From Bifidobacteriaceae bacterium (lineage in GTDB: Bacteria; Actinomycetota; Actinomycetes; Actinomycetales; WQXJ01): a DNA stretch of 64,000 nucleotides. The stretch is taken from NCBI GenBank assembly GCA_031267825.1, contig JAIRYJ010000036.1, positions 1 through 64,000 on the forward strand, in the 5' to 3' direction. This document shows positions 1 to 64,000 of this stretch, piece after piece (the first letter of the stretch is position 1; every line of letters starts with the position of its first letter). Made by a program: the position numbers and the translations under genes. Under the pieces are notes generated by a model. It was not told the DNA's origin. It did not search any database and was given only the letters and a program-made list of their open reading frames with translations.

Positions 1-292
1 CCGACACATGTTGAGCCGCCTAACGATCGATTTGGCGATCATTGGAGCCAATGGTGTGTCACTTGATCGGGGTATGACAACACCTGATCCGGCCGTGGCG
101 GTCATCAAACGGGCAGCCCTTGACGCCTCAATCCGCAGAATCTTCATTGGTGAGCATTCCAAGTTTGGCCGGGCTTCTTTCATGCGTTTCGCTGACGTGG
201 CCGAATTCGAGGTCCTGATCACCGGCCAGGAGCTGCCCAGTTCCAGGGTAAGAGCCTTCAGCGCGGCCGGTTCGGTGTTGCTCCGGGTTTGA
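1..292 (+). CDS. DeoR-family transcriptional regulator, C-terminal fragment (5' end outside window)
   Basis: ORF open to the left edge; 'ANGVSLDRGMTTPDPAVAVIKRAALDAS..IFIGEHSKFGRASFMRFADV' resembles the DeoR C-terminal sensor domain. Confidence 0.75.
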   Translation, partial: RHMLSRLTIDLAIIGANGVSLDRGMTTPDPAVAVIKRAALDASIRRIFIGEHSKFGRASFMRFADVAEFEVLITGQELPSSRVRAFSAAGSVLLRV

Positions 293-439
293 TCAGGCGG
301 GCCGAGTTTGGGTTGGCTGACCGTTCAAATGGTCATGAACTGGTCGCAATCCGGCCACGAAAACACAAGACTGGGCAGGCCCGCACCTGTTGCAATGAGA
401 TAGCCGAACCGTGCTACCCAATATCTGGAGGTTTCAGCA

Positions 440-1876
440 ATGGGACAGTTGACCAGCCACTCCTACGATCGCTCTGGGCTTGAGCAGGCCATGGTGCACA
501 TCGGTGTGGGCAACTTCCACCGTTCACATCAGGCTACTTACATTGATGATTTGCTTGGTTTAGGGGCGACCGATTGGGCGTATTGGGGTGTCGGTTTGCT
601 GCCGCGTGACCAGTTGATGCGGGACGCTCTGGCGGCTCAAGACTTCCGTTACGCCTTGTTGCGCTATTCGGACGATGCCGCCCCAACGGCTCACGTTGTT
701 AGCTCAATTTTGGGGATGGATTTGGCCCAACAAGACCCGTCGGCTGTGATGGCTCGGTTGACCAGTCCGCGAACCCGTCTGGTTAGCTTGACGGTGACTG
801 AGGGTGGCTACAACCTGTCTGACACGACCGGCGAGTTCGATTCTGATGCGGCTGACATCAAAGCTGACCTGGATCCGGCCGCCCCACCAAAGACTGTTTT
901 CCGCTGGCTAGCTGAATCTTTGAGCCGCCGCCGGGCGGCCGGCACGGCCCCTTACACGGTGGTCAGTTGCGACAATTTGCCAGGCAACGGCCAGGCCGCC
1001 CGGCGGTCTGTGACGGCTTTCGCTGATTTGCTGGAACCGGGTTTGGGCCAGTGGATTGGCGCCAATGTGGCCTTCCCGAATTCAATGGTTGACCGTATTA
1101 CACCCGCCACCAGTGACGATGACCGCCGTCTGATGGCTGAGGAGTTCGGCTGGGCCGACCGCTGGCCGGTTCCGGCTGAACCGTTCCGCCAGTGGGTGTT
1201 GGAGGATTCCTTCCCATCTGGTCGGCCTGCCTTGGAGCGGGCTGGTGTCCAGTTGACCAGCGACGTGACACCTTATGAGGACATCAAACTACGCCTCTTG
1301 AACGGCGCTCATCAGGCGATCGGCCATTTTGGCTTACTGCTAGGTGACCGTTATGTCTCTCAGACGGCCGCCCGCCCGGAAATGATTGACCTGTTGTTGG
1401 CCTATTTCGCTGAAGCTCAACTGACCCTCACCGAGGTGCCCGGCATTGATCTGCCGGACTACTGTGACACGCTGCTGAAACGTTTCAGCAATAGCCACAT
1501 CCGTGACACTAATTCCCGGTTGGCTGAGGACGCTTCGGCCCGCATCCCGAAGTTTGTTTTACCTGTGGTGTTTGACCGTTTGGCGACCGGCGGCGCCGCA
1601 CCGGTGGCCAGCGGAATTGTGGCGGCTTGGGCACACCGCCTCGAATTGGGGCCGGAGGTGGGCGGCCCGGCCTATGACCGGTTAGCTGACCGGTTGTCGA
1701 ACCTGGCCAGGTGTGATGATCTGGCCTTACTGTCTGAGGCGGCGATCTTCGGCGACCTGGCGGCCCAACCTGGTTTCACCCAGCCTTACCTCAACACTCT
1801 GCGGTCTTTACGTTCAGTTGGAGCCGATAGGACCGTGCGGGCACTCAACCACCCCGCCAGCCTTGGCGGCGCTTAG
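440..1876 (+). CDS. Mannitol dehydrogenase-family oxidoreductase (mannitol 2-dehydrogenase / fructuronate reductase type)
   Basis: 478 aa; 'VHIGVGNFHRSHQATYIDDL', 'TVTEGGY', 'KLRLLNGAHQAIGHFG' are typical of the polyol/mannitol dehydrogenase family; SD 'ggag' upstream of ATG 440. Confidence 0.9.
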   Translation: MGQLTSHSYDRSGLEQAMVHIGVGNFHRSHQATYIDDLLGLGATDWAYWGVGLLPRDQLMRDALAAQDFRYALLRYSDDAAPTAHVVSSILGMDLAQQDPSAVMARLTSPRTRLVSLTVTEGGYNLSDTTGEFDSDAADIKADLDPAAPPKTVFRWLAESLSRRRAAGTAPYTVVSCDNLPGNGQAARRSVTAFADLLEPGLGQWIGANVAFPNSMVDRITPATSDDDRRLMAEEFGWADRWPVPAEPFRQWVLEDSFPSGRPALERAGVQLTSDVTPYEDIKLRLLNGAHQAIGHFGLLLGDRYVSQTAARPEMIDLLLAYFAEAQLTLTEVPGIDLPDYCDTLLKRFSNSHIRDTNSRLAEDASARIPKFVLPVVFDRLATGGAAPVASGIVAAWAHRLELGPEVGGPAYDRLADRLSNLARCDDLALLSEAAIFGDLAAQPGFTQPYLNTLRSLRSVGADRTVRALNHPASLGGA

Positions 1877-1946
1877 TTCAACTATCCGGCGGCCACCTGA
1901 CCGCCAACTCAAACCATCCACCTTTAGTTCACCCTTAGGAGCAACA

Positions 1947-3890
1947 ATGCCGTTATCTGGACAAACACACCCAAATGGTGAGGCCCCGACAACGCCCCGA
2001 AACCGGCCCAAATGGTTCAAGAACCCAGTCATCATGCTGGTCATAGGCTTAGCCTTGAGCTTGATTGGTGGTCTTGGGGCGGGCCTGACAAAATCAAACG
2101 GCGGTTCGGTCAAAGTCACCGACATGCGCTGGGAAAGCGCCTCAGGTTACACCCTGGCTGGCCAGATCTTTGTGCCACCGAACGCCACGAAAGACAATCC
2201 GGCGCCGGCTGTGGCTTGCGCCCACGGCTGGATGTTGAACCGCGAATATCAGGACAAGCTTTTCATTGAGCTGTCACGCCGCGGCTACGTGGTTCTATCA
2301 ATTGACCTTTACGGCCACGGTTGGTCCCAGGACGCGGCCAACAACGAATGGTGGGAAGCGGACGGTTCGAACGGCGCCAACGGCTTGTACGATGCCGTCC
2401 AATTGCTTGCCAGCTTGCCGTATGTTGATTCATCCAAGATTGGCGTGACCGGCAACTCGAATGGTGCGACTGCCTCTAACCTGTCTGTTCTGCTCGACAA
2501 CGAAGCCCCCGAGCAACTCATTTCATCTGTTTTCTTGGTCGTCAACGAACCGCTGGTAAGCCGGGATCAAGCCCTGGTGGCGGCTTATCTGGAGGAAGCC
2601 AACGACGACTTCTACAACCCTTACGGTCAACGTGATGTTGGTTTGGTGGCCGCCAAATATGACGAGGTTTTCAACCGGGTGGTGCTCAAGGACGGCACCA
2701 TCACACCGCCACGTGATTTCATTGATCAGACCGCCGCCCAAGTTTTCTTGTATTACGGCGAAGATCCGGCTGGTCGCCCAGCCCGCCAAGCTGGCACGGT
2801 TTACCAGGATGCGGTTGACGGAACCGAAGCCATGCGGGTGATCTACAACCCGGCGATGATTCACGCCTGGACCCACGATTCGCTGGCCATCGCCCGCCAA
2901 GCCGTCTCCTTCTTTGAGCAGGCCATGCCAGCGCCTAACCCGTTGCCGCCAAGTAACCAGGTGGCCGGCTGGAAAGAGGTCAGCTCGGCGGTCGGCACAG
3001 TGGGCCTGCTGGTGTTCTTTGTGGCGCTGATTCTGGCTTTGTTGAAAGTCGCTCCATTCAACCGTTTGGCGGCCAGCGGCGCGGTATCACCGGTCGCCAC
3101 AACCCGGCGCGGCCGGGTTTGGTTGTGGGCTGGGCTGAGCTGTAGTGCCCTGTTCGCTATGGTGTCATTCCCGCTGGTCTGGGTGGCGGGTGTTTTGACA
3201 CAACCGTCATTCTTCAACCAGCAAGCACCGTTCGTTTTCGCCAACTGGTCACTGTTGAACGGACTGTTCACCATCTTGGTGTTGTTCTTGACTTACCGCC
3301 GCTATTCCCGCCAGCACGGCCTTGATCTGAGGGAACAAGGAGTCACCCTGCCTCGCCGGATACTGGCTTGGACCGCATTGTTAGGGCTGATCAGCGCGGT
3401 GTCAACTTATGGTCTGGTTTTTCTAGTGGACTACTTGTTCAAGACTGATTTCCATATTTGGCTGCTCTTCGGGATCAACGCTTTTGACGCCGACAGGCTG
3501 GTGACAATCCTGAAATACTGGCCGTTCTTGCTGGTCTTCTGGGCGGCCAACTCAGTCGCCATGAACGTCTTCAACTATGTCAAGATTGGTCGGCGAGAAT
3601 GGGTCAACACCTTCTGGATGTGTGTCTTCAACGTGCTCGGTGTGGCGTTGTGGTTTGTCTTCATTTACGCCTACTTCTTCACCACCGGTAACACCCCAAC
3701 TGACTATTTGGCTTGGGGAGTGTCCTCCTGGATTAACTGGCTTTGGCCAATGCTGGTGATTCTGCCTTTGGCGACAGTCGCCGAACGGATCATCTACAAG
3801 GCGACACGTAACCCGTATCTGCCTGCCATCGGCATATCACTGCTAGTCACGGCGATGCTTTGTGCCCGGACACTAACAATGGTTGGCTAA
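1947..3890 (+). CDS. Membrane-anchored alpha/beta hydrolase with C-terminal multi-TM region
   Basis: In-frame ATG at 1947 with SD 'aggag' is preferred over the ORF start at 1713, which lies inside the upstream CDS. 'ACAHGWMLNREYQ', nucleophile elbow 'GNSNGA', followed by several hydrophobic helices. Confidence 0.8.
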   Translation: MPLSGQTHPNGEAPTTPRNRPKWFKNPVIMLVIGLALSLIGGLGAGLTKSNGGSVKVTDMRWESASGYTLAGQIFVPPNATKDNPAPAVACAHGWMLNREYQDKLFIELSRRGYVVLSIDLYGHGWSQDAANNEWWEADGSNGANGLYDAVQLLASLPYVDSSKIGVTGNSNGATASNLSVLLDNEAPEQLISSVFLVVNEPLVSRDQALVAAYLEEANDDFYNPYGQRDVGLVAAKYDEVFNRVVLKDGTITPPRDFIDQTAAQVFLYYGEDPAGRPARQAGTVYQDAVDGTEAMRVIYNPAMIHAWTHDSLAIARQAVSFFEQAMPAPNPLPPSNQVAGWKEVSSAVGTVGLLVFFVALILALLKVAPFNRLAASGAVSPVATTRRGRVWLWAGLSCSALFAMVSFPLVWVAGVLTQPSFFNQQAPFVFANWSLLNGLFTILVLFLTYRRYSRQHGLDLREQGVTLPRRILAWTALLGLISAVSTYGLVFLVDYLFKTDFHIWLLFGINAFDADRLVTILKYWPFLLVFWAANSVAMNVFNYVKIGRREWVNTFWMCVFNVLGVALWFVFIYAYFFTTGNTPTDYLAWGVSSWINWLWPMLVILPLATVAERIIYKATRNPYLPAIGISLLVTAMLCARTLTMVG

Positions 3891-3920
3891 GGGCCGCGTC
3901 CGTCTTTTGCCTCGATAGAC

Positions 3921-4535
3921 CTAGACGGCTTTCGGTAAGGCGTCCCAACCACCCGGCGAACGGTTCGCCTCAGCCGCCGCCAACAAACCAACAACCGCTG
4001 TCGGTGAACGCAACGCACCAGCCATGACCAGACGCACCGCCTGGTCCAGTTCAAGCCAAACTGGTACCAGGCGGGCTTCCTCATCGGTCCGTTCGAACCG
4101 TCCATCAGATGAAGCGGGCCTGAGATCACGGGCCAAGAAAATCTCAATCACCTCAGAGGCACCGCCAGGACTCGAATTGAACGTCAACAAGCGGCGCCAA
4201 TCGGAGGCTTCCAGGTCGGCTTCTTCCCACAGTTCCCGCTGAGCCGCTGTCACAGCCGGTTCACCTGGCAAATCAAGCAAACCAGCGGGCGGTTCCCACA
4301 GTTCAGCTCTAGCTGGGTGACGGTATTGTCGCTGTAACAGAACCCGACCCGCCGGATCAGCCGCGATGACCGCCACCGCGCCAGGGTGGCGGACATATTC
4401 GCGGCGCACTGTGGTGCCGGAAGGTAGCTGGACGGCATCGGCCACTACGTCCCAAATCCGTCCCCGGAAAACCACCTCTGACCGCACCACCGGAAAGTTG
4501 ACGGGCTGATCGCTGATGATCGGGGCCTGATTCAC
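3921..4535 (-). CDS. NUDIX hydrolase (ADP-ribose pyrophosphatase-like)
   Basis: '[30 protein letters not shown]' NUDIX box; 4 bp overlap with pyrG. Confidence 0.9.
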
Positions 4536-6217
4536 GCCTCAACCTCCAACAGACGGCCCTCCGCTTGACATGACAAGGCCGCCCCGATCAAACCAGCGAA
4601 TAGCGGATGGGCCCGGGTTGGGCGGGACTTGAACTCTGGGTGAGCTTGGGTGGCGACATAGTAAGGATGGATGGCGGTGTCTAGTTCAATGAACTCAACC
4701 AGCGAACGGTCCGGTGACTGCCCGGAAACTCTCAAGCCGGCCGCTTCAAGTCGGGTACGGTAAGCGTTGTTGACCTCGTAACGGTGACGGTGGCGTTCAG
4801 CCACCCGGGTGGTGCCGTAGGCCCGGGCGACCAGCGAATCTGGCACAAGTTCAGCCGGGTAGGAGCCGAGCCGCATGGTGCCGCCCAGGTCGCCATGGCC
4901 GGCGATGATTTGGCGTTGTTCGTCCATCGCGGCGACTACCGGGTCGGGTGTTTCAGGATCAAATTCGGCCGATGCCGCCCGTTCAATTCCCAGCACATGG
5001 CGGGCGAACTCGATCACCATGCATTGCAAGCCAAGACACAAACCCAAAGCTGGCAGACCGTTCTCCCGAGCGAACCGCAAAGCGCCGAGCTTGCCTTCGA
5101 TCCCCCGGATACCGAACCCGCCGGGCACCACAATCGCATCGACCTCAGCTAAAGCCTCACGCGCGCCGGACGGTGTTTCGCAAGTATCGGACGCCACCCA
5201 ACGGATATTGACCCGGGTGTTGTGGTGGAATCCGCCCGCCCTGAGGGCTTCACAAACTGACAGGTAGGCGTCCGGCAGGTCGATATATTTGCCCACCAAG
5301 GCGACAGTCACATCGTGGGCCGGATGATGGACGCGTTCCAACAACCGTCCCCAATCGGTCCAGTCAACGTCCCGGAAAGGCAAACCAAGGCGTTGAATGA
5401 CATAAGCGTCAAGCCCACCAGAATGCAAGACCTTCGGGATATCGTAAATTGATTCCGCGTCAGCGCAGGTCACAACCGCTTGGCGGTCAACGTCACACAT
5501 CAAGGCGATCTTGTCACGAATACTTGACGGCAAGTCACGGTCAGCTCGGCAAACAATCGCGTCCGGCTGGATACCAATGTTGCGTAAGGCGGCGACTGAA
5601 TGCTGTGTTGGTTTGGTTTTGAGTTCCTTTGACGGGCCAATGAATGGCACCAGTGAAACGTGGCAGAAGAAGCAGTTGGCTCGTCCGACTTCTTGGCGTA
5701 CCTGACGGGCGGCTTCCAGGAACGGCAGTGACTCGATGTCACCGACTGTGCCGCCGATCTCAGTGATGATGACATCAACCTGGTCGCTTTCTTGGGCCCG
5801 CATCCGGCGTTTGATCTCATTGGTGATGTGTGGAATGACCTGTACCGTCTCACCTTGGAAATCACCTTGCCGTTCACGATCTATCACCCTCTGGTAAACC
5901 TGGCCGGTGGTGACATTAGCGGCGGCCGATAGTGGCACATCAAGGAACCGCTCATAGTGGCCAATGTCGAGGTCGGTTTCGGCTCCGTCATCGGTTACGA
6001 AAACCTCACCATGCTGGAACGGATCCATTGTTCCGGGGTCAACGTTAAGATACGGGTCAAGCTTCTGCATTGTCACACTTAAACCGCGTGACCTGAGCAA
6101 TTGCCCTAGAGAAGAGGCGGTCAGCCCCTTTCCTAAGGAGGAGGCGACTCCCCCAGTGACGAAGATATGCCGGACCCCTGGAAGCGCCTCATCGCGGAGG
6201 CTCACGCGTTGCATCAC
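4532..6217 (-). CDS. pyrG: CTP synthase
   Basis: '[23 protein letters not shown]', '[41 protein letters not shown]', class I amidotransferase 'GLCLGLQ'. Confidence 0.98.
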
Positions 6218-6292
6218 GGGCTTCTAGTCTAACGGGCCTGTCTTGGCGACTAGCTGAACCTGGCCGCGTTTCGTCCAACTAGCACTCAATCC

Positions 6293-6886
6293 TCAGCCGG
6301 CCAGCCGAGGAATCAGCCGTCGGCGGGTTTCATCTAAGAGGTGACTGACATCCTTTGAACCGTCCAAAACAATGTCCGCCACAGCTTCGCGTCGGCGATC
6401 GCTGGCTTGGGCGGCCAGCCGGGAGCGGGCCTGGTCGAGGCTGTAGCCGCGGGCCACGGCCCGGCCCAGACGGACCTCTTCTGGCGCGGAAACTGTCACC
6501 ACCAGGTCATAGTCACCGGCTCGGCCGGTCTCCACCAGTAACGGAATGTCCACTATGGTGGCGCTTCGGCCGGCCAAGCTGGCCGATTCAAGGGCCGCCT
6601 GGGTAGCTTGGCGGACCACTGGATGAATGATCGATTCGAGGAGCCGCCTTAGTGACGGGTCCCGGAACACGATCCGGGCTAGTTCGGCCCGTTTGAGCTG
6701 GCCGTCCGGCCGGATGATTGACGCGCCGAAGGCTCGCGCAATTTCAGCCAGACAAGCTGTGCCAGGTGCGGTCGCTAAACGGGCTAGTTCATCTGAATCG
6801 ACCACGTTGAAACCCGCGTCACGCAAATATCCGGCGACAGTTGACTTACCCGCTGCCAGACCACCGGTCAGTGCCACCCTTAACAC
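6293..6886 (-). CDS. coaE: Dephospho-CoA kinase
   Basis: 'RVALTGGLAAGKSTVAGYLRDAGFNVVDSDELAR'; usual position next to rpsA. Confidence 0.95.
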   Translation of the reverse strand: MLRVALTGGLAAGKSTVAGYLRDAGFNVVDSDELARLATAPGTACLAEIARAFGASIIRPDGQLKRAELARIVFRDPSLRRLLESIIHPVVRQATQAALESASLAGRSATIVDIPLLVETGRAGDYDLVVTVSAPEEVRLGRAVARGYSLDQARSRLAAQASDRRREAVADIVLDGSKDVSHLLDETRRRLIPRLAG

Positions 6887-6901
6887 TGTGCCGGTATCAA
6901 A

Positions 6902-8374
6902 TCAGTTGCTGGTCAGTTTCTCACGCAGGGCGGCCAAGGCCTCATCAGAAGCCAAGGTGCCACTGGCGCTACCAGGATCTGAAGAGTAGTTGGATTGGCT
7001 GCTTGAATCGCCGGCCGCGTCTTGATCCGCCCGCCGGGCGCTTTGAACCTGGGATTTGTGAGCTTGCCAGGCGGCCAGAGCGTCAGCGTAGGCCTTCTCC
7101 CAAGCTTCCCGCTCAGCTTCGAAGCCTTCCATCCAATCGTTCGTCACCGGGTCAAAGCCGTCCGGATACTTGTAGTTGCCGTCGTCATCGTATTGATTGG
7201 CCAGGCCGTAAAGCGCCGGATCGAAGGTTGAATCGTCACCGTCTGGGTCAACACCCTCATTGGCTTGCTTGAGGGACAGCGAAATGCGCCGCCGCTCCAA
7301 GTCAATATCGATCACCTTGACGAAGACTGTTTCACCGACTTTGACGACTTGCTCTGGCTGTTCAATGTGGCGCACCGCCAGTTCGGAGATGTGCACCAGG
7401 CCTTCAATACCGTCCTCAACTGATACGAAAGCCCCGAACGGTACCAGTTTGGTCACTTGGCCAGGCACAACCTGACCAATGGCGTGGGTCCGGGCGAACA
7501 ATTGCCAGGGGTCTTCCTGGGTGGCTTTGAGTGACAGTGAAACCCGCTCGCGGTCCAGTTCAACGGACAAAACCTCAACCGTCACTTCCTGGCCAACTTT
7601 GACAACTTCATCTGGGTGGTCAATGTGCTTCCAGGACAGCTCTGAGACGTGAACCAGGCCGTCAACTCCGCCCAGATCAACGAACGCGCCAAAGTTGACA
7701 ATCGATGAAACCACACCGGTGCGAACTTGGCCTTCTTTGAGTTGCGCCAAGAAAGTCGAACGGACCTCGGATTGGGTTTGTTCAAGCCACGACCGGCGTG
7801 ACAAGACCACATTGTTGCGTGACTTGTCCAGTTCAATGATCTTGGCGTCAAGCTCTTGGCCAACATATGGCTGCAAGTCACGTACGCGGCGCATCTCAAC
7901 CAGTGAGGCTGGTAGGAAACCACGCAGCCCAATATCAACTATCAAGCCACCCTTGACCACTTCGATGACGGTGCCGGTGACAACACCATCAGCCGCCTTG
8001 ATCTTCTCAATCGCACCCCAGGCGCGTTCATATTGGGCCCGCTTCTTCGACAAGATGAGGCGGCCTTCTTTGTCCTCTTTGGTCAGGACAAGGGCTTCGA
8101 TACGGTCCCCGACTGAGACGATCTCAGATGGGTCAATATCGTGCTTGATGGAAAGTTCACGCGAGGGGATGACACCTTCGGTTTTGTAGCCGATGTCGAG
8201 CAAGACCTCATCGCGGTCAACCTTGACCACGGTGCCTTCTACGATGTCGCCATCGTTGAAGTATTTGATCGTGCCGTCGATGGCTGCTAGTAGATCCTCG
8301 CTAGTGCCGATGTCGTTTACGGCGACTTCCGGGACGGGGGCTTCGGACACTGGTGCTGGTAGAGAAGTGGACAT
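6902..8374 (-). CDS. rpsA: 30S ribosomal protein S1
   Basis: Four S1 repeats, e.g. 'GDIVEGTVVKVDRDEVLLDIGYKTEGVIPSRELS'. Confidence 0.97.
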   Translation of the reverse strand: MSTSLPAPVSEAPVPEVAVNDIGTSEDLLAAIDGTIKYFNDGDIVEGTVVKVDRDEVLLDIGYKTEGVIPSRELSIKHDIDPSEIVSVGDRIEALVLTKEDKEGRLILSKKRAQYERAWGAIEKIKAADGVVTGTVIEVVKGGLIVDIGLRGFLPASLVEMRRVRDLQPYVGQELDAKIIELDKSRNNVVLSRRSWLEQTQSEVRSTFLAQLKEGQVRTGVVSSIVNFGAFVDLGGVDGLVHVSELSWKHIDHPDEVVKVGQEVTVEVLSVELDRERVSLSLKATQEDPWQLFARTHAIGQVVPGQVTKLVPFGAFVSVEDGIEGLVHISELAVRHIEQPEQVVKVGETVFVKVIDIDLERRRISLSLKQANEGVDPDGDDSTFDPALYGLANQYDDDGNYKYPDGFDPVTNDWMEGFEAEREAWEKAYADALAAWQAHKSQVQSARRADQDAAGDSSSQSNYSSDPGSASGTLASDEALAALREKLTSN

Positions 8375-8639
8375 ATAGGATTAGACTCGTTAACTGTTGC
8401 CGGATATTGTCACGCCAACGAACAGCCCTAAAACCGGTCCGATGGCTTGAACACAGTACCATTCGCCACCGGCACCAAAGGCCCTTGCGGCCAAACCGTA
8501 ATCAGTTCGATATCAAGTACCGCGTCCTTGACCACTAGCGGACCGACTTGGCCGCCAAGACAAGGCCCGTCAGGGCCTAAGCGGCGGGCAGTAATCTAAC
8601 TGAGGCGCTCCCCGGCGTCATTAGTTTCCTCTACGACAG

Positions 8640-9569
8640 GTGGCAAGCATGCTGGTTCCAGCTATCGACCTTGGTGGCACCTATATTAAGGGTGCGTTGG
8701 TCAGCCCGGCTGGTGCGGTTAGCTTTCCGCGAACCGTCCCGACCAGACCAGGCGACGGCCACCAAGCCCTGGCCGAGCGGCTAATCGAACTTGGCCGCCT
8801 CCTGGTCAACCAGGCCGCCTTGGTCAACCGATCAGCTCCCCAAGTCATCGGTGTGGCCGTACCTGGTCTGGTTGACACCGAGAGAGGCGTTGTCCGCCAG
8901 GCCGCCAATCTGGGTTGGGCGGACTATCCGGTGGGCCAGATATTAACTGAAGCGATCGGCTGCCCGGTGGCGATCGGACACGATGTGACTCAAGCCGCCC
9001 TGGCGGAACATCGCTTCGGCGCCGCCGCCGGCGCCGAACTGGCGATTGTCGCGCCAATCGGTACTGGCATCGCGGCTTGCGTCATATATCAAGGCCAAGC
9101 CATCCGCGGAGCCCATGGTGGGATTGTTGAACTGGGTCATCTGCCACTGGCTGGCTGGGATTTACCCTGCGGTTGTGGTGGTCAGGGCTGTGTTGAACGG
9201 GTCGGTTCAGCTTCAGCTATAGCCCGGCGTTACGCCGCTCTCAGCCAAACCGCCGGGCGGACCGGACAGCTTGATTTCAGTGCTGAACAGGTAGCTCAGA
9301 TGGCTGAACAAGGCGATGAGTTAGCCCGGAAGGTCTGGCAAGACGCGATCGACGCGATCGCGGCCGGGCTGACAACGTTGATCACGGTTTTCGACCCGGA
9401 ACGGATCGTGATTGGTGGTGGCCTGTCGCAAAGCGGTGAACAGTTACTTGGCCCACTGCGCCGCGAACTGGCCGACAGGCTGACCTTTCAGGTCATGCCG
9501 CAAGTGGTGGCGACAACTTTGGGGCCACAAGCTGGGGTGATTGGTGCCGCCATGGTGGCTGGGCTGTAA
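8640..9569 (+). CDS. ROK-family sugar kinase (glucokinase-like)
   Basis: 'AIDLGGTYIKGALV', 'ELGHLPLAGWDLPCGCGGQGCVERVGSASAIARR' ROK signature and zinc motif; GTG start at 8640 or ATG at 8649. Confidence 0.88.
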   Translation: MASMLVPAIDLGGTYIKGALVSPAGAVSFPRTVPTRPGDGHQALAERLIELGRLLVNQAALVNRSAPQVIGVAVPGLVDTERGVVRQAANLGWADYPVGQILTEAIGCPVAIGHDVTQAALAEHRFGAAAGAELAIVAPIGTGIAACVIYQGQAIRGAHGGIVELGHLPLAGWDLPCGCGGQGCVERVGSASAIARRYAALSQTAGRTGQLDFSAEQVAQMAEQGDELARKVWQDAIDAIAAGLTTLITVFDPERIVIGGGLSQSGEQLLGPLRRELADRLTFQVMPQVVATTLGPQAGVIGAAMVAGL

Positions 9570-9592
9570 CCAGACCCACTGCCCAAGCTGAC

Positions 9593-9715
9593 GCGGCGGA
9601 CTAACCCAAGCGGGCGGCATCGTCCACCAGCGCAAGGCAGGGTGCCTCAAACACGACCCGGCGGACTAACCCAAGCGGGCGGGAAGGTCCATCACCACAA
9701 GGCGCGGGCAACCTC
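9593..9715. repeat. Imperfect ~65 bp tandem duplication; the right copy contains the 3' end of pfkA
   Basis: 'gcggactaacccaagcgggcgg' occurs at about 9596 and again at about 9661; flanking '(c)atcgtccaccagcgcaaggc..cctcaa' and 'aaggtccatcaccacaaggc..cctcaa' align. Confidence 0.75.
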
Positions 9716-10717
9716 AACTAACTCATCCGGAACCTGCTTCACCCGTCCGGCGATCTCCTCCAACGGAACCAACACGATCGATTCGCCCCGCACGGCTGTC
9801 ATGACGTTGAAAGTACCGGCCGACAGCGCGTCAACCGCCGCGATCCCGAAACGTGACCCCAGAATACGGTCAGTTGGTGAGGGTGTGCCGCCGCGTTGAA
9901 CGTGACCTAAGACAGTCAAACGCGTGTCAAACCCGGTCCGTTCACGCAACTCAATCATCAAACGCTCACCAATTGACCCAGCGATGATGCGGCCTTTGTC
10001 ATCTGTTTGGGTGGAGAACTGCATACCGGTGCCTTCAGCCGGCTCAGCACCCTCGGCCACCACCACGATCGAAAAGTTGGCGTGCGACCGGTGGCGGCGG
10101 CGAATGAAGCGGGCGATCTCCTCAATATCGAACGGTTCTTCCGGCGTGATAATCAGGTCAGCTCCCCCAGCCATGCCGGCGTTGACCGCGATCCAGCCGA
10201 CAGTGTGACCCATCACTTCAACGATCATCACCCGGTTGTGTGATTCGGCGGTGGTGTGCAACCGGTCGATCGCTTCGGTGGCGATGTTGATCGCTGTGTG
10301 GAAACCAATCGAAAGGTCAGTCCCCTCAACGTCATTGTCGATTGTCTTCGGAATACCAACCACTTTGACCCCGGCTTGGGCAACCTTGTGGGCCGCCTTG
10401 AGAGTTCCATCTCCGCCGATGCAAACCAAAGCCTCAACCCGTTCAGCTTCAAGCGTTGAAAGGACACCTTCAATGCCGCCATCATTCTTGTGCGGATGGT
10501 ACCTCGCGGTGCCCAGCATGGTACCGCCACGAGGCAAAATCCCACGAACATCTTCCCTGGTCAAAGGGATAATCTCGCCTTCGACCACGCCGCGCCAGCC
10601 GTTCCGGAAACCAACCATCGAATGGCCGTACTCCATTTCCGCCCGTTTAACGACAGCCCGGATCGCGGCGTTCAGCCCGGGGACATCCCCACCGCCAGTC
10701 AAGACACCGATTCGCAT
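9692..10717 (-). CDS. pfkA: 6-phosphofructokinase
   Basis: 'RIGVLTGGGDVPGLNAAIR', 'CIGGDGTLKAA', 'GIPKTIDNDVEGTDLSIGFHTA'. Confidence 0.95.
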   Translation of the reverse strand: MRIGVLTGGGDVPGLNAAIRAVVKRAEMEYGHSMVGFRNGWRGVVEGEIIPLTREDVRGILPRGGTMLGTARYHPHKNDGGIEGVLSTLEAERVEALVCIGGDGTLKAAHKVAQAGVKVVGIPKTIDNDVEGTDLSIGFHTAINIATEAIDRLHTTAESHNRVMIVEVMGHTVGWIAVNAGMAGGADLIITPEEPFDIEEIARFIRRRHRSHANFSIVVVAEGAEPAEGTGMQFSTQTDDKGRIIAGSIGERLMIELRERTGFDTRLTVLGHVQRGGTPSPTDRILGSRFGIAAVDALSAGTFNVMTAVRGESIVLVPLEEIAGRVKQVPDELVEVARALW

Positions 10718-10806
10718 GACAATTCCTCCTTAGAGGCCAGTGACGCCGGGAACCCGGCTCTTCGATCCTACCTGCGGCTGGTGCCTCAAAATGCGATACT
10801 GGGCCG

Positions 10807-11676
10807 GTGCGTGCCGCCTTTGAGCCGGTCAATCCCGGCGAAGTACCTGACTCGCCGGAAGCTTATTGGGAAGCTGAAGCTGAGGCCTACTATGCCGAGC
10901 ACCGCCTGACCTTAGGTGATGATCGGTTGGTCTGGTGCCCGGAAGGGTTAGATGAAGACCAGGTTCACCTCTTGGGTGATGTTCGTGGCCGACGGTTACT
11001 GGAAGTTGGTTGTGGCGCCGCTCAGGGCACCCGTTGGGCGGCAGCCAATGGTGCCCAAGCGGTTGGGTTGGATTTGTCGGCTGGGATGTTGCGGGTCGCT
11101 CAGCGGATCGGCTGTGACGGGTTCAGTTTGATCCAGGCCGATGCCGCCGCCTTGCCCTTCGCCCCGGCCAGTTTTGACACGGTTTTTAGTGCCTTCGGCG
11201 CGTTGCCTCATGTCGCGTCAGTGGCTGACGTCTACCAGCAGGTCGGGCGGCTGTTGCGGCCCGGTGGGCTTTGGGTTTTAGCGACCTGCCACCCGTTCGC
11301 CTGGGTTTTCCCAGATTCGCCTGATCCAGCTGATTTGGTGGTCCGGCGGTCGTATTTTGACGCCACGCCATATACCGAAAGGGACGATGCCGCCCGCCTG
11401 GTTTACGTTCAGTGGCACAACACCGTGGCCGGCCATTTTGAGGGTTTGATCGCGGCTGGATTTGTCATTGAGCGGGTGATTGAGCCGGAATGGCCCGCAG
11501 CGGGTGTTGGTGGTGTTGGTGTTGCTGGTGGTGCTGTTGCCGGTGGTGTTAGTGCTGGTGGTGCTGCTGGTGGTGCGGCTGACGGCGAATTCGCTGCCTG
11601 GTCGCGGGCCCGTGGTCGGCTGGTGCCGTCCAGTTTGATTATTTCCGCCCGTCAGATAGTTACGTCAGATGGGTAG
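10807..11676 (+). CDS. Class I SAM-dependent methyltransferase
   Basis: 'RRLLEVGCGAAQGTRWAAANGAQAVGLDLSAGMLRVAQ', 'FDTVFSAFGALPHV'; GTG start. Confidence 0.85.
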   Translation: MRAAFEPVNPGEVPDSPEAYWEAEAEAYYAEHRLTLGDDRLVWCPEGLDEDQVHLLGDVRGRRLLEVGCGAAQGTRWAAANGAQAVGLDLSAGMLRVAQRIGCDGFSLIQADAAALPFAPASFDTVFSAFGALPHVASVADVYQQVGRLLRPGGLWVLATCHPFAWVFPDSPDPADLVVRRSYFDATPYTERDDAARLVYVQWHNTVAGHFEGLIAAGFVIERVIEPEWPAAGVGGVGVAGGAVAGGVSAGGAAGGAADGEFAAWSRARGRLVPSSLIISARQIVTSDG

Positions 11677-13111
11677 TTGACGAATCGGTTGCGACATCAA
11701 ACTGGCCGATCTGATGAACCAAGATCTGGTTGGTGGTTCCGGCTATACCAACTGGTGCGCCTGACACGATCACAACAGTTTCGCCAGTTTCACCTAAACC
11801 ATGGGAACGCAAAACCGTGTCGGTGTCCCAGATCATCCGGTCAGTGTGCTCATATTGCGGCACCTGGAAAGCCCTAATCCCCCAAGCCAATGACAGTTGG
11901 CGTTGCACATCAAGGCTCGGTGTCAAAGCGATCAACGGAATCGGTGAGCGCAACCGGGCCATCCGCCGGGCTGAATCACCAGTCTCAGTGAACGCCACCA
12001 AGTAGGCCGCCTCCATTGTGCCCGCGATCTCCGCTGCCGCTTTGGTCAGAATCCCAGGATTGGTCCGCGGTGTGGCGGTCATTAGCCGGATCCGGCCGGC
12101 CCCACCAGCTTCAACCGCTGTGATGATCCGGGCCATGGTCCGGACCGCGTCAACTGGATAAGCCCCAGCTGAGGTTTCAGCCGACAACATGACAGCGTCC
12201 GCCCCATCAAGGACCGCGTTGGCGCAATCGGAGGCTTCAGCTCTGGTTGGCCTGGGGTTCGAGATCATTGAGTCAAGCACCTGGGTGGCGACTATGACAG
12301 GCCGGGCGTACCGCCTGGCCAAATCAATGGCGTCTTTCTGGACTAGTGGAACATCTTCTAAGGGCAGTTCAACTCCCAGGTCGCCGCGCGCCACCATGAT
12401 GGCGTCAAACGTCCGGACTATGTCTGACAGATTGGTGACAGCCTGCGGCTTTTCAATCTTGGCGACAACTGGTAACACCCGGCCCTGTTGTCGCATGATT
12501 TGTTCCACCGCGTTGTAGTCACTGGCCGAGCGGACAAACGACAACGCCACTATGTCGACTCCGAGTTCAAGCATGAAACTAAGGTCAGCGATGTCTTTAG
12601 GGGTCATGGCTGGGACTGAGACAGCCACACCAGGCAGGTTCAAACCCTTATGGTCGGAGATTTCGCCGCCCACTTCAACTGTGGTGATGACCTCAGTTGG
12701 GGTGACCTGATCAATCCGAACAGCGACTTTGCCGTCATCAATCAGGATCTGGTCACGTACCCTGGCATCACCTGGTAAGCCCTGATATGTCGTCGAAGCG
12801 CGTTCTTTGGTTCCGACGGTGTCTTGAGTTGTGATGATGAACCGTTCACCGGCCACCAGTTCGACTGGTTGGTGACCAGCGAAGGTGCCCAGCCTGATCT
12901 TGGGGCCTTGCAGATCAGCCAATACGCCGACTGGCTGGCCCGTGGCCTGCGAGACTTGGCGGATTGTCTGATAAGTCATCCTGTGCTGATCGTGTGTGCC
13001 ATGTGACAAGTTCAACCGGGCGACGTTCATCCCAGCTTCGATCAGTTCAGTGATGCGCTCTCTCGAGTCGCTGGCCGGACCTATGGTGCAGACAATTTTG
13101 GCGCGTCGCAT
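11660..13111 (-). CDS. pyk: Pyruvate kinase
   Basis: 'RRAKIVCTIGPASDSRERITELIEAGMNVARLNLSHG', 'VVAKIEKPQAV', 'IMVARGDLGVELPLEDVP'. Confidence 0.98.
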   Translation of the reverse strand: MRRAKIVCTIGPASDSRERITELIEAGMNVARLNLSHGTHDQHRMTYQTIRQVSQATGQPVGVLADLQGPKIRLGTFAGHQPVELVAGERFIITTQDTVGTKERASTTYQGLPGDARVRDQILIDDGKVAVRIDQVTPTEVITTVEVGGEISDHKGLNLPGVAVSVPAMTPKDIADLSFMLELGVDIVALSFVRSASDYNAVEQIMRQQGRVLPVVAKIEKPQAVTNLSDIVRTFDAIMVARGDLGVELPLEDVPLVQKDAIDLARRYARPVIVATQVLDSMISNPRPTRAEASDCANAVLDGADAVMLSAETSAGAYPVDAVRTMARIITAVEAGGAGRIRLMTATPRTNPGILTKAAAEIAGTMEAAYLVAFTETGDSARRMARLRSPIPLIALTPSLDVQRQLSLAWGIRAFQVPQYEHTDRMIWDTDTVLRSHGLGETGETVVIVSGAPVGIAGTTNQILVHQIGQFDVATDSSTTHLT

Positions 13112-13325
13112 GTTGTCCCCTGACAGATCGATTGACTGCCAAAATCCTAGCGGCGCGGCCCGCCAGATATCCGTCCATGCGGCTCAGTCTCAGCCGAAAC
13201 ACCATTCCAAGGCGACCGCGGAAACTGGTCACAGTGGCTGTCTTAAGACCACTGTCTCCACTTCCCGACCACCCGACCCCAACCCAGTTGGCCCACACCA
13301 CCCGGCTCCACAGTAAACCCGCAGG

Positions 13326-14261
13326 TCACCTAGCCGCATCCGAGATGGAAACCGCCGAAGCCCCGGGAGGGTCAGTCGCACGGGCCTGGCCAGTTTGGTT
13401 TGTTCTTACCGCCTTGGCTGATTTGGCCAGAGCTGGCTTGACTGGCCGGGCCGATATGGCTGGTGAGGCGAAAGCCTGGCGCCGGAACTCAGATGGAGTC
13501 AACCCTGTCCGTTCCCGGAAGAGCCGGGCGAGCCAGCCGGAATAGTCCATGCCGCAGGCCGCGAAGGCTTGAGAGACGGACAACGCCGGATCACACAATG
13601 TTTCCCGCAATCTAGCCATACGGTACCTGAGCTGGTATTCATGCGGGCTGAGCCCAACATACTTCCTAAACTCGCGGGCGAAATGTCTGGTCGAGAACCC
13701 CGCGGCATCAGCCGCCGCAGCAGCGTTGAACGGTTCACGCCAATTGGCTTCAAGGTAGGCGATCGCCCGGGCGATCTCCGCCCGGCCGCGTACAGCCTGG
13801 CGTGTGATCATGATGGCGGCGACATAAGCTAAGCCTTCCGACTGGTCGAAGACTGGGAAGGCGGTGACGTCTTGGCTCAGTGAGACCACGTCTAGGCCAT
13901 CAAGGCGATGGTTCTGCCGGATCAGCGCCACCGGCTGGCCAACCGACGGGAATGTCACCGTCCGGCCGCTGAAAGCCTCCATCCAACCCGCAAGTCGGCT
14001 CGGTGAGACCGTCCGATCGCTCAGAATGTTGTAAGACCCAACCACCTTCTTCGGGTCCAACAAGTACCCACACCCGGCCGAAACCTGATCGAACATTCTG
14101 GTCCATGCCTGGTTGACAAAGACACTGGTTCCGTCCGGATCAAACAAGTTGACCGCGAACGGCAGCAGCTCAAAGAAGTCCCGCAGACCGCGTCCATCAA
14201 CCGACTGATCTGGCCAGATGCGGCCCAGTCTGGTGGCGTCACGCGGCAACCTGAGGTCCAT
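13326..14261 (-). CDS. AraC-family transcriptional regulator with N-terminal PAS-like sensor
   Basis: C-terminal double HTH 'AAADAAGFSTRHFAREFRKYVGLSPHEYQLRYRMARLRETL..ACGMDYSGWLARLFRERTGLTPSEFRR'; N-terminal 'LLPFAVNLFDPDGTSVFVNQAWTRMF' is PAS-like. Confidence 0.88.
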   Translation of the reverse strand: MDLRLPRDATRLGRIWPDQSVDGRGLRDFFELLPFAVNLFDPDGTSVFVNQAWTRMFDQVSAGCGYLLDPKKVVGSYNILSDRTVSPSRLAGWMEAFSGRTVTFPSVGQPVALIRQNHRLDGLDVVSLSQDVTAFPVFDQSEGLAYVAAIMITRQAVRGRAEIARAIAYLEANWREPFNAAAAADAAGFSTRHFAREFRKYVGLSPHEYQLRYRMARLRETLCDPALSVSQAFAACGMDYSGWLARLFRERTGLTPSEFRRQAFASPAISARPVKPALAKSAKAVRTNQTGQARATDPPGASAVSISDAAR

Positions 14262-14427
14262 CGCCTCAGCCTACCCGCCAGGTCGAGGGCTGTTTGGTCC
14301 TTCGCCGGGCCCGCCAACCAGGTCTGGCGTTTTTCGCACTGGACGCGTCCCGTCTCCTCCTATCCACCGCCAAGCCATGGCCATTTGAATATCAGGCGGC
14401 AACATCAGTTCATCAAAGGAGTCCTCT

Positions 14428-14496
14428 ATGAGTCACCCAGTCCAAGTCACGGGCGGCCCGCTTGGCCAGCCTGAACCGTCCCTAGCAAGGAGATAG
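14428..14496 (+). CDS. Candidate 22-aa leader peptide MSHPVQVTGGPLGQPEPSLARR upstream of the lipoprotein gene
   Basis: ATG 14428 preceded by SD 'aaaggag'; TAG at 14494-14496, 2 bp before the ATG at 14499; its 3' end contains the lipoprotein SD 'aaggag'. Too short for the ORF track. Confidence 0.45.
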   Translation: MSHPVQVTGGPLGQPEPSLARR

Positions 14497-14498
14497 AC

Positions 14499-15224
14499 AT
14501 GAAACGGCTCGTATCAACCGCCGTGATCTTGTGCCTGGCAGCGGTCTTGTCCGCCTGTGGCGCGAAGAACAACCCCGGAGGGCCAGCTGATCCAGATGAC
14601 GCCGGGCTCAACCAGGCGGCCGCTGAAATGGTTAACGACGCCATCGAAGGCGATGCCTTCTCTGAGGCCGCCGCCCTCCAATCTCTCGCCAGTCGGGGCC
14701 TCGAAAAATCGGACATTGAACCTGACTGGTCTTACAGCATCGACCAAGAGAAGATGACAACCTACGGCGATTCGAACCACGGTTCAATCGAATTCATTAG
14801 AACTGATGGCGAAATCACTGACGAGGAGTACCTGGCCTGGTTGGAGAAGGTGTTCCTGGCGACAGCCGCCCTGTCTGATGACGGCCACAATATTCAGGGC
14901 TTTTCCTTCGGTGACGGAGATATCGAAAAAACCTGGGATGAGATCGCCAACAGTGACGCCTTCATGCTGGTCTGGTCCTACAAATACAACGGCACCATCA
15001 TGGACGTCTATCCGACACTGGAAGAAGACCCAGAACAAGAATCTGAAGTCATCGTTGAAGGCAGCGCCTTCGAGATCATCTACCACCACAAGTCCGTCAA
15101 ACTCGACGTCACCACCGGGCTGCAGAAGAGCTTCGATGAGACCCTCGATGAAATGGAGGACTACCTCGACGAGCACGGCGATGAAATCGAGGACGTCTTG
15201 AAGGACGCCGGAATTGGTCAATGA
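14499..15224 (+). CDS. Putative secreted lipoprotein, acidic
   Basis: Signal peptide and lipobox 'MKRLVSTAVILCLAAVLSACGAK'; no recognised domain. Confidence 0.75.
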   Translation: MKRLVSTAVILCLAAVLSACGAKNNPGGPADPDDAGLNQAAAEMVNDAIEGDAFSEAAALQSLASRGLEKSDIEPDWSYSIDQEKMTTYGDSNHGSIEFIRTDGEITDEEYLAWLEKVFLATAALSDDGHNIQGFSFGDGDIEKTWDEIANSDAFMLVWSYKYNGTIMDVYPTLEEDPEQESEVIVEGSAFEIIYHHKSVKLDVTTGLQKSFDETLDEMEDYLDEHGDEIEDVLKDAGIGQ

Positions 15225-15430
15225 CCACCATTTCGGTCCGTTGCCAAGATTCACCGAGCGAGACACCACACCAGCCTTGTTGGTGCCGTCTGGGCTGGTC
15301 GCGGGCCCAGGCGAACACATCGACTTGGGTCGCGCCGGATGGTATCCAACAGGTCAGCTATCCGTCCACGCCAGCTCGTGCGTCTGACCCGCCGGGCCAG
15401 ACGAAGCCAAAATCAAAAGGAGATCAAACC

Positions 15431-15886
15431 ATGACCACATGCCTCAACTGCGGCGTCCAAGCCCCTGACGGCATCAGCCACTGCCCCGCTTGCGGCACAC
15501 CCGCCAGGCCTCCAGTGGCCGATGACGTCCAAACCAACAAAGGGATGGCGGTCTTGGCTTACATCCTGTTCTTTGTTCCGCTAATCACTGGCGCGCACAA
15601 GAACTCTCCCTATGTCCGGTACCACACCAACCAAGGGACGGTGCTGTTCTTGACCGCCGTTGGTTGGGGCATTCTTTACGCCATCCTGACAGCCGTCATC
15701 ACCGCAATGCTGTTCAATCCAGCGACCTGGACCTATAGCGGTCTGGGCCTAACAGGGGTCATCACGATGATCCTCGGTTTGCTTTGGCTGATACCAGCCG
15801 CACTCTGCGTCCTTGGCATTGTTCACGCCGCCACCGGCAAAACCAAGCCGCTGCCAGTCATAGGCCGCTTCAACATAGTCAAGTAG
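15431..15886 (+). CDS. Zinc-ribbon plus DUF4870-like membrane protein
   Basis: 'CLNCGVQAPDGISHCPACG' zinc ribbon followed by hydrophobic segments; ATG 15431 with SD 'aaaggag' inside ORF 15221..15886. Confidence 0.75.
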   Translation: MTTCLNCGVQAPDGISHCPACGTPARPPVADDVQTNKGMAVLAYILFFVPLITGAHKNSPYVRYHTNQGTVLFLTAVGWGILYAILTAVITAMLFNPATWTYSGLGLTGVITMILGLLWLIPAALCVLGIVHAATGKTKPLPVIGRFNIVK

Positions 15887-15921
15887 CCGCACCTAGCTGG
15901 GCTGTCCCCTGGGCTGGGCGG

Positions 15922-17385
15922 CTACAAGCTGAGGGGAGCCTCTAAGGCTGTCACCGGGCTGGGCAGCTCAGTTGAGCCCTGCAAATAGGCGTCAACCGCG
16001 GCCGCGCAAGCCCGGCCCTCAGCGATAGCCCACACCACCAACGATTGGCCACGTCCAGCGTCACCAGCCACAAAGACCCCATCGCGGGCGGTGGCGTAGT
16101 TAGTGTCACGCGACAGAGCACCACGCGGTGTCAACTCCAAGCCGAGCTGATCGCACAGCGGGCCAGCTTCAGGGCCGGTGAACCCCATCGCGATCAACAC
16201 CAAGTCAGCCGGAACTACCCTCTCGCTGCCCTCAACCGGCTCAAAACCACCCGAAGCCGACCGGACGGCATCGGCCAAGTGAAGTGACTCAACGTGGCCG
16301 TCATGCCCACCCAAACTAAGGGCCGTCACAGCGTAGAGACGCTCACCGCCTTCCTCATGGGATGAGGAAGTCTTGAAGACTTGCGGGAAAACCGGCCACG
16401 GCTGATGATCTGGGCGGCTCGGCGGTGGCTGCGGCAAGATCTCAAGCGACGTCACCGAACGGGCCCCCTGACGTAGCGACGTGCCAACACAATCCGATCC
16501 GGTGTCACCGCCACCAATCACAATGACATGTTTATCGGCGGCGGTAACCCGGCCAGCCACCATCCGGCCGGAGGCGACCACATTGGCTTGTTCAAGGAAC
16601 GGTTTAGCGAACATCACACCATCAAGGTCACGTCCCGGGATTGGCAAATCGCGTGGCCTAGTTGATCCGATAGCCACCACAACGGCGTCATAACGAACTG
16701 ACAGTTCCTCCCAGGTAATGTCACGGCCAATCTCCAAACCGGTCCGGAAACGGGTACCTTCAGCCTGCATTTGCGATAAACGCAAATCGAGGTGATGTTT
16801 ACCGAGTTTGAAATCAGGGATGCCATAACGCATCAGTCCGCCAGGCCGGTCCGACCGTTCATAAACCGCCACCGTGTGCCCGGCCCGCGTCAACTGTTGG
16901 GCGGCCGCCAAGCCAGCTGGCCCAGACCCGGCCACAGCGACTGTGAAACCAGTTAACCGTTCAGGGATTTGTGGTTCGATCCAACCTTCCTGGAAGGCCC
17001 GGTCAATAATGGCCATCTCCATGAACTCGATTGTGACCGGGGGTTGGCTAATACCAAGCACACAAGAACCCTCACATAAAGCCGGACAAATCCGGCCAGT
17101 GAACTCGGGGAAATTGTTTGTCGCGTGGAGCCGCTCAACCGCTGCCCGCCAGTCTCCACGCCAAGCTAGATCATTCCACTCCGGGATCAAGTTCCCCAGC
17201 GGGCAACCGCGATGACAGAACGGCACACCACAATCCATGCAACGCCCGGCTTGCCGGTTCAACATCACCGGGTCTAGTGGAACATTGGCCCGGACTTCGC
17301 GGAAGTCAAGTAGGCGCAAAGAAACTGGCCGGTCAGCCGGTAATTCACGATGACGGACTTTAAGGAATCCAGCTGGATCAGCCAC
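15922..17385 (-). CDS. gltD: Glutamate synthase small subunit
   Basis: '[25 protein letters not shown]', '[46 protein letters not shown]'. Confidence 0.97.
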
Positions 17386-20300
17386 GGGCCACCTCCTTCA
17401 TGATTTCTGCCCAAGTGTCTGGGTCGCGATAATCCTGGCCGAGCCGCCCGGCCCTAGCTAAAGCGGCTCGCATCCGTTTGAAATCGCGCGGCACTATGTG
17501 ACTGAAATTGGATCGTTCAGCCTCCCAATTAGCGATGATCTGGCTGGCTCTAGTTGAACCAGTTTCGGCGGCGTACCGTTCTAGCAGTTCAAACAATTCA
17601 GTCCGGTCATCGACCGGTTCCAGTAACAGTTCACCGCGCTCCAAAGCGCCAGGTGCTAGTTGGGTTCTGTCTAGCTGGTAAACGTAGGCTCGGCCACCAG
17701 ACATGCCGGCCCCGAAATTACGCCCAGTCGCGCCGAGCACCGCCACCAGACCGCCGGTCATATATTCACAGCCGTGATCGCCAATGCCTTCAACTACTAG
17801 GGTCGCCCCCGAGTTGCGCACAGCGAACCGTTCACCAACCCGGCCGCACAAGAAAATTTCCCCCGAGGTGGCGCCATAGCCAATGACGTTCCCGGCGATA
17901 ACGCTCTGGCCGGCTTCGAAGGGCGCGTCAGGCGCCGGATGGACCACGATTCGCCCACCGGACAGTCCCTTGCCGAGGTAGTCGTTCGAATCGCCAATAA
18001 GCCGCAGGACGATGCCGCCCGGTAAGAAAGCGCCGAAACTTTGGCCTCCGGTGCCCTCAAGTGTTATGTCGATCGTGTCGGTCGGTAGACCATCACCGCC
18101 GAAGCGTTTGGTCACCTCGTGGCCGAGCATGGTTCCGACAGTCCGGTTAATGTTGCGTACTTTAGTTGTGATCTTGACTGACTGACCTGATTCGAGAGCC
18201 GGTGCGGCCCGTTCAATCAGATAATTGTCGAGTGCTGCCGCTAGGCCATGATCTTGGGCGCGGGTCCGTTTGGTGGCTGAACCGGCTGGGTTGGGCGGCA
18301 AACTGAGGATTGGACTGAGGTCGAGGCCACGAGCTTTCCAATGGGCTGAGGCATCGGTTGTGTCAAGTACCTCAGTTTGGCCGATGGCTTCATCAAGGCT
18401 GCGGAATCCGAGAGCCGCCAAATGCTCCCTGACTTCCTGAGCGATGAACTCGAAGAACGTTACGACATACTCTGGCTGGCCAGCGAAACGGGCCCGCAGT
18501 TGCGGGTTTTGTGTCGCCACACCGACCGGGCAGGTGTCGCGTTGGCAGACCCGCATCAGGACGCAACCCAACGTGACCAGCGGAGCGGTCGCGAAACCGA
18601 ACTCCTCAGCCCCTAGCAGCGCCCCAATCACCACATCCCGGCCGGTCTTGAGCTGCCCATCAACTTGCACTGTGATCCGGTCACGCAGGTTGTTGGCTAG
18701 TAGCGTCTGCTGGGTTTCAGCTAAACCGAGTTCCCAAGGCCCGCCAGCGTGTTTGATTGAGGTCCAAGGTGACGCCCCAGTTCCACCATCATGACCTGAG
18801 ATCAGCACCACGTCAGCGTGAGCTTTGGAAACGCCAGCCGCGACGGTGCCAACACCAACCTGAGCGACTAGTTTGACGTGAATCCGCGCCTCAGGGTTGG
18901 AGTTCTTCAGATCGTGGATCAGTTGTTTCAGATCTTCAATCGAATAGATGTCGTGGTGTGGCGGTGGCGATATGAGCTGAACACCAGGCGTCGAATGGCG
19001 TGTTTTAGCTATCCAGGGATAGACCTTAGCTCCGGGGAGCTGGCCGCCTTCACCAGGTTTGGCGCCTTGGGCCATTTTGATTTGGATATCGTCAGCCGCG
19101 GTCAAATATTCGGCCGTCACACCGAACCGACCGGAAGCGACCTGTTTCACCGCCGAACGGATCGCCGGGTTGTGTAACCGTTCTGGGTCCTCGCCGCCTT
19201 CACCAGTGTTTGATTTGCCACCTAACTGGTTCATGGCGGCGGCTAACGCCTGATGGGCTTCAATCGAAATTGAGCCGTAAGACATCGCCCCAGTTGAGAA
19301 CCGCTTAACGATCTGGCTGACCGGTTCAACCTCTTCCAATGGCACCGGCGGGCGCTGCCCGGTCCGGAACTTGAACAAGCCGCGCAGCGTTGCTAAACCT
19401 TTTGACTGGTCGTCAATCCGTCGGCTGTAACGCTTGAACAAGGTGTAGTCACGCCGCCGGGTGGCGGCCTGGAGTTCAAAGATCGCATCCGGTGTGAAGA
19501 GATGAGTTTCACCTTCACGGCGCCATTTGTATTGCCCGCCGGATGGCAGAATCTCAGCTTCGTTACCGTAAGCCGCCTTCGGGTAGGCCTTGGTGTGGCG
19601 GGCCGCTACTTCAGCCGCTATCTCCTCTAAGCCGATCCCTTCCAGACGCGAAGTTGTGCCGGTGAAATACTGACCAATCAGGGAGGAACCTAAACCGAGA
19701 GCCTCAAAGACTTGAGCCCCACGGTATGAGGAGACCGTTGAGATACCCATCTTCGACATGACTTTCAAGACGCCTTTACCAAGCGCTGTGATCAGGTTTT
19801 GGACGGCCTGTTCAGGTGTTATCTCACCGAGGTCACCGCGTCTTGCGAGCTGTTCAACTGATTCCATGGCCAAATAGGGGTTGACGGCGGCCACACCGTA
19901 GCCGATCAGTAAGGCCACATGATGAACTTCCCGGACGTCACCAGCCTCAACTATCAGCCCGGCTCTGGTTCTTGAATGGTTCCGCAACAGATGGTGGTGA
20001 ACCGCGCTGACCAGCAACAATGACGGGATTGGAGCCAGTTCCGCGTTTGAGTCGCGATCTGACAGGACAATGAAGCTACGTCCGGCAGCGATCATCTGAT
20101 CGACCTCCGCACAAATTTCAGCGAGCCGGTCTTTCAGGGCCGCCCCGCCTCCAGCTACCGAGTAAAGTCCGCGAACTGTTTGAGCACTGAAACCACCTGA
20201 TCGTTCCCGGTAACGACCAATCCGGGCGACGGTTTGGAGTTCTTCGTTATTCATCACTGGGAAAGGCAAAATCAGTTTGTGGGCGTGTTCGGCGGTCTCT

Positions 20301-21949
20301 TCAAGTAGGTTTCCCATCGGGCCGATCGCCGTCGATAAGCTTGTCACCATCTCTTCGCGGATAGCATCCAACGGCGGGTTGGTAACCTGAGCGAAAACCT
20401 GTGTGAAGTAGTCAAACAAGAGCCGCGGCCGGTTCGACAAAACCGCTAGGGCGGCATCGTTCCCCATTGAACCAACCGGTTCGGCGCCAAGACGGGCCAT
20501 CGGCGCTAACAACAACCGGACTTCTTCTTCGGTGTAACCGAACGTCAACTGTCGGCGGATAACTGAAGTCGTTGAATAGTCGATGTGTTCACGTGGCGGC
20601 AAGGTATCCAAATAAACCGATTGCGTCTCAATCCAGCTACGGTAAGGAGCCTGGCTAGCTAAAGCCTGTTTGACTTCATCGTTTTCAACAATTCGGCCTT
20701 GGATTGTGTCAACTAAGAAAACGCGGCCCGGTTCGAGACGCCCTTTGCGCACCACCTTAGCTGGCGGTAAGTCAAGCACTCCGGCTTCTGAAGCCATCAC
20801 CACCAGGCCGTCATCTGTCACCCAATAGCGTCCTGGGCGCAGGCCGTTACGGTCCAAGGTGGCCCCAATCAGGCTGCCATCGGTGAAGGCGACAGCCGCC
20901 GGACCATCCCAAGCCTCGCCAACCGAACTTTGAAACTCATAGAAGTCACGTATGGCTTGATCCATCACATGATTGTTCTCCCAGGCTTCAGGGATCATCA
21001 TCAACATGGCGTGCGGTAATGAACGGCCCGCCAAGTGAAGTAATTCCAGAACTGAGTTGAAAGAGGCCGAATCTGATTCACCCGGTGAACAGATTGGCCT
21101 TAACGGTTCAATTTCACCGATTAGTTCGCTGCGCATTTGGCTTTCACGGGCGGACAGCCAGTTACGGTTACCGGTGACGGTGTTGATTTCACCGTTGTGG
21201 GCCATCATTGAGAACGGCTGGGCCAGCGTCCAAGAAGGGAAAGTGTTGGTCGAAAAGCGTGAATGAACCAGCGCGATGGCGCTTTCATAATCCGGCTGTG
21301 ACAGGTCAGGAAAGAACGGTAACAATTGGGCTGTTGTTAGCATTCCTTTGTAGACCAAGGTCCGGGCTGATAGTGAACAAAAATAGGTTTCCGCCTCATG
21401 CAGGGCGCGTTTAGCAACACGGTAAGCCCGCCGGTCAAGGTCGATTCCGGCTAGTTTGCCGGACGGATCGGTGACCATCAACTGACGCATCACCGGCATG
21501 GCGGCCAGGGCGGCCGGCCCAACTGGCCCGGCTTCGGTCGGTGGCGTCCGCCAGCCGCTGACAGCTAAGCCCTCCTCAGCCACGATTGTTTCGATCTCAT
21601 CCATGGCGGCGGCAGCCCGGTGATGGCCTTGGGGTAAGAAAGCCAGTCCGATGCCGTAGTGCCCGGCTGGCGGCACCGTGACGTTTTCCGCTTCAAAAAG
21701 CCGGCGCATCAGACGGTCAGGTATTTGCGTCAAGATGCCCGCACCATCACCGGTGTTGGGCTCAGCGCCGACCGCGCCACGGTGGTCCAAGTTTTCCAGC
21801 ACCGTCAAAGCGGCATCAACAATGTCACGGCCTGGTTGGCCGTTCATCCGGGCGACAAAGCCAACACCACAAGAATCATGCTCGTAGAGCGGCGAATACA
21901 GGCCGGAGGCCTGCCGTCCCGAAAGATGCGGAGCGGGGCGCGCTGCCAT
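17378..21949 (-). CDS. gltB: Glutamate synthase large subunit
   Basis: 1523 aa; '[16 protein letters not shown]' amidotransferase N-terminus with propeptide; '[28 protein letters not shown]'. Confidence 0.98.
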
Positions 21950-22187
21950 AATCCACCTCTCTGAATCCGGGTTTCTCCACCGTGTGCCACCGCGAGTCGA
22001 CTGTCAGGCGGCTCGGTGGCGCCCGCTCAGTGGCGAGTGGCCCACCGGGCCTGGCAGGCCGCGCGGTGGCGCCTCAAGGCTACTCTGATAGTTCGACATT
22101 GAGACACTTTGTCCCGCCATGCGGACACCCGCACGGCTCTGACCACGCCACCTTCCCGCGGCCAAGGCCAAGGAACCTAGCGCAGGT

Positions 22188-24029
22188 CTAGCCGATCAAG
22201 CGCCAGATCTCGTGGCTGAAAACTATCGAATCAGACATGGTTTCCTCTAATATCCTTTCCGACAGCCAGGTCCGGCCGTGGCCGAACTCCAAACCGATCG
22301 AATACCTGCCGCTGTGTACTGGCAGGTCAACTTCAACCCGCCACAGCTCAGATCCGTCTTCCAGTGAGACGCCCGCCAGCCAATCTGGACTGTCTTCGTT
22401 CAGATCAATCAGGTAGGCGACATTCAAACTGGTGAAGCTCGAATCGCAGGTGTCAGCGCAACTCAGGGTGAACAGTTTCTGGCCATCCTTGGCGCTGATC
22501 GCGGTCTGGTTGGTGCCCAGGTAGTCCTCAACTATCAGGAACGTGTGACCGGCCACCCCGTAATGCAGCGCCGGGTAGTTCTCAACTAGCCTCGATTCTT
22601 TGTCCAATGTCCAGAGCAGTTCGCCCGTCTCATAGTCGACGCCGTAAATGAAGCTCTCATCAGTTGCGAACGTGTTGATCGCTAGGGCGTCCAGGGTGAA
22701 CAGAACGTGCTCGTCAAATCCTTCAGGCACCCGAAACGTCCAGAGCGGTTTACGGGTTTCAATGTCGATTCTTCGTACAACATCTTGTCCGTCCAGAATG
22801 CCAAACTGAAGCAGCACCGGTCCGGACTCAGTCGGCACGAACTGATACTCATGACTGTCTCCGGTGCGTCCAAAGCCGGCCGTGAACCCGGTGTTCACAT
22901 CGATGAAACCGGTCCGGGTTGGTGCCCAAAAGGTGCCTGACGGTTCGTGAAACAGTGTCGAGGCAACGTCCATACCGGCAACGCCGTAGACCACCTGCCA
23001 AAGTATTTGGTCGAGGTCATCTTGCTGGTAGGCGGCAATGAAAGACCCGCCGCCAATGGTGTCTCCTATTTGAAGCACAACGATTCCGTTGTGCCAGCCC
23101 AGCAACTCGAAGTCTCCGCTACGCCACGAAACAACGCTGCCGTCCTGGTCGATCACCACGATCATTTCAGTATCAGGCAGCCACTCGATATAGGCCACCA
23201 CATTTCCCAGCCCGTCGGCATCAACCGTGACGCTGTAGAGCCCTAGATCCTCGGTCACACCGGCGACCAGCAACAAGTCGAGTTGCCACAACTGTTCGCC
23301 GCTGTCAATGTCGAAGGCGGCCACCGCCGCCGCGCCTCGGTCATCGAATTCTTCCGACCACCGATCGCATTCGAAGCCACTGGTCTCAGTGCAGCGGGTG
23401 TAGCCAAGCGCTAGGCCAGTGTCGTGACCTATCAGCGAAGACGAAAACTCGGTCACATCAAATGAGCCTTTCAGCACTGTTCGTGATGAAATCTCCGGGC
23501 CGATAACTGGGGCTTTGACCAGGTCGGGGCCCAGCCTGTTGGGCCTGAAGTCGTCTTGATCGCGGCTGGTCACCAACCAGACAGCGCCGGCCGCTAGCAG
23601 CACCACAGCTAAAGAGCCCGCCAGCGGGCCAATCAATTTGCTCCTCAGGCGCGGGCGGCGCCTTGGGTCCGCGGCTGGAACAGCGGTTTCGCCCGCTTCG
23701 CCAGCCGTTGCCGGAGCGCTGCCGCCGGCTTGGTGGGCAGCTATTTGATCGGTGCTGGCCGCCTTGGGCCAGGCCGTCTCCGGCGTCGCGATTGGCGTGG
23801 CGAAGGCGGGTGCGCCGGCCGCCCGGGCTCTCAGAGCGGCGTCAACCTCCGGCCTGCCAAGCTGGCTGAGTTGATCTCGCAGATCGTCTGACAGTGCTGG
23901 ATGAACCGCCACATAGGGTGTCAGCCTAGGAAAAGCCAGCGCTATGACCGCCAGGTCAGGCGGATCGGCCTGAATGTTAGACAACCGGCTAAGGGCGGCC
24001 GCTTCTCCTTCGGACGGATCAAACATCAC
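22188..24029 (-). CDS. Membrane-anchored PQQ-like beta-propeller protein with N-terminal helical (variant leucine-rich repeat-like) domain
   Basis: TM segment 'LIGPLAGSLAVVLLAAGAVWLV' followed by repeated blade motifs 'GEQLWQLDLL', 'TRKPLWTFRVPE', 'TGELLWTLDKE', 'DGSELWRVEVD'. Confidence 0.7.
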   Translation of the reverse strand: MMFDPSEGEAAALSRLSNIQADPPDLAVIALAFPRLTPYVAVHPALSDDLRDQLSQLGRPEVDAALRARAAGAPAFATPIATPETAWPKAASTDQIAAHQAGGSAPATAGEAGETAVPAADPRRRPRLRSKLIGPLAGSLAVVLLAAGAVWLVTSRDQDDFRPNRLGPDLVKAPVIGPEISSRTVLKGSFDVTEFSSSLIGHDTGLALGYTRCTETSGFECDRWSEEFDDRGAAAVAAFDIDSGEQLWQLDLLLVAGVTEDLGLYSVTVDADGLGNVVAYIEWLPDTEMIVVIDQDGSVVSWRSGDFELLGWHNGIVVLQIGDTIGGGSFIAAYQQDDLDQILWQVVYGVAGMDVASTLFHEPSGTFWAPTRTGFIDVNTGFTAGFGRTGDSHEYQFVPTESGPVLLQFGILDGQDVVRRIDIETRKPLWTFRVPEGFDEHVLFTLDALAINTFATDESFIYGVDYETGELLWTLDKESRLVENYPALHYGVAGHTFLIVEDYLGTNQTAISAKDGQKLFTLSCADTCDSSFTSLNVAYLIDLNEDSPDWLAGVSLEDGSELWRVEVDLPVHSGRYSIGLEFGHGRTWLSERILEETMSDSIVFSHEIWRLIG

Positions 24030-25117
24030 CTGGTGTCCGGGCCAGACCCGGGTTCGCTGGGCGGATCTTCTTCAGATTCCGCCTCTTTAGTCGCTTCGGC
24101 TGTCGACTCAGTCGCGGTCTCTTCCCCAGCTTCCGCCTCGGCTGTCAGCTCAGGCTCAGGTTCTACCCCGGTTCCGGTCTCAACCTCAAGTTCAGCCTCA
24201 GAGTCGGCCTCAGAGTCAGTCTCAAGGTCAGTCTCAAGGGCAGCTTCACCCTCAGCTTCACCCTCAGCTTCAGCTTCGGTCCCAGCTTCGGCGTCGGCTT
24301 GAGTATCCGGATCAGCCCGGTGCTTCCAACGCGACCAGCAGAACAATCCCAATCCAGTCAAACCAACCAGAATCGAGGTCCAAACATTCAGCCGCAGACC
24401 CAAGAAGTGATGCGCTGTATCAATCCGCAGCGCCTCAATCCAAACCCGGCCAAGACAATACAAACCCATATAGGCGAAGAAGACCTGGCCATGTGCCCAA
24501 CGGAAACGCCTCCCAGCCCAGATCAGAACCACGGCCAGCCCAGCGTCCCACAACAACTCGTAGAGGAATGTTGGATGGAACAACGTCCCAACTGGATATC
24601 CGGCCGCCAGGGTGAGCTTGTCTTCAACCTGCAAACCCCACGGCAGTGTAGTTGGCGCACCGAACAGCTCCTGGTTGAACCAGTTCCCCAACCGGCCAAC
24701 AGCCTGAGCCAAAGCCAACCCCGGCGCCAACGCGTCAGCCAGGATGGGCACAGGGATACCGGTCCGTCTGGCGCCGATCATCCCGCCAACCGCGCCCAGA
24801 GCGATCGCTCCCCAAACTCCCAGCCCACCTTCCCAAATGGCGAAAACCCGCCACGGCTCGCCGCCAACACCAAAATAAGCATCCGGTGAGGTGATGACGT
24901 GATAAATGCGGGCGCCGACAATACCGAACGGAATGGCCCACAACGAAATGTCCCACATCACATCCGGTTTGTAACCAGCCGTCTTGAGGCGCCGGGCGGC
25001 GACCAAAGCCGCCACAACCATTCCGGCCAGCATGGTCAAGGCGTAAGCCCGGATCGGCAGCGGCCCCAGGTGCCAAACTCCGCTGGGCGGTGAAGGCAGC
25101 AAAGCCAACGGGTTCAT
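24026..25117 (-). CDS. lgt: Prolipoprotein diacylglyceryl transferase with long acidic C-terminal tail
   Basis: 'PIRAYALTMLAGMVVA', 'GIVGARIYHVITS', 'AQAVGRLGNWFNQELFGAPT'; tail rich in A/E/D/T. Confidence 0.95.
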   Translation of the reverse strand: MNPLALLPSPPSGVWHLGPLPIRAYALTMLAGMVVAALVAARRLKTAGYKPDVMWDISLWAIPFGIVGARIYHVITSPDAYFGVGGEPWRVFAIWEGGLGVWGAIALGAVGGMIGARRTGIPVPILADALAPGLALAQAVGRLGNWFNQELFGAPTTLPWGLQVEDKLTLAAGYPVGTLFHPTFLYELLWDAGLAVVLIWAGRRFRWAHGQVFFAYMGLYCLGRVWIEALRIDTAHHFLGLRLNVWTSILVGLTGLGLFCWSRWKHRADPDTQADAEAGTEAEAEGEAEGEAALETDLETDSEADSEAELEVETGTGVEPEPELTAEAEAGEETATESTAEATKEAESEEDPPSEPGSGPDTR

Positions 25118-25887
25118 TTCTTAACCGCCTGACGTAACTGTTGAACAAATCCTTCTAAGTCGCCGCCGGAACCAGCTAACCGCACCAAAGCTGACCCGAC
25201 GATCACCCCATCAGCGAAGGCCGCCACCTCATGGGCCTGGCGCGGCGTGGACACTCCAACGCCAACACAGACCAGTTCAGCCCCCGCCCATCTGGTTCGG
25301 TCCACCAAAGGCCGGGCCGAGCCGCTAAGTGACTGCCGCGCGCCGGTCACGCCCATGGTTGAAGCGGCGTAAGTAAAGCCACGGCAGGCGGCGGCGGTCA
25401 GCGCCAGGCGTTTGTCCGATGACGACGGTGCGACTAAGAAGACCTTGTCAAGACCCAGACGGTCGGCCGCGTCGATCCACTCACCGGCTTCTTCTGGGAT
25501 CAGATCAGGTGTGATCAAGCCAGCTCCGCCAGCGGCGGCCAATTCCTCAGCGAACCGATCGACACCTCGGCGGAAAACCGGGTTGTAGTAAGTCATCACT
25601 TCGATGGGCACACCACTCGGAGCTACTTCCGCCACGACATTGAAAACGTCATCAACTCTGGTGCCGACCGCCAGGGCGGCGGTCGCCGCCTGAGCGATAA
25701 CTGGGCCGTCCATTACCGGATCGCTGTAAGGCAACCCCAGTTCAATGATGTCAGCCCCACCACGGATCAAACCATGGATCAAGTCAACTGACGCCTCAAC
25801 TGACGGGTAACCGACCGGCAAGTAGCAGATCAGGGCTGCCCGGCCGTCCGCTTCAGCTTGCCTGATGGCTTTAGCCGCACTGTTCAT
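25114..25887 (-). CDS. trpA: Tryptophan synthase alpha chain
   Basis: '[11 protein letters not shown]', '[23 protein letters not shown]'; 4 bp overlap with trpB. Confidence 0.97.
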
Positions 25888-27128
25888 AGCTCAAACCACC
25901 TGGCCGCCGTTTCAACATCTTTGTCACCTCGGCCAGATAAGCACGTCACGATGACAGCTTCTGGGCCCAACTGGCCCACCAGCTTGATGGTGCCCGCTAA
26001 GGCGTGAGCCGATTCGATGGCAGGCATGATGCCTTCTGTCAGAGTCAGCCAACGGAAAGCGTCCATCGCCTCCGTGTCGCTGATGGCGGCGTAAACCGCC
26101 CGGCCTGTGTCTTTCAGGTAGGCGTGCTGGGGCCCAACACCGGGATAATCCAATCCGGCTGAAACCGAATGCGACTCTATGGTTTGACCATCTGAATCCT
26201 GCAGCAAATAGCTTTTGGCACCGTGTAGGGTTCCTGGACTGCCTGCCACCAAAGTGGCGGCATGCTGCCCGCTGGCGACTCCCCGGCCACCCGCCTCGTA
26301 ACCACGTAACGCCACCGCGCTGTCATCCCAAAAGCCGCTGAACAGCCCAATCGAGTTTGACCCGCCACCAACACAGGCGGCCACCGCATCCGGTAGGCGA
26401 CCAGTTAGCTGAAGTATTTGGGCTCTGGCCTCACGTCCGATAACTGATTGGAAGTCCCGCACCATGGACGGGAAAGGATGCGGCCCAGCGGCTGTACCAA
26501 AAACGTAGTTGGTGCGCTCAGCGTTAGTTACCCAGTCACGCAGCGCCTCATTGATGGCGTCTTTCAGAGTCTTCGATCCGGTCTCAACTGAGACCACCTC
26601 AGCTCCTAGGAGACGCATCCGGGCAACATTCAGGGCCTGGCGTCGGGTGTCTTCTTCACCCATGTAAATCACACATTCCAGGCCCATCAAGGCAGCCGCT
26701 GTGGCGGTGGCGACGCCATGCTGGCCGGCCCCAGTTTCAGCGATAACGCGCGGCTTACCGAGCCGTTTAGTTAGCAGAGCTTGGCCCAGAACGTTGTTGA
26801 TTTTGTGTGAACCAGTGTGGGCCAGGTCTTCACGTTTCAAGAAAACCCTGGGACCAGGCGCCGACGTGCGAGCCAAGACGGCGCGGACGTCGACTGGTCC
26901 GGGTGTCTCAGCCAACAACCTGGCCACGGCAGCGAACCGTGGCACTTCAGTCAAAGGGGTCGGCCGCCCGGCGTATGACGTCAACAAACCAAATAGTTCA
27001 CGTTGAAAAGAAGGATCCTGTGATGCGGTCTGATAAGCCTCAGCCAATTCATCCAAGGCGGCGATTAGAGCCTCAGGCACAAACCGGCCACCGTAAGGAC
27101 CAAAATACGGCCCAGGCTGGCCGGTCAC
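25884..27128 (-). CDS. trpB: Tryptophan synthase beta chain
   Basis: '[14 protein letters not shown]', '[19 protein letters not shown]', '[12 protein letters not shown]'. Confidence 0.98.
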
Positions 27129-27949
27129 CGGCGTAACGACCTGACTGAAGGATGCGCTCCCATGGCGACCAACTCCCGCACGGCCTGGGCCGGGTCGCTG
27201 GCTCTGGCCAAATACTCGCCAACTAGGACGCCATCAGCTCCCTGATTGGCGTAAACCGCTAAATCGTGCGGGCAACTCACACCCGATTCAGCGACTTTGA
27301 CAGCGTCTTTCGGGATTAGTGGCGCTAGCTGGCTGAAAACATCCTGGCTGACCTCCAACGTTTTCAGGTCGCGGGCATTAACGCCGACAAGTTCAGCACC
27401 GGCGTTCAGCGCGCGCCGCAATTCGACCTCATTGTGCACCTCGACAAGGGCTGTCATACCCAATGAGACGGTCCGTTCAAGCAAACTGACAAGCGCTAGC
27501 TGATCCAATGCGGCCACAATCAGCAGCACCATGTCAGCGCCATAAGCCCGCGCCTCCCAAATCTGATAAGACGAAACAATGAAGTCTTTACGCAAGACTG
27601 GTATGTCGACAACGCGACGGACCTGAGCCAAGTCAGCCAAACTGCCGCCGAACCGTCGGCCTTCAGTTAGGACCGAGATGGCGGCCGCCCCACCCGCCTC
27701 ATAAGCTTGCGCTAGCGACGCCGGGTCGGGAATTTCAGCGATGAAACCCTTCGATGGGCTGCGTCGTTTGACCTCAGCTAAGACGGCGATGCATTCGCCG
27801 TTACGGAACCTTGGTAACGGATCTTGGGCTGGACGCTGGCTAGCGGCCAAGGCTTTGAGTTGTTCCAGCGGCACGTCCGCTTGGCGCGACTCAAGATCTG
27901 ACCGCACCCCGGCGATTATCTGGTCGAGCACCGTCATGTCAGGACTCAT
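27125..27949 (-). CDS. trpC: Indole-3-glycerol phosphate synthase
   Basis: Start trimmed to [14 protein letters not shown]; '[48 protein letters not shown]'. Confidence 0.96.
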
Positions 27950-27951
27950 AC

Positions 27952-28539
27952 CTAAGCCGCACTCCAAAGGGTCAGCATAGGTGGCTCGGAAGCGAGCTGA
28001 CTGTACCAAAACAAAGCAAACAGCCAGACTAAGAACAAGAAATAGGCGATTCCGACATATCCGACAACCAGCCCGCCGATGGCCAACCCCTTGTTGTCGG
28101 CTTTACCTTGAGAAGCGGCCCGAATCCCGAGATGCCCAAAAACAGTCCCAGTGATTGACACCACACCCACAAACGGCAAGACAAGCAACCCAACCAGCGA
28201 CAAGACTAAGGACAACACGCCAAAAGCGTTCTTTGATTTCCGTTCCGGATTAGCCATCTGATAGGGCTGATAAACCAAAGTCGTCCCGTAAGGCGGCAGG
28301 TAAGCGCCAGGCGGATAGGCGCCAGGCGCAAAGCCGGGCGCGACGTACGGTGGTTGATAAGTCGCCTGATAAGGCTGCTGGTAAGGCAGCGCATAGGGCG
28401 GCTGATAAGCCGCTTGAAAAGCCGGTTCAATAGGCGGCTGCGAACCGGGTGGCGCCTGCTGACTGGCCGGGTCGCTAGCTGAGCCGCTAGATTGGCCGCT
28501 GCTCGGCGCGTTTAGGCTTTGATCCGTCACATCATCCAA
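27952..28539 (-). CDS. DUF4190-like membrane protein with Pro/Gln/Tyr-rich N-terminus
   Basis: '[44 protein letters not shown]' followed by two TM segments. Confidence 0.75.
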
Positions 28540-28589
28540 CTTACAGGCTTAGAAGTGGCCGAATCTCCAACCATTGGGCAAGGAAAGCC

Positions 28590-28955
28590 TCAGACTGGGT
28601 CTGATGTCGACGGCAAATCACGGCCATCAAAGCAACTCAGGCCGCCAGTGTGACAGGCCGCACCAGTCTGATCGACTCGCACCAGCAAAGTGTCACCGTC
28701 ACAGTCAGCCGCCACCGACTTGACTGTCTGGATGTGGCCAGAAGTGTCCCCTTTGCGCCAGTATTCCTGGCGCGAACGGGACCAAAACCAGACCCGGCCA
28801 GTCGTTAGGGTCCGTCTCAGTGCCGTCCGGTCCATGTAGCCGAGCATTAGAACGCGCCCCGAATCATGTTGTTGAATGATCGCCGGGATCAGCCCATCGG
28901 GACCGAACTTGAGGTCATCAAGGGCCGTCTCAACGCTGTCTTGTGGTTGTTTCAC
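28590..28955 (-). CDS. hisI: Phosphoribosyl-AMP cyclohydrolase
   Basis: '[40 protein letters not shown]', 'DCDGDTLLV'. Confidence 0.97.
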
Positions 28956-29722
28956 CGAACCTCGAATCCTGCCTCAGCTAACGCCTGTTTGACTTGGCTG
29001 ATGGTCAACTGACCAAAGTGAAAAACCGAGGCCGCTAGGACGGCATCGGCCCCGGAAGCCGCCGCCGCCGCGAAATCCGCTGGCTGACCGGCCCCACCCG
29101 AAGCGATCAAAGGCAATGAGACAGCCTGGCGGACGGCTTGAAGCATAGCCAAATCGAAGCCATTAGTGGTGCCATCAGCGTCCATCGAATTGAGCAAAAT
29201 CTCACCGGCCCCGAGTTCTTGGCCGATCCGGGCCCACTCTACGGCGTCCTGGGCCAGCCCACGCCGACCACCGTGGGTTGTTACCTGGTAGCCGGAAGGC
29301 GTGGCGAGGCCGTCGCGGCAGCGCCGCGCGTCAACCGACAACACCACCACTTGGCTGCCAAACCGGTCCGCGATCCGTTCAATCAAAGTCGGATCATCGA
29401 GGGCTGCCGTGTTAACCCCAACCTTGTCCGCTCCGGCCCGCAACAATCGGTCAACATCCTCCACCCGGCGGATCCCGCCCCCAACTGTTAACGGCACAAA
29501 CACCTCGTCAGCGGCGCGGCGCACAATCTCAACCATGATGTCGTGGCCAGCGGCTGAAGCCGAAACGTCAAGCAGTGTTATCTCATCGGCGCCCTCAGCG
29601 TCATAGCGGGCGGCCAGTTCGGCTGGGTCACCAGCGTCCCGCAAATCACGGAAATTGACGCCTTTAACAACCCGGCCGCCGTCCACGTCAAGGCACGGGA
29701 TGACGCGTAAAGCGACGCCCAC
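28952..29722 (-). CDS. hisF: Imidazole glycerol phosphate synthase cyclase subunit
   Basis: '[36 protein letters not shown]'; GTG start at 29722 after SD 'gaaaggag', trimmed from ORF start 29839. Confidence 0.95.
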
Positions 29723-29835
29723 CACTGCTCCTTTCAGATACTCGCCGTCAGGCCGGACCAATCCACCGCTTAGGAGCCTACCGGCCGACGCAAACCGGCC
29801 CAGGTTAGATGATCGTCGGCTGGTGCGCGGCCAGT

Positions 29836-31263
29836 TCAAGCCGGTTGGTTGGCGGCTTGTTCCAGGATGCGGTCGAAGTCTGACAAGACGGCGGGCCCGT
29901 TCGCACTGGCGGCGCCGTCAGTGCGAACCAGTTGACCATCACCGGACAAGGCCGCCACTTGGTTGATCAGATCTAGAGCCGTCTGATCGCCCGGTTCAAG
30001 CGGATCAAGCAACACCACCGGCGGATATTCACCAAGTTTCAAGCGCGTCCAATCAGCACTGTAAGTCGATCCGGCCGCCCGGGCGGCCCTGACAAAACGC
30101 CCCCGTAGGTAGGCCCTAGTAGTTGGCGGTGGTTGAAGCACCGCTTTGGCAGCATCAAGCTGGTCAACGCCAGACCAGAGCAAATCGGCCGCCTCCAATT
30201 TGCCGCGCAGGCCGACCGGGCCGAGTTGATGGTAAGCCAGCGTCAAACGGATCACCTTCGGATCAGCCAAAGGCAAACCAGAACGTTCACGGTAACGCTC
30301 AATCAGACGTAACTTGGCTAACCAGTCAAGTTCAGTTTCCAGGCCCGCGAAATCAAGCCGCTCCCAGCCATCAACACAACGCCGCCACAAGCCGATTACC
30401 GCCGTGTCCTCGCCACAGGAGGCGACCTCATTGGCCGCCTCCAAGTAGGCCCGCTGGATCTCGACTGGTCTAACGGACCGGCCATCAGCTAGACGGACCG
30501 GCCGGGCTTGACGCCAACCGTGGGAAACCTCCCGGATCGCCCGGACCGGGTCAGCCAAAGCCCAAGCCTTGAAACTGTGACCCTCCCCGACCGCCCGGAT
30601 AACTAATGAAGTCGCACCGAAACGGAAAGCCGTGGCGGCCTGCGACATGTTCGAATCGCCAACGATCACATGCAACCGCCTAAAACGGTTACCGTCAGCG
30701 TGCGGCTCGTCACGGGTGTTGATCATTGGCCGGGCACGAGTTGTGGCCGCGCTGAGCGATTCAGAAATGTGATCAGCTCGGGCTGACAGAACATAACGCG
30801 CCCCAGACGGATTCACCTGAATCAAGCCAGCCCCAGCCACTAGCTGACGGGTCACAAGGAACGGGATCAGAGCTTGCGGCAAACTGACTGAGCCGCTGCG
30901 GGCGACCTGATAGTTCTCATGTGAACCGAAACTATGCCCAGCCGAATCAGAGTTGTTCTTGAACACCGCCACCTCGCGCCCTAAGCGCCCGGCGGCATGA
31001 TCAGCTAAAGCCCACATGATGCGGTCACCGGCCAAGTCTTGGGCCAGTAAATCAGCCAAAGAGGCGGACTCTGCCGTGGCGTATTCCGGGTGCGACCCAA
31101 CGTCAAGGTAAAGCCTGGCCCCAGCCGGTGTGAAGACATTAGTTGAACGCCCCCAAGCCACAACCGGGGCGAACATCTCACGAGCCACCTCGTCAGCCGT
31201 CAACGGTGGTGCCGCGACACCATATTCAGTCTCAATGCCGCGCACTCCGACTGACGGGCTCAC
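29836..31263 (-). CDS. pafA: Pup-protein ligase
   Basis: '[12 protein letters not shown]', '[18 protein letters not shown]', '[20 protein letters not shown]', '[28 protein letters not shown]'. Confidence 0.95.
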
Positions 31264-31913
31264 GGCAGTTCAGGTAACCGTTGGAAAGCCCGGCCAAGCT
31301 GGTGGCGCCGTAACAAGGCAACCTCAAAAGCCGCCTCAGCGCGGATCGGTTCAGCCAACGCCCGGCGAACCAACTGGCCAGCTTCAGCCAAACTCAGTCC
31401 ACTGCGCCAACCTTCAGCCAGCACCTGATGGGCTTCAACCGGAGCACCACCAAGAACCGCCCAAGGCAACTCGTCACTGACTGTACCGTCGAACGAAATA
31501 TGGAAGACGGCATCGGACACCTGGTCTGACCCAACCTGGCAAACCGCGACTTCCACCTCAAGCGGTTTAGGGTCACCCGTGAAAGCCGCCGCCACCGTCT
31601 GGGCGTAAGCTCCGGCCAAACCCCGAGCCGACACGTCCACCCTGTCGTAGGCGTAACCACGCAGGTCAGCGTAACGAATGCCAGCCACCCGGAGAGCTTC
31701 AAACTCTGACCATTTGCCAACCCCAGCGAAAGCCACCTTGTCGTAGATCTCGCTCAACTTATGTAACGCCCGCGAGGCGTTGCGGGCCGCCAACAGGACG
31801 CCATCGGCGGCCGATACCACCACCGCTGGTCGGCCACGATGAGCTCCCCGGCGGGCGAAATCAGCCCGATCTTTGATGATTTGTTCCTGCGGAACATAAA
31901 GCGGATATGTCAC
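31260..31913 (-). CDS. prcA: 20S proteasome alpha subunit
   Basis: 'YVPQEQIIKDRADFARRGAHRGRPAVVVSAADGVLLAARNASRALHKLSEIYDKVAFAGVGKWSEFE'. Confidence 0.95.
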   Translation of the reverse strand: MTYPLYVPQEQIIKDRADFARRGAHRGRPAVVVSAADGVLLAARNASRALHKLSEIYDKVAFAGVGKWSEFEALRVAGIRYADLRGYAYDRVDVSARGLAGAYAQTVAAAFTGDPKPLEVEVAVCQVGSDQVSDAVFHISFDGTVSDELPWAVLGGAPVEAHQVLAEGWRSGLSLAEAGQLVRRALAEPIRAEAAFEVALLRRHQLGRAFQRLPELP

Positions 31914-31921
31914 GGTAGTTC

Positions 31922-32731
31922 CTAGAGCTTGGCCAGTTCGGCGTCCGCGATCCGGCTGTAACCGCGGGCGTCAATCTTGGCGACAACTGGATAAATGGCC
32001 CGTTCCCGGTCCACCCCGCCAGTGCCGGTGTCATCATCAGCCGCGTCGTTTAAGGCCGTCAAAGCCGCCCGGATGGCGCCGCGGGCGCTGCCAGCTGGCC
32101 GGTACAGCTTCTTTAGAGAACCTTTAGCGAACACCGCGCCGGAGCCGGTCGCCGTGAAATGGCGTTCCTCATAGCTGCCACCCGTCACGTCATAGGAGAA
32201 AACCCGTCCGCGCGGTCCGGTCCGGTCCGGGCTGGTGTCCCAGCCCGCCAACAAGGGCACCACTGCCAGGCCGCGTAAGGCCAGGTCAAGTTGGGAACGC
32301 AAGATTGCGGCGAGACGGTTGGCTTTGCCTTGGAGGGATAGCGGGGCGCCTTCAATTTTCTCGTAATGTTCGAGTTCTAACTGGTACAACCTGACTAGTT
32401 GAATCGCCAGGCCCGCCACACCGGCCAAACCAACCGCTGTGTAGGCGTCAGCCGGGAAGACTTTCTCAATTTCACGGCTGGCGATCTGTTGGCCTATCGT
32501 GGCCCGCCGGTCACCCGCCATGATGACACCGTCACGGTAAGTCAAAGCCACAATTGTGGTGGCTTGAGGGGCGACTTGCCCGCCTGGAACCGCGCCAGCC
32601 CCACCAGTTAGGCCGGTCGACGATATGTGGCTAGCGGCCGAGTCAAAACCGAGCTGTTCAGGGGCTTCGCGCCTCAGAAAATCAATGAACGAGTTGCCAG
32701 GGCTGAAGTAGCCTGGCGTTAAGGCGCTCAT
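31922..32731 (-). CDS. prcB: 20S proteasome beta subunit
   Basis: Predicted catalytic Thr58 after the propeptide: 'QA|TTIVALTYRDGVIMAGDRRAT'; 'YDAADDD'-like 'LNDAADDDTGTGG'. Confidence 0.96.
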   Translation of the reverse strand: MSALTPGYFSPGNSFIDFLRREAPEQLGFDSAASHISSTGLTGGAGAVPGGQVAPQATTIVALTYRDGVIMAGDRRATIGQQIASREIEKVFPADAYTAVGLAGVAGLAIQLVRLYQLELEHYEKIEGAPLSLQGKANRLAAILRSQLDLALRGLAVVPLLAGWDTSPDRTGPRGRVFSYDVTGGSYEERHFTATGSGAVFAKGSLKKLYRPAGSARGAIRAALTALNDAADDDTGTGGVDRERAIYPVVAKIDARGYSRIADAELAKL

Positions 32732-32919
32732 TGCCCGCCTTTTTGGACAAATCCGCGGACAAAAGCGGCTGACGAATCTTCCAGCACCTCATCAATCTGG
32801 TCCAGGATGTCATCAATCATTTGGGTTTGGGTCTGGGTTTGGGCGGCGGGCGGCGGCGGGGGTGCGGCTGGTTCGTCATCATCGCGTGGGGGAAGGCCGC
32901 TGCGCCGGATCTGTTCCAT
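32728..32919 (-). CDS. pup: Prokaryotic ubiquitin-like protein Pup
   Basis: 63 aa ending 'DDILDQIDEVLEDSSAAFVRGFVQKGGQ'; 4 bp overlap with prcB. Confidence 0.97.
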   Translation of the reverse strand: MEQIRRSGLPPRDDDEPAAPPPPPAAQTQTQTQMIDDILDQIDEVLEDSSAAFVRGFVQKGGQ

Positions 32920-33029
32920 CGCTCAATCTTACGGCTCAAGGCGTGCGACTGGCTGATCTGACCACAACGCTTGCACGCATTGCCTGTCTGGGCGATCCTC
33001 TCAGGATCTCAGCTACTAGGCGATCCTGG

Positions 33030-33893
33030 TCAGGCCGTGGTTGTCACGAAGTCGATTAGTTCTTCGACCCGGCCAAGCAAGGCCGGGTCCAGGTCCTTAT
33101 AGCTTCTGACCGATCCGAGGATGCGCCGCCAGGCGGCGGCGATGTCAGTTTGGCTGGCGTGCGGCCAGCCTAAAGCCCGCAACACGCCGGTTTTCCAATC
33201 AGTTCCAGGCGGTACCTTAGGCCAGGCGGCCAGTCCGATCCGGCCCGGTTTGACCGCCTGCCAAACATCAACATAGGGGTGACCCAGAACCAGAATCGAA
33301 TCTGGTCCCCACTTGGCGGCCACCTGATGCCCGATGCGTTCCTCCTTCGAACCGGTGACCAAATGGTCAACCAACACACCGAGCCGGCCTTGCGGATTTG
33401 GGGCGAATTCCTCCGCCCGTTCCGCCAAATGGTCCACGCCGTCAAGCATTTCCACCACAACGCCTTCCAACGCCAGGTCATCGCCCCAGATCCGGGAAAC
33501 CAGTTCGGCGTCATGGCGGCCTTCAACCCAGATGCGTGACTCCCGGGCGACCCGCGCCCGTGCCCCAGCTACGGCCAATGATCCCGATGCCGTGACGGCG
33601 GGTTTGGCCCGGTCCGGCGGCACTGTCACGTCAGGGATCAAAATGACCGGCTGGCCGTCGATCAAGAACCCCGCCCCCATCCGGAAGGTGCGGACCCGAC
33701 CCCGGCGGTCTTCCAGCGCGACCACCAACATGCCACCAGATTTTTCGACCCGGATGACAGCACCGGTCCAGCCAGTTTCAGCGTCTTCCACGACTAAACC
33801 GATTTGGGCTCTAATTTTGGACGATGCCGTCAACTTGGGTTTGTGCGGATCGCGTGACAGTACGTCCCGGCCGTAGCGGTCCCATGTGGTCAT
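33030..33893 (-). CDS. DUF3097-family protein
   Basis: 'RYGRDVLSRDPHKPKL', 'VRTFRMGAGFLIDGQPVILIPDV', 'IWVEGRHDAELVSRIWGDDLALEGVVVEMLDGVDHL'. Confidence 0.88.
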   Translation of the reverse strand: MTTWDRYGRDVLSRDPHKPKLTASSKIRAQIGLVVEDAETGWTGAVIRVEKSGGMLVVALEDRRGRVRTFRMGAGFLIDGQPVILIPDVTVPPDRAKPAVTASGSLAVAGARARVARESRIWVEGRHDAELVSRIWGDDLALEGVVVEMLDGVDHLAERAEEFAPNPQGRLGVLVDHLVTGSKEERIGHQVAAKWGPDSILVLGHPYVDVWQAVKPGRIGLAAWPKVPPGTDWKTGVLRALGWPHASQTDIAAAWRRILGSVRSYKDLDPALLGRVEELIDFVTTTA

Positions 33894-33906
33894 TTACCAG
33901 CGCCTG

Positions 33907-35532
33907 TCATCTACCGCTACCCCCAGGGGATCCCCAGTCTTCTAACTTGGCGGCCAGACCGGCCGCCAAGGCCGGGGCTGAGGTGGCGGCCTCCAATAAT
34001 TGGCTGGCTTGTGAGCGGCGGCCCGCCAGCGGATCACTCAAGCCAATGGTGGCCGAGCCACCGGCCCAAGCTAGGGTCAAGCTGTCCCAGTTGGCGGCTG
34101 TGACCGCTTGCGGGAACCGCCGCAGTGTTTCGCCTTTGACATACGCCCTGGTTGATTCGGGTGGGTGATCAACCGCCCAGGCCACCTCAGTGTCACTGAA
34201 CAGACGCTCCACCGCGCCGGTCGCTTCCACCCGGCTGAACAGTGATGTGGCCGGATCGACCGCTGTCCATTTGATGTCAGCCGCCCGCAGTTTCGCGGCC
34301 GACCAATCCAACTGGTGCCGCATCCTCAACGAGTCAAGCAGCCGGTATTTGGCTAGCCACTCGACTTGTCCGGCGGCCTCAGATGGGTCATTTTCGAGGT
34401 TGTCAAGCAGGTTGGACCAGCGTTCAAGCAGGTCAAGCGCCTCAAGCCTGGCGTGATTCGGATCGGTTGCGCCGAGCCACCGCTTTAGTCTTGTGGCGAC
34501 GAAGTCCCGGTAACGCCGTTGCAGGTCAACCGCCCGGGCTTGGCCGCCGTTCTTCAAGGGGAGCTTGTTCATCAGGTCAAGATCACGGCTGACTTCCTGG
34601 AACGCTGTCACCGGTGAAACTAAAGTTGTGCCGGTGATCAGTTCGGTTGGATCGCCGTTTGAAGCTAAGGCGCGCAACACCAGACCGGTCACCCCGAGCC
34701 GGACATAGGTCGCCGAATCCATCATGGTGGCATCCCCGGCGATGATGTGCAGCCGCCGCCAACGTGACGGATCAGCGTGCGGCTCATCCCGGGTGTTGAC
34801 TATTGGACGGTTCAAAGTCGTTTCCAGGCCAGTCTCAGCTTCAATAAAATCGGCTCGCTGGCTGAGTTGGAAACCCGCTCGCTGGCTGCGCTGACCCAAA
34901 CCAACCCGGCCCGACCCGGTGAAAATCTGGCGCGTCACCAGGAACGGCGTCAAGCCGGCGACTAGCTGATCCCATTGCGAGCGACGTGGCACTAGATAGT
35001 TTTCGTGAGTGCCGTAGGAGGCGCCTTGGCCGTCAGTGTTGTTCTTGTATAGGCGGACAGGCCGGCCAGTCTCAGCCAAGGTGGCAGCCGCCGCGGCCAT
35101 GATCATTTGACCGGCCCTGTCCCACAGCGCCGCTTCACGGGCGGTGGCCGTCTCCGGCGTGGCGTATTCCGGGTGAGCATGATCGACATACAACCGGGCG
35201 CCGTTAACTAGCAGGGCACCACCCGGACCTAGCCGGACGGCATCGTCCCGGAATGGCTGCCCCACCCGACTGGCCCGCCCGGGCTGACCCTCCTGACCGG
35301 ACTGGACAGCGCCGGGCCTGTCGGTCAACAACGACGGATGAGCCGCCGCCCGGTCAAGCCGGAAGCCGCGCGCGTCATTCAGCGGGTCTTCAGCCCGGAA
35401 ATCCCACGGCGCGACCCGTCCATCCTGGGTCGCCTTATAAGCCGCCACCACCCAACTCGACAACAAGACCGAATTATTCGACGGGCCTAGAACGCCATAT
35501 TCCGTTTCAATCCCGAAAACCAAATCAGCCAC
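33907..35532 (-). CDS. dop: Pup deamidase/depupylase
   Basis: PafA paralogue: '[15 protein letters not shown]', 'ARLYVDHAHPEYATPET', '[25 protein letters not shown]'; GTG start. Confidence 0.95.
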   Translation of the reverse strand: MADLVFGIETEYGVLGPSNNSVLLSSWVVAAYKATQDGRVAPWDFRAEDPLNDARGFRLDRAAAHPSLLTDRPGAVQSGQEGQPGRASRVGQPFRDDAVRLGPGGALLVNGARLYVDHAHPEYATPETATAREAALWDRAGQMIMAAAAATLAETGRPVRLYKNNTDGQGASYGTHENYLVPRRSQWDQLVAGLTPFLVTRQIFTGSGRVGLGQRSQRAGFQLSQRADFIEAETGLETTLNRPIVNTRDEPHADPSRWRRLHIIAGDATMMDSATYVRLGVTGLVLRALASNGDPTELITGTTLVSPVTAFQEVSRDLDLMNKLPLKNGGQARAVDLQRRYRDFVATRLKRWLGATDPNHARLEALDLLERWSNLLDNLENDPSEAAGQVEWLAKYRLLDSLRMRHQLDWSAAKLRAADIKWTAVDPATSLFSRVEATGAVERLFSDTEVAWAVDHPPESTRAYVKGETLRRFPQAVTAANWDSLTLAWAGGSATIGLSDPLAGRRSQASQLLEAATSAPALAAGLAAKLEDWGSPGGSGR

Positions 35533-35567
35533 GCTGGACCACTCTCAGCCAACCGCGGGACGCCAGC

Positions 35568-37124
35568 TCACAATTCAACTTGGCGGCCCCCGGAAGCCAA
35601 CGTCCGCATGAAAACAATCGGTTCACCTTTACGGCCAGAAACCTTAGCCCAATCATCAGGATTAGTCGTGCCAGGCAGATCCTCGTTCTCGGCGAACTCC
35701 GCCTCAACACCGGCCAGCAGATGACCAGTTGTGATACCGCGCTGACCATCATCGAGCAGCGCTTTAATGGCCGACTTCTTGGCCCGGTCAACAATGTTGC
35801 GGATCATCGCACCAGAAACAAAATCCTGATAATAGAGTGTCTCGCGGTCCCCCGATTCATAGGTCACCTCAAGGAACTCGTTGCGCGGGGTCGCCGAATA
35901 CATCCGTTCAACACAAGCCGCGATCATCGCCTCAGTTGTCTCACCTGGCGCTAACGGCAGATCAGGCCGCAGATACTTCGATAAAATGTCGGCCGCACCC
36001 GCCGCGTCAGGCCGTTCAATTTTGATCTTGACGTCTAACCGGCCGGGCCGCAGAATCGCCGGGTCAATCATGTCTTCACGGTTGGAAGCGCCAATCACAA
36101 TCACATTACCGAGCGATTCAACGCCGTCGATTTCCGCTAAGAGCTGCGGCACTACCGTGGTTTCAACGTCACTTGAAACACCTGTTCCACGGGTCCGGAA
36201 AAGTGACTCCATTTCATCAAAGAACACCACAACAGCCCCACCAGCTTGGGCTTTGTCACGCGCCCGGCCAAAGATCGCCCTGATTTGACGTTCTGTTTCA
36301 CCAACAAACTTGTTCAACAGTTCAGGGCCCTTAATATTGAGGAAAACCGCCTTAGTGGCGTCATCACCAGCCAAAGACCGGGCCACCGCTTTGGCGATCA
36401 GCGTCTTGCCGCAACCTGGCGGGCCGTACAACAGCACCCCTTTAGGGGCCCGCAACTGATGTTCACGGAAAAGCCCTGGATGGCGGAAAGGCAACTCGAC
36501 GGCGTCACGCATTTGGCTGATCTGAGCCGCCAGGCCGCCAATGTCTTGATAGGTGACATCAGAAACATCTTCGACCGCCAAGTCTTCGGCGTGGGAGCGG
36601 GCGACAACCTCGAAAGCGAAACCAGAACGCAAATCGACCGCCAAGGCGTCACCGGGCCGCAACCGGACGCCCTTGAGTGACCCGGCCCGGCGAAGGACGA
36701 ACTCTTCCTCAGCCCGGCCGCGCACAATCAGGCGATCCTCAGACAAGGTCTCATAGAAGGTGGCGACCTCGCCGGTGCGTTCAAACCCACCGGCGCCGAT
36801 CAACGCCATTGTTTGACTCAAGGCGACTGTCTGGCCCGGCATCAGCGCCGCCCGGTTGACCTCCGGGCCCGCCCCGACCCGCAGACGCCGACCCTGCTGG
36901 ATGACGTCAGCCGAACCGTCATCATTCCATCGCAGGAACAAGGCGTAACCGCCAGGCGGTTGCGACAAGCTGGTCACCTGTTGACGAGCTTCAGCTAGTT
37001 GTTGCCGGGCGCTGACCAGGGATTGCGTCAGCCGCCGGTTTTTCTCCTCAAGTGCCGCCGCCCGCGCCGCTTGGCGGTCGTAAGGGCTTTCATCAGGCAC
37101 GCCATCAAGGCTAGCGCTGACCAC
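35568..37124 (-). CDS. arc: Proteasome-associated AAA ATPase (ARC/Mpa)
   Basis: N-terminal coiled coil, '[18 protein letters not shown]', '[15 protein letters not shown]', '[34 protein letters not shown]'. Confidence 0.95.
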
Positions 37125-38967
37125 TGGAAGAGTCGGTCTCCACTCGCCGGATCAACGCCAGAAACATCGCGTCAGTGCCGTGCCGGTCTGTCCAAAGCTG
37201 CATCATGCCGTCCTGCCCAACCGAATCCGCTGGAATCAGATCAATGGTCCTTGCGTCTATCAGGGTCGCATCCTGGCTGGATCGCAAGACGTCCTCCACT
37301 ACCAGTCGGGTTTCAGCCAGATGCGGCGAACACGTCGCGTAGGCCACCACCCCGCCTGGGCGGGTCAGTTTCAGACCAGCCCTCAACAGGTCGCGTTGCA
37401 GCGGACCCAAGGTGGCTAGATCGGCTGGTGCGTGCCGCCAGCGCGCTTCCGGCCGACGCCGTAAAGCACCCAGGCCAGTGCATGGCACATCCACCAATAC
37501 ACGGTCGAACTGTCCGGTCACCTCACGTCCGTCAAGTTCGGTTACAGTCACCGTGTCATCTAGTTGTTTGACCGCTTGGCGAACCAAGTCCGCCCGGTGT
37601 GGCAGTGGTTCGTTAGCTGTCAGGTGGGCACCTCGCTGGCGGGCTATGCCGCCTAACAGCCCGGCTTTGCCGCCTGGCCCGGCGCAAAGGTCAAGCCAGG
37701 CGCCTTGATCGTCTTCGACTGGGGTTTGCGCCAAAGCCCAAACAACAAGCTGGGAGCCTTCGTCTTGGACGGCGGCCTGGCCGTGGCGGACGGCCAGCAG
37801 GTCGCCGGGGGCACCGCGTGGCATGGTGATAGCCGACTCGGTTAGTTGTCCGATTACGCCAGTGCGTTTAGTCAAAGCCTCAATTTGGGCTGCCAGGGCG
37901 TCACGCGTTATCAGTGTTGGCCGGGCCGCCAGCGTGATGGCGGGTTGGGTGTTAGCACTGGCCAGGACGGCGATCAGGTCTGACACGTCGCGCCCAGCCC
38001 CGATCATGGCTTGACGTAACGTCCGGACCACCCAAGCGGGCTGAGAGTAGCGAATCGCTAGGACTTCGAGTGAATCATCGTCTGGGGGTGCGACCTGTTC
38101 CAGCAGTGTCTGATACGGGCCTTCTGTCAGTGCTCGCAGAATGGCGTTGATGAATCCGGCGGACCCGCTGCCGACGGTTTCGCGGGCCAGGCCAACGGTT
38201 TCGCCGACGGCCGCGTGATCTGGTACCCGCATGGCGGCAATCTGGTGTGCTCCGAGGCGCAGAACATCCCGCACTGGCGGGTCGATCGTGTCCCGGCCAG
38301 CCACTAGGTCAATCACGGCGTCATACTGGCCTTGGAGGCGGATTGTTCCGTAGGCCAATTCAGTGGCGAAGGCGGCGTCCCTCCCGTGGATGTCACGCTG
38401 TGCCAGCATTTTCGGCAGTGTCAGGTTGGCGTAAGCCCCGTCCGCCACCGCTCTGAGCAGGTCAAAGGCGGCCCGGCGGACCGGGTCAGCACCATATTGG
38501 CGGTCACTTGACCATTGACCGCCGCTCCTGCCATCGCGACTGCCGCCACGGTCATCCCGATCACGCCACGGCCTCTGACCACCGCTTCCACCATCGCGAC
38601 TGCCGCCACGGTCATCCCGGTCACGCCACGGCCGCCCGCCACCGTCATCCCGATCACGCCGCGGCCGCTGGCCACCATCTCGCCCGCCACCACGGTCGCC
38701 TCTCTGCCCGTCGCGGTCACGCCACGGCCTTTGACCGCCGCTTCCACCATCGCGACTGCCACCACGGTCATCCCGATCACGCCACGGCCGCCCGCCACGG
38801 TCATCCCGGTCACGCCACGGCCTTTGACCACCATCCCGATCACGCCACGGCCGCCCGCCACCATCGGGTTCAGGCGTACGCGCCTCGTCCGCTTTGCGGG
38901 CCTCGGCCCGCCCAGTTACACCCTCACCGGACTGCGTAGAATCGGCCGGCCTCTCATCTTCACTCAT
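37111..38967 (-). CDS. rsmB: RsmB/NOP-family 16S rRNA (cytosine-C5) methyltransferase with repetitive R/G/D-rich N-terminal extension
   Basis: NusB-like '[25 protein letters not shown]' and MTase '[16 protein letters not shown]', '[22 protein letters not shown]'; likely start MSEDERP at 38967, overlapping the fmt stop. Confidence 0.92.
38490..38880 (-). repeat. Imperfect tandem repeats encoding [15 protein letters not shown]-type units within rsmB
   Basis: Six 'PWRDRD' plus one 'PRRDRD' units; on the + strand recurrent 'catcccgatcacgccacggcc'. Confidence 0.9.
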
Positions 38968-39911
38968 CAACCGAGCCTTTCTCCGTCTTCGATCCTTACG
39001 CCACGCGCCCAAGAGGCCGCGTCCATCCGTGCTTTACCAGCCGGGCTAATATCGCCTAAAACCACTTCCCCACTGCCCGTACCAGCGAAAACGCTGTGTT
39101 TAGTGAGGCGTATCGCCCCCGGCGGTGTCCCCAAAACCCGGTCAGTGCCGCTGGCGGCCAGGCTCACTGGCCAAATCTTCAGCCGCTCGCCGCGGAACAA
39201 GGTCCGGGCCCCCGGGCTTGGTGTGCAGGCCCGGATTTGCCGGTCAACGCTCTGAGCCGGTGCGGTCCAATCCACCGCCGCATCGCCCGCGCTGATTTTA
39301 GCGGCATAACTAACCCCGTCAGTGCTCTGCGCCTCAGGCCTGGCCTGGCCCGTCGCGATCAAGTCAAGTGTCGTCAACAGCAGCTTGGCGCCATCATCCG
39401 CCAAGTTTCGTAACACTTCACCAGACGTCGCAGCGGGAGAAATCTGATAAGTCATCATGCCGAAAACCGGTCCAGCATCAAGCTCCTCAACGATCCGGAA
39501 CGTTGTCGCGCCAGTTATCTGGTCACCATGCCAGATCGCGTGCTGAACCGGGGCCGCCCCCCGCCAGGCCGGCAACAACGAAAAGTGAAGATTGATCCAA
39601 CCATGGCGTGGAATACCCAACACCGCTGCGGGCAACAACCCGCCGTACGCGACCACGGCGGCGGCATCGGCCTGAAAACGGCTGAGGTCCTCCTCAAACG
39701 ACGGCTCACGCGGACTGGACGGTTTCAATACTGGAATACCGAACTCATTCGCGGCCTGTGAGACGGCTGATTCGGCGACTCGCTGACCCCGTCCGGTCCG
39801 GCCGTCCGGCCGCGTCACCACCGCCACCACCTCATGAGCCGACTGGACAATGCCTCGCAACGAGGGCACTGCCAACGCGGGTGTGCCCGCGAACACGATT
39901 CGCACCATCAA
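38967..39911 (-). CDS. fmt: Methionyl-tRNA formyltransferase
   Basis: 'MVRIVFAGTPALAVPSLRGIV', 'INLHFSLLPAWRGAAPVQHAIWHGDQITGATTF'. Confidence 0.97.
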   Translation of the reverse strand: MMVRIVFAGTPALAVPSLRGIVQSAHEVVAVVTRPDGRTGRGQRVAESAVSQAANEFGIPVLKPSSPREPSFEEDLSRFQADAAAVVAYGGLLPAAVLGIPRHGWINLHFSLLPAWRGAAPVQHAIWHGDQITGATTFRIVEELDAGPVFGMMTYQISPAATSGEVLRNLADDGAKLLLTTLDLIATGQARPEAQSTDGVSYAAKISAGDAAVDWTAPAQSVDRQIRACTPSPGARTLFRGERLKIWPVSLAASGTDRVLGTPPGAIRLTKHSVFAGTGSGEVVLGDISPAGKARMDAASWARGVRIEDGERLG

Positions 39912-40060
39912 GACCCTAGCCCACGAACGCCCTTCAGTCTTGACACCAGGCGGCTACCGGCCAGACGCTGAAAGCGAACTTCCCAGCTAGGAACCACAGC
40001 AACTAGCCTCCTAACCGCCCAAACCACCAGGCGACCGGTCAGCCACCACCAGCCCGCCAA

Positions 40061-41992
40061 CTAGTCGAGCCGCGCATCCACTTTGACCCGAACCAGCCCA
40101 CCGCTGCGGGAAATTGATCTGGCGCGGACCGCCGCCCGAATCGCCGCCAACCCGGCTTGAGCCTGTCGTAGCGGCAACAGGACCACGGTCTGTTCCGGAC
40201 CTGGCACGGTCTTGGCGCCTGGCGGCAGTTTGACCCGGCCGAGGAGATCAGCCGCATCCATCCGCTCGCCATACAACACAACCGCCTTCGTGGCTGGTGG
40301 TAGGCCCAGTTCACGGCGTTCCGCTAGTTCACGGGCAGCCAAGCCCGCCGGATCCCAGCGGATGAAAGCTTGCACCGCGACCCCTCCGGCCGAGCCGACC
40401 AGCATGACCCGTCCAGCGGCCCTGACCAGTGAGGCGGCGTTCATCCAGGCTCGCAGCGCGTCGATTGACGCGTCGAGGGCAGGCCGGGCGATCAAGCTGC
40501 CGCCATCCAGTAAGACGGCCGCCGCGTAACCACCCTCCGCTATCGGTTCGGCCCCGCGGGTGGCGATCATCAACCGCGGTTCGGCCTCCACCCGGTCAAT
40601 CACGCCAGGCACAGCGGCTGACCGTTTGACCGTGACACCGGCGAAAGCTCGGCCCAAATCGGCTGCCGTTCGGCTCAAACCGAAGACCTCATGGCGGGCG
40701 CTGGGTACTTGCACCAGAACTGGGCCATGTTCGAGCCCGTCCCGGATGATCCGGAAGGCCGCACTGGGCAACCTGGTCGACGCGGTCATACCCTCGCTGC
40801 CTAAGTCTTCACTAGTTGGCGCGGAAATCGCCGGGGTGGCTGAACGGACCGTTGGGCGCGGAATTGTGACCGGTTGCATCCAGCCCGCCTCAATTAGCGC
40901 ATGAGCTTCGACCGAGCGTGTCAGGCCCGGCAGCAGCAAGGCGCAGCCATCTTGACCTGCCCGGACGGTCATCACCGTACGGGTTGGCGGGTAGGGGGCG
41001 TGTGGTTCGTCCAGGGCTGGGTCGCCGTCCTCAAGTAGTACCAGCAGACCGGGTCTGGCCAGCGGAGCGTAGGCTGCCGCGCGGGTTCCGACCAGGACAT
41101 CAGCCATGCCCGATGCCGCCGCCCAGTATCCTTCCAACCTCGCGGACGGCCCGTCCCCGGCTACCAGGCGTGCGACGTTCAGGCCCGGACCGAACCAGTC
41201 AGCCATACGTCCCACCATCCGTTCAGATGGCGCCACAACAAGAGCTTGACGGCCCGCTTGGACAACCGCGTGAACAGCTCTGACCAGCCCGTTTGGCAGG
41301 TCCTCGGCGGGCAAATAGTTCCAAACCGCGCGCGGTCCCGGCGGTTTGGGGTCTCCCGTCGGATTGGGTTCTCCGAGCCGTCTGGGTTCTCCGGGCGGAC
41401 TGGGATCAGAACCAGGAAGGCCGAGCCAATCCTCAAGACGCCCGATATAGCCGTCCAGGCTGGTTGGTCCCGTCACGGGCCGACCGATTCGTCGTGCCGC
41501 CTTGACTGGTCGTGGCGTTTCACCGCCAAACAGCGCATCACCATTCGGCTCGGTTTCTAGCCCCGCTAAGCGCTGTTCGGTTTCAATATGGGCCATCGGA
41601 ATGGCTAGCCGTAAGACGTCCGCCACCACCCCGGCCTGTCGGGCCGCGACAGCCTGCGCCAGGCGCCACAGGCCCGCTGTCAGTAGCGGCAAGCCTGACG
41701 GCACACGTGCGATCGGGGCGAGTTTGCCCGGATGATCCGACTGTTCGCGCCGCCCCACAATAAACCCGGTAACTGAGCGGCCACCAAAGCCAGCCCGCAT
41801 CCGGACCCCAGGTTGGGCCAGGGCGTCCCACTTGGCGGGCACCAGATAGTCGAACGTCCGGTCTAGATGCGGTGTGGACAGATCAAGTGTGACAATCGCA
41901 ACTGGGTTTTCCGCGGCGATCTCCGGTTCCCGGCGCGGCCGTGGCCGCCTGGCTGGCACCAAGCCAGGCAGGACACCTTGTTCAACCGTCAC
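40061..41992 (-). CDS. priA: PriA-like primosomal protein N', degenerate actinobacterial type
   Basis: 'VTLDLSTPHLDRTFDYLVPAKWDALAQPGVRMRAGFGGRSVTGFIVGR' PriA N-terminal domain; position beside fmt; no Walker A motif. Confidence 0.85.
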   Translation of the reverse strand: MTVEQGVLPGLVPARRPRPRREPEIAAENPVAIVTLDLSTPHLDRTFDYLVPAKWDALAQPGVRMRAGFGGRSVTGFIVGRREQSDHPGKLAPIARVPSGLPLLTAGLWRLAQAVAARQAGVVADVLRLAIPMAHIETEQRLAGLETEPNGDALFGGETPRPVKAARRIGRPVTGPTSLDGYIGRLEDWLGLPGSDPSPPGEPRRLGEPNPTGDPKPPGPRAVWNYLPAEDLPNGLVRAVHAVVQAGRQALVVAPSERMVGRMADWFGPGLNVARLVAGDGPSARLEGYWAAASGMADVLVGTRAAAYAPLARPGLLVLLEDGDPALDEPHAPYPPTRTVMTVRAGQDGCALLLPGLTRSVEAHALIEAGWMQPVTIPRPTVRSATPAISAPTSEDLGSEGMTASTRLPSAAFRIIRDGLEHGPVLVQVPSARHEVFGLSRTAADLGRAFAGVTVKRSAAVPGVIDRVEAEPRLMIATRGAEPIAEGGYAAAVLLDGGSLIARPALDASIDALRAWMNAASLVRAAGRVMLVGSAGGVAVQAFIRWDPAGLAARELAERRELGLPPATKAVVLYGERMDAADLLGRVKLPPGAKTVPGPEQTVVLLPLRQAQAGLAAIRAAVRARSISRSGGLVRVKVDARLD

Positions 41993-42101
41993 GCTTCAAC
42001 GCTAGCTGGTGCCTCTTGGAGTTCAGGACCGCTCCAGCCGCTGTCTGCCCGGTTGCGGGCACTGCCGCTGAATCCTGTCCTGCCGCGGCGCCTCCAGCAC
42101 C

Positions 42102-45100
42102 TCAATCGCTCGCATCTGCCTCGGCCTGTCTGGCCCAATGCCTTACCCGGTCACGGGCCTGGAGAGTCTTGCTGTGGTTCGGCCCATACTCCTGCGAGGC
42201 GGCCAGAGCATCGGCCTGCGCCCGGTGTTGACGTGCGGCGCCGGACGCATCCCCAGACTTCCCCAAACATTCAGCAAACCAATACCAGGCATTCAAAGTG
42301 TCCTGGTGGACCTCACCCAGGGTCTCACGGCGAGCCTGCCACAGCTCCTTGTAGCGCACGGCGGCCTCTCCGAACCGTTCCTCCTTGCGCAGATCCGAAG
42401 CCAGGTTCGATAACGTCGCCAAGGTTGCCGCGTCCTGCGGCCCAAACAGGCGGATCTTTTCCGTCAGCAATTCTTCATTTAGGTCAATCGCCTGGGCTCG
42501 CCGCCCAGCCTGGCTCAGCCAGTAGGCCGTTTGATGGCAGGCAGTCAGCGATTCTCGGTGTTCTGGACCATAGTCCGCACAGGCAGCCAGAGCATCGGCC
42601 TGCGCCTGGTGTTGACGCGCGGCGCCGGACGCATCCCCAGACTTCCCCAGACATTCAGCAAACCAATACCAGGCATTCAAAGTGTCCTCGTGCGCCTCAC
42701 CCAAGGTTTCACGGCGAGCCTGCCACAATTCCTTGTAACGCACGGCCGCCTCCGCGAACTGTTTTCCCTTACGCAGATCCGAAGCCAGATTCGACAACGT
42801 CACCAAAGTCGCGGAATCCTGCGGCCCAAATAAACGGATCCTTTCCGACAGCACTGTCTGGTACAACTCAATAGCCTCGGCCGTGCGTCCCGCTTTGGCC
42901 GTCGCGTAAGCATGATTGTGCCGAAACGCCAGGGTTATGGGATGGCTTGGGCCAAAGCTGGCCAGTCCGGTCAGATCAGTTGTAGCGGCGGCATAACTAG
43001 CGGCTGAATCCTCCCACAGGCCCTCGGCACCGAGCGCGCTAAGGTGCCCGCGGTAGGTCTGCCAATACAACAATGAACTCCGCCCCAGCCGTTCGGCGGC
43101 CGATTCAAGCAGAGCCAAGCGTTCGGCCAAAGGTGCCTGGTCAATCCTTAGCAGACGGCTCCTGAAGGACTCGTTCGGTGTCGTCTGCTCAATCGAACCG
43201 CCAAAGGCGACTTGAAAACGACAACGAACTGTGGCAGGTAGTTCTTGCAATATGGCACCCAGCAACTGATTCCAGACGGACTCTTCAAGACGTGGGTCGG
43301 CCCGCAAGGACTCGATGTGGCCTAGGGCGCGCTCAACGGCCTGGGCATCGCCGACCACCGCACAGTTTATGGCCAGAATCAACCTGACCAGCGGCTCGGT
43401 AGCTGACTCCTCGGCTCGGCGCAACTCCTCCAAGGGATTTGGGCTGCCCTCTGCAACGGCCACTATCTGCGCCGCCTCAATCATTGGCATGCGGATGGAC
43501 AATTCTTCTTGCCAGTCACCCGACAACAATCTCGGGTCGACCTGTCCGGCTGACCCAAGGAGCCTGGCCGCGAGTCGCGAGCTTCCTTCTAACTGCGCGG
43601 CAACTCCCAGGCTGAACCTCAAACCGCTCAGCGTTCCGCTGCCCTCCGCCATGATCCCGCCCAGGGCCTGACTCAACCGGTCAAACGGTACACCCGTCAC
43701 ACACTCCATCAGGCAGCCATCACAGACCGAATCAAGCAAATCATGAGCCCACCAACCGTCTTCATCCGCCATGATCAAGCCTTCACGGCCACGGCTTTCA
43801 ATCAGAGCCAAGGTGTTTAGGAAGGCCTCCCTGATGACCGCTGGATCGTGCCAATCAGACATCTCTTCGAAGGCATCAGCACAGGCCCGGACTGCTTTCT
43901 CGCACTCTTCGAGTTCAGCCATGCCTTGGATGGCTTTAGCCGCCAGGCGATGCATCGTGATGATCTGATCCGGCCACTTACCGGATCCCTGACCAGGTGT
44001 GATGTCAACCAGGTTGCGCCGGAAGAGGGCTTGCAGCGCTCCCGGCCGACCAAGTTCCTCCTGTGGCGTTTGGCCATCCCAGAGGTATGTCTGTATGGCC
44101 TCGCTCTGCCATAAACGTCCCGGGTGGCCAGTCGGAGCTAAGACGGCCGAGACCAGCGCCGCACGCGTGGTCATTCCGGGAGCGGGTTCATTGGCCGCGG
44201 CGCTTGCCAGGGCAACGGCCCAAACCTGAGCCAGTTTGACTGGGTATCCATCGGGGTCATCCAAGCTGACCGTCACTGAGTCAAGGCCTTCAGCCTGGTT
44301 GAACCGTTCGATCCACTCTTCGATCGAGACCGAAGAGACCTCAATCGTGGCCGCGGCAATGCTGAGGGCTAAAGGCAGCCGCCCAACCGCTTCAGCCAAA
44401 GCTAAGAATGAATCCCGGTCCCCTTCAACACCAGGATGACGTTCCAGGTAGTCGAGGCATTCCTCCTCAGAGAACTCCTCAGCTTTGACAAGGCAGGCCA
44501 GCCGTTCAAGCTCCGGGCCACGATCACGGGTGGTGATCAAACTGCGTCCAAGTGGTGTTTCGGGCGGCAACAAACCAAGCCGTCGCAGATTGGTGACGGC
44601 GTCAAGGGAAAGCCCAGGTGATGAGTCAACGTTGTCCAGAATCACCAGCCACGGCCATCGCGCCTGGCGCAGAGCGGTTACCAGTTCGCCTGCCAGGCGC
44701 CCAGGACGGCTGTTCGGGTCCTGGTCGGGTGCCGGATCCGCCAGTCCAAGCCGCCTGGCGGCGTCAGCGTAGGCCTCAATGACCGATTCAGAGTTGGCTG
44801 GTTCAACCATCACAATCAAGCGCGGCTGTGAATCGAGGCCCTCGAACGCTTCCCGGTAGACCCACCGGGCAAGCAAAGACTTACCGGTGCCGCCGTTACC
44901 GGATAGCGCGACACGGCTGTGACCCTCATCCCAAGCTTGTTGGATGCGTTGGCTGACCTCACGTTCAACATGGGTGGCGGGCAGATCCAAGCCGCGTGAG
45001 ACATGCGCCGCCACTGCGGTTGGCCCGCCGTCCCAGGCGCCGGGCAGGCCAAGAAACCCGCGGCGGACATCGCTTGACAAGACCTTGCGCACCCACGACT

Positions 45101-45593
45101 TGAGTGAGCGGTGTCGCGTGAAAGCGGTTATCGGAATGCCTTCCGCTTCCAAGGATTGCAAAGCCTCAGCCAATTCCTGGCTCCGAACCGGCGGTCCGCT
45201 CAGCCAGCCGTGGCCTGGTTCAGTGTGGGCGAAGACACGCACAGTCTTGCCTTGAGCCAGTCCCTCCCTGATTTCAGCCATAGTTCCCGACGGGTAGGAC
45301 TTGCCGGAACCTTCAAGAACGCAGGGTTGCCCTAGGTCATGTTCGAAAACCGCTATGACGTATTCGGCTTCTTTCAGGACCGTCTCGTTGTAGGTTCCCT
45401 GAACCCCGTCAGCACTGCGCGGTGCCCCGGCATCACGTTTCCAGTGGTGAACTTCGACTTGCAGATCAGTTAGCTGCTCCTCGTTCCATTCTTCGACCAA
45501 GGTCTCCTCAACCGCTCTGGCCGATCTGGTGGCATCACCAGGGAAAGCCAACATAACGTTGATGGATTGGAGCGTTCTTGGGGGCATGTTCAA
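42102..45593 (-). CDS. STAND (NB-ARC) NTPase with N-terminal TIR/DUF4062-like domain and C-terminal TPRs; NLR-like
   Basis: aa 9-125: 'INVMLAFPGDATRSARAVEETLVEEWNE..SGTMAEIREGLAQGKTVRVF'; Walker A 'GNGGTGKS' (aa 232-239), Walker B 'WLVILDNVD', 'SLITTRDRG', GLPL-like 'GRLPLALSIAA'; TPR units 'FGPQDSATLVTLSNLASDLRK'. Confidence 0.88.
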   Translation of the reverse strand: MNMPPRTLQSINVMLAFPGDATRSARAVEETLVEEWNEEQLTDLQVEVHHWKRDAGAPRSADGVQGTYNETVLKEAEYVIAVFEHDLGQPCVLEGSGKSYPSGTMAEIREGLAQGKTVRVFAHTEPGHGWLSGPPVRSQELAEALQSLEAEGIPITAFTRHRSLKSWVRKVLSSDVRRGFLGLPGAWDGGPTAVAAHVSRGLDLPATHVEREVSQRIQQAWDEGHSRVALSGNGGTGKSLLARWVYREAFEGLDSQPRLIVMVEPANSESVIEAYADAARRLGLADPAPDQDPNSRPGRLAGELVTALRQARWPWLVILDNVDSSPGLSLDAVTNLRRLGLLPPETPLGRSLITTRDRGPELERLACLVKAEEFSEEECLDYLERHPGVEGDRDSFLALAEAVGRLPLALSIAAATIEVSSVSIEEWIERFNQAEGLDSVTVSLDDPDGYPVKLAQVWAVALASAAANEPAPGMTTRAALVSAVLAPTGHPGRLWQSEAIQTYLWDGQTPQEELGRPGALQALFRRNLVDITPGQGSGKWPDQIITMHRLAAKAIQGMAELEECEKAVRACADAFEEMSDWHDPAVIREAFLNTLALIESRGREGLIMADEDGWWAHDLLDSVCDGCLMECVTGVPFDRLSQALGGIMAEGSGTLSGLRFSLGVAAQLEGSSRLAARLLGSAGQVDPRLLSGDWQEELSIRMPMIEAAQIVAVAEGSPNPLEELRRAEESATEPLVRLILAINCAVVGDAQAVERALGHIESLRADPRLEESVWNQLLGAILQELPATVRCRFQVAFGGSIEQTTPNESFRSRLLRIDQAPLAERLALLESAAERLGRSSLLYWQTYRGHLSALGAEGLWEDSAASYAAATTDLTGLASFGPSHPITLAFRHNHAYATAKAGRTAEAIELYQTVLSERIRLFGPQDSATLVTLSNLASDLRKGKQFAEAAVRYKELWQARRETLGEAHEDTLNAWYWFAECLGKSGDASGAARQHQAQADALAACADYGPEHRESLTACHQTAYWLSQAGRRAQAIDLNEELLTEKIRLFGPQDAATLATLSNLASDLRKEERFGEAAVRYKELWQARRETLGEVHQDTLNAWYWFAECLGKSGDASGAARQHRAQADALAASQEYGPNHSKTLQARDRVRHWARQAEADASD
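42202..42844 (-). repeat. Intragenic tandem duplication, period 384 bp (128 aa), in the TPR region of the STAND gene
   Basis: 'gccagagcatcggcctgcgcc' at 42202 and 42586; 'attcaaagtg' at 42291 and 42675; proteins share 'EAAVRYKELWQARRETLGE.H.DTLNAWYWFAECLGKSGDASGAARQH.AQADALAA'. Confidence 0.92.
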
Positions 45594-45674
45594 GATCTTG
45601 GCACATCAGTCGCAGCGGGCCTAGACGCGTCCGGACAACACTCTCCCGGAAGACCGATCGCGAGGCACCCACTA

Positions 45675-45736
45675 GACCCACAGAAACTGACCCCAGTGGC
45701 TAGTTTTGACCCCACTGGGGTCAATTCCTGTACTGA
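45675..45736. repeat. Palindromic repeat unit, copy 1
   Basis: 'gacccacagaaactgaccccagtggctagttttgaccccactggggtcaattcctgtactgaag'; contains the 12 bp inverted repeat TGACCCCAGTGG/CCACTGGGGTCA. Confidence 0.9.
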
Positions 45737-45833
45737 AGCAGACCGATCTGGTTACTGGCCTTGACTGGGCGGCTAGTGAAACCGCAGGTCAGCGGACCGG
45801 TGGTGTCTTGGGATTCCTGGGCGGGATCAGTTG

Positions 45834-45895
45834 GACCCACAGAAAATGACCCCAGTGGCTAGTTTTGACCCCACTGGGGTCAATTCCTGTAGTGG
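45834..45895. repeat. Palindromic repeat unit, copy 2, immediately 3' of metK
   Basis: 'gacccacagaaaatgaccccagtggctagttttgaccccactggggtcaattcctgtagtggag'; differs from copy 1 at about three positions; 159 bp downstream in the same orientation. Confidence 0.9.
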
Positions 45896-45903
45896 AGCGG
45901 CGA

Positions 45904-47082
45904 TCAGATCGCCGCCAGCAACTCCTGGGTCCGGTCAGTTGATTCCCAAGAGAACCCCTCCCGGCCAAAATGGCCAAAGGTGGCCGTTGGTCGGTACACC
46001 TGATGCAAGAGATCAAGCTGGTCAATGATGGCTGCCGGGCGCAGATCAAACACGCCGCTGACGGCAGCCGCTAGGACGGCATCGTCCACTTGCCCGGTGC
46101 CGAAAGTGTCAACCGCCACACTAATCGGAGCGGCCGCCCCAATCGCGTAAGCCACTTGAATTTCGCACCGCCGTGCCAAACCTGCCGCCACCACGTTCTT
46201 GGCCGCCCACCTGGCCGCGTACGATGCCGACCGGTCAACTTTCGAGGCGTCCTTGCCGGAAAAAGCCCCGCCGCCGTGCCGGGCCATACCACCATAAGTG
46301 TCGACAATGATTTTCCGTCCGGTAACGCCAGTGTCAGCGGCCGGCCCGCCGATCACAAAACTACCTGAAGGATTAACCAGTACCCGCTGCGGTTCGCCCA
46401 AACCCAGCGCGCCAACGACCGGTTCGACCACCACTTGACGGACCGCCCGGGTCAAGTCGGCTTGGCTCACCTCCGGTCGATGCTGCGCCGAAATGACAAC
46501 AGTTTCAAGCCCAACAGGTTGCCCATCCTGATAAGCCACCGTGACTTGTGTCTTACCATCTGGCCGCAAAAAGGCCAGCTCACCGGACCGACGAACCGCT
46601 TCAAGACGTTCAGCCAGACGGTGCGCCAGAGCTATCGGCAACGGCATGAGCTGCGGCGTCTCATCAACCGCGTAACCAAACATCATTCCTTGATCGCCGG
46701 CCCCTTGAGTTTCAAGCCGTCCACTATGTGAACCGTCGCGCACCTCAACCGACCGGCCCACGCCGGCCGCGATCTCCTGGCTTTGACCTTCGATCAGCAC
46801 AGACACACCGCAACTGGCTCCATCAATGCCGGCTTCAGCCGAGTTGTAGCCCTGACCGAGTAAAACCTGGCGGGCAATATCCGCCACAGCCGCGTAACCA
46901 TCGGTTGTGACCTCGCCAGCGACCACTACTTGGCCGTGTGAGATCAAACATTCGACCGCCACATGAGACAAAGGATCATCAACCAGTAAGGCGTCAAGGA
47001 CCGCGTCAGCGATCTGGTCGCACAGTTTGTCAGGATGTCCGCCGGTGACGGACTCAGAGGTGAACAGACGGCGTGAAGTCAT
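45904..47082 (-). CDS. metK: S-adenosylmethionine synthetase
   Basis: '[29 protein letters not shown]', '[12 protein letters not shown]', '[27 protein letters not shown]'. Confidence 0.98.
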
Positions 47083-48341
47083 CCGACAACCATAGCTCTG
47101 ACCGCGTCAAGGATAGCCTCAGCGACGGCCGATTTGGATCCTTCGGCTTGGCCCACAATCTGGCCTACCTTGTCCAGTAGGACAACTCGGGTTGAATCTT
47201 GGCCAAAGATCGCCCCACCTGACACGTCGTTGGCGACTGTCAGGTCGGTTCCCTTGCGCCGGGCTTTAGCGGCGGCATGTTCCAAGGCGGAAGCATCGCG
47301 GTCGCCGGTTTCGGCGGCGAACCCGATGATCACTTGGCCGGGGCGGCGTGCCTCAACTAGGGCCGCCAGAATGTCTGGGTTAGCCACCAGCTCCAAACTG
47401 AACCCGCCATGCCCGTCGCGTTTGATTTTGTTGGCGGCCACGGCGGCTGGACGGAAATCCGCCACTGCGGCGGCCATCACAATCAGGTCGGCCGTGGCGG
47501 CCCGCGGAGCCATTGCGTTGGACATTTCTAAAGCTGTGCTGACAGGCACCAGCGCGATCCCGTCCGGCACGTCTAGCTTCAAGTTGGCACCTACCAACGT
47601 GACCGTGGCGCCACGTCCGGCCGCCGCGACCGCGATCGCCAGGCCTTGTTTGCCGGAGGATGTGTTCCCCAGGTAACGCACCGGGTCGAGCGGTTCGCGC
47701 GTCCCACCAGCGCTGACCAGTACACGGTGGCCAGCCCAGGTGCTGTCGGTAGGTCCGGTCTCAGCCTGGGGTTTGGCTGTCGAGGCTGGGCTTTTGGGTG
47801 GCGGCCTGTTGGCCGGTCCGCTGCCGAGCAGTTCAAGCACCATGGTCGCGATTTGTTCCGGTTCCATCATCCGGCCAGGTCCGGTATCGCCGCTGGTCAG
47901 TGCGCCTGACGGTGATTCCAGTACGATGACGTCGCGTTGGCGTAGCGCTGCCAAGTTGGCTTGGGTGGCGGGATGCTCGAGCATCGCGCTGTGCATCGCT
48001 GGGGCAAGTACGACTGGCGCCTTAACCCCCAGCAGAGTGGCGGTCAGTAAGTCATTCGCCATACCAGCGGCGTAACGCGCGATTAGATCAGCCGTCGCTG
48101 GGGCCACCACCACAAGGTCGGCGGTCCTGGCCAGCTCAACATGGTTAGAGCCTGGTTCAGCGCCGAATACATCAGAAATTGCTGGAGCGCCGCTGACAGC
48201 TTCAAGAGTGGCGGCGCCAACAAACTTCAGAGCCGCTTCAGTCGGGATAACCCGAACCTCATGCCCAGCTTGACGCAACCGCCTGATCAGGGCGGGTGTT
48301 TTGTAAGCGGCGATCCCGCCGCTCACACCCACCACAATCAC
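47079..48341 (-). CDS. coaBC: Bifunctional phosphopantothenoylcysteine decarboxylase / phosphopantothenate-cysteine ligase
   Basis: '[40 protein letters not shown]', '[24 protein letters not shown]'. Confidence 0.97.
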
Positions 48342-48348
48342 CGCCAGG

Positions 48349-48612
48349 TCACTCCCCGTCAGGTTCGAGTGTCAGCAAACCTTGGTTGATCTCCCGCAAA
48401 GCGATCGACAACGTCTTTTCTTGCGGCCTGGCATCAACTAGCGGCCCAACATAGGCCAGTAGGCCTTCGTCAAGCTGCGCCCGATAGGAGTTGATCTGTC
48501 TGGCCCGCTTGGCGGCGTAAACCACTAGGGCGTATTTCGAGTCGGTTACCTCTAGGAGGTCGTCGATCGGCGGGTCGGTGATACCTTCCGGATGGGCTTT
48601 AGTTCCTGCCAC
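48349..48612 (-). CDS. rpoZ: DNA-directed RNA polymerase omega subunit
   Basis: '[34 protein letters not shown]'; GTG start at 48612 after SD 'aaaggag'. Confidence 0.95.
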
Positions 48613-48647
48613 GCTGACTCCTTTCACAACAAGTTAACCGCACCATC

Positions 48648-49259
48648 CTAACAGCCTTCGCTTGATGCGGGCAGGTCAGCACGCTGATGTGCCGACGGCG
48701 TCAACCCCATCAAACTGGCGACTTGTTCCACCGTGCGGTCAAGCTCGCCGTTCACCACCACAGCATCGAACTCATCGCTGGCGGCGATCTCTTCTTTGGC
48801 CCTGGCCAAGCGGGCGGCTAACCGGGTCGGGTTCTCTGTGCCGCGTTCAACTAGACGGCGCTGCAATTCTTGCCATGTTGGTGGCAACAAGAACAACGCC
48901 AAGCTATCCGGCATGGCGGCACGGACTTGCCGTGCCCCGACCAAGTCAATTTCCAGCAAGGCCGGGCGCCCAGCCGCCAATGCGGCCTCAACTGGTGCAC
49001 GCGGCGTGCCATACAGCTGACCGTCATAAACCGCCCATTCCAACATCTCGCCGCGCGCAACAGCCGCCTCGAACGCTACAGGCGTCACAAAGCGGTAGTT
49101 GTGCCCGTCTGACTCACCCGGACGGGCCGTCCGGGTGGTCGCCGAAACTGACAGGAAGACCTGCGGATAACGTCCGGCCAGCAGGGCCGCTACTGTGCCC
49201 TTGCCTACCCCTGAAGGGCCGACCAGTACTGTCAGGCGGCCCGGGATCGGGCCGTCCAT
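48648..49259 (-). CDS. gmk: Guanylate kinase
   Basis: 'LTVLVGPSGVGKGTVAALL', 'SATTRTARPGESDGHNYRFV'. Confidence 0.96.
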   Translation of the reverse strand: MDGPIPGRLTVLVGPSGVGKGTVAALLAGRYPQVFLSVSATTRTARPGESDGHNYRFVTPVAFEAAVARGEMLEWAVYDGQLYGTPRAPVEAALAAGRPALLEIDLVGARQVRAAMPDSLALFLLPPTWQELQRRLVERGTENPTRLAARLARAKEEIAASDEFDAVVVNGELDRTVEQVASLMGLTPSAHQRADLPASSEGC

Positions 49260-49571
49260 TCAGCTAAAGCGCTTGATCAGCTGTTCTTTTTGATGTGGGC
49301 CGAGACCCTTGATGCGACGGGATTCGGAGATTCCGATGTCCGTCATGATCGCCTTGGCCTTTACTTTGCCCACTCCTGGCAGCGACTCGAGCAGGTTACC
49401 GACCTTGATTTTGCCGATAATCTCATCTGTCGCGCCCCGTTCGAGGACTTCTTTCAAGGATGTGCTGCCGTCTTTGAGACGAGCCTTGACCTCCGCACGC
49501 GCTTGACGCGCCTCAGCCGCCTTCTTCAGGGCCTGAGCCCGCTGTTCGGGAGTCAATGGAGGAAGAGCCAT
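49260..49571 (-). CDS. mihF: Actinobacterial integration host factor
   Basis: 'MALPPLTPEQRAQALKKAAEARQARAEVKARLKDG..LESLPGVGKVKAKAIMTDIGISESRRIKGLG'. Confidence 0.95.
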   Translation of the reverse strand: MALPPLTPEQRAQALKKAAEARQARAEVKARLKDGSTSLKEVLERGATDEIIGKIKVGNLLESLPGVGKVKAKAIMTDIGISESRRIKGLGPHQKEQLIKRFS

Positions 49572-49655
49572 ACTAATTTCCGCCTTAGGTGCCTACTTGG
49601 GATTTTGGACAGTCACAATGTAACGCCTGACCTGCAATGACGCAACGTGACACGG

Positions 49656-50501
49656 TTAATGTCCAAGAATTGCCATTTTGCCCACCCAGATTTTGACAGC
49701 AGCCGTCAAATCGGCTAAGGCGGGTCCGGCCGCTGAAATGGCCCTCGAAGTGGTCGCTAAGACCTTGTCAGAGGCATCCCCAAACAGGTCAATCAGTGCC
49801 TGCCCGTCAGCCCCTTGATGACCGACTCCCGGAGCCAAAATAGGCCCATTTAGCTGCGCGATTAGCTTAACCGTGGACGGCTCCAAAGCACCCAAGGTGG
49901 CTCCAATGACAACTCCGGTACTGCCCAGCGGCGGCTGACCGGCGTTGACCCGGCCGGCCGCCTCAATCATCGCTTCGCCCGTATTCAGCCCATTTGGCGT
50001 GACTGCGGACTGGACATCACGTCCTTCGGCGTTGGATGTGAACGCCAGCACAAAAACTCCCCGCCCGGTGCGCTCCGCCAGACTCAGGGCCGGCTGAAGC
50101 GAACCAAACCCAAGGTACGGACTGAGTGTGATGGCGTCCGCTGCCAGCGGGGCATGATCCTCCAAATAGGCTTGGGCGTAAGCCGTCATGGTAGAGCCGA
50201 TGTCACCCCGCTTAACGTCCAAAACGGTCAGTAACCCGAGCCGCCCGGCCCGCGCCAGGACTTGTTCCAGGGCCGCCAAGCCGGCCGAACCGAAACGTTC
50301 AAACATGGCCGATTGCGGTTTGATGGCGGCCGCTCCCCCGGCCTCAGCCGCCTGCGTCAGGCGTAAACCGAAGGTTTCCGCTCCTTCAGCCGTGTCTGGT
50401 AGGCCCCAACTAACCAGGCTGGCGCGATGCGGATCAATACCGACACAAAGGTGGCCACGCTGGCTGAAGACTTCAGCTAAACGCTGCCCGAAGGGCGTCA
50501 C
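49656..50501 (-). CDS. pyrF: Orotidine 5'-phosphate decarboxylase
   Basis: '[13 protein letters not shown]', '[25 protein letters not shown]'. Confidence 0.96.
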
Positions 50502-53500
50502 TTCGTTTCCGCCGTGGGGCTGGAAGGGCTGTGGGTTGGTTTGGCTGGAGCTGGGTCAGGCTGGTCCGCCGTAGGACCGCCAGACGTCTTCTGGTCCGCT
50601 GTGGGGCCACCAGAACCATCATCCTGGTAGCGGCGCCTTGAACCATCCCAGTAGCCGCCCGCTTGCTGAATAGGCGCGACTGATAGCGTCCCGCTGGCCT
50701 GGGCTTCAATCGCTTGAACGGCGGCCGCCAACTGCTGGGTTGTGGTGACGATCGGCCGGTCCATGGCGGTGATGGCGGCTCTGATCTCATAGCCGTCGGC
50801 CCGGGCGCCCGCACCGGACGGTGTGTTCACCACCATGTCCACCTGGCCCGCGTCGATCAGGTCAACCACAGTTGGACGGCCTTCAGCGTTGGTGTCTGAG
50901 ACTTTCAGAACCTTTTGGCAAGCGATGCCGTTACGGTTCAAAACTGACGCCGTGCCTTCTGTCGCCAAAATTGAAAAACCAAGCTCAGTCAGGCGTTTTA
51001 TCGGGAAAATGATGGAACGCTTGTCGCGGTCGGCGACCGAAACGAACACGTTGCCGCTCCTCGGCAGACCGCCATAGGCCGCCATTTGTGATTTGGCGAA
51101 GGCGGTTGGAAAATCCCTGTCCCGTCCCATCACCTCACCGGTTGAACGCATTTCAGGGCCAAGCACTGTGTCAACTATCCGCCCGTCAGCTGTCCGGAAA
51201 CGGGCGAACGGCAAGACCGCCTCCTTGACCGCCATGTGGCCTGATTCGAGCGTTTCAGCTGAGTCATCTAGCGGCAAATAGCCTGTGCGTTTCAAGTCCG
51301 CGATCGACCGCCCAGCCATGATCAAGCAGGCCGCCTTGGCTAGTGGCACTCCGGTGGCTTTAGAAACGAATGGCACTGTTCTTGAGGCCCGCGGGTTAGC
51401 TTCCAAAACGTAAAGCACATCACTCATCAAAGCGAACTGGATGTTGATCAAGCCGCGCACACCGACACCACGGGCGATCGCCTCGGTTGAACGCCGGATC
51501 CGTTCAATTTCCCGGCCAGATAGCGTCACCGGCGGCAACACGCAAGCACTATCGCCTGAATGAATACCAGCTTCTTCGATGTGTTCCATCACCCCGCCAA
51601 GGAACAAGTCCCGGCCGTCATATAGCGCGTCAACATCGATTTCAATCGCATCATCCAGGAACCGGTCAATCAGGACCGGGGCATCCGCCCGCCCGCCAGC
51701 CGGCAACGCCTTAGCCATGTATTCATCAAGCTGGGCGTCGTCGTAAACAATTTCCATGCCACGGCCGCCTAACACATAAGATGGCCTAACCAATACTGGG
51801 TAGCCGATTCGCCGCGCGACTGTGCGGGCTTCAGCGATGCTCAAAGCCGTGCCATATTCTGGGGCTGGCAGGTGAGCTTCCGCCAATAGCTGACCAAATA
51901 GTCCACGGTTTTCAGCCGCGTCAATCGCTTCCGGTGGGGTGCCCCACATTGGCAGACCAGCCTCCGCCAGGCGGGCCGCTAAGCTCAGCGGGGTTTGGCC
52001 TCCTAGTTGGACGATCACGCCCGCCACATTCCCAGCCGCCAGTTCGGCTTGGTATACCTCCATGACATCCTCAAAAGTGAGCGGCTCAAAGTAGAGACGC
52101 CCAGAAATGTCATAGTCGGTTGACACTGTTTCCGGATTGCAGTTGATCATGACTGTTTCATATTCTTCGCCCAGCACTAGCGAGGCATGAACACACGAAT
52201 AATCAAACTCAATACCCTGGCCGATCCGGTTGGGACCGGATCCTAGAATCAGAACAGCCGGTTTCTGTCTGGGCCGGACCTCAGTTTCCTCTTCATAAGT
52301 CGAATAGAGATACGGTGTGCGGGCAGCGAATTCGCCAGCGCAGGTGTCGACCATCTTGTAGACCGGACGTAAACCAAAAGCGTGCCGGATTTCACGCACC
52401 GCGTCCTCAGACAGTGCCCGGATTTCACCAATCTGGACGTCTGACAAGCCGTGACGTTTGGCTAACCGGAGGACCGTATGGTTCAAAGCGGGAGCCGATC
52501 GGACCTCGGCCGCCACTTGGTTAATCAGGGCGACTTGGTCAACGAACCACGAGTCAATGCCAGTCTCGGCCGCTAACAGTTCAGTTGAGACACCCCAACG
52601 GCTAGCTTGTTGCAGGTCTATTAGGCGGTGTTCGGATGGCCGGGCCAGTGATGCGACTAATGTTTCAAGCTCCTCGGCTGATGGAGGATCACCCCGCCAA
52701 TGGAACCGCGTCCCAGACTTATCGATCGAACGCATTGCTTTGCCCAATGACTCGGTGAATGTCCGCCCAATCGCCATGGCTTCGCCAACTGATTTCATTG
52801 TTGTGGTTAGAGTGTCATCAGCGGCCGGGAACTTTTCAAAAGCGAAACGCGGCACCTTGGTGACAATGTAGTCAATTGACGGCTCGAAACTGGCCGGTGT
52901 TGATCCGGTGATGTCGTTTGGTATTTCATCAAGCGTGTAGCCGATGGCCAACCGGGCGGCGATTTTCGCGATTGGGAAACCAGTCGCTTTCGAAGCCAAA
53001 GCCGAAGATCGTGACACGCGCGGATTCATTTCAATGACAATGATCCGCCCATCGGCCGGGTTGACAGCGAACTGAATGTTACAGCCACCGGTATCAACTC
53101 CAACCTCACGGATGACAGCTATGCCAATATCACGCAAACGTTGATATTCACGGTCTGTCAGGGTCAACGCTGGAGCCACAGTGATGGAATCACCAGTGTG
53201 GACACCCATCGGGTCAACGTTTTCGATCGAACAAACCACCACCACGTTGTCCGCTTTATCACGCATGATTTCAAGCTCGAACTCTTTCCAGCCGAGGACT
53301 GATTCTTCCAGCAGAACCTCATGAGTCGGGCTGTATCGCAGGCCGGCCCCTGCGATGCGGCGCAGTTCAACCTCATTGTGGGCGATGCCCGAACCTAAGC
53401 CACCCATCGTGAAGGACGGCCGCACTACGACCGGGTAACTCAGTTGAGCGGCCGCTTCAAGAGCTTCGGGGATTGAATGGATGATCCGGCTGGCGGCCAC

Positions 53501-53926
53501 CACAGCGCCACACCGTTCGACTACCTGCTTGAATTCTTCCCGGTCTTCGCCGGCTGTGATCGAAGCGACCTGCGCACCAATCAGTTCTACGTTGTATTTG
53601 GCTAGCACACCGGCCTCGGCCAGTTCAACAGCCGCGTTCAGGGCGGTCTGGCCGCCCAAGGTGGGCAGCAGCGCGTCTGGTTGTTCCTGTTTGATGATGG
53701 CTTCAAGAGCCTCAAGCTGGATCGGTTCAATATATGTCGCGTCAGCGAACTCCGGGTCCGTCATGATGGTGGCGGGGTTGGAGTTGACCAGAATGACCCG
53801 CAAGCCTTCTTCTTTCAGAACACGGCAAGCCTGAGTCCCGGAGTAGTCAAATTCGCAGGCCTGCCCAATCACGATAGGTCCTGATCCGATTACCATGACG
53901 GACTTGATGTCGTCACGTTTAGGCAT
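50498..53926 (-). CDS. carB: Carbamoyl-phosphate synthase large subunit
   Basis: '[34 protein letters not shown]', '[23 protein letters not shown]'; Pro/Ser/Thr-rich C-terminal tail. Confidence 0.98.
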
Positions 53927-54080
53927 CTAGTTGCCTCCTTTCCCGCCTCACAGGACGGGTCTTAAAGGAATCTGTCTGGTTTGGCCGCCTTACACTTTAC
54001 CTCCACCGTTGACTGCCGATCCCCCCGGCTTGTCCACAGGACGGAGGGTCACGGCGAGTGCCTCCCCCTAAGATGAGGCC

Positions 54081-57000
54081 ATGCGCGATCCCGCCACGAC
54101 TGGCCTGCTTCTGAGCGTTCTGACTGACTGGACCATATGCCCAAACTGCGGTGCACCATTGGCCAACGGCCACTGTCAGCGCTGCGGCCTGGACCTGTCA
54201 GGTCCCTCAGGCAACGTCCTGGCACAGCTATCGAGTCAAGCCGCCCAGGCCATCAGGCTGGGCACACCAGACGCTGACCTCATTTTGGCCACCCGAGCAG
54301 ACCTGATTCAACGCCTGCTGCCCCCAGCGTCACGTCAGCCAGTGCCCGGTCCGCGCACGGCCGCCGCCCCGCCACCAATACCGTCGCCACCTGCAAGTCA
54401 GGGCGCCACCCCGGGGGTTCCGCCAAGTGCCACACCTAGTGTTACTCCACCGCCTAAACCGCTTCAACCCGGTTATGGCGGCCCGGCTCAAGGCGTTTAC
54501 GGGCTACCAGTTCACCCGGCTTACTCAGCGGTACCGGCCGGGACCGGACCTTACGCTGGTGCCGGGACGGCGGCATCGGGCAGCTATACCCAGCCCTACG
54601 CCCCACCATATTTCCCTTACTCGCCCCGACCCACCCCACCAAAACGCCCCAGCCAATGGACCCCAACCACAGCTTTAGCGCTGGTCGGGTCAGTTTTGCT
54701 GTGCGGCGCGGGAATCGGCTTCGCCTTCTTCCTGGCCGGACCGTCAACGCTGGTCCGATCCATCATCCTGGGCGCCGTCACCGTACTGGCCGGGCTGACC
54801 GGAGCCATGCTGAAACGAGCCGGACTGCGTTCCACCGGCGAAGCCATGGCCAGCCTGACAGCCACACTCGCACTGCTCACCTGGGCTGTCGGAACCAACG
54901 GGATCGAAGCCAGCCTGGCGGTCAGGGGCGCCTGGTGGGGAGGCCTGCTACTGGCCATTTCGATCATCTTGGTGGCGGCTGGTCGGCGTTTCAAAGTCAT
55001 CGCCTGGGAATCTAGCGGCCTGGTGTTAGGCCCAATCGCGGCGCTTTTCCTGATTGAAATAATCCAGCCCTATCCAATGGGGCTGCGTTTACGGGCCGGG
55101 ATCGCTCTGATCGTGATGGTCCTGCTGGCGGCCCTCAGCCGAAAACTAGCCGGACGGGCAGCCGAACGAATCACACTGACAGTGATCAGCGGGATTGGGC
55201 TTGGCCTGGTCAGCTTGTTCGCTTTGACCCTTGGTCAAGACATTCCGTCCGCCCTGATGTTGCTGGCCGTGGCTGGCGCTGCCCTAGCGATCGGCCAAGA
55301 GCAGCGCCGGATTTGGGCCTTCCCAGCGGGCGCTGCCATCGCCCTGGCAGGGGCCGCGGCGATCGCGCCACTGTGGCGCCAAGTCACTCCGGACGCCCCG
55401 CTGATGGTTAGCGGATTCGGCGCGCTGGCAGCCAGCGCGCTACTGGCCTGCGTCGCCGCCTGGTTCGCCAAGCCAGCTGTGCTGCGCCATATGGTTGCTG
55501 GAGCCGTCTTGATCACCGTGCCGCATGGCGTGCCGGCCCTCTTCGACGGCGCAGTCACCACAGTCTTTGGCCAGCTAGATGCCTTGACTGGTCCGCCACC
55601 AGGGTTGGTCGCGCTCGGCGGGTGGGTGCCGACCGCAGCCTTCGCGATTCTTGGACTATTCGGACGGCCACGCTGGTTCCGGGCGATCGCCTATTGGGCC
55701 TGCCCGCTGTTCGCCGCCGCGGCGCTAACAACCAGTGCCACAGTTCTACCAATCCCTGGCGCGGTAACATTCGCCATTTTGTCTCTGACCAGCCTAGGAG
55801 CGGCCGGAATAGCTTATTGGGCGACTTGGCGGCCGTGGGCCTATCCGCGTCTGCGCCGCGCCATGCGGTGGACCGGTTGGATAGTTAGCTTGTCGCTGGT
55901 CGGTCCGATCACCTTCCAATCGGTTAACGACCGTCCATTGATCGCCATAGCCGGATTAGTTGTGCCAGCCGCCATCCTGGCTAACGGCCTGTCAATGCAC
56001 CGCTTCGCCTGGCCCGCCTTGGCTGGGCCAGCCTACGTGTACTTCATTATTGACCTTGGCAACTGCCTGCATTGGGCTCTGCCCAACCCGACCGAAACGC
56101 TTGCCGCCACTGGCATAGCCGCTGGGCTGATCCTGACGGTGTTTACTTGGCTGCGCCGGCCCCGGCTAGTGACCTGGGCTGTGCTGGCAGGCATCTCACT
56201 GGCGACAGTTGCCATGCCGACACTTGAACTACTCTCCGAACGCACCTGGTGGGGCGCGGCTGCGGCACTCAGCGCCAGCCTGGCGGCAGCGATTATTACG
56301 CTCGGCCGGCGCCGTGCCTTGCCTTTAGGGTTGCGGGCGGCTGGTTCAGTTGTCGCTGTCATCACTGGAGTCTTCACGCTAACCGCCTTCCTGGCTCTGG
56401 TCACACCAGGCTCAGCTTCGCTTTGGGCTTTCCCGCTGATCGCTCTGGTGGCCGCCACCAGCGCGGCGGGCGGTTCAGTGCTGCGCGCCCGCTGGCCACG
56501 CCGCGGGCCGCGAGTGGTCGGTGCCACATTGATTTGGACAGGTGCTGGACTTGGCCTGGTGACCGTGCTTGGCACCCTGCAATGGCCGGTCACCGGAGCC
56601 CAAACGGTCCTGGCCGTGGCAGCGGTTCTGGCCGCTGGCGCAGCGGCCGTCGCCTCAATCCCCGGCGGTTCACGCCAAGCCTGGTGGTACATGGGTGCGA
56701 TGACCTGCGTCACCCTATGGAGCGCCCTCACCATGGGCCATGTTGGAGCGGTCGAGGCCTACACCCTGCCACCAGCCATCGGCGCGGCCGTTGCCGGTTC
56801 CCTCTTGTCGCTCCGTCACCGGGGTTATCTCGGTTTGCTCGGATCTGGTGCCGGGTTAGCCATTCTGCCGCCACTGTTCCTGCTCAGTGTGCCTGACGCG
56901 CAACTGGCGCGGTCATTCGAGCTGGTCGCCATCGCGGCCGTGGCGATGGCCTGCGCGATGGCGTTCGATCATCTGCGCCGCACACTAGCTTGGGCGATGG

Positions 57001-58451
57001 CCGGTGCTGGGTTTGGCGCCATGATAGCCGGATGGATGATCGCGAGCCTGCCAAGCGGGATAGATTCGATCGTCTCGGGCCGTTACTGGACCGATTTCGC
57101 AGAACTCGCACCGTTGGAAACCTACCCCAGTGTGCTTTTCGCTGTCGCCATGGGCTTTGGCCTGGCCGGTGCCGCATCCTGGGCTGTGGCCGGCAAACTG
57201 CTGGTAACGCCCAAATCGAAAGCCTGGGCTCGCTGGTGGGCCATGCCCGCTCTGGCCGCGGCCGCCATCACGCTACTGACCGGGGTACGCACCACTTGGC
57301 CCGTTATCGTCACCTTGTGGGTGGCGATGGCCTGCTACCTGGCCGCAACCATGTTCTCCGCCCGTTTCGAGGTGCGTGGCCGTGCCCTAATGCCACCAGC
57401 TTGGGCGATTTGGCTGCTGGCGGTGGCAGTAGGAATTGGCGGTTGGTCACCCCGGGAACTGCGGGTTGAATGGTTCGCTTTACCGTTGGGTCTCGGATTA
57501 TTCGCTGCCGGACTGGTCCTCGGCGGTAAGGCCGCCGCCTACCGCAACCGGGCTATGGCGGTGGCCCCAGGTGTGGCCGCAACCCTGGGTCCATCAACGC
57601 TGGCCGTTGGAACTGACCCGCAGACCTGGCGGGCGATTTTAGTGCTGGTCCTGGCATTGGCTTTCGTGCTGGCCGCGGTGCGCGAACGCTGGCGGTCAGT
57701 TGTTTTCATTTGCGCCAGTTCAATGATTCTCAGTTTGGCCTTAGTCTTGCTGCGTCACGGCTCGATCTCGATTGTGCCTTGGCTGCTGGCCCTGCTAGCG
57801 GTTGGCGGTTGCCTGTTGACCTTGGCTCTGGTATCTGAACGGCGTTCAGGCAAGCCAGGCTCCGTTAAGTCGCCGCCCACGGCGCCGACTGGTCAGCCCC
57901 CTGCCCAGCCAGGGTCACCCAGCCCAGTGCCCGCGGCTTCGCCGGTCCCAGCCCAAGTGGCCGCGCCATACGCTCCTCCGCCAGCCGGAGGCTACGGTCC
58001 ACCACCGCCTGGTTACCCACCACCTCCCCCAGCGGGCGGCTATGGTCCACCACCACCTGGTTACCCGCTTGCACCAGCCACCTGGCCTGTGCCGCAGCCC
58101 CAGGTCGGTTATGGGTTGATTGGTCCGCCGTCCTACTTGCCTCCTCCTAGCGCCTACGCGCCACGACCACCTGGCTGGCCACGGCCCGCACCGGGCGGCT
58201 ACGCCTCAACACCCAGTTATGGTCCTCCGCCAGGCGCCTCCTCCGGCCAACCAACCAGCCCTGGCGCTCCCCCAGCCGAGCCCGGACAGGCATCGCCCAA
58301 TCCGCCGTCTGGCGACGCACCGGCTGAGACCGTTCCGCCAACACCGGATGCCACCACCGAAACCACAGGTCAAGCAACGCCGGAACAGGCCCCGGACAAG
58401 CCGTCCTCTGACACATCCGGCGAGACCGTTCCACCAGACGCGCAGTCTTAG
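54081..58451 (+). CDS. SCO7613-like large polytopic membrane protein with N-terminal zinc ribbon and proline-rich C-terminus
   Basis: 1456 aa; 'CPNCGAPLANGHCQRCGLDLSG', many TM helices, C-terminal 'PPPAGGYGPPPPGYPPPPPAGGYGPPPPGYP'. Confidence 0.8.
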   Translation: MRDPATTGLLLSVLTDWTICPNCGAPLANGHCQRCGLDLSGPSGNVLAQLSSQAAQAIRLGTPDADLILATRADLIQRLLPPASRQPVPGPRTAAAPPPIPSPPASQGATPGVPPSATPSVTPPPKPLQPGYGGPAQGVYGLPVHPAYSAVPAGTGPYAGAGTAASGSYTQPYAPPYFPYSPRPTPPKRPSQWTPTTALALVGSVLLCGAGIGFAFFLAGPSTLVRSIILGAVTVLAGLTGAMLKRAGLRSTGEAMASLTATLALLTWAVGTNGIEASLAVRGAWWGGLLLAISIILVAAGRRFKVIAWESSGLVLGPIAALFLIEIIQPYPMGLRLRAGIALIVMVLLAALSRKLAGRAAERITLTVISGIGLGLVSLFALTLGQDIPSALMLLAVAGAALAIGQEQRRIWAFPAGAAIALAGAAAIAPLWRQVTPDAPLMVSGFGALAASALLACVAAWFAKPAVLRHMVAGAVLITVPHGVPALFDGAVTTVFGQLDALTGPPPGLVALGGWVPTAAFAILGLFGRPRWFRAIAYWACPLFAAAALTTSATVLPIPGAVTFAILSLTSLGAAGIAYWATWRPWAYPRLRRAMRWTGWIVSLSLVGPITFQSVNDRPLIAIAGLVVPAAILANGLSMHRFAWPALAGPAYVYFIIDLGNCLHWALPNPTETLAATGIAAGLILTVFTWLRRPRLVTWAVLAGISLATVAMPTLELLSERTWWGAAAALSASLAAAIITLGRRRALPLGLRAAGSVVAVITGVFTLTAFLALVTPGSASLWAFPLIALVAATSAAGGSVLRARWPRRGPRVVGATLIWTGAGLGLVTVLGTLQWPVTGAQTVLAVAAVLAAGAAAVASIPGGSRQAWWYMGAMTCVTLWSALTMGHVGAVEAYTLPPAIGAAVAGSLLSLRHRGYLGLLGSGAGLAILPPLFLLSVPDAQLARSFELVAIAAVAMACAMAFDHLRRTLAWAMAGAGFGAMIAGWMIASLPSGIDSIVSGRYWTDFAELAPLETYPSVLFAVAMGFGLAGAASWAVAGKLLVTPKSKAWARWWAMPALAAAAITLLTGVRTTWPVIVTLWVAMACYLAATMFSARFEVRGRALMPPAWAIWLLAVAVGIGGWSPRELRVEWFALPLGLGLFAAGLVLGGKAAAYRNRAMAVAPGVAATLGPSTLAVGTDPQTWRAILVLVLALAFVLAAVRERWRSVVFICASSMILSLALVLLRHGSISIVPWLLALLAVGGCLLTLALVSERRSGKPGSVKSPPTAPTGQPPAQPGSPSPVPAASPVPAQVAAPYAPPPAGGYGPPPPGYPPPPPAGGYGPPPPGYPLAPATWPVPQPQVGYGLIGPPSYLPPPSAYAPRPPGWPRPAPGGYASTPSYGPPPGASSGQPTSPGAPPAEPGQASPNPPSGDAPAETVPPTPDATTETTGQATPEQAPDKPSSDTSGETVPPDAQS

Positions 58452-58460
58452 GCATCACGT

Positions 58461-58506
58461 CCGACTGCCAGGAAGGCACCACACCCGGTGCCTTCCTGGC
58501 AGTCGG
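58461..58506. terminator. Strong hairpin between convergent genes (likely bidirectional terminator, no clear U-tract)
   Basis: Perfect 20 bp stem: CCGACTGCCAGGAAGGCACC-acaccc-GGTGCCTTCCTGGCAGTCGG. Confidence 0.85.
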
Positions 58507-58521
58507 TCGATTCGCGCCGCC

Positions 58522-59100
58522 TCAGATGCCAGCCGTCGGCGGTTGCCAGTTCCGCTGGGCGCAGCGTAACCAGGCATCCTCCGCACCCAAAGGAGCCTCC
58601 GCCCAAGACACCGCCTGAACCACAGGATCACCCTCGCCGACGTAGTAACACGGAACGTCATTGTGCCAGCCGTGTCCCCAGCTACCGCGCACCGCTAGCC
58701 ATGTCCATCCCGGAACCGCCCGCCGCCACCAGAACCACGAATCGTCGTGCCCTTGATACTCCAGGCTGCGGGCAGGCTGCAAACATGATCCGTGCTCAGG
58801 TCCGACTGACGGGTAACGTAACCGCACAAACGCTTTAGTCCCCCTCCCCGCAACTTGGTAGACGTACTCGACCAGCACTATGTCCAGCTGCTGATAGGCC
58901 GCCATGGCGCACAAGTGCGCCCATTGCCAGGCCAAGTACAGATCAGACGTCCACTGTGGGATCTCCCCGACCCGCGCCCGTCGGATCCTGGCAGTTGGGC
59001 TGATGTACCAAAAAAGGAAAACGATTGCCCCAACTAAGGCAATAACGAGGTCCACCACTACCAGAACCGCTGCCGGGCTAGCGGCGGATTGCCTGACCAT
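58522..59100 (-). CDS. Hypothetical single-TM protein
   Basis: N-terminal TM 'AAVLVVVDLVIALVGAIVFLFWYI'; sits between the hairpin and the alkylation repair genes. Confidence 0.6.
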   Translation of the reverse strand: MVRQSAASPAAVLVVVDLVIALVGAIVFLFWYISPTARIRRARVGEIPQWTSDLYLAWQWAHLCAMAAYQQLDIVLVEYVYQVAGRGTKAFVRLRYPSVGPEHGSCLQPARSLEYQGHDDSWFWWRRAVPGWTWLAVRGSWGHGWHNDVPCYYVGEGDPVVQAVSWAEAPLGAEDAWLRCAQRNWQPPTAGI

Positions 59101-59133
59101 GGCTCAACCATAGAGTAAACCCCTCTGTCCGCT

Positions 59134-59745
59134 TCAAGTCTGGCGCCCGGCGATCTCCCAGAGGTATAGCGCTGCCAAGGTCGCGTGAGGACTGTAACGG
59201 CGGCGGTGCCGTTCAAAGATCGCCGGAGTGACCGCTCGGTGGTGATAGAGCAACGCCATACCGCGCCGGATTGCGAGGTCATGGAAGCTGATGACATCAG
59301 GCCGCTGCAAACAGAACGTCATCAACATGTCCGCTGTCCACAGACCGATGCCCTTGATGGAAGACAAAGCCGCTCGGACGGCATCGTCCGGCAAGTCCGC
59401 CAAACCCACCAAGTCCACCGTGCCGGAAAGAACCGCCTCCGCCGCCAAGCTCAAATAGGTCGCCTTACGCAGCGACATGCCGCAGCCCTGGATGGCGGCG
59501 ACGTCAGCCTGAACCACGGCCTGCGGCGTCAAATCAGGCAATAGCGTTGCCAGCCTGTCAAAAACCGTCCGGGCGGCCTTAGCTGAAATCTGCTGGGCGA
59601 TGATCGAACGCACCAAAGACTCGAACAAGTCCGGCTGAACCTCACGCCGGACCGGGCCGATCCGCTCGATCGCTCGTCCTAGCACCGGGTCGCGGGCGGT
59701 CAGGTGCGCGACCGCTTCCGGGCCGCAACGGAAGTATTCAGGCAT
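59134..59745 (-). CDS. HhH-GPD DNA glycosylase (3-methyladenine DNA glycosylase II / AlkA-like)
   Basis: 'FESLVRSIIAQQISAKAARTVFDRL', 'LSSIKGIGLWTADMLMTFCLQRPDVISFHDLAIRRG'. Confidence 0.92.
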   Translation of the reverse strand: MPEYFRCGPEAVAHLTARDPVLGRAIERIGPVRREVQPDLFESLVRSIIAQQISAKAARTVFDRLATLLPDLTPQAVVQADVAAIQGCGMSLRKATYLSLAAEAVLSGTVDLVGLADLPDDAVRAALSSIKGIGLWTADMLMTFCLQRPDVISFHDLAIRRGMALLYHHRAVTPAIFERHRRRYSPHATLAALYLWEIAGRQT

Positions 59746-60250
59746 GGGCGCGTTCGTGGGCTAGCAGCCAGCGTTTCGTTTCGAGGCCACCACGATAGCC
59801 AGTCAAGTCACCAGCCGCGCCGATCACTCTGTGACAAGGGACGATGACGGCCAGCGGGTTCCGGTTGTTGGCTTGGCCAACAGCCCGGGCGGCTTTCGGT
59901 TGGCCGATGCGCCGACCGATGGCGCCATAGGTGGCGGTCCGTCCATAAGGTATCTGCCTCAATGCCTGCCAGACAGCGTGCTGGAAGGCACTTCCGGGTG
60001 GGTTTAGCGGCAAGTCAAAGACCTGTCTTGTACCGGCGAAATATTCTTCTAGTTGGCCCGCGGCCTGCTCTAGGACAGCGTTTTGACCAGGCTGGCCGAG
60101 GCTCCGCAATGGGCCCGCCAGACCGGTCGAGGATCGGAAGGCTGGCTGTCCATCGAGCCTGTCACTCGGTAGCAGCAGACCGGCCAGGCCGCCGTCATCT
60201 TCCACTAAGGCCAGCCGACCAATCGGTGAATCCAGTTCGGCGTAGATCAT
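59738..60250 (-). CDS. ogt: Methylated-DNA--[protein]-cysteine S-methyltransferase
   Basis: 'AFQHAVWQALRQIPYGRTATYGAIGRRIGQPKAARAVGQANNRNPLAVIVPCHRVIG'; start trimmed to MIYAELDSPIGRL. Confidence 0.94.
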   Translation of the reverse strand: MIYAELDSPIGRLALVEDDGGLAGLLLPSDRLDGQPAFRSSTGLAGPLRSLGQPGQNAVLEQAAGQLEEYFAGTRQVFDLPLNPPGSAFQHAVWQALRQIPYGRTATYGAIGRRIGQPKAARAVGQANNRNPLAVIVPCHRVIGAAGDLTGYRGGLETKRWLLAHERAHA

Positions 60251-60394
60251 CGCCAGTTCCGCTTTCTCGGTTAGTGCCGTCACAACCCCCAACCAGGCGG
60301 GGCCGCGGTTGGCCGGTACTGCCCGGCCCGGCAGACACCACGATTGCGTGCCTATCCAGCCTAAACGCACCAAACAGTGGCGCGCCAATACTAG

Positions 60395-60466
60395 TGGGCC
60401 GTACTGGGATCGAACCAGCGACCTCTTCCGTGTCAAGGAAGCGCGCTACCACTGCGCCAACGGCCC
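60395..60466 (-). tRNA. tRNA-Val (anticodon GAC)
   Basis: Revcomp GGGCCGTTGGCGCAGTGGTAGCGCGCTTCCTTGACACGGAAGAGGTCGCTGGTTCGATCCCAGTACGGCCCA; folds as a cloverleaf. Confidence 0.96.
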
Positions 60467-60481
60467 GAGAACGCCACACTG

Positions 60482-60552
60482 AGGTGGAGACGGGATTCGA
60501 ACCCGCGTATACGGCTTTGCAGGCCGCTGCCTCGCCACTCGGCCACTCCACC
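60482..60552 (-). tRNA. tRNA-Cys (anticodon GCA)
   Basis: Revcomp GGTGGAGTGGCCGAGTGGCGAGGCAGCGGCCTGCAAAGCCGTATACGCGGGTTCGAATCCCGTCTCCACCT. Confidence 0.96.
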
Positions 60553-60568
60553 GAGCTGGTGGGTCCCG

Positions 60569-60641
60569 AGCGGATGACGGGACTCGAACCCGCGACCCTC
60601 ACCTTGGCAAGGTGATGCTCTACCAACTGAGCCACATCCGC
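60569..60641 (-). tRNA. tRNA-Gly (anticodon GCC)
   Basis: Revcomp GCGGATGTGGCTCAGTTGGTAGAGCATCACCTTGCCAAGGTGAGGGTCGCGGGTTCGAGTCCCGTCATCCGCT. Confidence 0.96.
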
Positions 60642-60959
60642 AGTGGTGTGGCTACCCTTTTGGGGTTCCCCACACGCGATCTACCAAGCTACCTAAAATC
60701 CTGGCGCAGGTCCAACTGGACGCCCGGCCCGCCGTTGACACGCCCGCAATGTCAACCAACCCCGCCTGGCAGCCTGCCAAACCGAACTACGACCGTCCTT
60801 GTTCAAGGTTCGCTTGATTGGTCCGGCGGGCCGCATCCGCGCCTTGGTACTAGATGATCAACTCCGCGGCAACCAATACCGCTCGGGCGTGTTCGACTTC
60901 TAGTCGCATTAATGCGGGTCAGCGGCGTGTCATTACTGGTAGGCGAGATGCCCAATCAG

Positions 60960-61031
60960 TGGGCCGTACTGGGATCGAACCAGCGACCTCTTCCGTGTGA
61001 AGGAAGCGCGCTACCGCTGCGCCAACGGCCC
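60960..61031 (-). tRNA. tRNA-Val (anticodon CAC)
   Basis: Revcomp GGGCCGTTGGCGCAGCGGTAGCGCGCTTCCTTCACACGGAAGAGGTCGCTGGTTCGATCCCAGTACGGCCCA. Confidence 0.96.
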
Positions 61032-61300
61032 ATTACTGCTCGCGGAGCAGCAAGGATTGATACTAGCCCAAGCCCGCCAGGCTCAGCCAACCAAAGTGCT
61101 ATTCAGGTCGGTGTCGTGGCTGGCTGGGTTGGTGTGCCAGGTACGATCCGAAGGTTCAGTGAAGCCCACAAATCAAGCCGAACCGGCAGCCACACCGCGA
61201 ACACCCCGTCCAATCCCCATCTACAGCAGGGACACGGACAACCCCTGCCAACCAAGCGATACGCCTGTCAGCGCCCCAAGGCGTGAGGCGGACCACCAGG

Positions 61301-61365
61301 GTCAAACGTCAATGGACTTAACGAGGTCAAACCTCAGCGGCCTATCAGCGTCAAACGTCAGCGGA
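61301..61365. repeat. Three degenerate ~16 bp direct repeats, period 24-25 bp
   Basis: gtcaaacgtcaatgga (61301), gtcaaacctcagcggc (61326), gtcaaacgtcagcgga (61350). Confidence 0.55.
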
Positions 61366-62518
61366 CGACGCGGGCGTTGCCGCCGGCCGCCAATTTCAAG
61401 ACCTCTGCTTTGGTGGCCATCGATGTGTCGCCGGGTGTGGTCATGGCCAGGGCGCCGTGGGCGGCGCCCAGTTCGACCGCTTCAGCCAACGGAAAACCGC
61501 TAATCAGACCGTAGATCAGGCCGGCCGCGAAGGAATCCCCGCCGCCAACCCGGTCAAGGATTTCAAGCCCATCACGTTGCCGCGACTGGCATAGGCCTTC
61601 GCCCGGCGACCAGGCGACCGCGCCCCAATCGTTGCGTGAAGCTGAACGCACCGTACGCAAGGTGGTGGCTATCGCACGCAAGTTCGGATAGGCCCGCGCC
61701 ACCCGCTCAATCATGGCGCTGTACGACTCAATGTCGAGTCGCGATAAGTCTCCGTCAACTCCAGGGACATCGAATCCGAGCGCCGCCGTGAAGTCCTCTT
61801 CATTACCTAACAGCAGGTCAACCAGCCCAACAACCTGTCGGTTGACGCTCTGGGCGCGTTCTTTTCCGCCGATGCCGCGCCACAGGCTGGGTCGGTAGTT
61901 CAAGTCATAGGACACCACGGTGCCGTGCGCCCGGGCGGCCCGGACAGCGGCCAAGAGTGTTTCAGCCGAGGTTTCAGACAGGGCGGCGTAAATCCCTCCA
62001 GTGTGGAGCCAGCGCACCCCTTGACGGCCGAATAGGTCCTCCCAGTCGAGATCGCTCGCCTTGAGTTGGGATATCGCGGTGTGGCCGCGGTCTGAAACAC
62101 CAACCGCCCCGCGTACACCAAAGCCACGTTCGGTGAAGTTCAGCCCATTACGGGCCAGCCGTCCGATGCCGTCCGATTGGGTCCAGTGGATCAGGCCGGT
62201 ATCTACACCTCCAGTCCGGATCCGGCTTTCGACTAGGCGGCCGACTGGGTTGTCGACTAAGGCTGTGACAACGCCGGTACGTAATCCGAAAACGCAGGCC
62301 AGGCCGCGTGCTACGTTGTATTCGCCGCCGCCTTCCGAGGCGGTGAAAGTGGTCGCGGTGTGGATCCGGGTTTCGCCAGGGTCAAGCCGGAGCATGACCT
62401 CGCCTAACGCTACGAGGTCATAGCGGCAGTCAGTTTGGCGCAGTTGAAGCCCTAAATTGTTGACCACATCATCATCAGGACCGGGCATTGGACCGCCTTT
62501 GGTTTTTTTCCGCCACAA
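61358..62518 (-). CDS. PfkB-family carbohydrate kinase (2-keto-3-deoxygluconate kinase-like)
   Basis: 'YDLVALGEVMLRLDPGETRIHTATTFTASEGGGEYNVARGLA', 'ILDRVGGGDSFAAGLIYGLI'. Confidence 0.88.
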   Translation of the reverse strand: MWRKKTKGGPMPGPDDDVVNNLGLQLRQTDCRYDLVALGEVMLRLDPGETRIHTATTFTASEGGGEYNVARGLACVFGLRTGVVTALVDNPVGRLVESRIRTGGVDTGLIHWTQSDGIGRLARNGLNFTERGFGVRGAVGVSDRGHTAISQLKASDLDWEDLFGRQGVRWLHTGGIYAALSETSAETLLAAVRAARAHGTVVSYDLNYRPSLWRGIGGKERAQSVNRQVVGLVDLLLGNEEDFTAALGFDVPGVDGDLSRLDIESYSAMIERVARAYPNLRAIATTLRTVRSASRNDWGAVAWSPGEGLCQSRQRDGLEILDRVGGGDSFAAGLIYGLISGFPLAEAVELGAAHGALAMTTPGDTSMATKAEVLKLAAGGNARVVR

Positions 62519-63128
62519 TTCCGGCCGCCAGGCCGGCCGCTTGGCTGACTAATCGTTTGATTCCAGCGAAGTCACCTTCAGTGATGGCTCGCCGTGGCAC
62601 CATCCACGATCCGCCGACCGCGCTGACACAACTGAGCGACAGGTACTGCGCTAGGTTGGCTGGGCCGATCCCCCCAGTTGGGATGAAGTGGACCTGACGG
62701 AAAGGCGCCGCCAGGGCTTTGAGGAGTTCCTTGCCGCCGGAGGCGGCCGCTGGGAAGAACTTGATCTCCGTCATACCCCATTCCAGGACTTGGAGGATTT
62801 CGCTGGCTGTGGCCGCCCCTGGGATCAGCCAGGCTTGGCGGCTGGCCGCCCTTTCCATCAGTGCGGGTGAACTGCCGGGTGAAACGATGAACTCGGCGCC
62901 GGCATCGAGGGCTTGGTCCAGCTGGTCGGGGTTCAATACGGTGCCCGCTCCAACACTGATGTCGCCCCGGTCGGCTAGGCGTTCAATCGCCGCCAGACCG
63001 GCCGGGGTTCGCAAAGTGATCTCAACGATCGGTAAACCACCTGCGATGAGCGCATCAGCCAAGGGTGCCGCTTGGGCGGCATCATCCAATACGACTACGG
63101 GCACCAAGGGCGACCGGATCTGAGGCAT
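62475..63128 (-). CDS. eda: 2-dehydro-3-deoxyphosphogluconate (KDPG/KHG) aldolase
   Basis: 'VPVVVLDDAAQAAPLADALIAGGLPIVEITLRTPAGLAAIERL', 'VGAGTVLNPDQ', 'KFFPAAASGGKELLKALAAPF'; start trimmed to MPQIRSP. Confidence 0.92.
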   Translation of the reverse strand: MPQIRSPLVPVVVLDDAAQAAPLADALIAGGLPIVEITLRTPAGLAAIERLADRGDISVGAGTVLNPDQLDQALDAGAEFIVSPGSSPALMERAASRQAWLIPGAATASEILQVLEWGMTEIKFFPAAASGGKELLKALAAPFRQVHFIPTGGIGPANLAQYLSLSCVSAVGGSWMVPRRAITEGDFAGIKRLVSQAAGLAAGIVAEKNQRRSNARS

Positions 63129-63227
63129 TAGTACCCTCCGTACCGTCTGGCGAAACGCCAATGTTGTCTGTCAAAACGATGGTTCCACCTGGTGGCGTTT
63201 TTCACAAGTCCTAAAACCAATCGTTGG

Positions 63228-64000
63228 CTAATCGCTCGCCACTGGCGAGCCGACCGCGGCTAGTTCAAGACCAGGCGGCAGGTGCTGGCTCAAGACGCGC
63301 CGGGCGATGGCCGCGATCTCAGCGCCACGCTCCGGGCTGAGCCGCTCGATTGGAGCTGAAACAGACACGGCGGCCCGTGGCTGGCCGCGGCGCAGCACCG
63401 CCACAGCCACACAGGCGATGCCTGGTTCATTTTCGCCATGTTCTGAGGCGTAACCGTTGAGTTGAGCTTGAGCCACAACCTCAGCCAAGTGAGCTTTGCC
63501 ACCGGGCGGCAAAGTCGCACGTAATTCGGCGTATGGGACGGCTGGCAGGCAAGCCAGAATCGCCCGGCCAAGAGCTGTGCTGGAGGCCGACGCCCGAGAG
63601 CCGACGCGGGACCAGACCCGGACGGCGCGTTCCGGTTCCACTTTGGCGACATAGGTCACCCAAGGCAGATTCGGTAAACCAAGGTGGACCAATTCATCAA
63701 CCTCATCGCAGAGCCGGGCGAGGGCCGGTCCGAGTATCTCCCGCAAGTTGTCATCATCAAGCATCCGGTCAGCTAGGTAGACCAGGCGCGGCCCTAGCCG
63801 ATAGTTGCCGCCGACTGGGTCTTGCAAAGCGAAGTCACGCGCCCGCAGGGCCGCTAAGGCGCGGTGAGCGGTTGACTTGTTGATTCCTAAACCGGCCGCC
63901 AGCGCGCCTAAAGCAACCCCATCCGGTCCGGCCTCAGCTAGCGCCTCAATAAGGCGCAAACCACGGTCAAGCGACTCGATTGGTGGCTTGCTGGTGGCCT
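63228..64000 (-). CDS. IclR-family transcriptional regulator (5' end beyond the window)
   Basis: Reading frame stays open to the right edge ('..TSKPPIESLDRGLRLIEALAEAGPDGVALGALAAGLGINKSTAHRALAAL'), so the ORF-track start at 63959 is probably internal. Confidence 0.9.
   Translation of the reverse strand, partial: ATSKPPIESLDRGLRLIEALAEAGPDGVALGALAAGLGINKSTAHRALAALRARDFALQDPVGGNYRLGPRLVYLADRMLDDDNLREILGPALARLCDEVDELVHLGLPNLPWVTYVAKVEPERAVRVWSRVGSRASASSTALGRAILACLPAVPYAELRATLPPGGKAHLAEVVAQAQLNGYASEHGENEPGIACVAVAVLRRGQPRAAVSVSAPIERLSPERGAEIAAIARRVLSQHLPPGLELAAVGSPVASD

Follow-up and report, generated by a model that had tools for sequence, protein, structure and literature searches.

A predicted DUF4062-like, NB-ARC and TPR protein encoded between metK and priA in a Bifidobacteriaceae genome, a candidate NLR-like immune receptor

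The window analysed here is a stretch of 64,000 nucleotides (positions 1 to 64,000 of contig JAIRYJ010000036.1, assembly GCA_031267825.1) from a Bifidobacteriaceae bacterium whose genome is represented by 2.74 Mb in 39 contigs and is 94.6% complete. Related literature suggests, as a guess on which none of the findings depend, that the bacterium comes from a termite gut. The gene under study occupies positions 42102-45593 of the reverse strand as a single open frame of 1163 codons with no internal stops. Its product almost certainly has the architecture DUF4062-NB-ARC-TPR, with an N-terminal DUF4062/TIR-like domain, an NB-ARC (STAND) switch, a helical region and tetratricopeptide repeats (TPRs) following one another along the chain; the Pfam matches are TPR_10 (4e-16), TPR_12 (1e-15) and NB-ARC (1.1e-4). 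Since the frame is rich in domains and has relatives in several genomes, it is confirmed as a real gene and not a chance reading frame. The reported start is a TTG at 45593 (1163 aa); an in-frame ATG at 45587-45585 (LNMPP...), which would give a protein of 1161 aa, appears to be the likelier start because it agrees better with where the paralogues begin. No ribosome-binding site was evident by eye upstream of the gene, a promoter scan returned no sigma-70-like sites, and terminator-like sites were no more frequent than in shuffled sequences. The GC3 value of the gene (0.643) lies within the range of its neighbours (0.61-0.68) and its codon composition is ordinary; recent horizontal transfer is therefore unsupported by composition.

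The gene is flanked upstream by metK (45904-47082, reverse strand; TIGR01034, 529 bits) and downstream by priA (40061-41992, reverse strand; PriA_3primeBD, 8.6e-17), and the wider neighbourhood contains fmt-, rsmB-, coaBC-, gmk- and pyrF-like frames, all five named by eye. In 15 genomes (G001-G005, G009, G015, G016, G019, G020, G022, G023 and G025-G027), metK and priA are adjacent with a gap of less than 300 bp. The gap is 1.3-1.6 kb in two others (G018 and G021), neither of which contains a match to the window protein, and in the genomes beyond these 17 the two genes are unlinked or incomplete. A tblastn search confirmed the metK-priA layout in most of these genomes; in some of them the neighbour is only partly covered, because the loci carry 1.5-kb flanks. 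The gene is thus inserted between metK and priA at a site that is empty in 15 relatives, which agrees with the earlier note's description of an insertion in a conserved priA-metK housekeeping block. Given the empty site, the gene is not an orthologue kept at this position throughout the family, the situation named in that note as speaking against a defence gene. The locus is a housekeeping block and not a recognised defence island, and none of the genes next to it was identified as a known defence gene.

Between metK and the gene (45675-45898), a dispersed hairpin repeat occurs twice, at 45675-45739 and 45834-45898, with a 159-bp period; at least 22 copies of this repeat were found. The position of these two copies would suit a misjoin of the metagenome assembly at the repeat on the metK side, which would make the insertion an artefact. 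Such a misjoin is very improbable, however, since the repeat is absent from the priA side, where 110 bp separate priA from the gene, and relatives keep metK and priA as neighbours, an order that a chance misjoin would not recreate. The composition of the gene, which is the same as that of its neighbours, also argues against it. The repeat was considered as a cause of the insertion and rejected, as no copies were reported near the other two paralogues of the gene.

The nucleotide-binding switch spans residues 205-560 (43914-44981, reverse strand). It contains a Walker A motif GNGGTGKS (residues 232-239; 44877-44900), a Walker B motif WLVILDNVD (residues 315-323; 44625-44651), a TTR motif LITTRDRG (residues 352-359), a GLPL-type motif GRLPLAL (residues 404-410; 44364-44384) and an MHD-type motif MHR (residues 547-549; 43947-43955). 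The Walker A, Walker B, TTR and GLPL motifs are invariant across four relatives, as are Met547 and His548 of the MHR motif. All motifs quoted in the earlier note were found in the translation; the MHD-like MHR is missing from its list. The window protein scores 21.9 bits against the Pfam NB-ARC model, just under the cut-off of 23.5, and its two paralogues score 31.9 and 35.9 bits. The predicted model of the full-length protein is good from about residue 210 to 560, and searches of solved structures with this model returned CED-4 (1e-8), Apaf-1 (2e-8) and the NB-ARC domain of plant NRC1 (TM 0.63). As judged from the model, the central region is a complete STAND switch, and its closest solved structures, CED-4, Apaf-1 and plant NRC proteins, place it with the NB-ARC and not the NACHT type. 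The NB-ARC/STAND centre proposed from the sequence is thus borne out by both its motifs and its model.

Apart from the switch and the TPRs, the model of the whole protein is weak. The helical middle region (residues 561-840; 43074-43913, reverse strand) is helical in the model at low confidence, is mostly unaligned with relatives and shares 15-27% identity with them where it can be aligned; it is a candidate lineage-specific sensor or linker. The remainder of the protein (residues 841-1162; 42108-43073, reverse strand) forms a predicted TPR superhelix of the kinesin-light-chain type, which matches KLC1 in sequence (2e-6) and as a model (TM 0.82-0.87, with pLDDT mostly above 90), so that the TPRs and helical region expected at the C-terminal end are both present. 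Within the superhelix, a block of 128 residues containing three TPRs is duplicated in tandem, the first copy at 42558-42857 and the second at 42174-42473 (both reverse strand), with a spacing of 384 nt and 85% DNA identity over 300 nt. The copies are under purifying selection, since dN/dS between them is 0.25, and diversifying selection on the duplicated TPRs was rejected on the same value. Neither a very recent transfer nor an arms race is indicated by this value or by the ordinary codon composition.

The N-terminal domain (residues 9-183; 45045-45569, reverse strand) is a putative effector whose assignment relies on intermediates. The window domain has no direct match to PF13271 up to an E-value of 5, and Pfam, NCBIfam and PADLOC models gave no useful match to the N-terminus. 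A profile of four sequences (A2: the window domain, its two paralogues and a relative in the congener G005) matched 14 of 296 genomes of the order, mostly in stand-alone proteins of about 290 residues; the relatives found came from 10 further genomes of the order and two of the host's own family. When 10 of these proteins were scanned, all reached PF13271 at some level (best 9.1e-7), two exceeded its gathering score, and several also gave weaker matches to the nucleoside 2-deoxyribosyltransferase (NDT) family PF05014. A wider family profile of 14 sequences, mostly stand-alone proteins (A4), found the DUF4062 domain of KpSwz at 5.6e-4 as its only significant solved match, and the four-sequence profile returned only noise against the solved structures, without KpSwz. 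Since the window domain has no Pfam match of its own and A2 misses KpSwz, the link to DUF4062 and KpSwz runs through intermediates. By this route the N-terminus is very probably a divergent DUF4062 domain, in keeping with the TIR/DUF4062-like N-terminus that the earlier note had proposed.

The alignment of A4 with KpSwz places the family motif S-G-T-x-x-E over S-F-T-E-K-A, with the glutamate opposite Ala84 of the KpSwz chain (SFTEKAFDYA). The KpSwz structures were solved with a catalytically dead active-site mutant, E97A, and E97 is required for both NADase activity and defence (PMC13174449). From the alignment and the description of the construct, we infer that Ala84 is the E97A mutation; the numbering is within one residue of that expected for a 15-to-C construct. 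The corresponding residue of the window protein, Glu107 of the motif SGTMAE (45273-45275, reverse strand), is therefore a candidate catalytic residue. The catalytic glutamate that had been suggested for checking thus has a conserved candidate: Glu107 does not vary in either of two alignments, one of 14 and one of 17 sequences, and it aligns with the active-site position of KpSwz. A structure predicted from the 17-sequence alignment (pLDDT 80.5, pTM 0.78) shows beta-alpha alternation in a TIR-like order, with Glu107 on the helix following the third main strand. The Foldseek matches to this model were flavodoxins, NDTs, SARM1 and the L6 TIR domain at TM values of about 0.4, which are consistent with the fold class and do not single out TIR; KpSwz was not among the matches, its structures (10wc, 11cq and 11cv) being absent from the fold library searched. 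By homology, the domain is likely to be catalytically competent as an NADase.

The gene had been described as an orphan, which it is not, as two more paralogues are found elsewhere in the genome. These encode proteins of 1196 residues (G000:C21:81823-85413) and 754 residues (G000:C18:12176-14440) and share 31-38% identity with the window protein in the N-terminal domain and 35-38% in the switch. The shorter paralogue is flanked by hisN-like and secA-like frames (identified by eye), which are about 40 bp apart in the congener G005; the other congeners are only partly informative. G005 also has a fourth member, truncated by a contig end. Proteins with exchanged effectors are also found in the family, namely SIR2_2-NB-ARC-TPR in G015 and Trypsin_2-STAND-TPR in G009. 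They have the same type of TPR as the window protein, and among the BLAST matches listed their switches align weakly at best; for this reason the claim made for them is one of shared layout and does not extend to a common origin of the switch. A distant actinobacterium from another family of the phylum (G396) encodes a DUF4062-NB-ARC-TPR protein of 899 residues; it can be aligned with the window protein in three successive parts, at 2e-6 (N-terminal part), 4e-14 and 7e-28. The distribution is thus patchy, at sites that are empty in congeners and with exchanged effectors. The full-length protein was not found in phage or viral records or in viral contigs. One DUF4062 alignment found members in viral contigs, relatives of which are annotated as 'DUF4062 domain-containing' in public records, and another had no match there; matches to Wolbachia phage involved the TPRs only and were discarded.

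We consider the best explanation of these observations to be a single-protein, NLR-like intracellular immune receptor, acting as a STAND-gated NADase for abortive infection, and give this reading a probability of roughly 60%. At rest, the NB-ARC switch would be kept closed by the helical and TPR regions, with the N-terminal DUF4062/TIR-like domains apart. A trigger, for which a phage protein is the most probable candidate, would bind to the C-terminal region, and binding would lead to nucleotide exchange in the switch and to oligomerisation. The oligomer would gather the DUF4062 domains into an NADase using Glu107, and the resulting depletion of NAD+ would halt the infected cell ahead of phage release. 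What the analysis shows directly is the order of the domains, the conservation of the switch motifs and of the candidate catalytic glutamate, the inserted position, and the patchy set of relatives with exchanged effectors. The steps from autoinhibition and triggering to oligomerisation and NAD+ hydrolysis are inferred from the precedents of Swarozyc and Avs5, as is protection against phage, and a role of the gene in defence is favoured on homology.

Two other readings accept much of this architecture and assign it a different output. The protein could be an NLR-like receptor in which the DUF4062-like domain is another nucleotide- or nucleoside-processing enzyme, resembling NDTs, or a signalling adaptor, with no NADase activity. 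The SGTxxE motif is also similar to the active site of nucleoside 2-deoxyribosyltransferases. The weak PF05014 matches of relatives, the NDTs among the Foldseek matches and the divergence of a domain that Pfam does not match directly point the same way. Even so, this reading is unlikely, as among solved structures the family profile matches only KpSwz significantly, with the glutamate in register, and the DUF4062 proteins assayed to date, from bacteria as well as humans, are NADases (PMC13174449).

Less likely still is that the gene encodes an FxsT-related STAND protein with a regulatory or signalling task in normal physiology and no role in defence. FxsT, the TPR protein of the FxSxx-COOH system, has an NB-ARC and TPR chassis in common with the window protein; its model, FxSxx_TPR (NF040586), is the best NCBIfam match (193.5 bits), and the closest named relatives are FxsT-like NB-ARC-TPR proteins of Streptomyces and Lentzea. 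However, the score is below the 300-bit cut-off and the radical SAM partner FxsB (TIGR04269) is absent from the 94.6% complete genome, so membership of the FxSxx-COOH system was rejected. The FxsT-like relatives examined also differ from the window protein in having no DUF4062 N-terminus, and the patchy presence at sites empty in congeners, as well as an effector with a conserved candidate catalytic glutamate, which points to a toxic output, fit a physiological regulator poorly.

DUF4062 is a TIR-like NADase in the antiphage system Swarozyc (PMC13174449). KpSwz shares the DUF4062 family and the position of the putative catalytic glutamate with the window protein. The Swarozyc protein has a small AUX domain, which binds the phage portal (PMC13174449), whereas the window protein has a STAND switch and TPRs instead; with no AUX domain, and with NB-ARC, the helical region and TPRs following DUF4062, it was not assigned to Swarozyc. 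A literature search lying largely outside subscription journals found only the Swarozyc preprint on DUF4062 together with NB-ARC.

In the human proteins NPHP3, TEP1, NWD1 and NWD2, DUF4062 adjoins a NACHT domain (PMC13174449). These proteins have the DUF4062-STAND order in common with the window protein and differ from it in carrying NACHT rather than NB-ARC. The C-terminal end of NPHP3 also consists of TPRs (PF24885). The window protein scores 12.6 bits against TPR_NPHP3, for which the cut-off is 100, and the resemblance to human nephrocystin-3 is claimed for the layout, without extending to common descent of the whole architecture. Gating of a DUF4062 NADase by a STAND ATPase in human TEP1 and its relatives is so far a speculation of the Swarozyc/TEP1 authors (PMC13174449). 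A compact bacterial protein that combines DUF4062 with a STAND switch, has an intact candidate catalytic glutamate and comes with paralogues and relatives with swapped effectors would make this gating mechanism directly testable. Tentatively, and with some doubt, DUF4062-NB-ARC-TPR proteins may represent a bacterial family of STAND-gated NADase receptors that has yet to be described, a counterpart of the nephrocystin-3/TEP1 layout in which a nucleotide-driven ring assembly activates the DUF4062 NADase. In this uncultured family of actinobacteria, they would then add a branch to the NLR-like immunity of bacteria.

Pairing DUF4062 with STAND in a defence gene is not in itself a novel idea, since it is already implicit in the PADLOC candidate defence protein PDC-S60 (PDLC05050), which has a DUF4062-like start, while the rest of its model matches a STAND protein of NACHT-like type. 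PDC-S60 is matched at 1e-7 and 1e-6 by two relatives of the window protein, in its first part only, and the window protein itself has no match to the 906-position model. PDC-S60 is NACHT-like, whereas the window protein has an NB-ARC-type switch and a TPR end. The Avs models in PADLOC likewise gave no match to the window protein. Avs5 is a SIR2-STAND-repeat protein that depletes NAD+ (PMC12931631). It unites an NADase effector, a STAND centre and a repeat sensor in one protein, an organisation to which the window protein is analogous by its predicted domains; the parts themselves differ, being SIR2 and nSTAND3 in Avs5 and DUF4062 and NB-ARC in the window protein.

The source genome encodes two DUF4062-NB-ARC-TPR paralogues besides the window protein, one on contig C21 (C21:81823-85413; 1823-5413 of extracted locus L047) and one on contig C18 (L048:12176-14440). 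The C21 paralogue is adjoined by two small genes (L046:16553-17427), which, judged by eye, look like a toxin-antitoxin pair.

The intergenic region between metK and the gene of the window protein contains two copies (45675-45739 and 45834-45898) of a dispersed intergenic repeat that forms a hairpin, with the core TGACCCCAGTGGCTAGTTTTGACCCCACTGGGGTCA. The source genome holds 22 copies with no more than three mismatches, which beyond the window are found on contigs C2, C4, C5, C8, C9, C13, C17, C31, C33 and C38; tandem pairs are frequent, with a spacing of exactly 159 bp. No copies were found in the five congeners searched. The rsmB-like frame has an N-terminal portion (window 38421-38864) in which TRF calls tandem repeats, low in complexity and rich in Arg, Asp and Gly. 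The open frame preceding a stand-alone DUF4062 protein (L107:1357-2727) includes a VHF tandem repeat that is probably located 5' of the true start.

Relatives within the family of the window organism carry other effectors on STAND-TPR proteins, namely SIR2_2 on an NB-ARC-TPR protein (L053:771-5282) and Trypsin_2 on a STAND-TPR protein (L051:1699-5124). Further afield, DUF4062 genes were found on 19 viral or prophage contigs (L124-L142) and, in the plasmid search, in 190 plasmid records, 154 of them from Enterococcus; a protein with the DUF4062-NB-ARC-TPR architecture itself is encoded in a distant actinobacterial family (L157:5221-7917).
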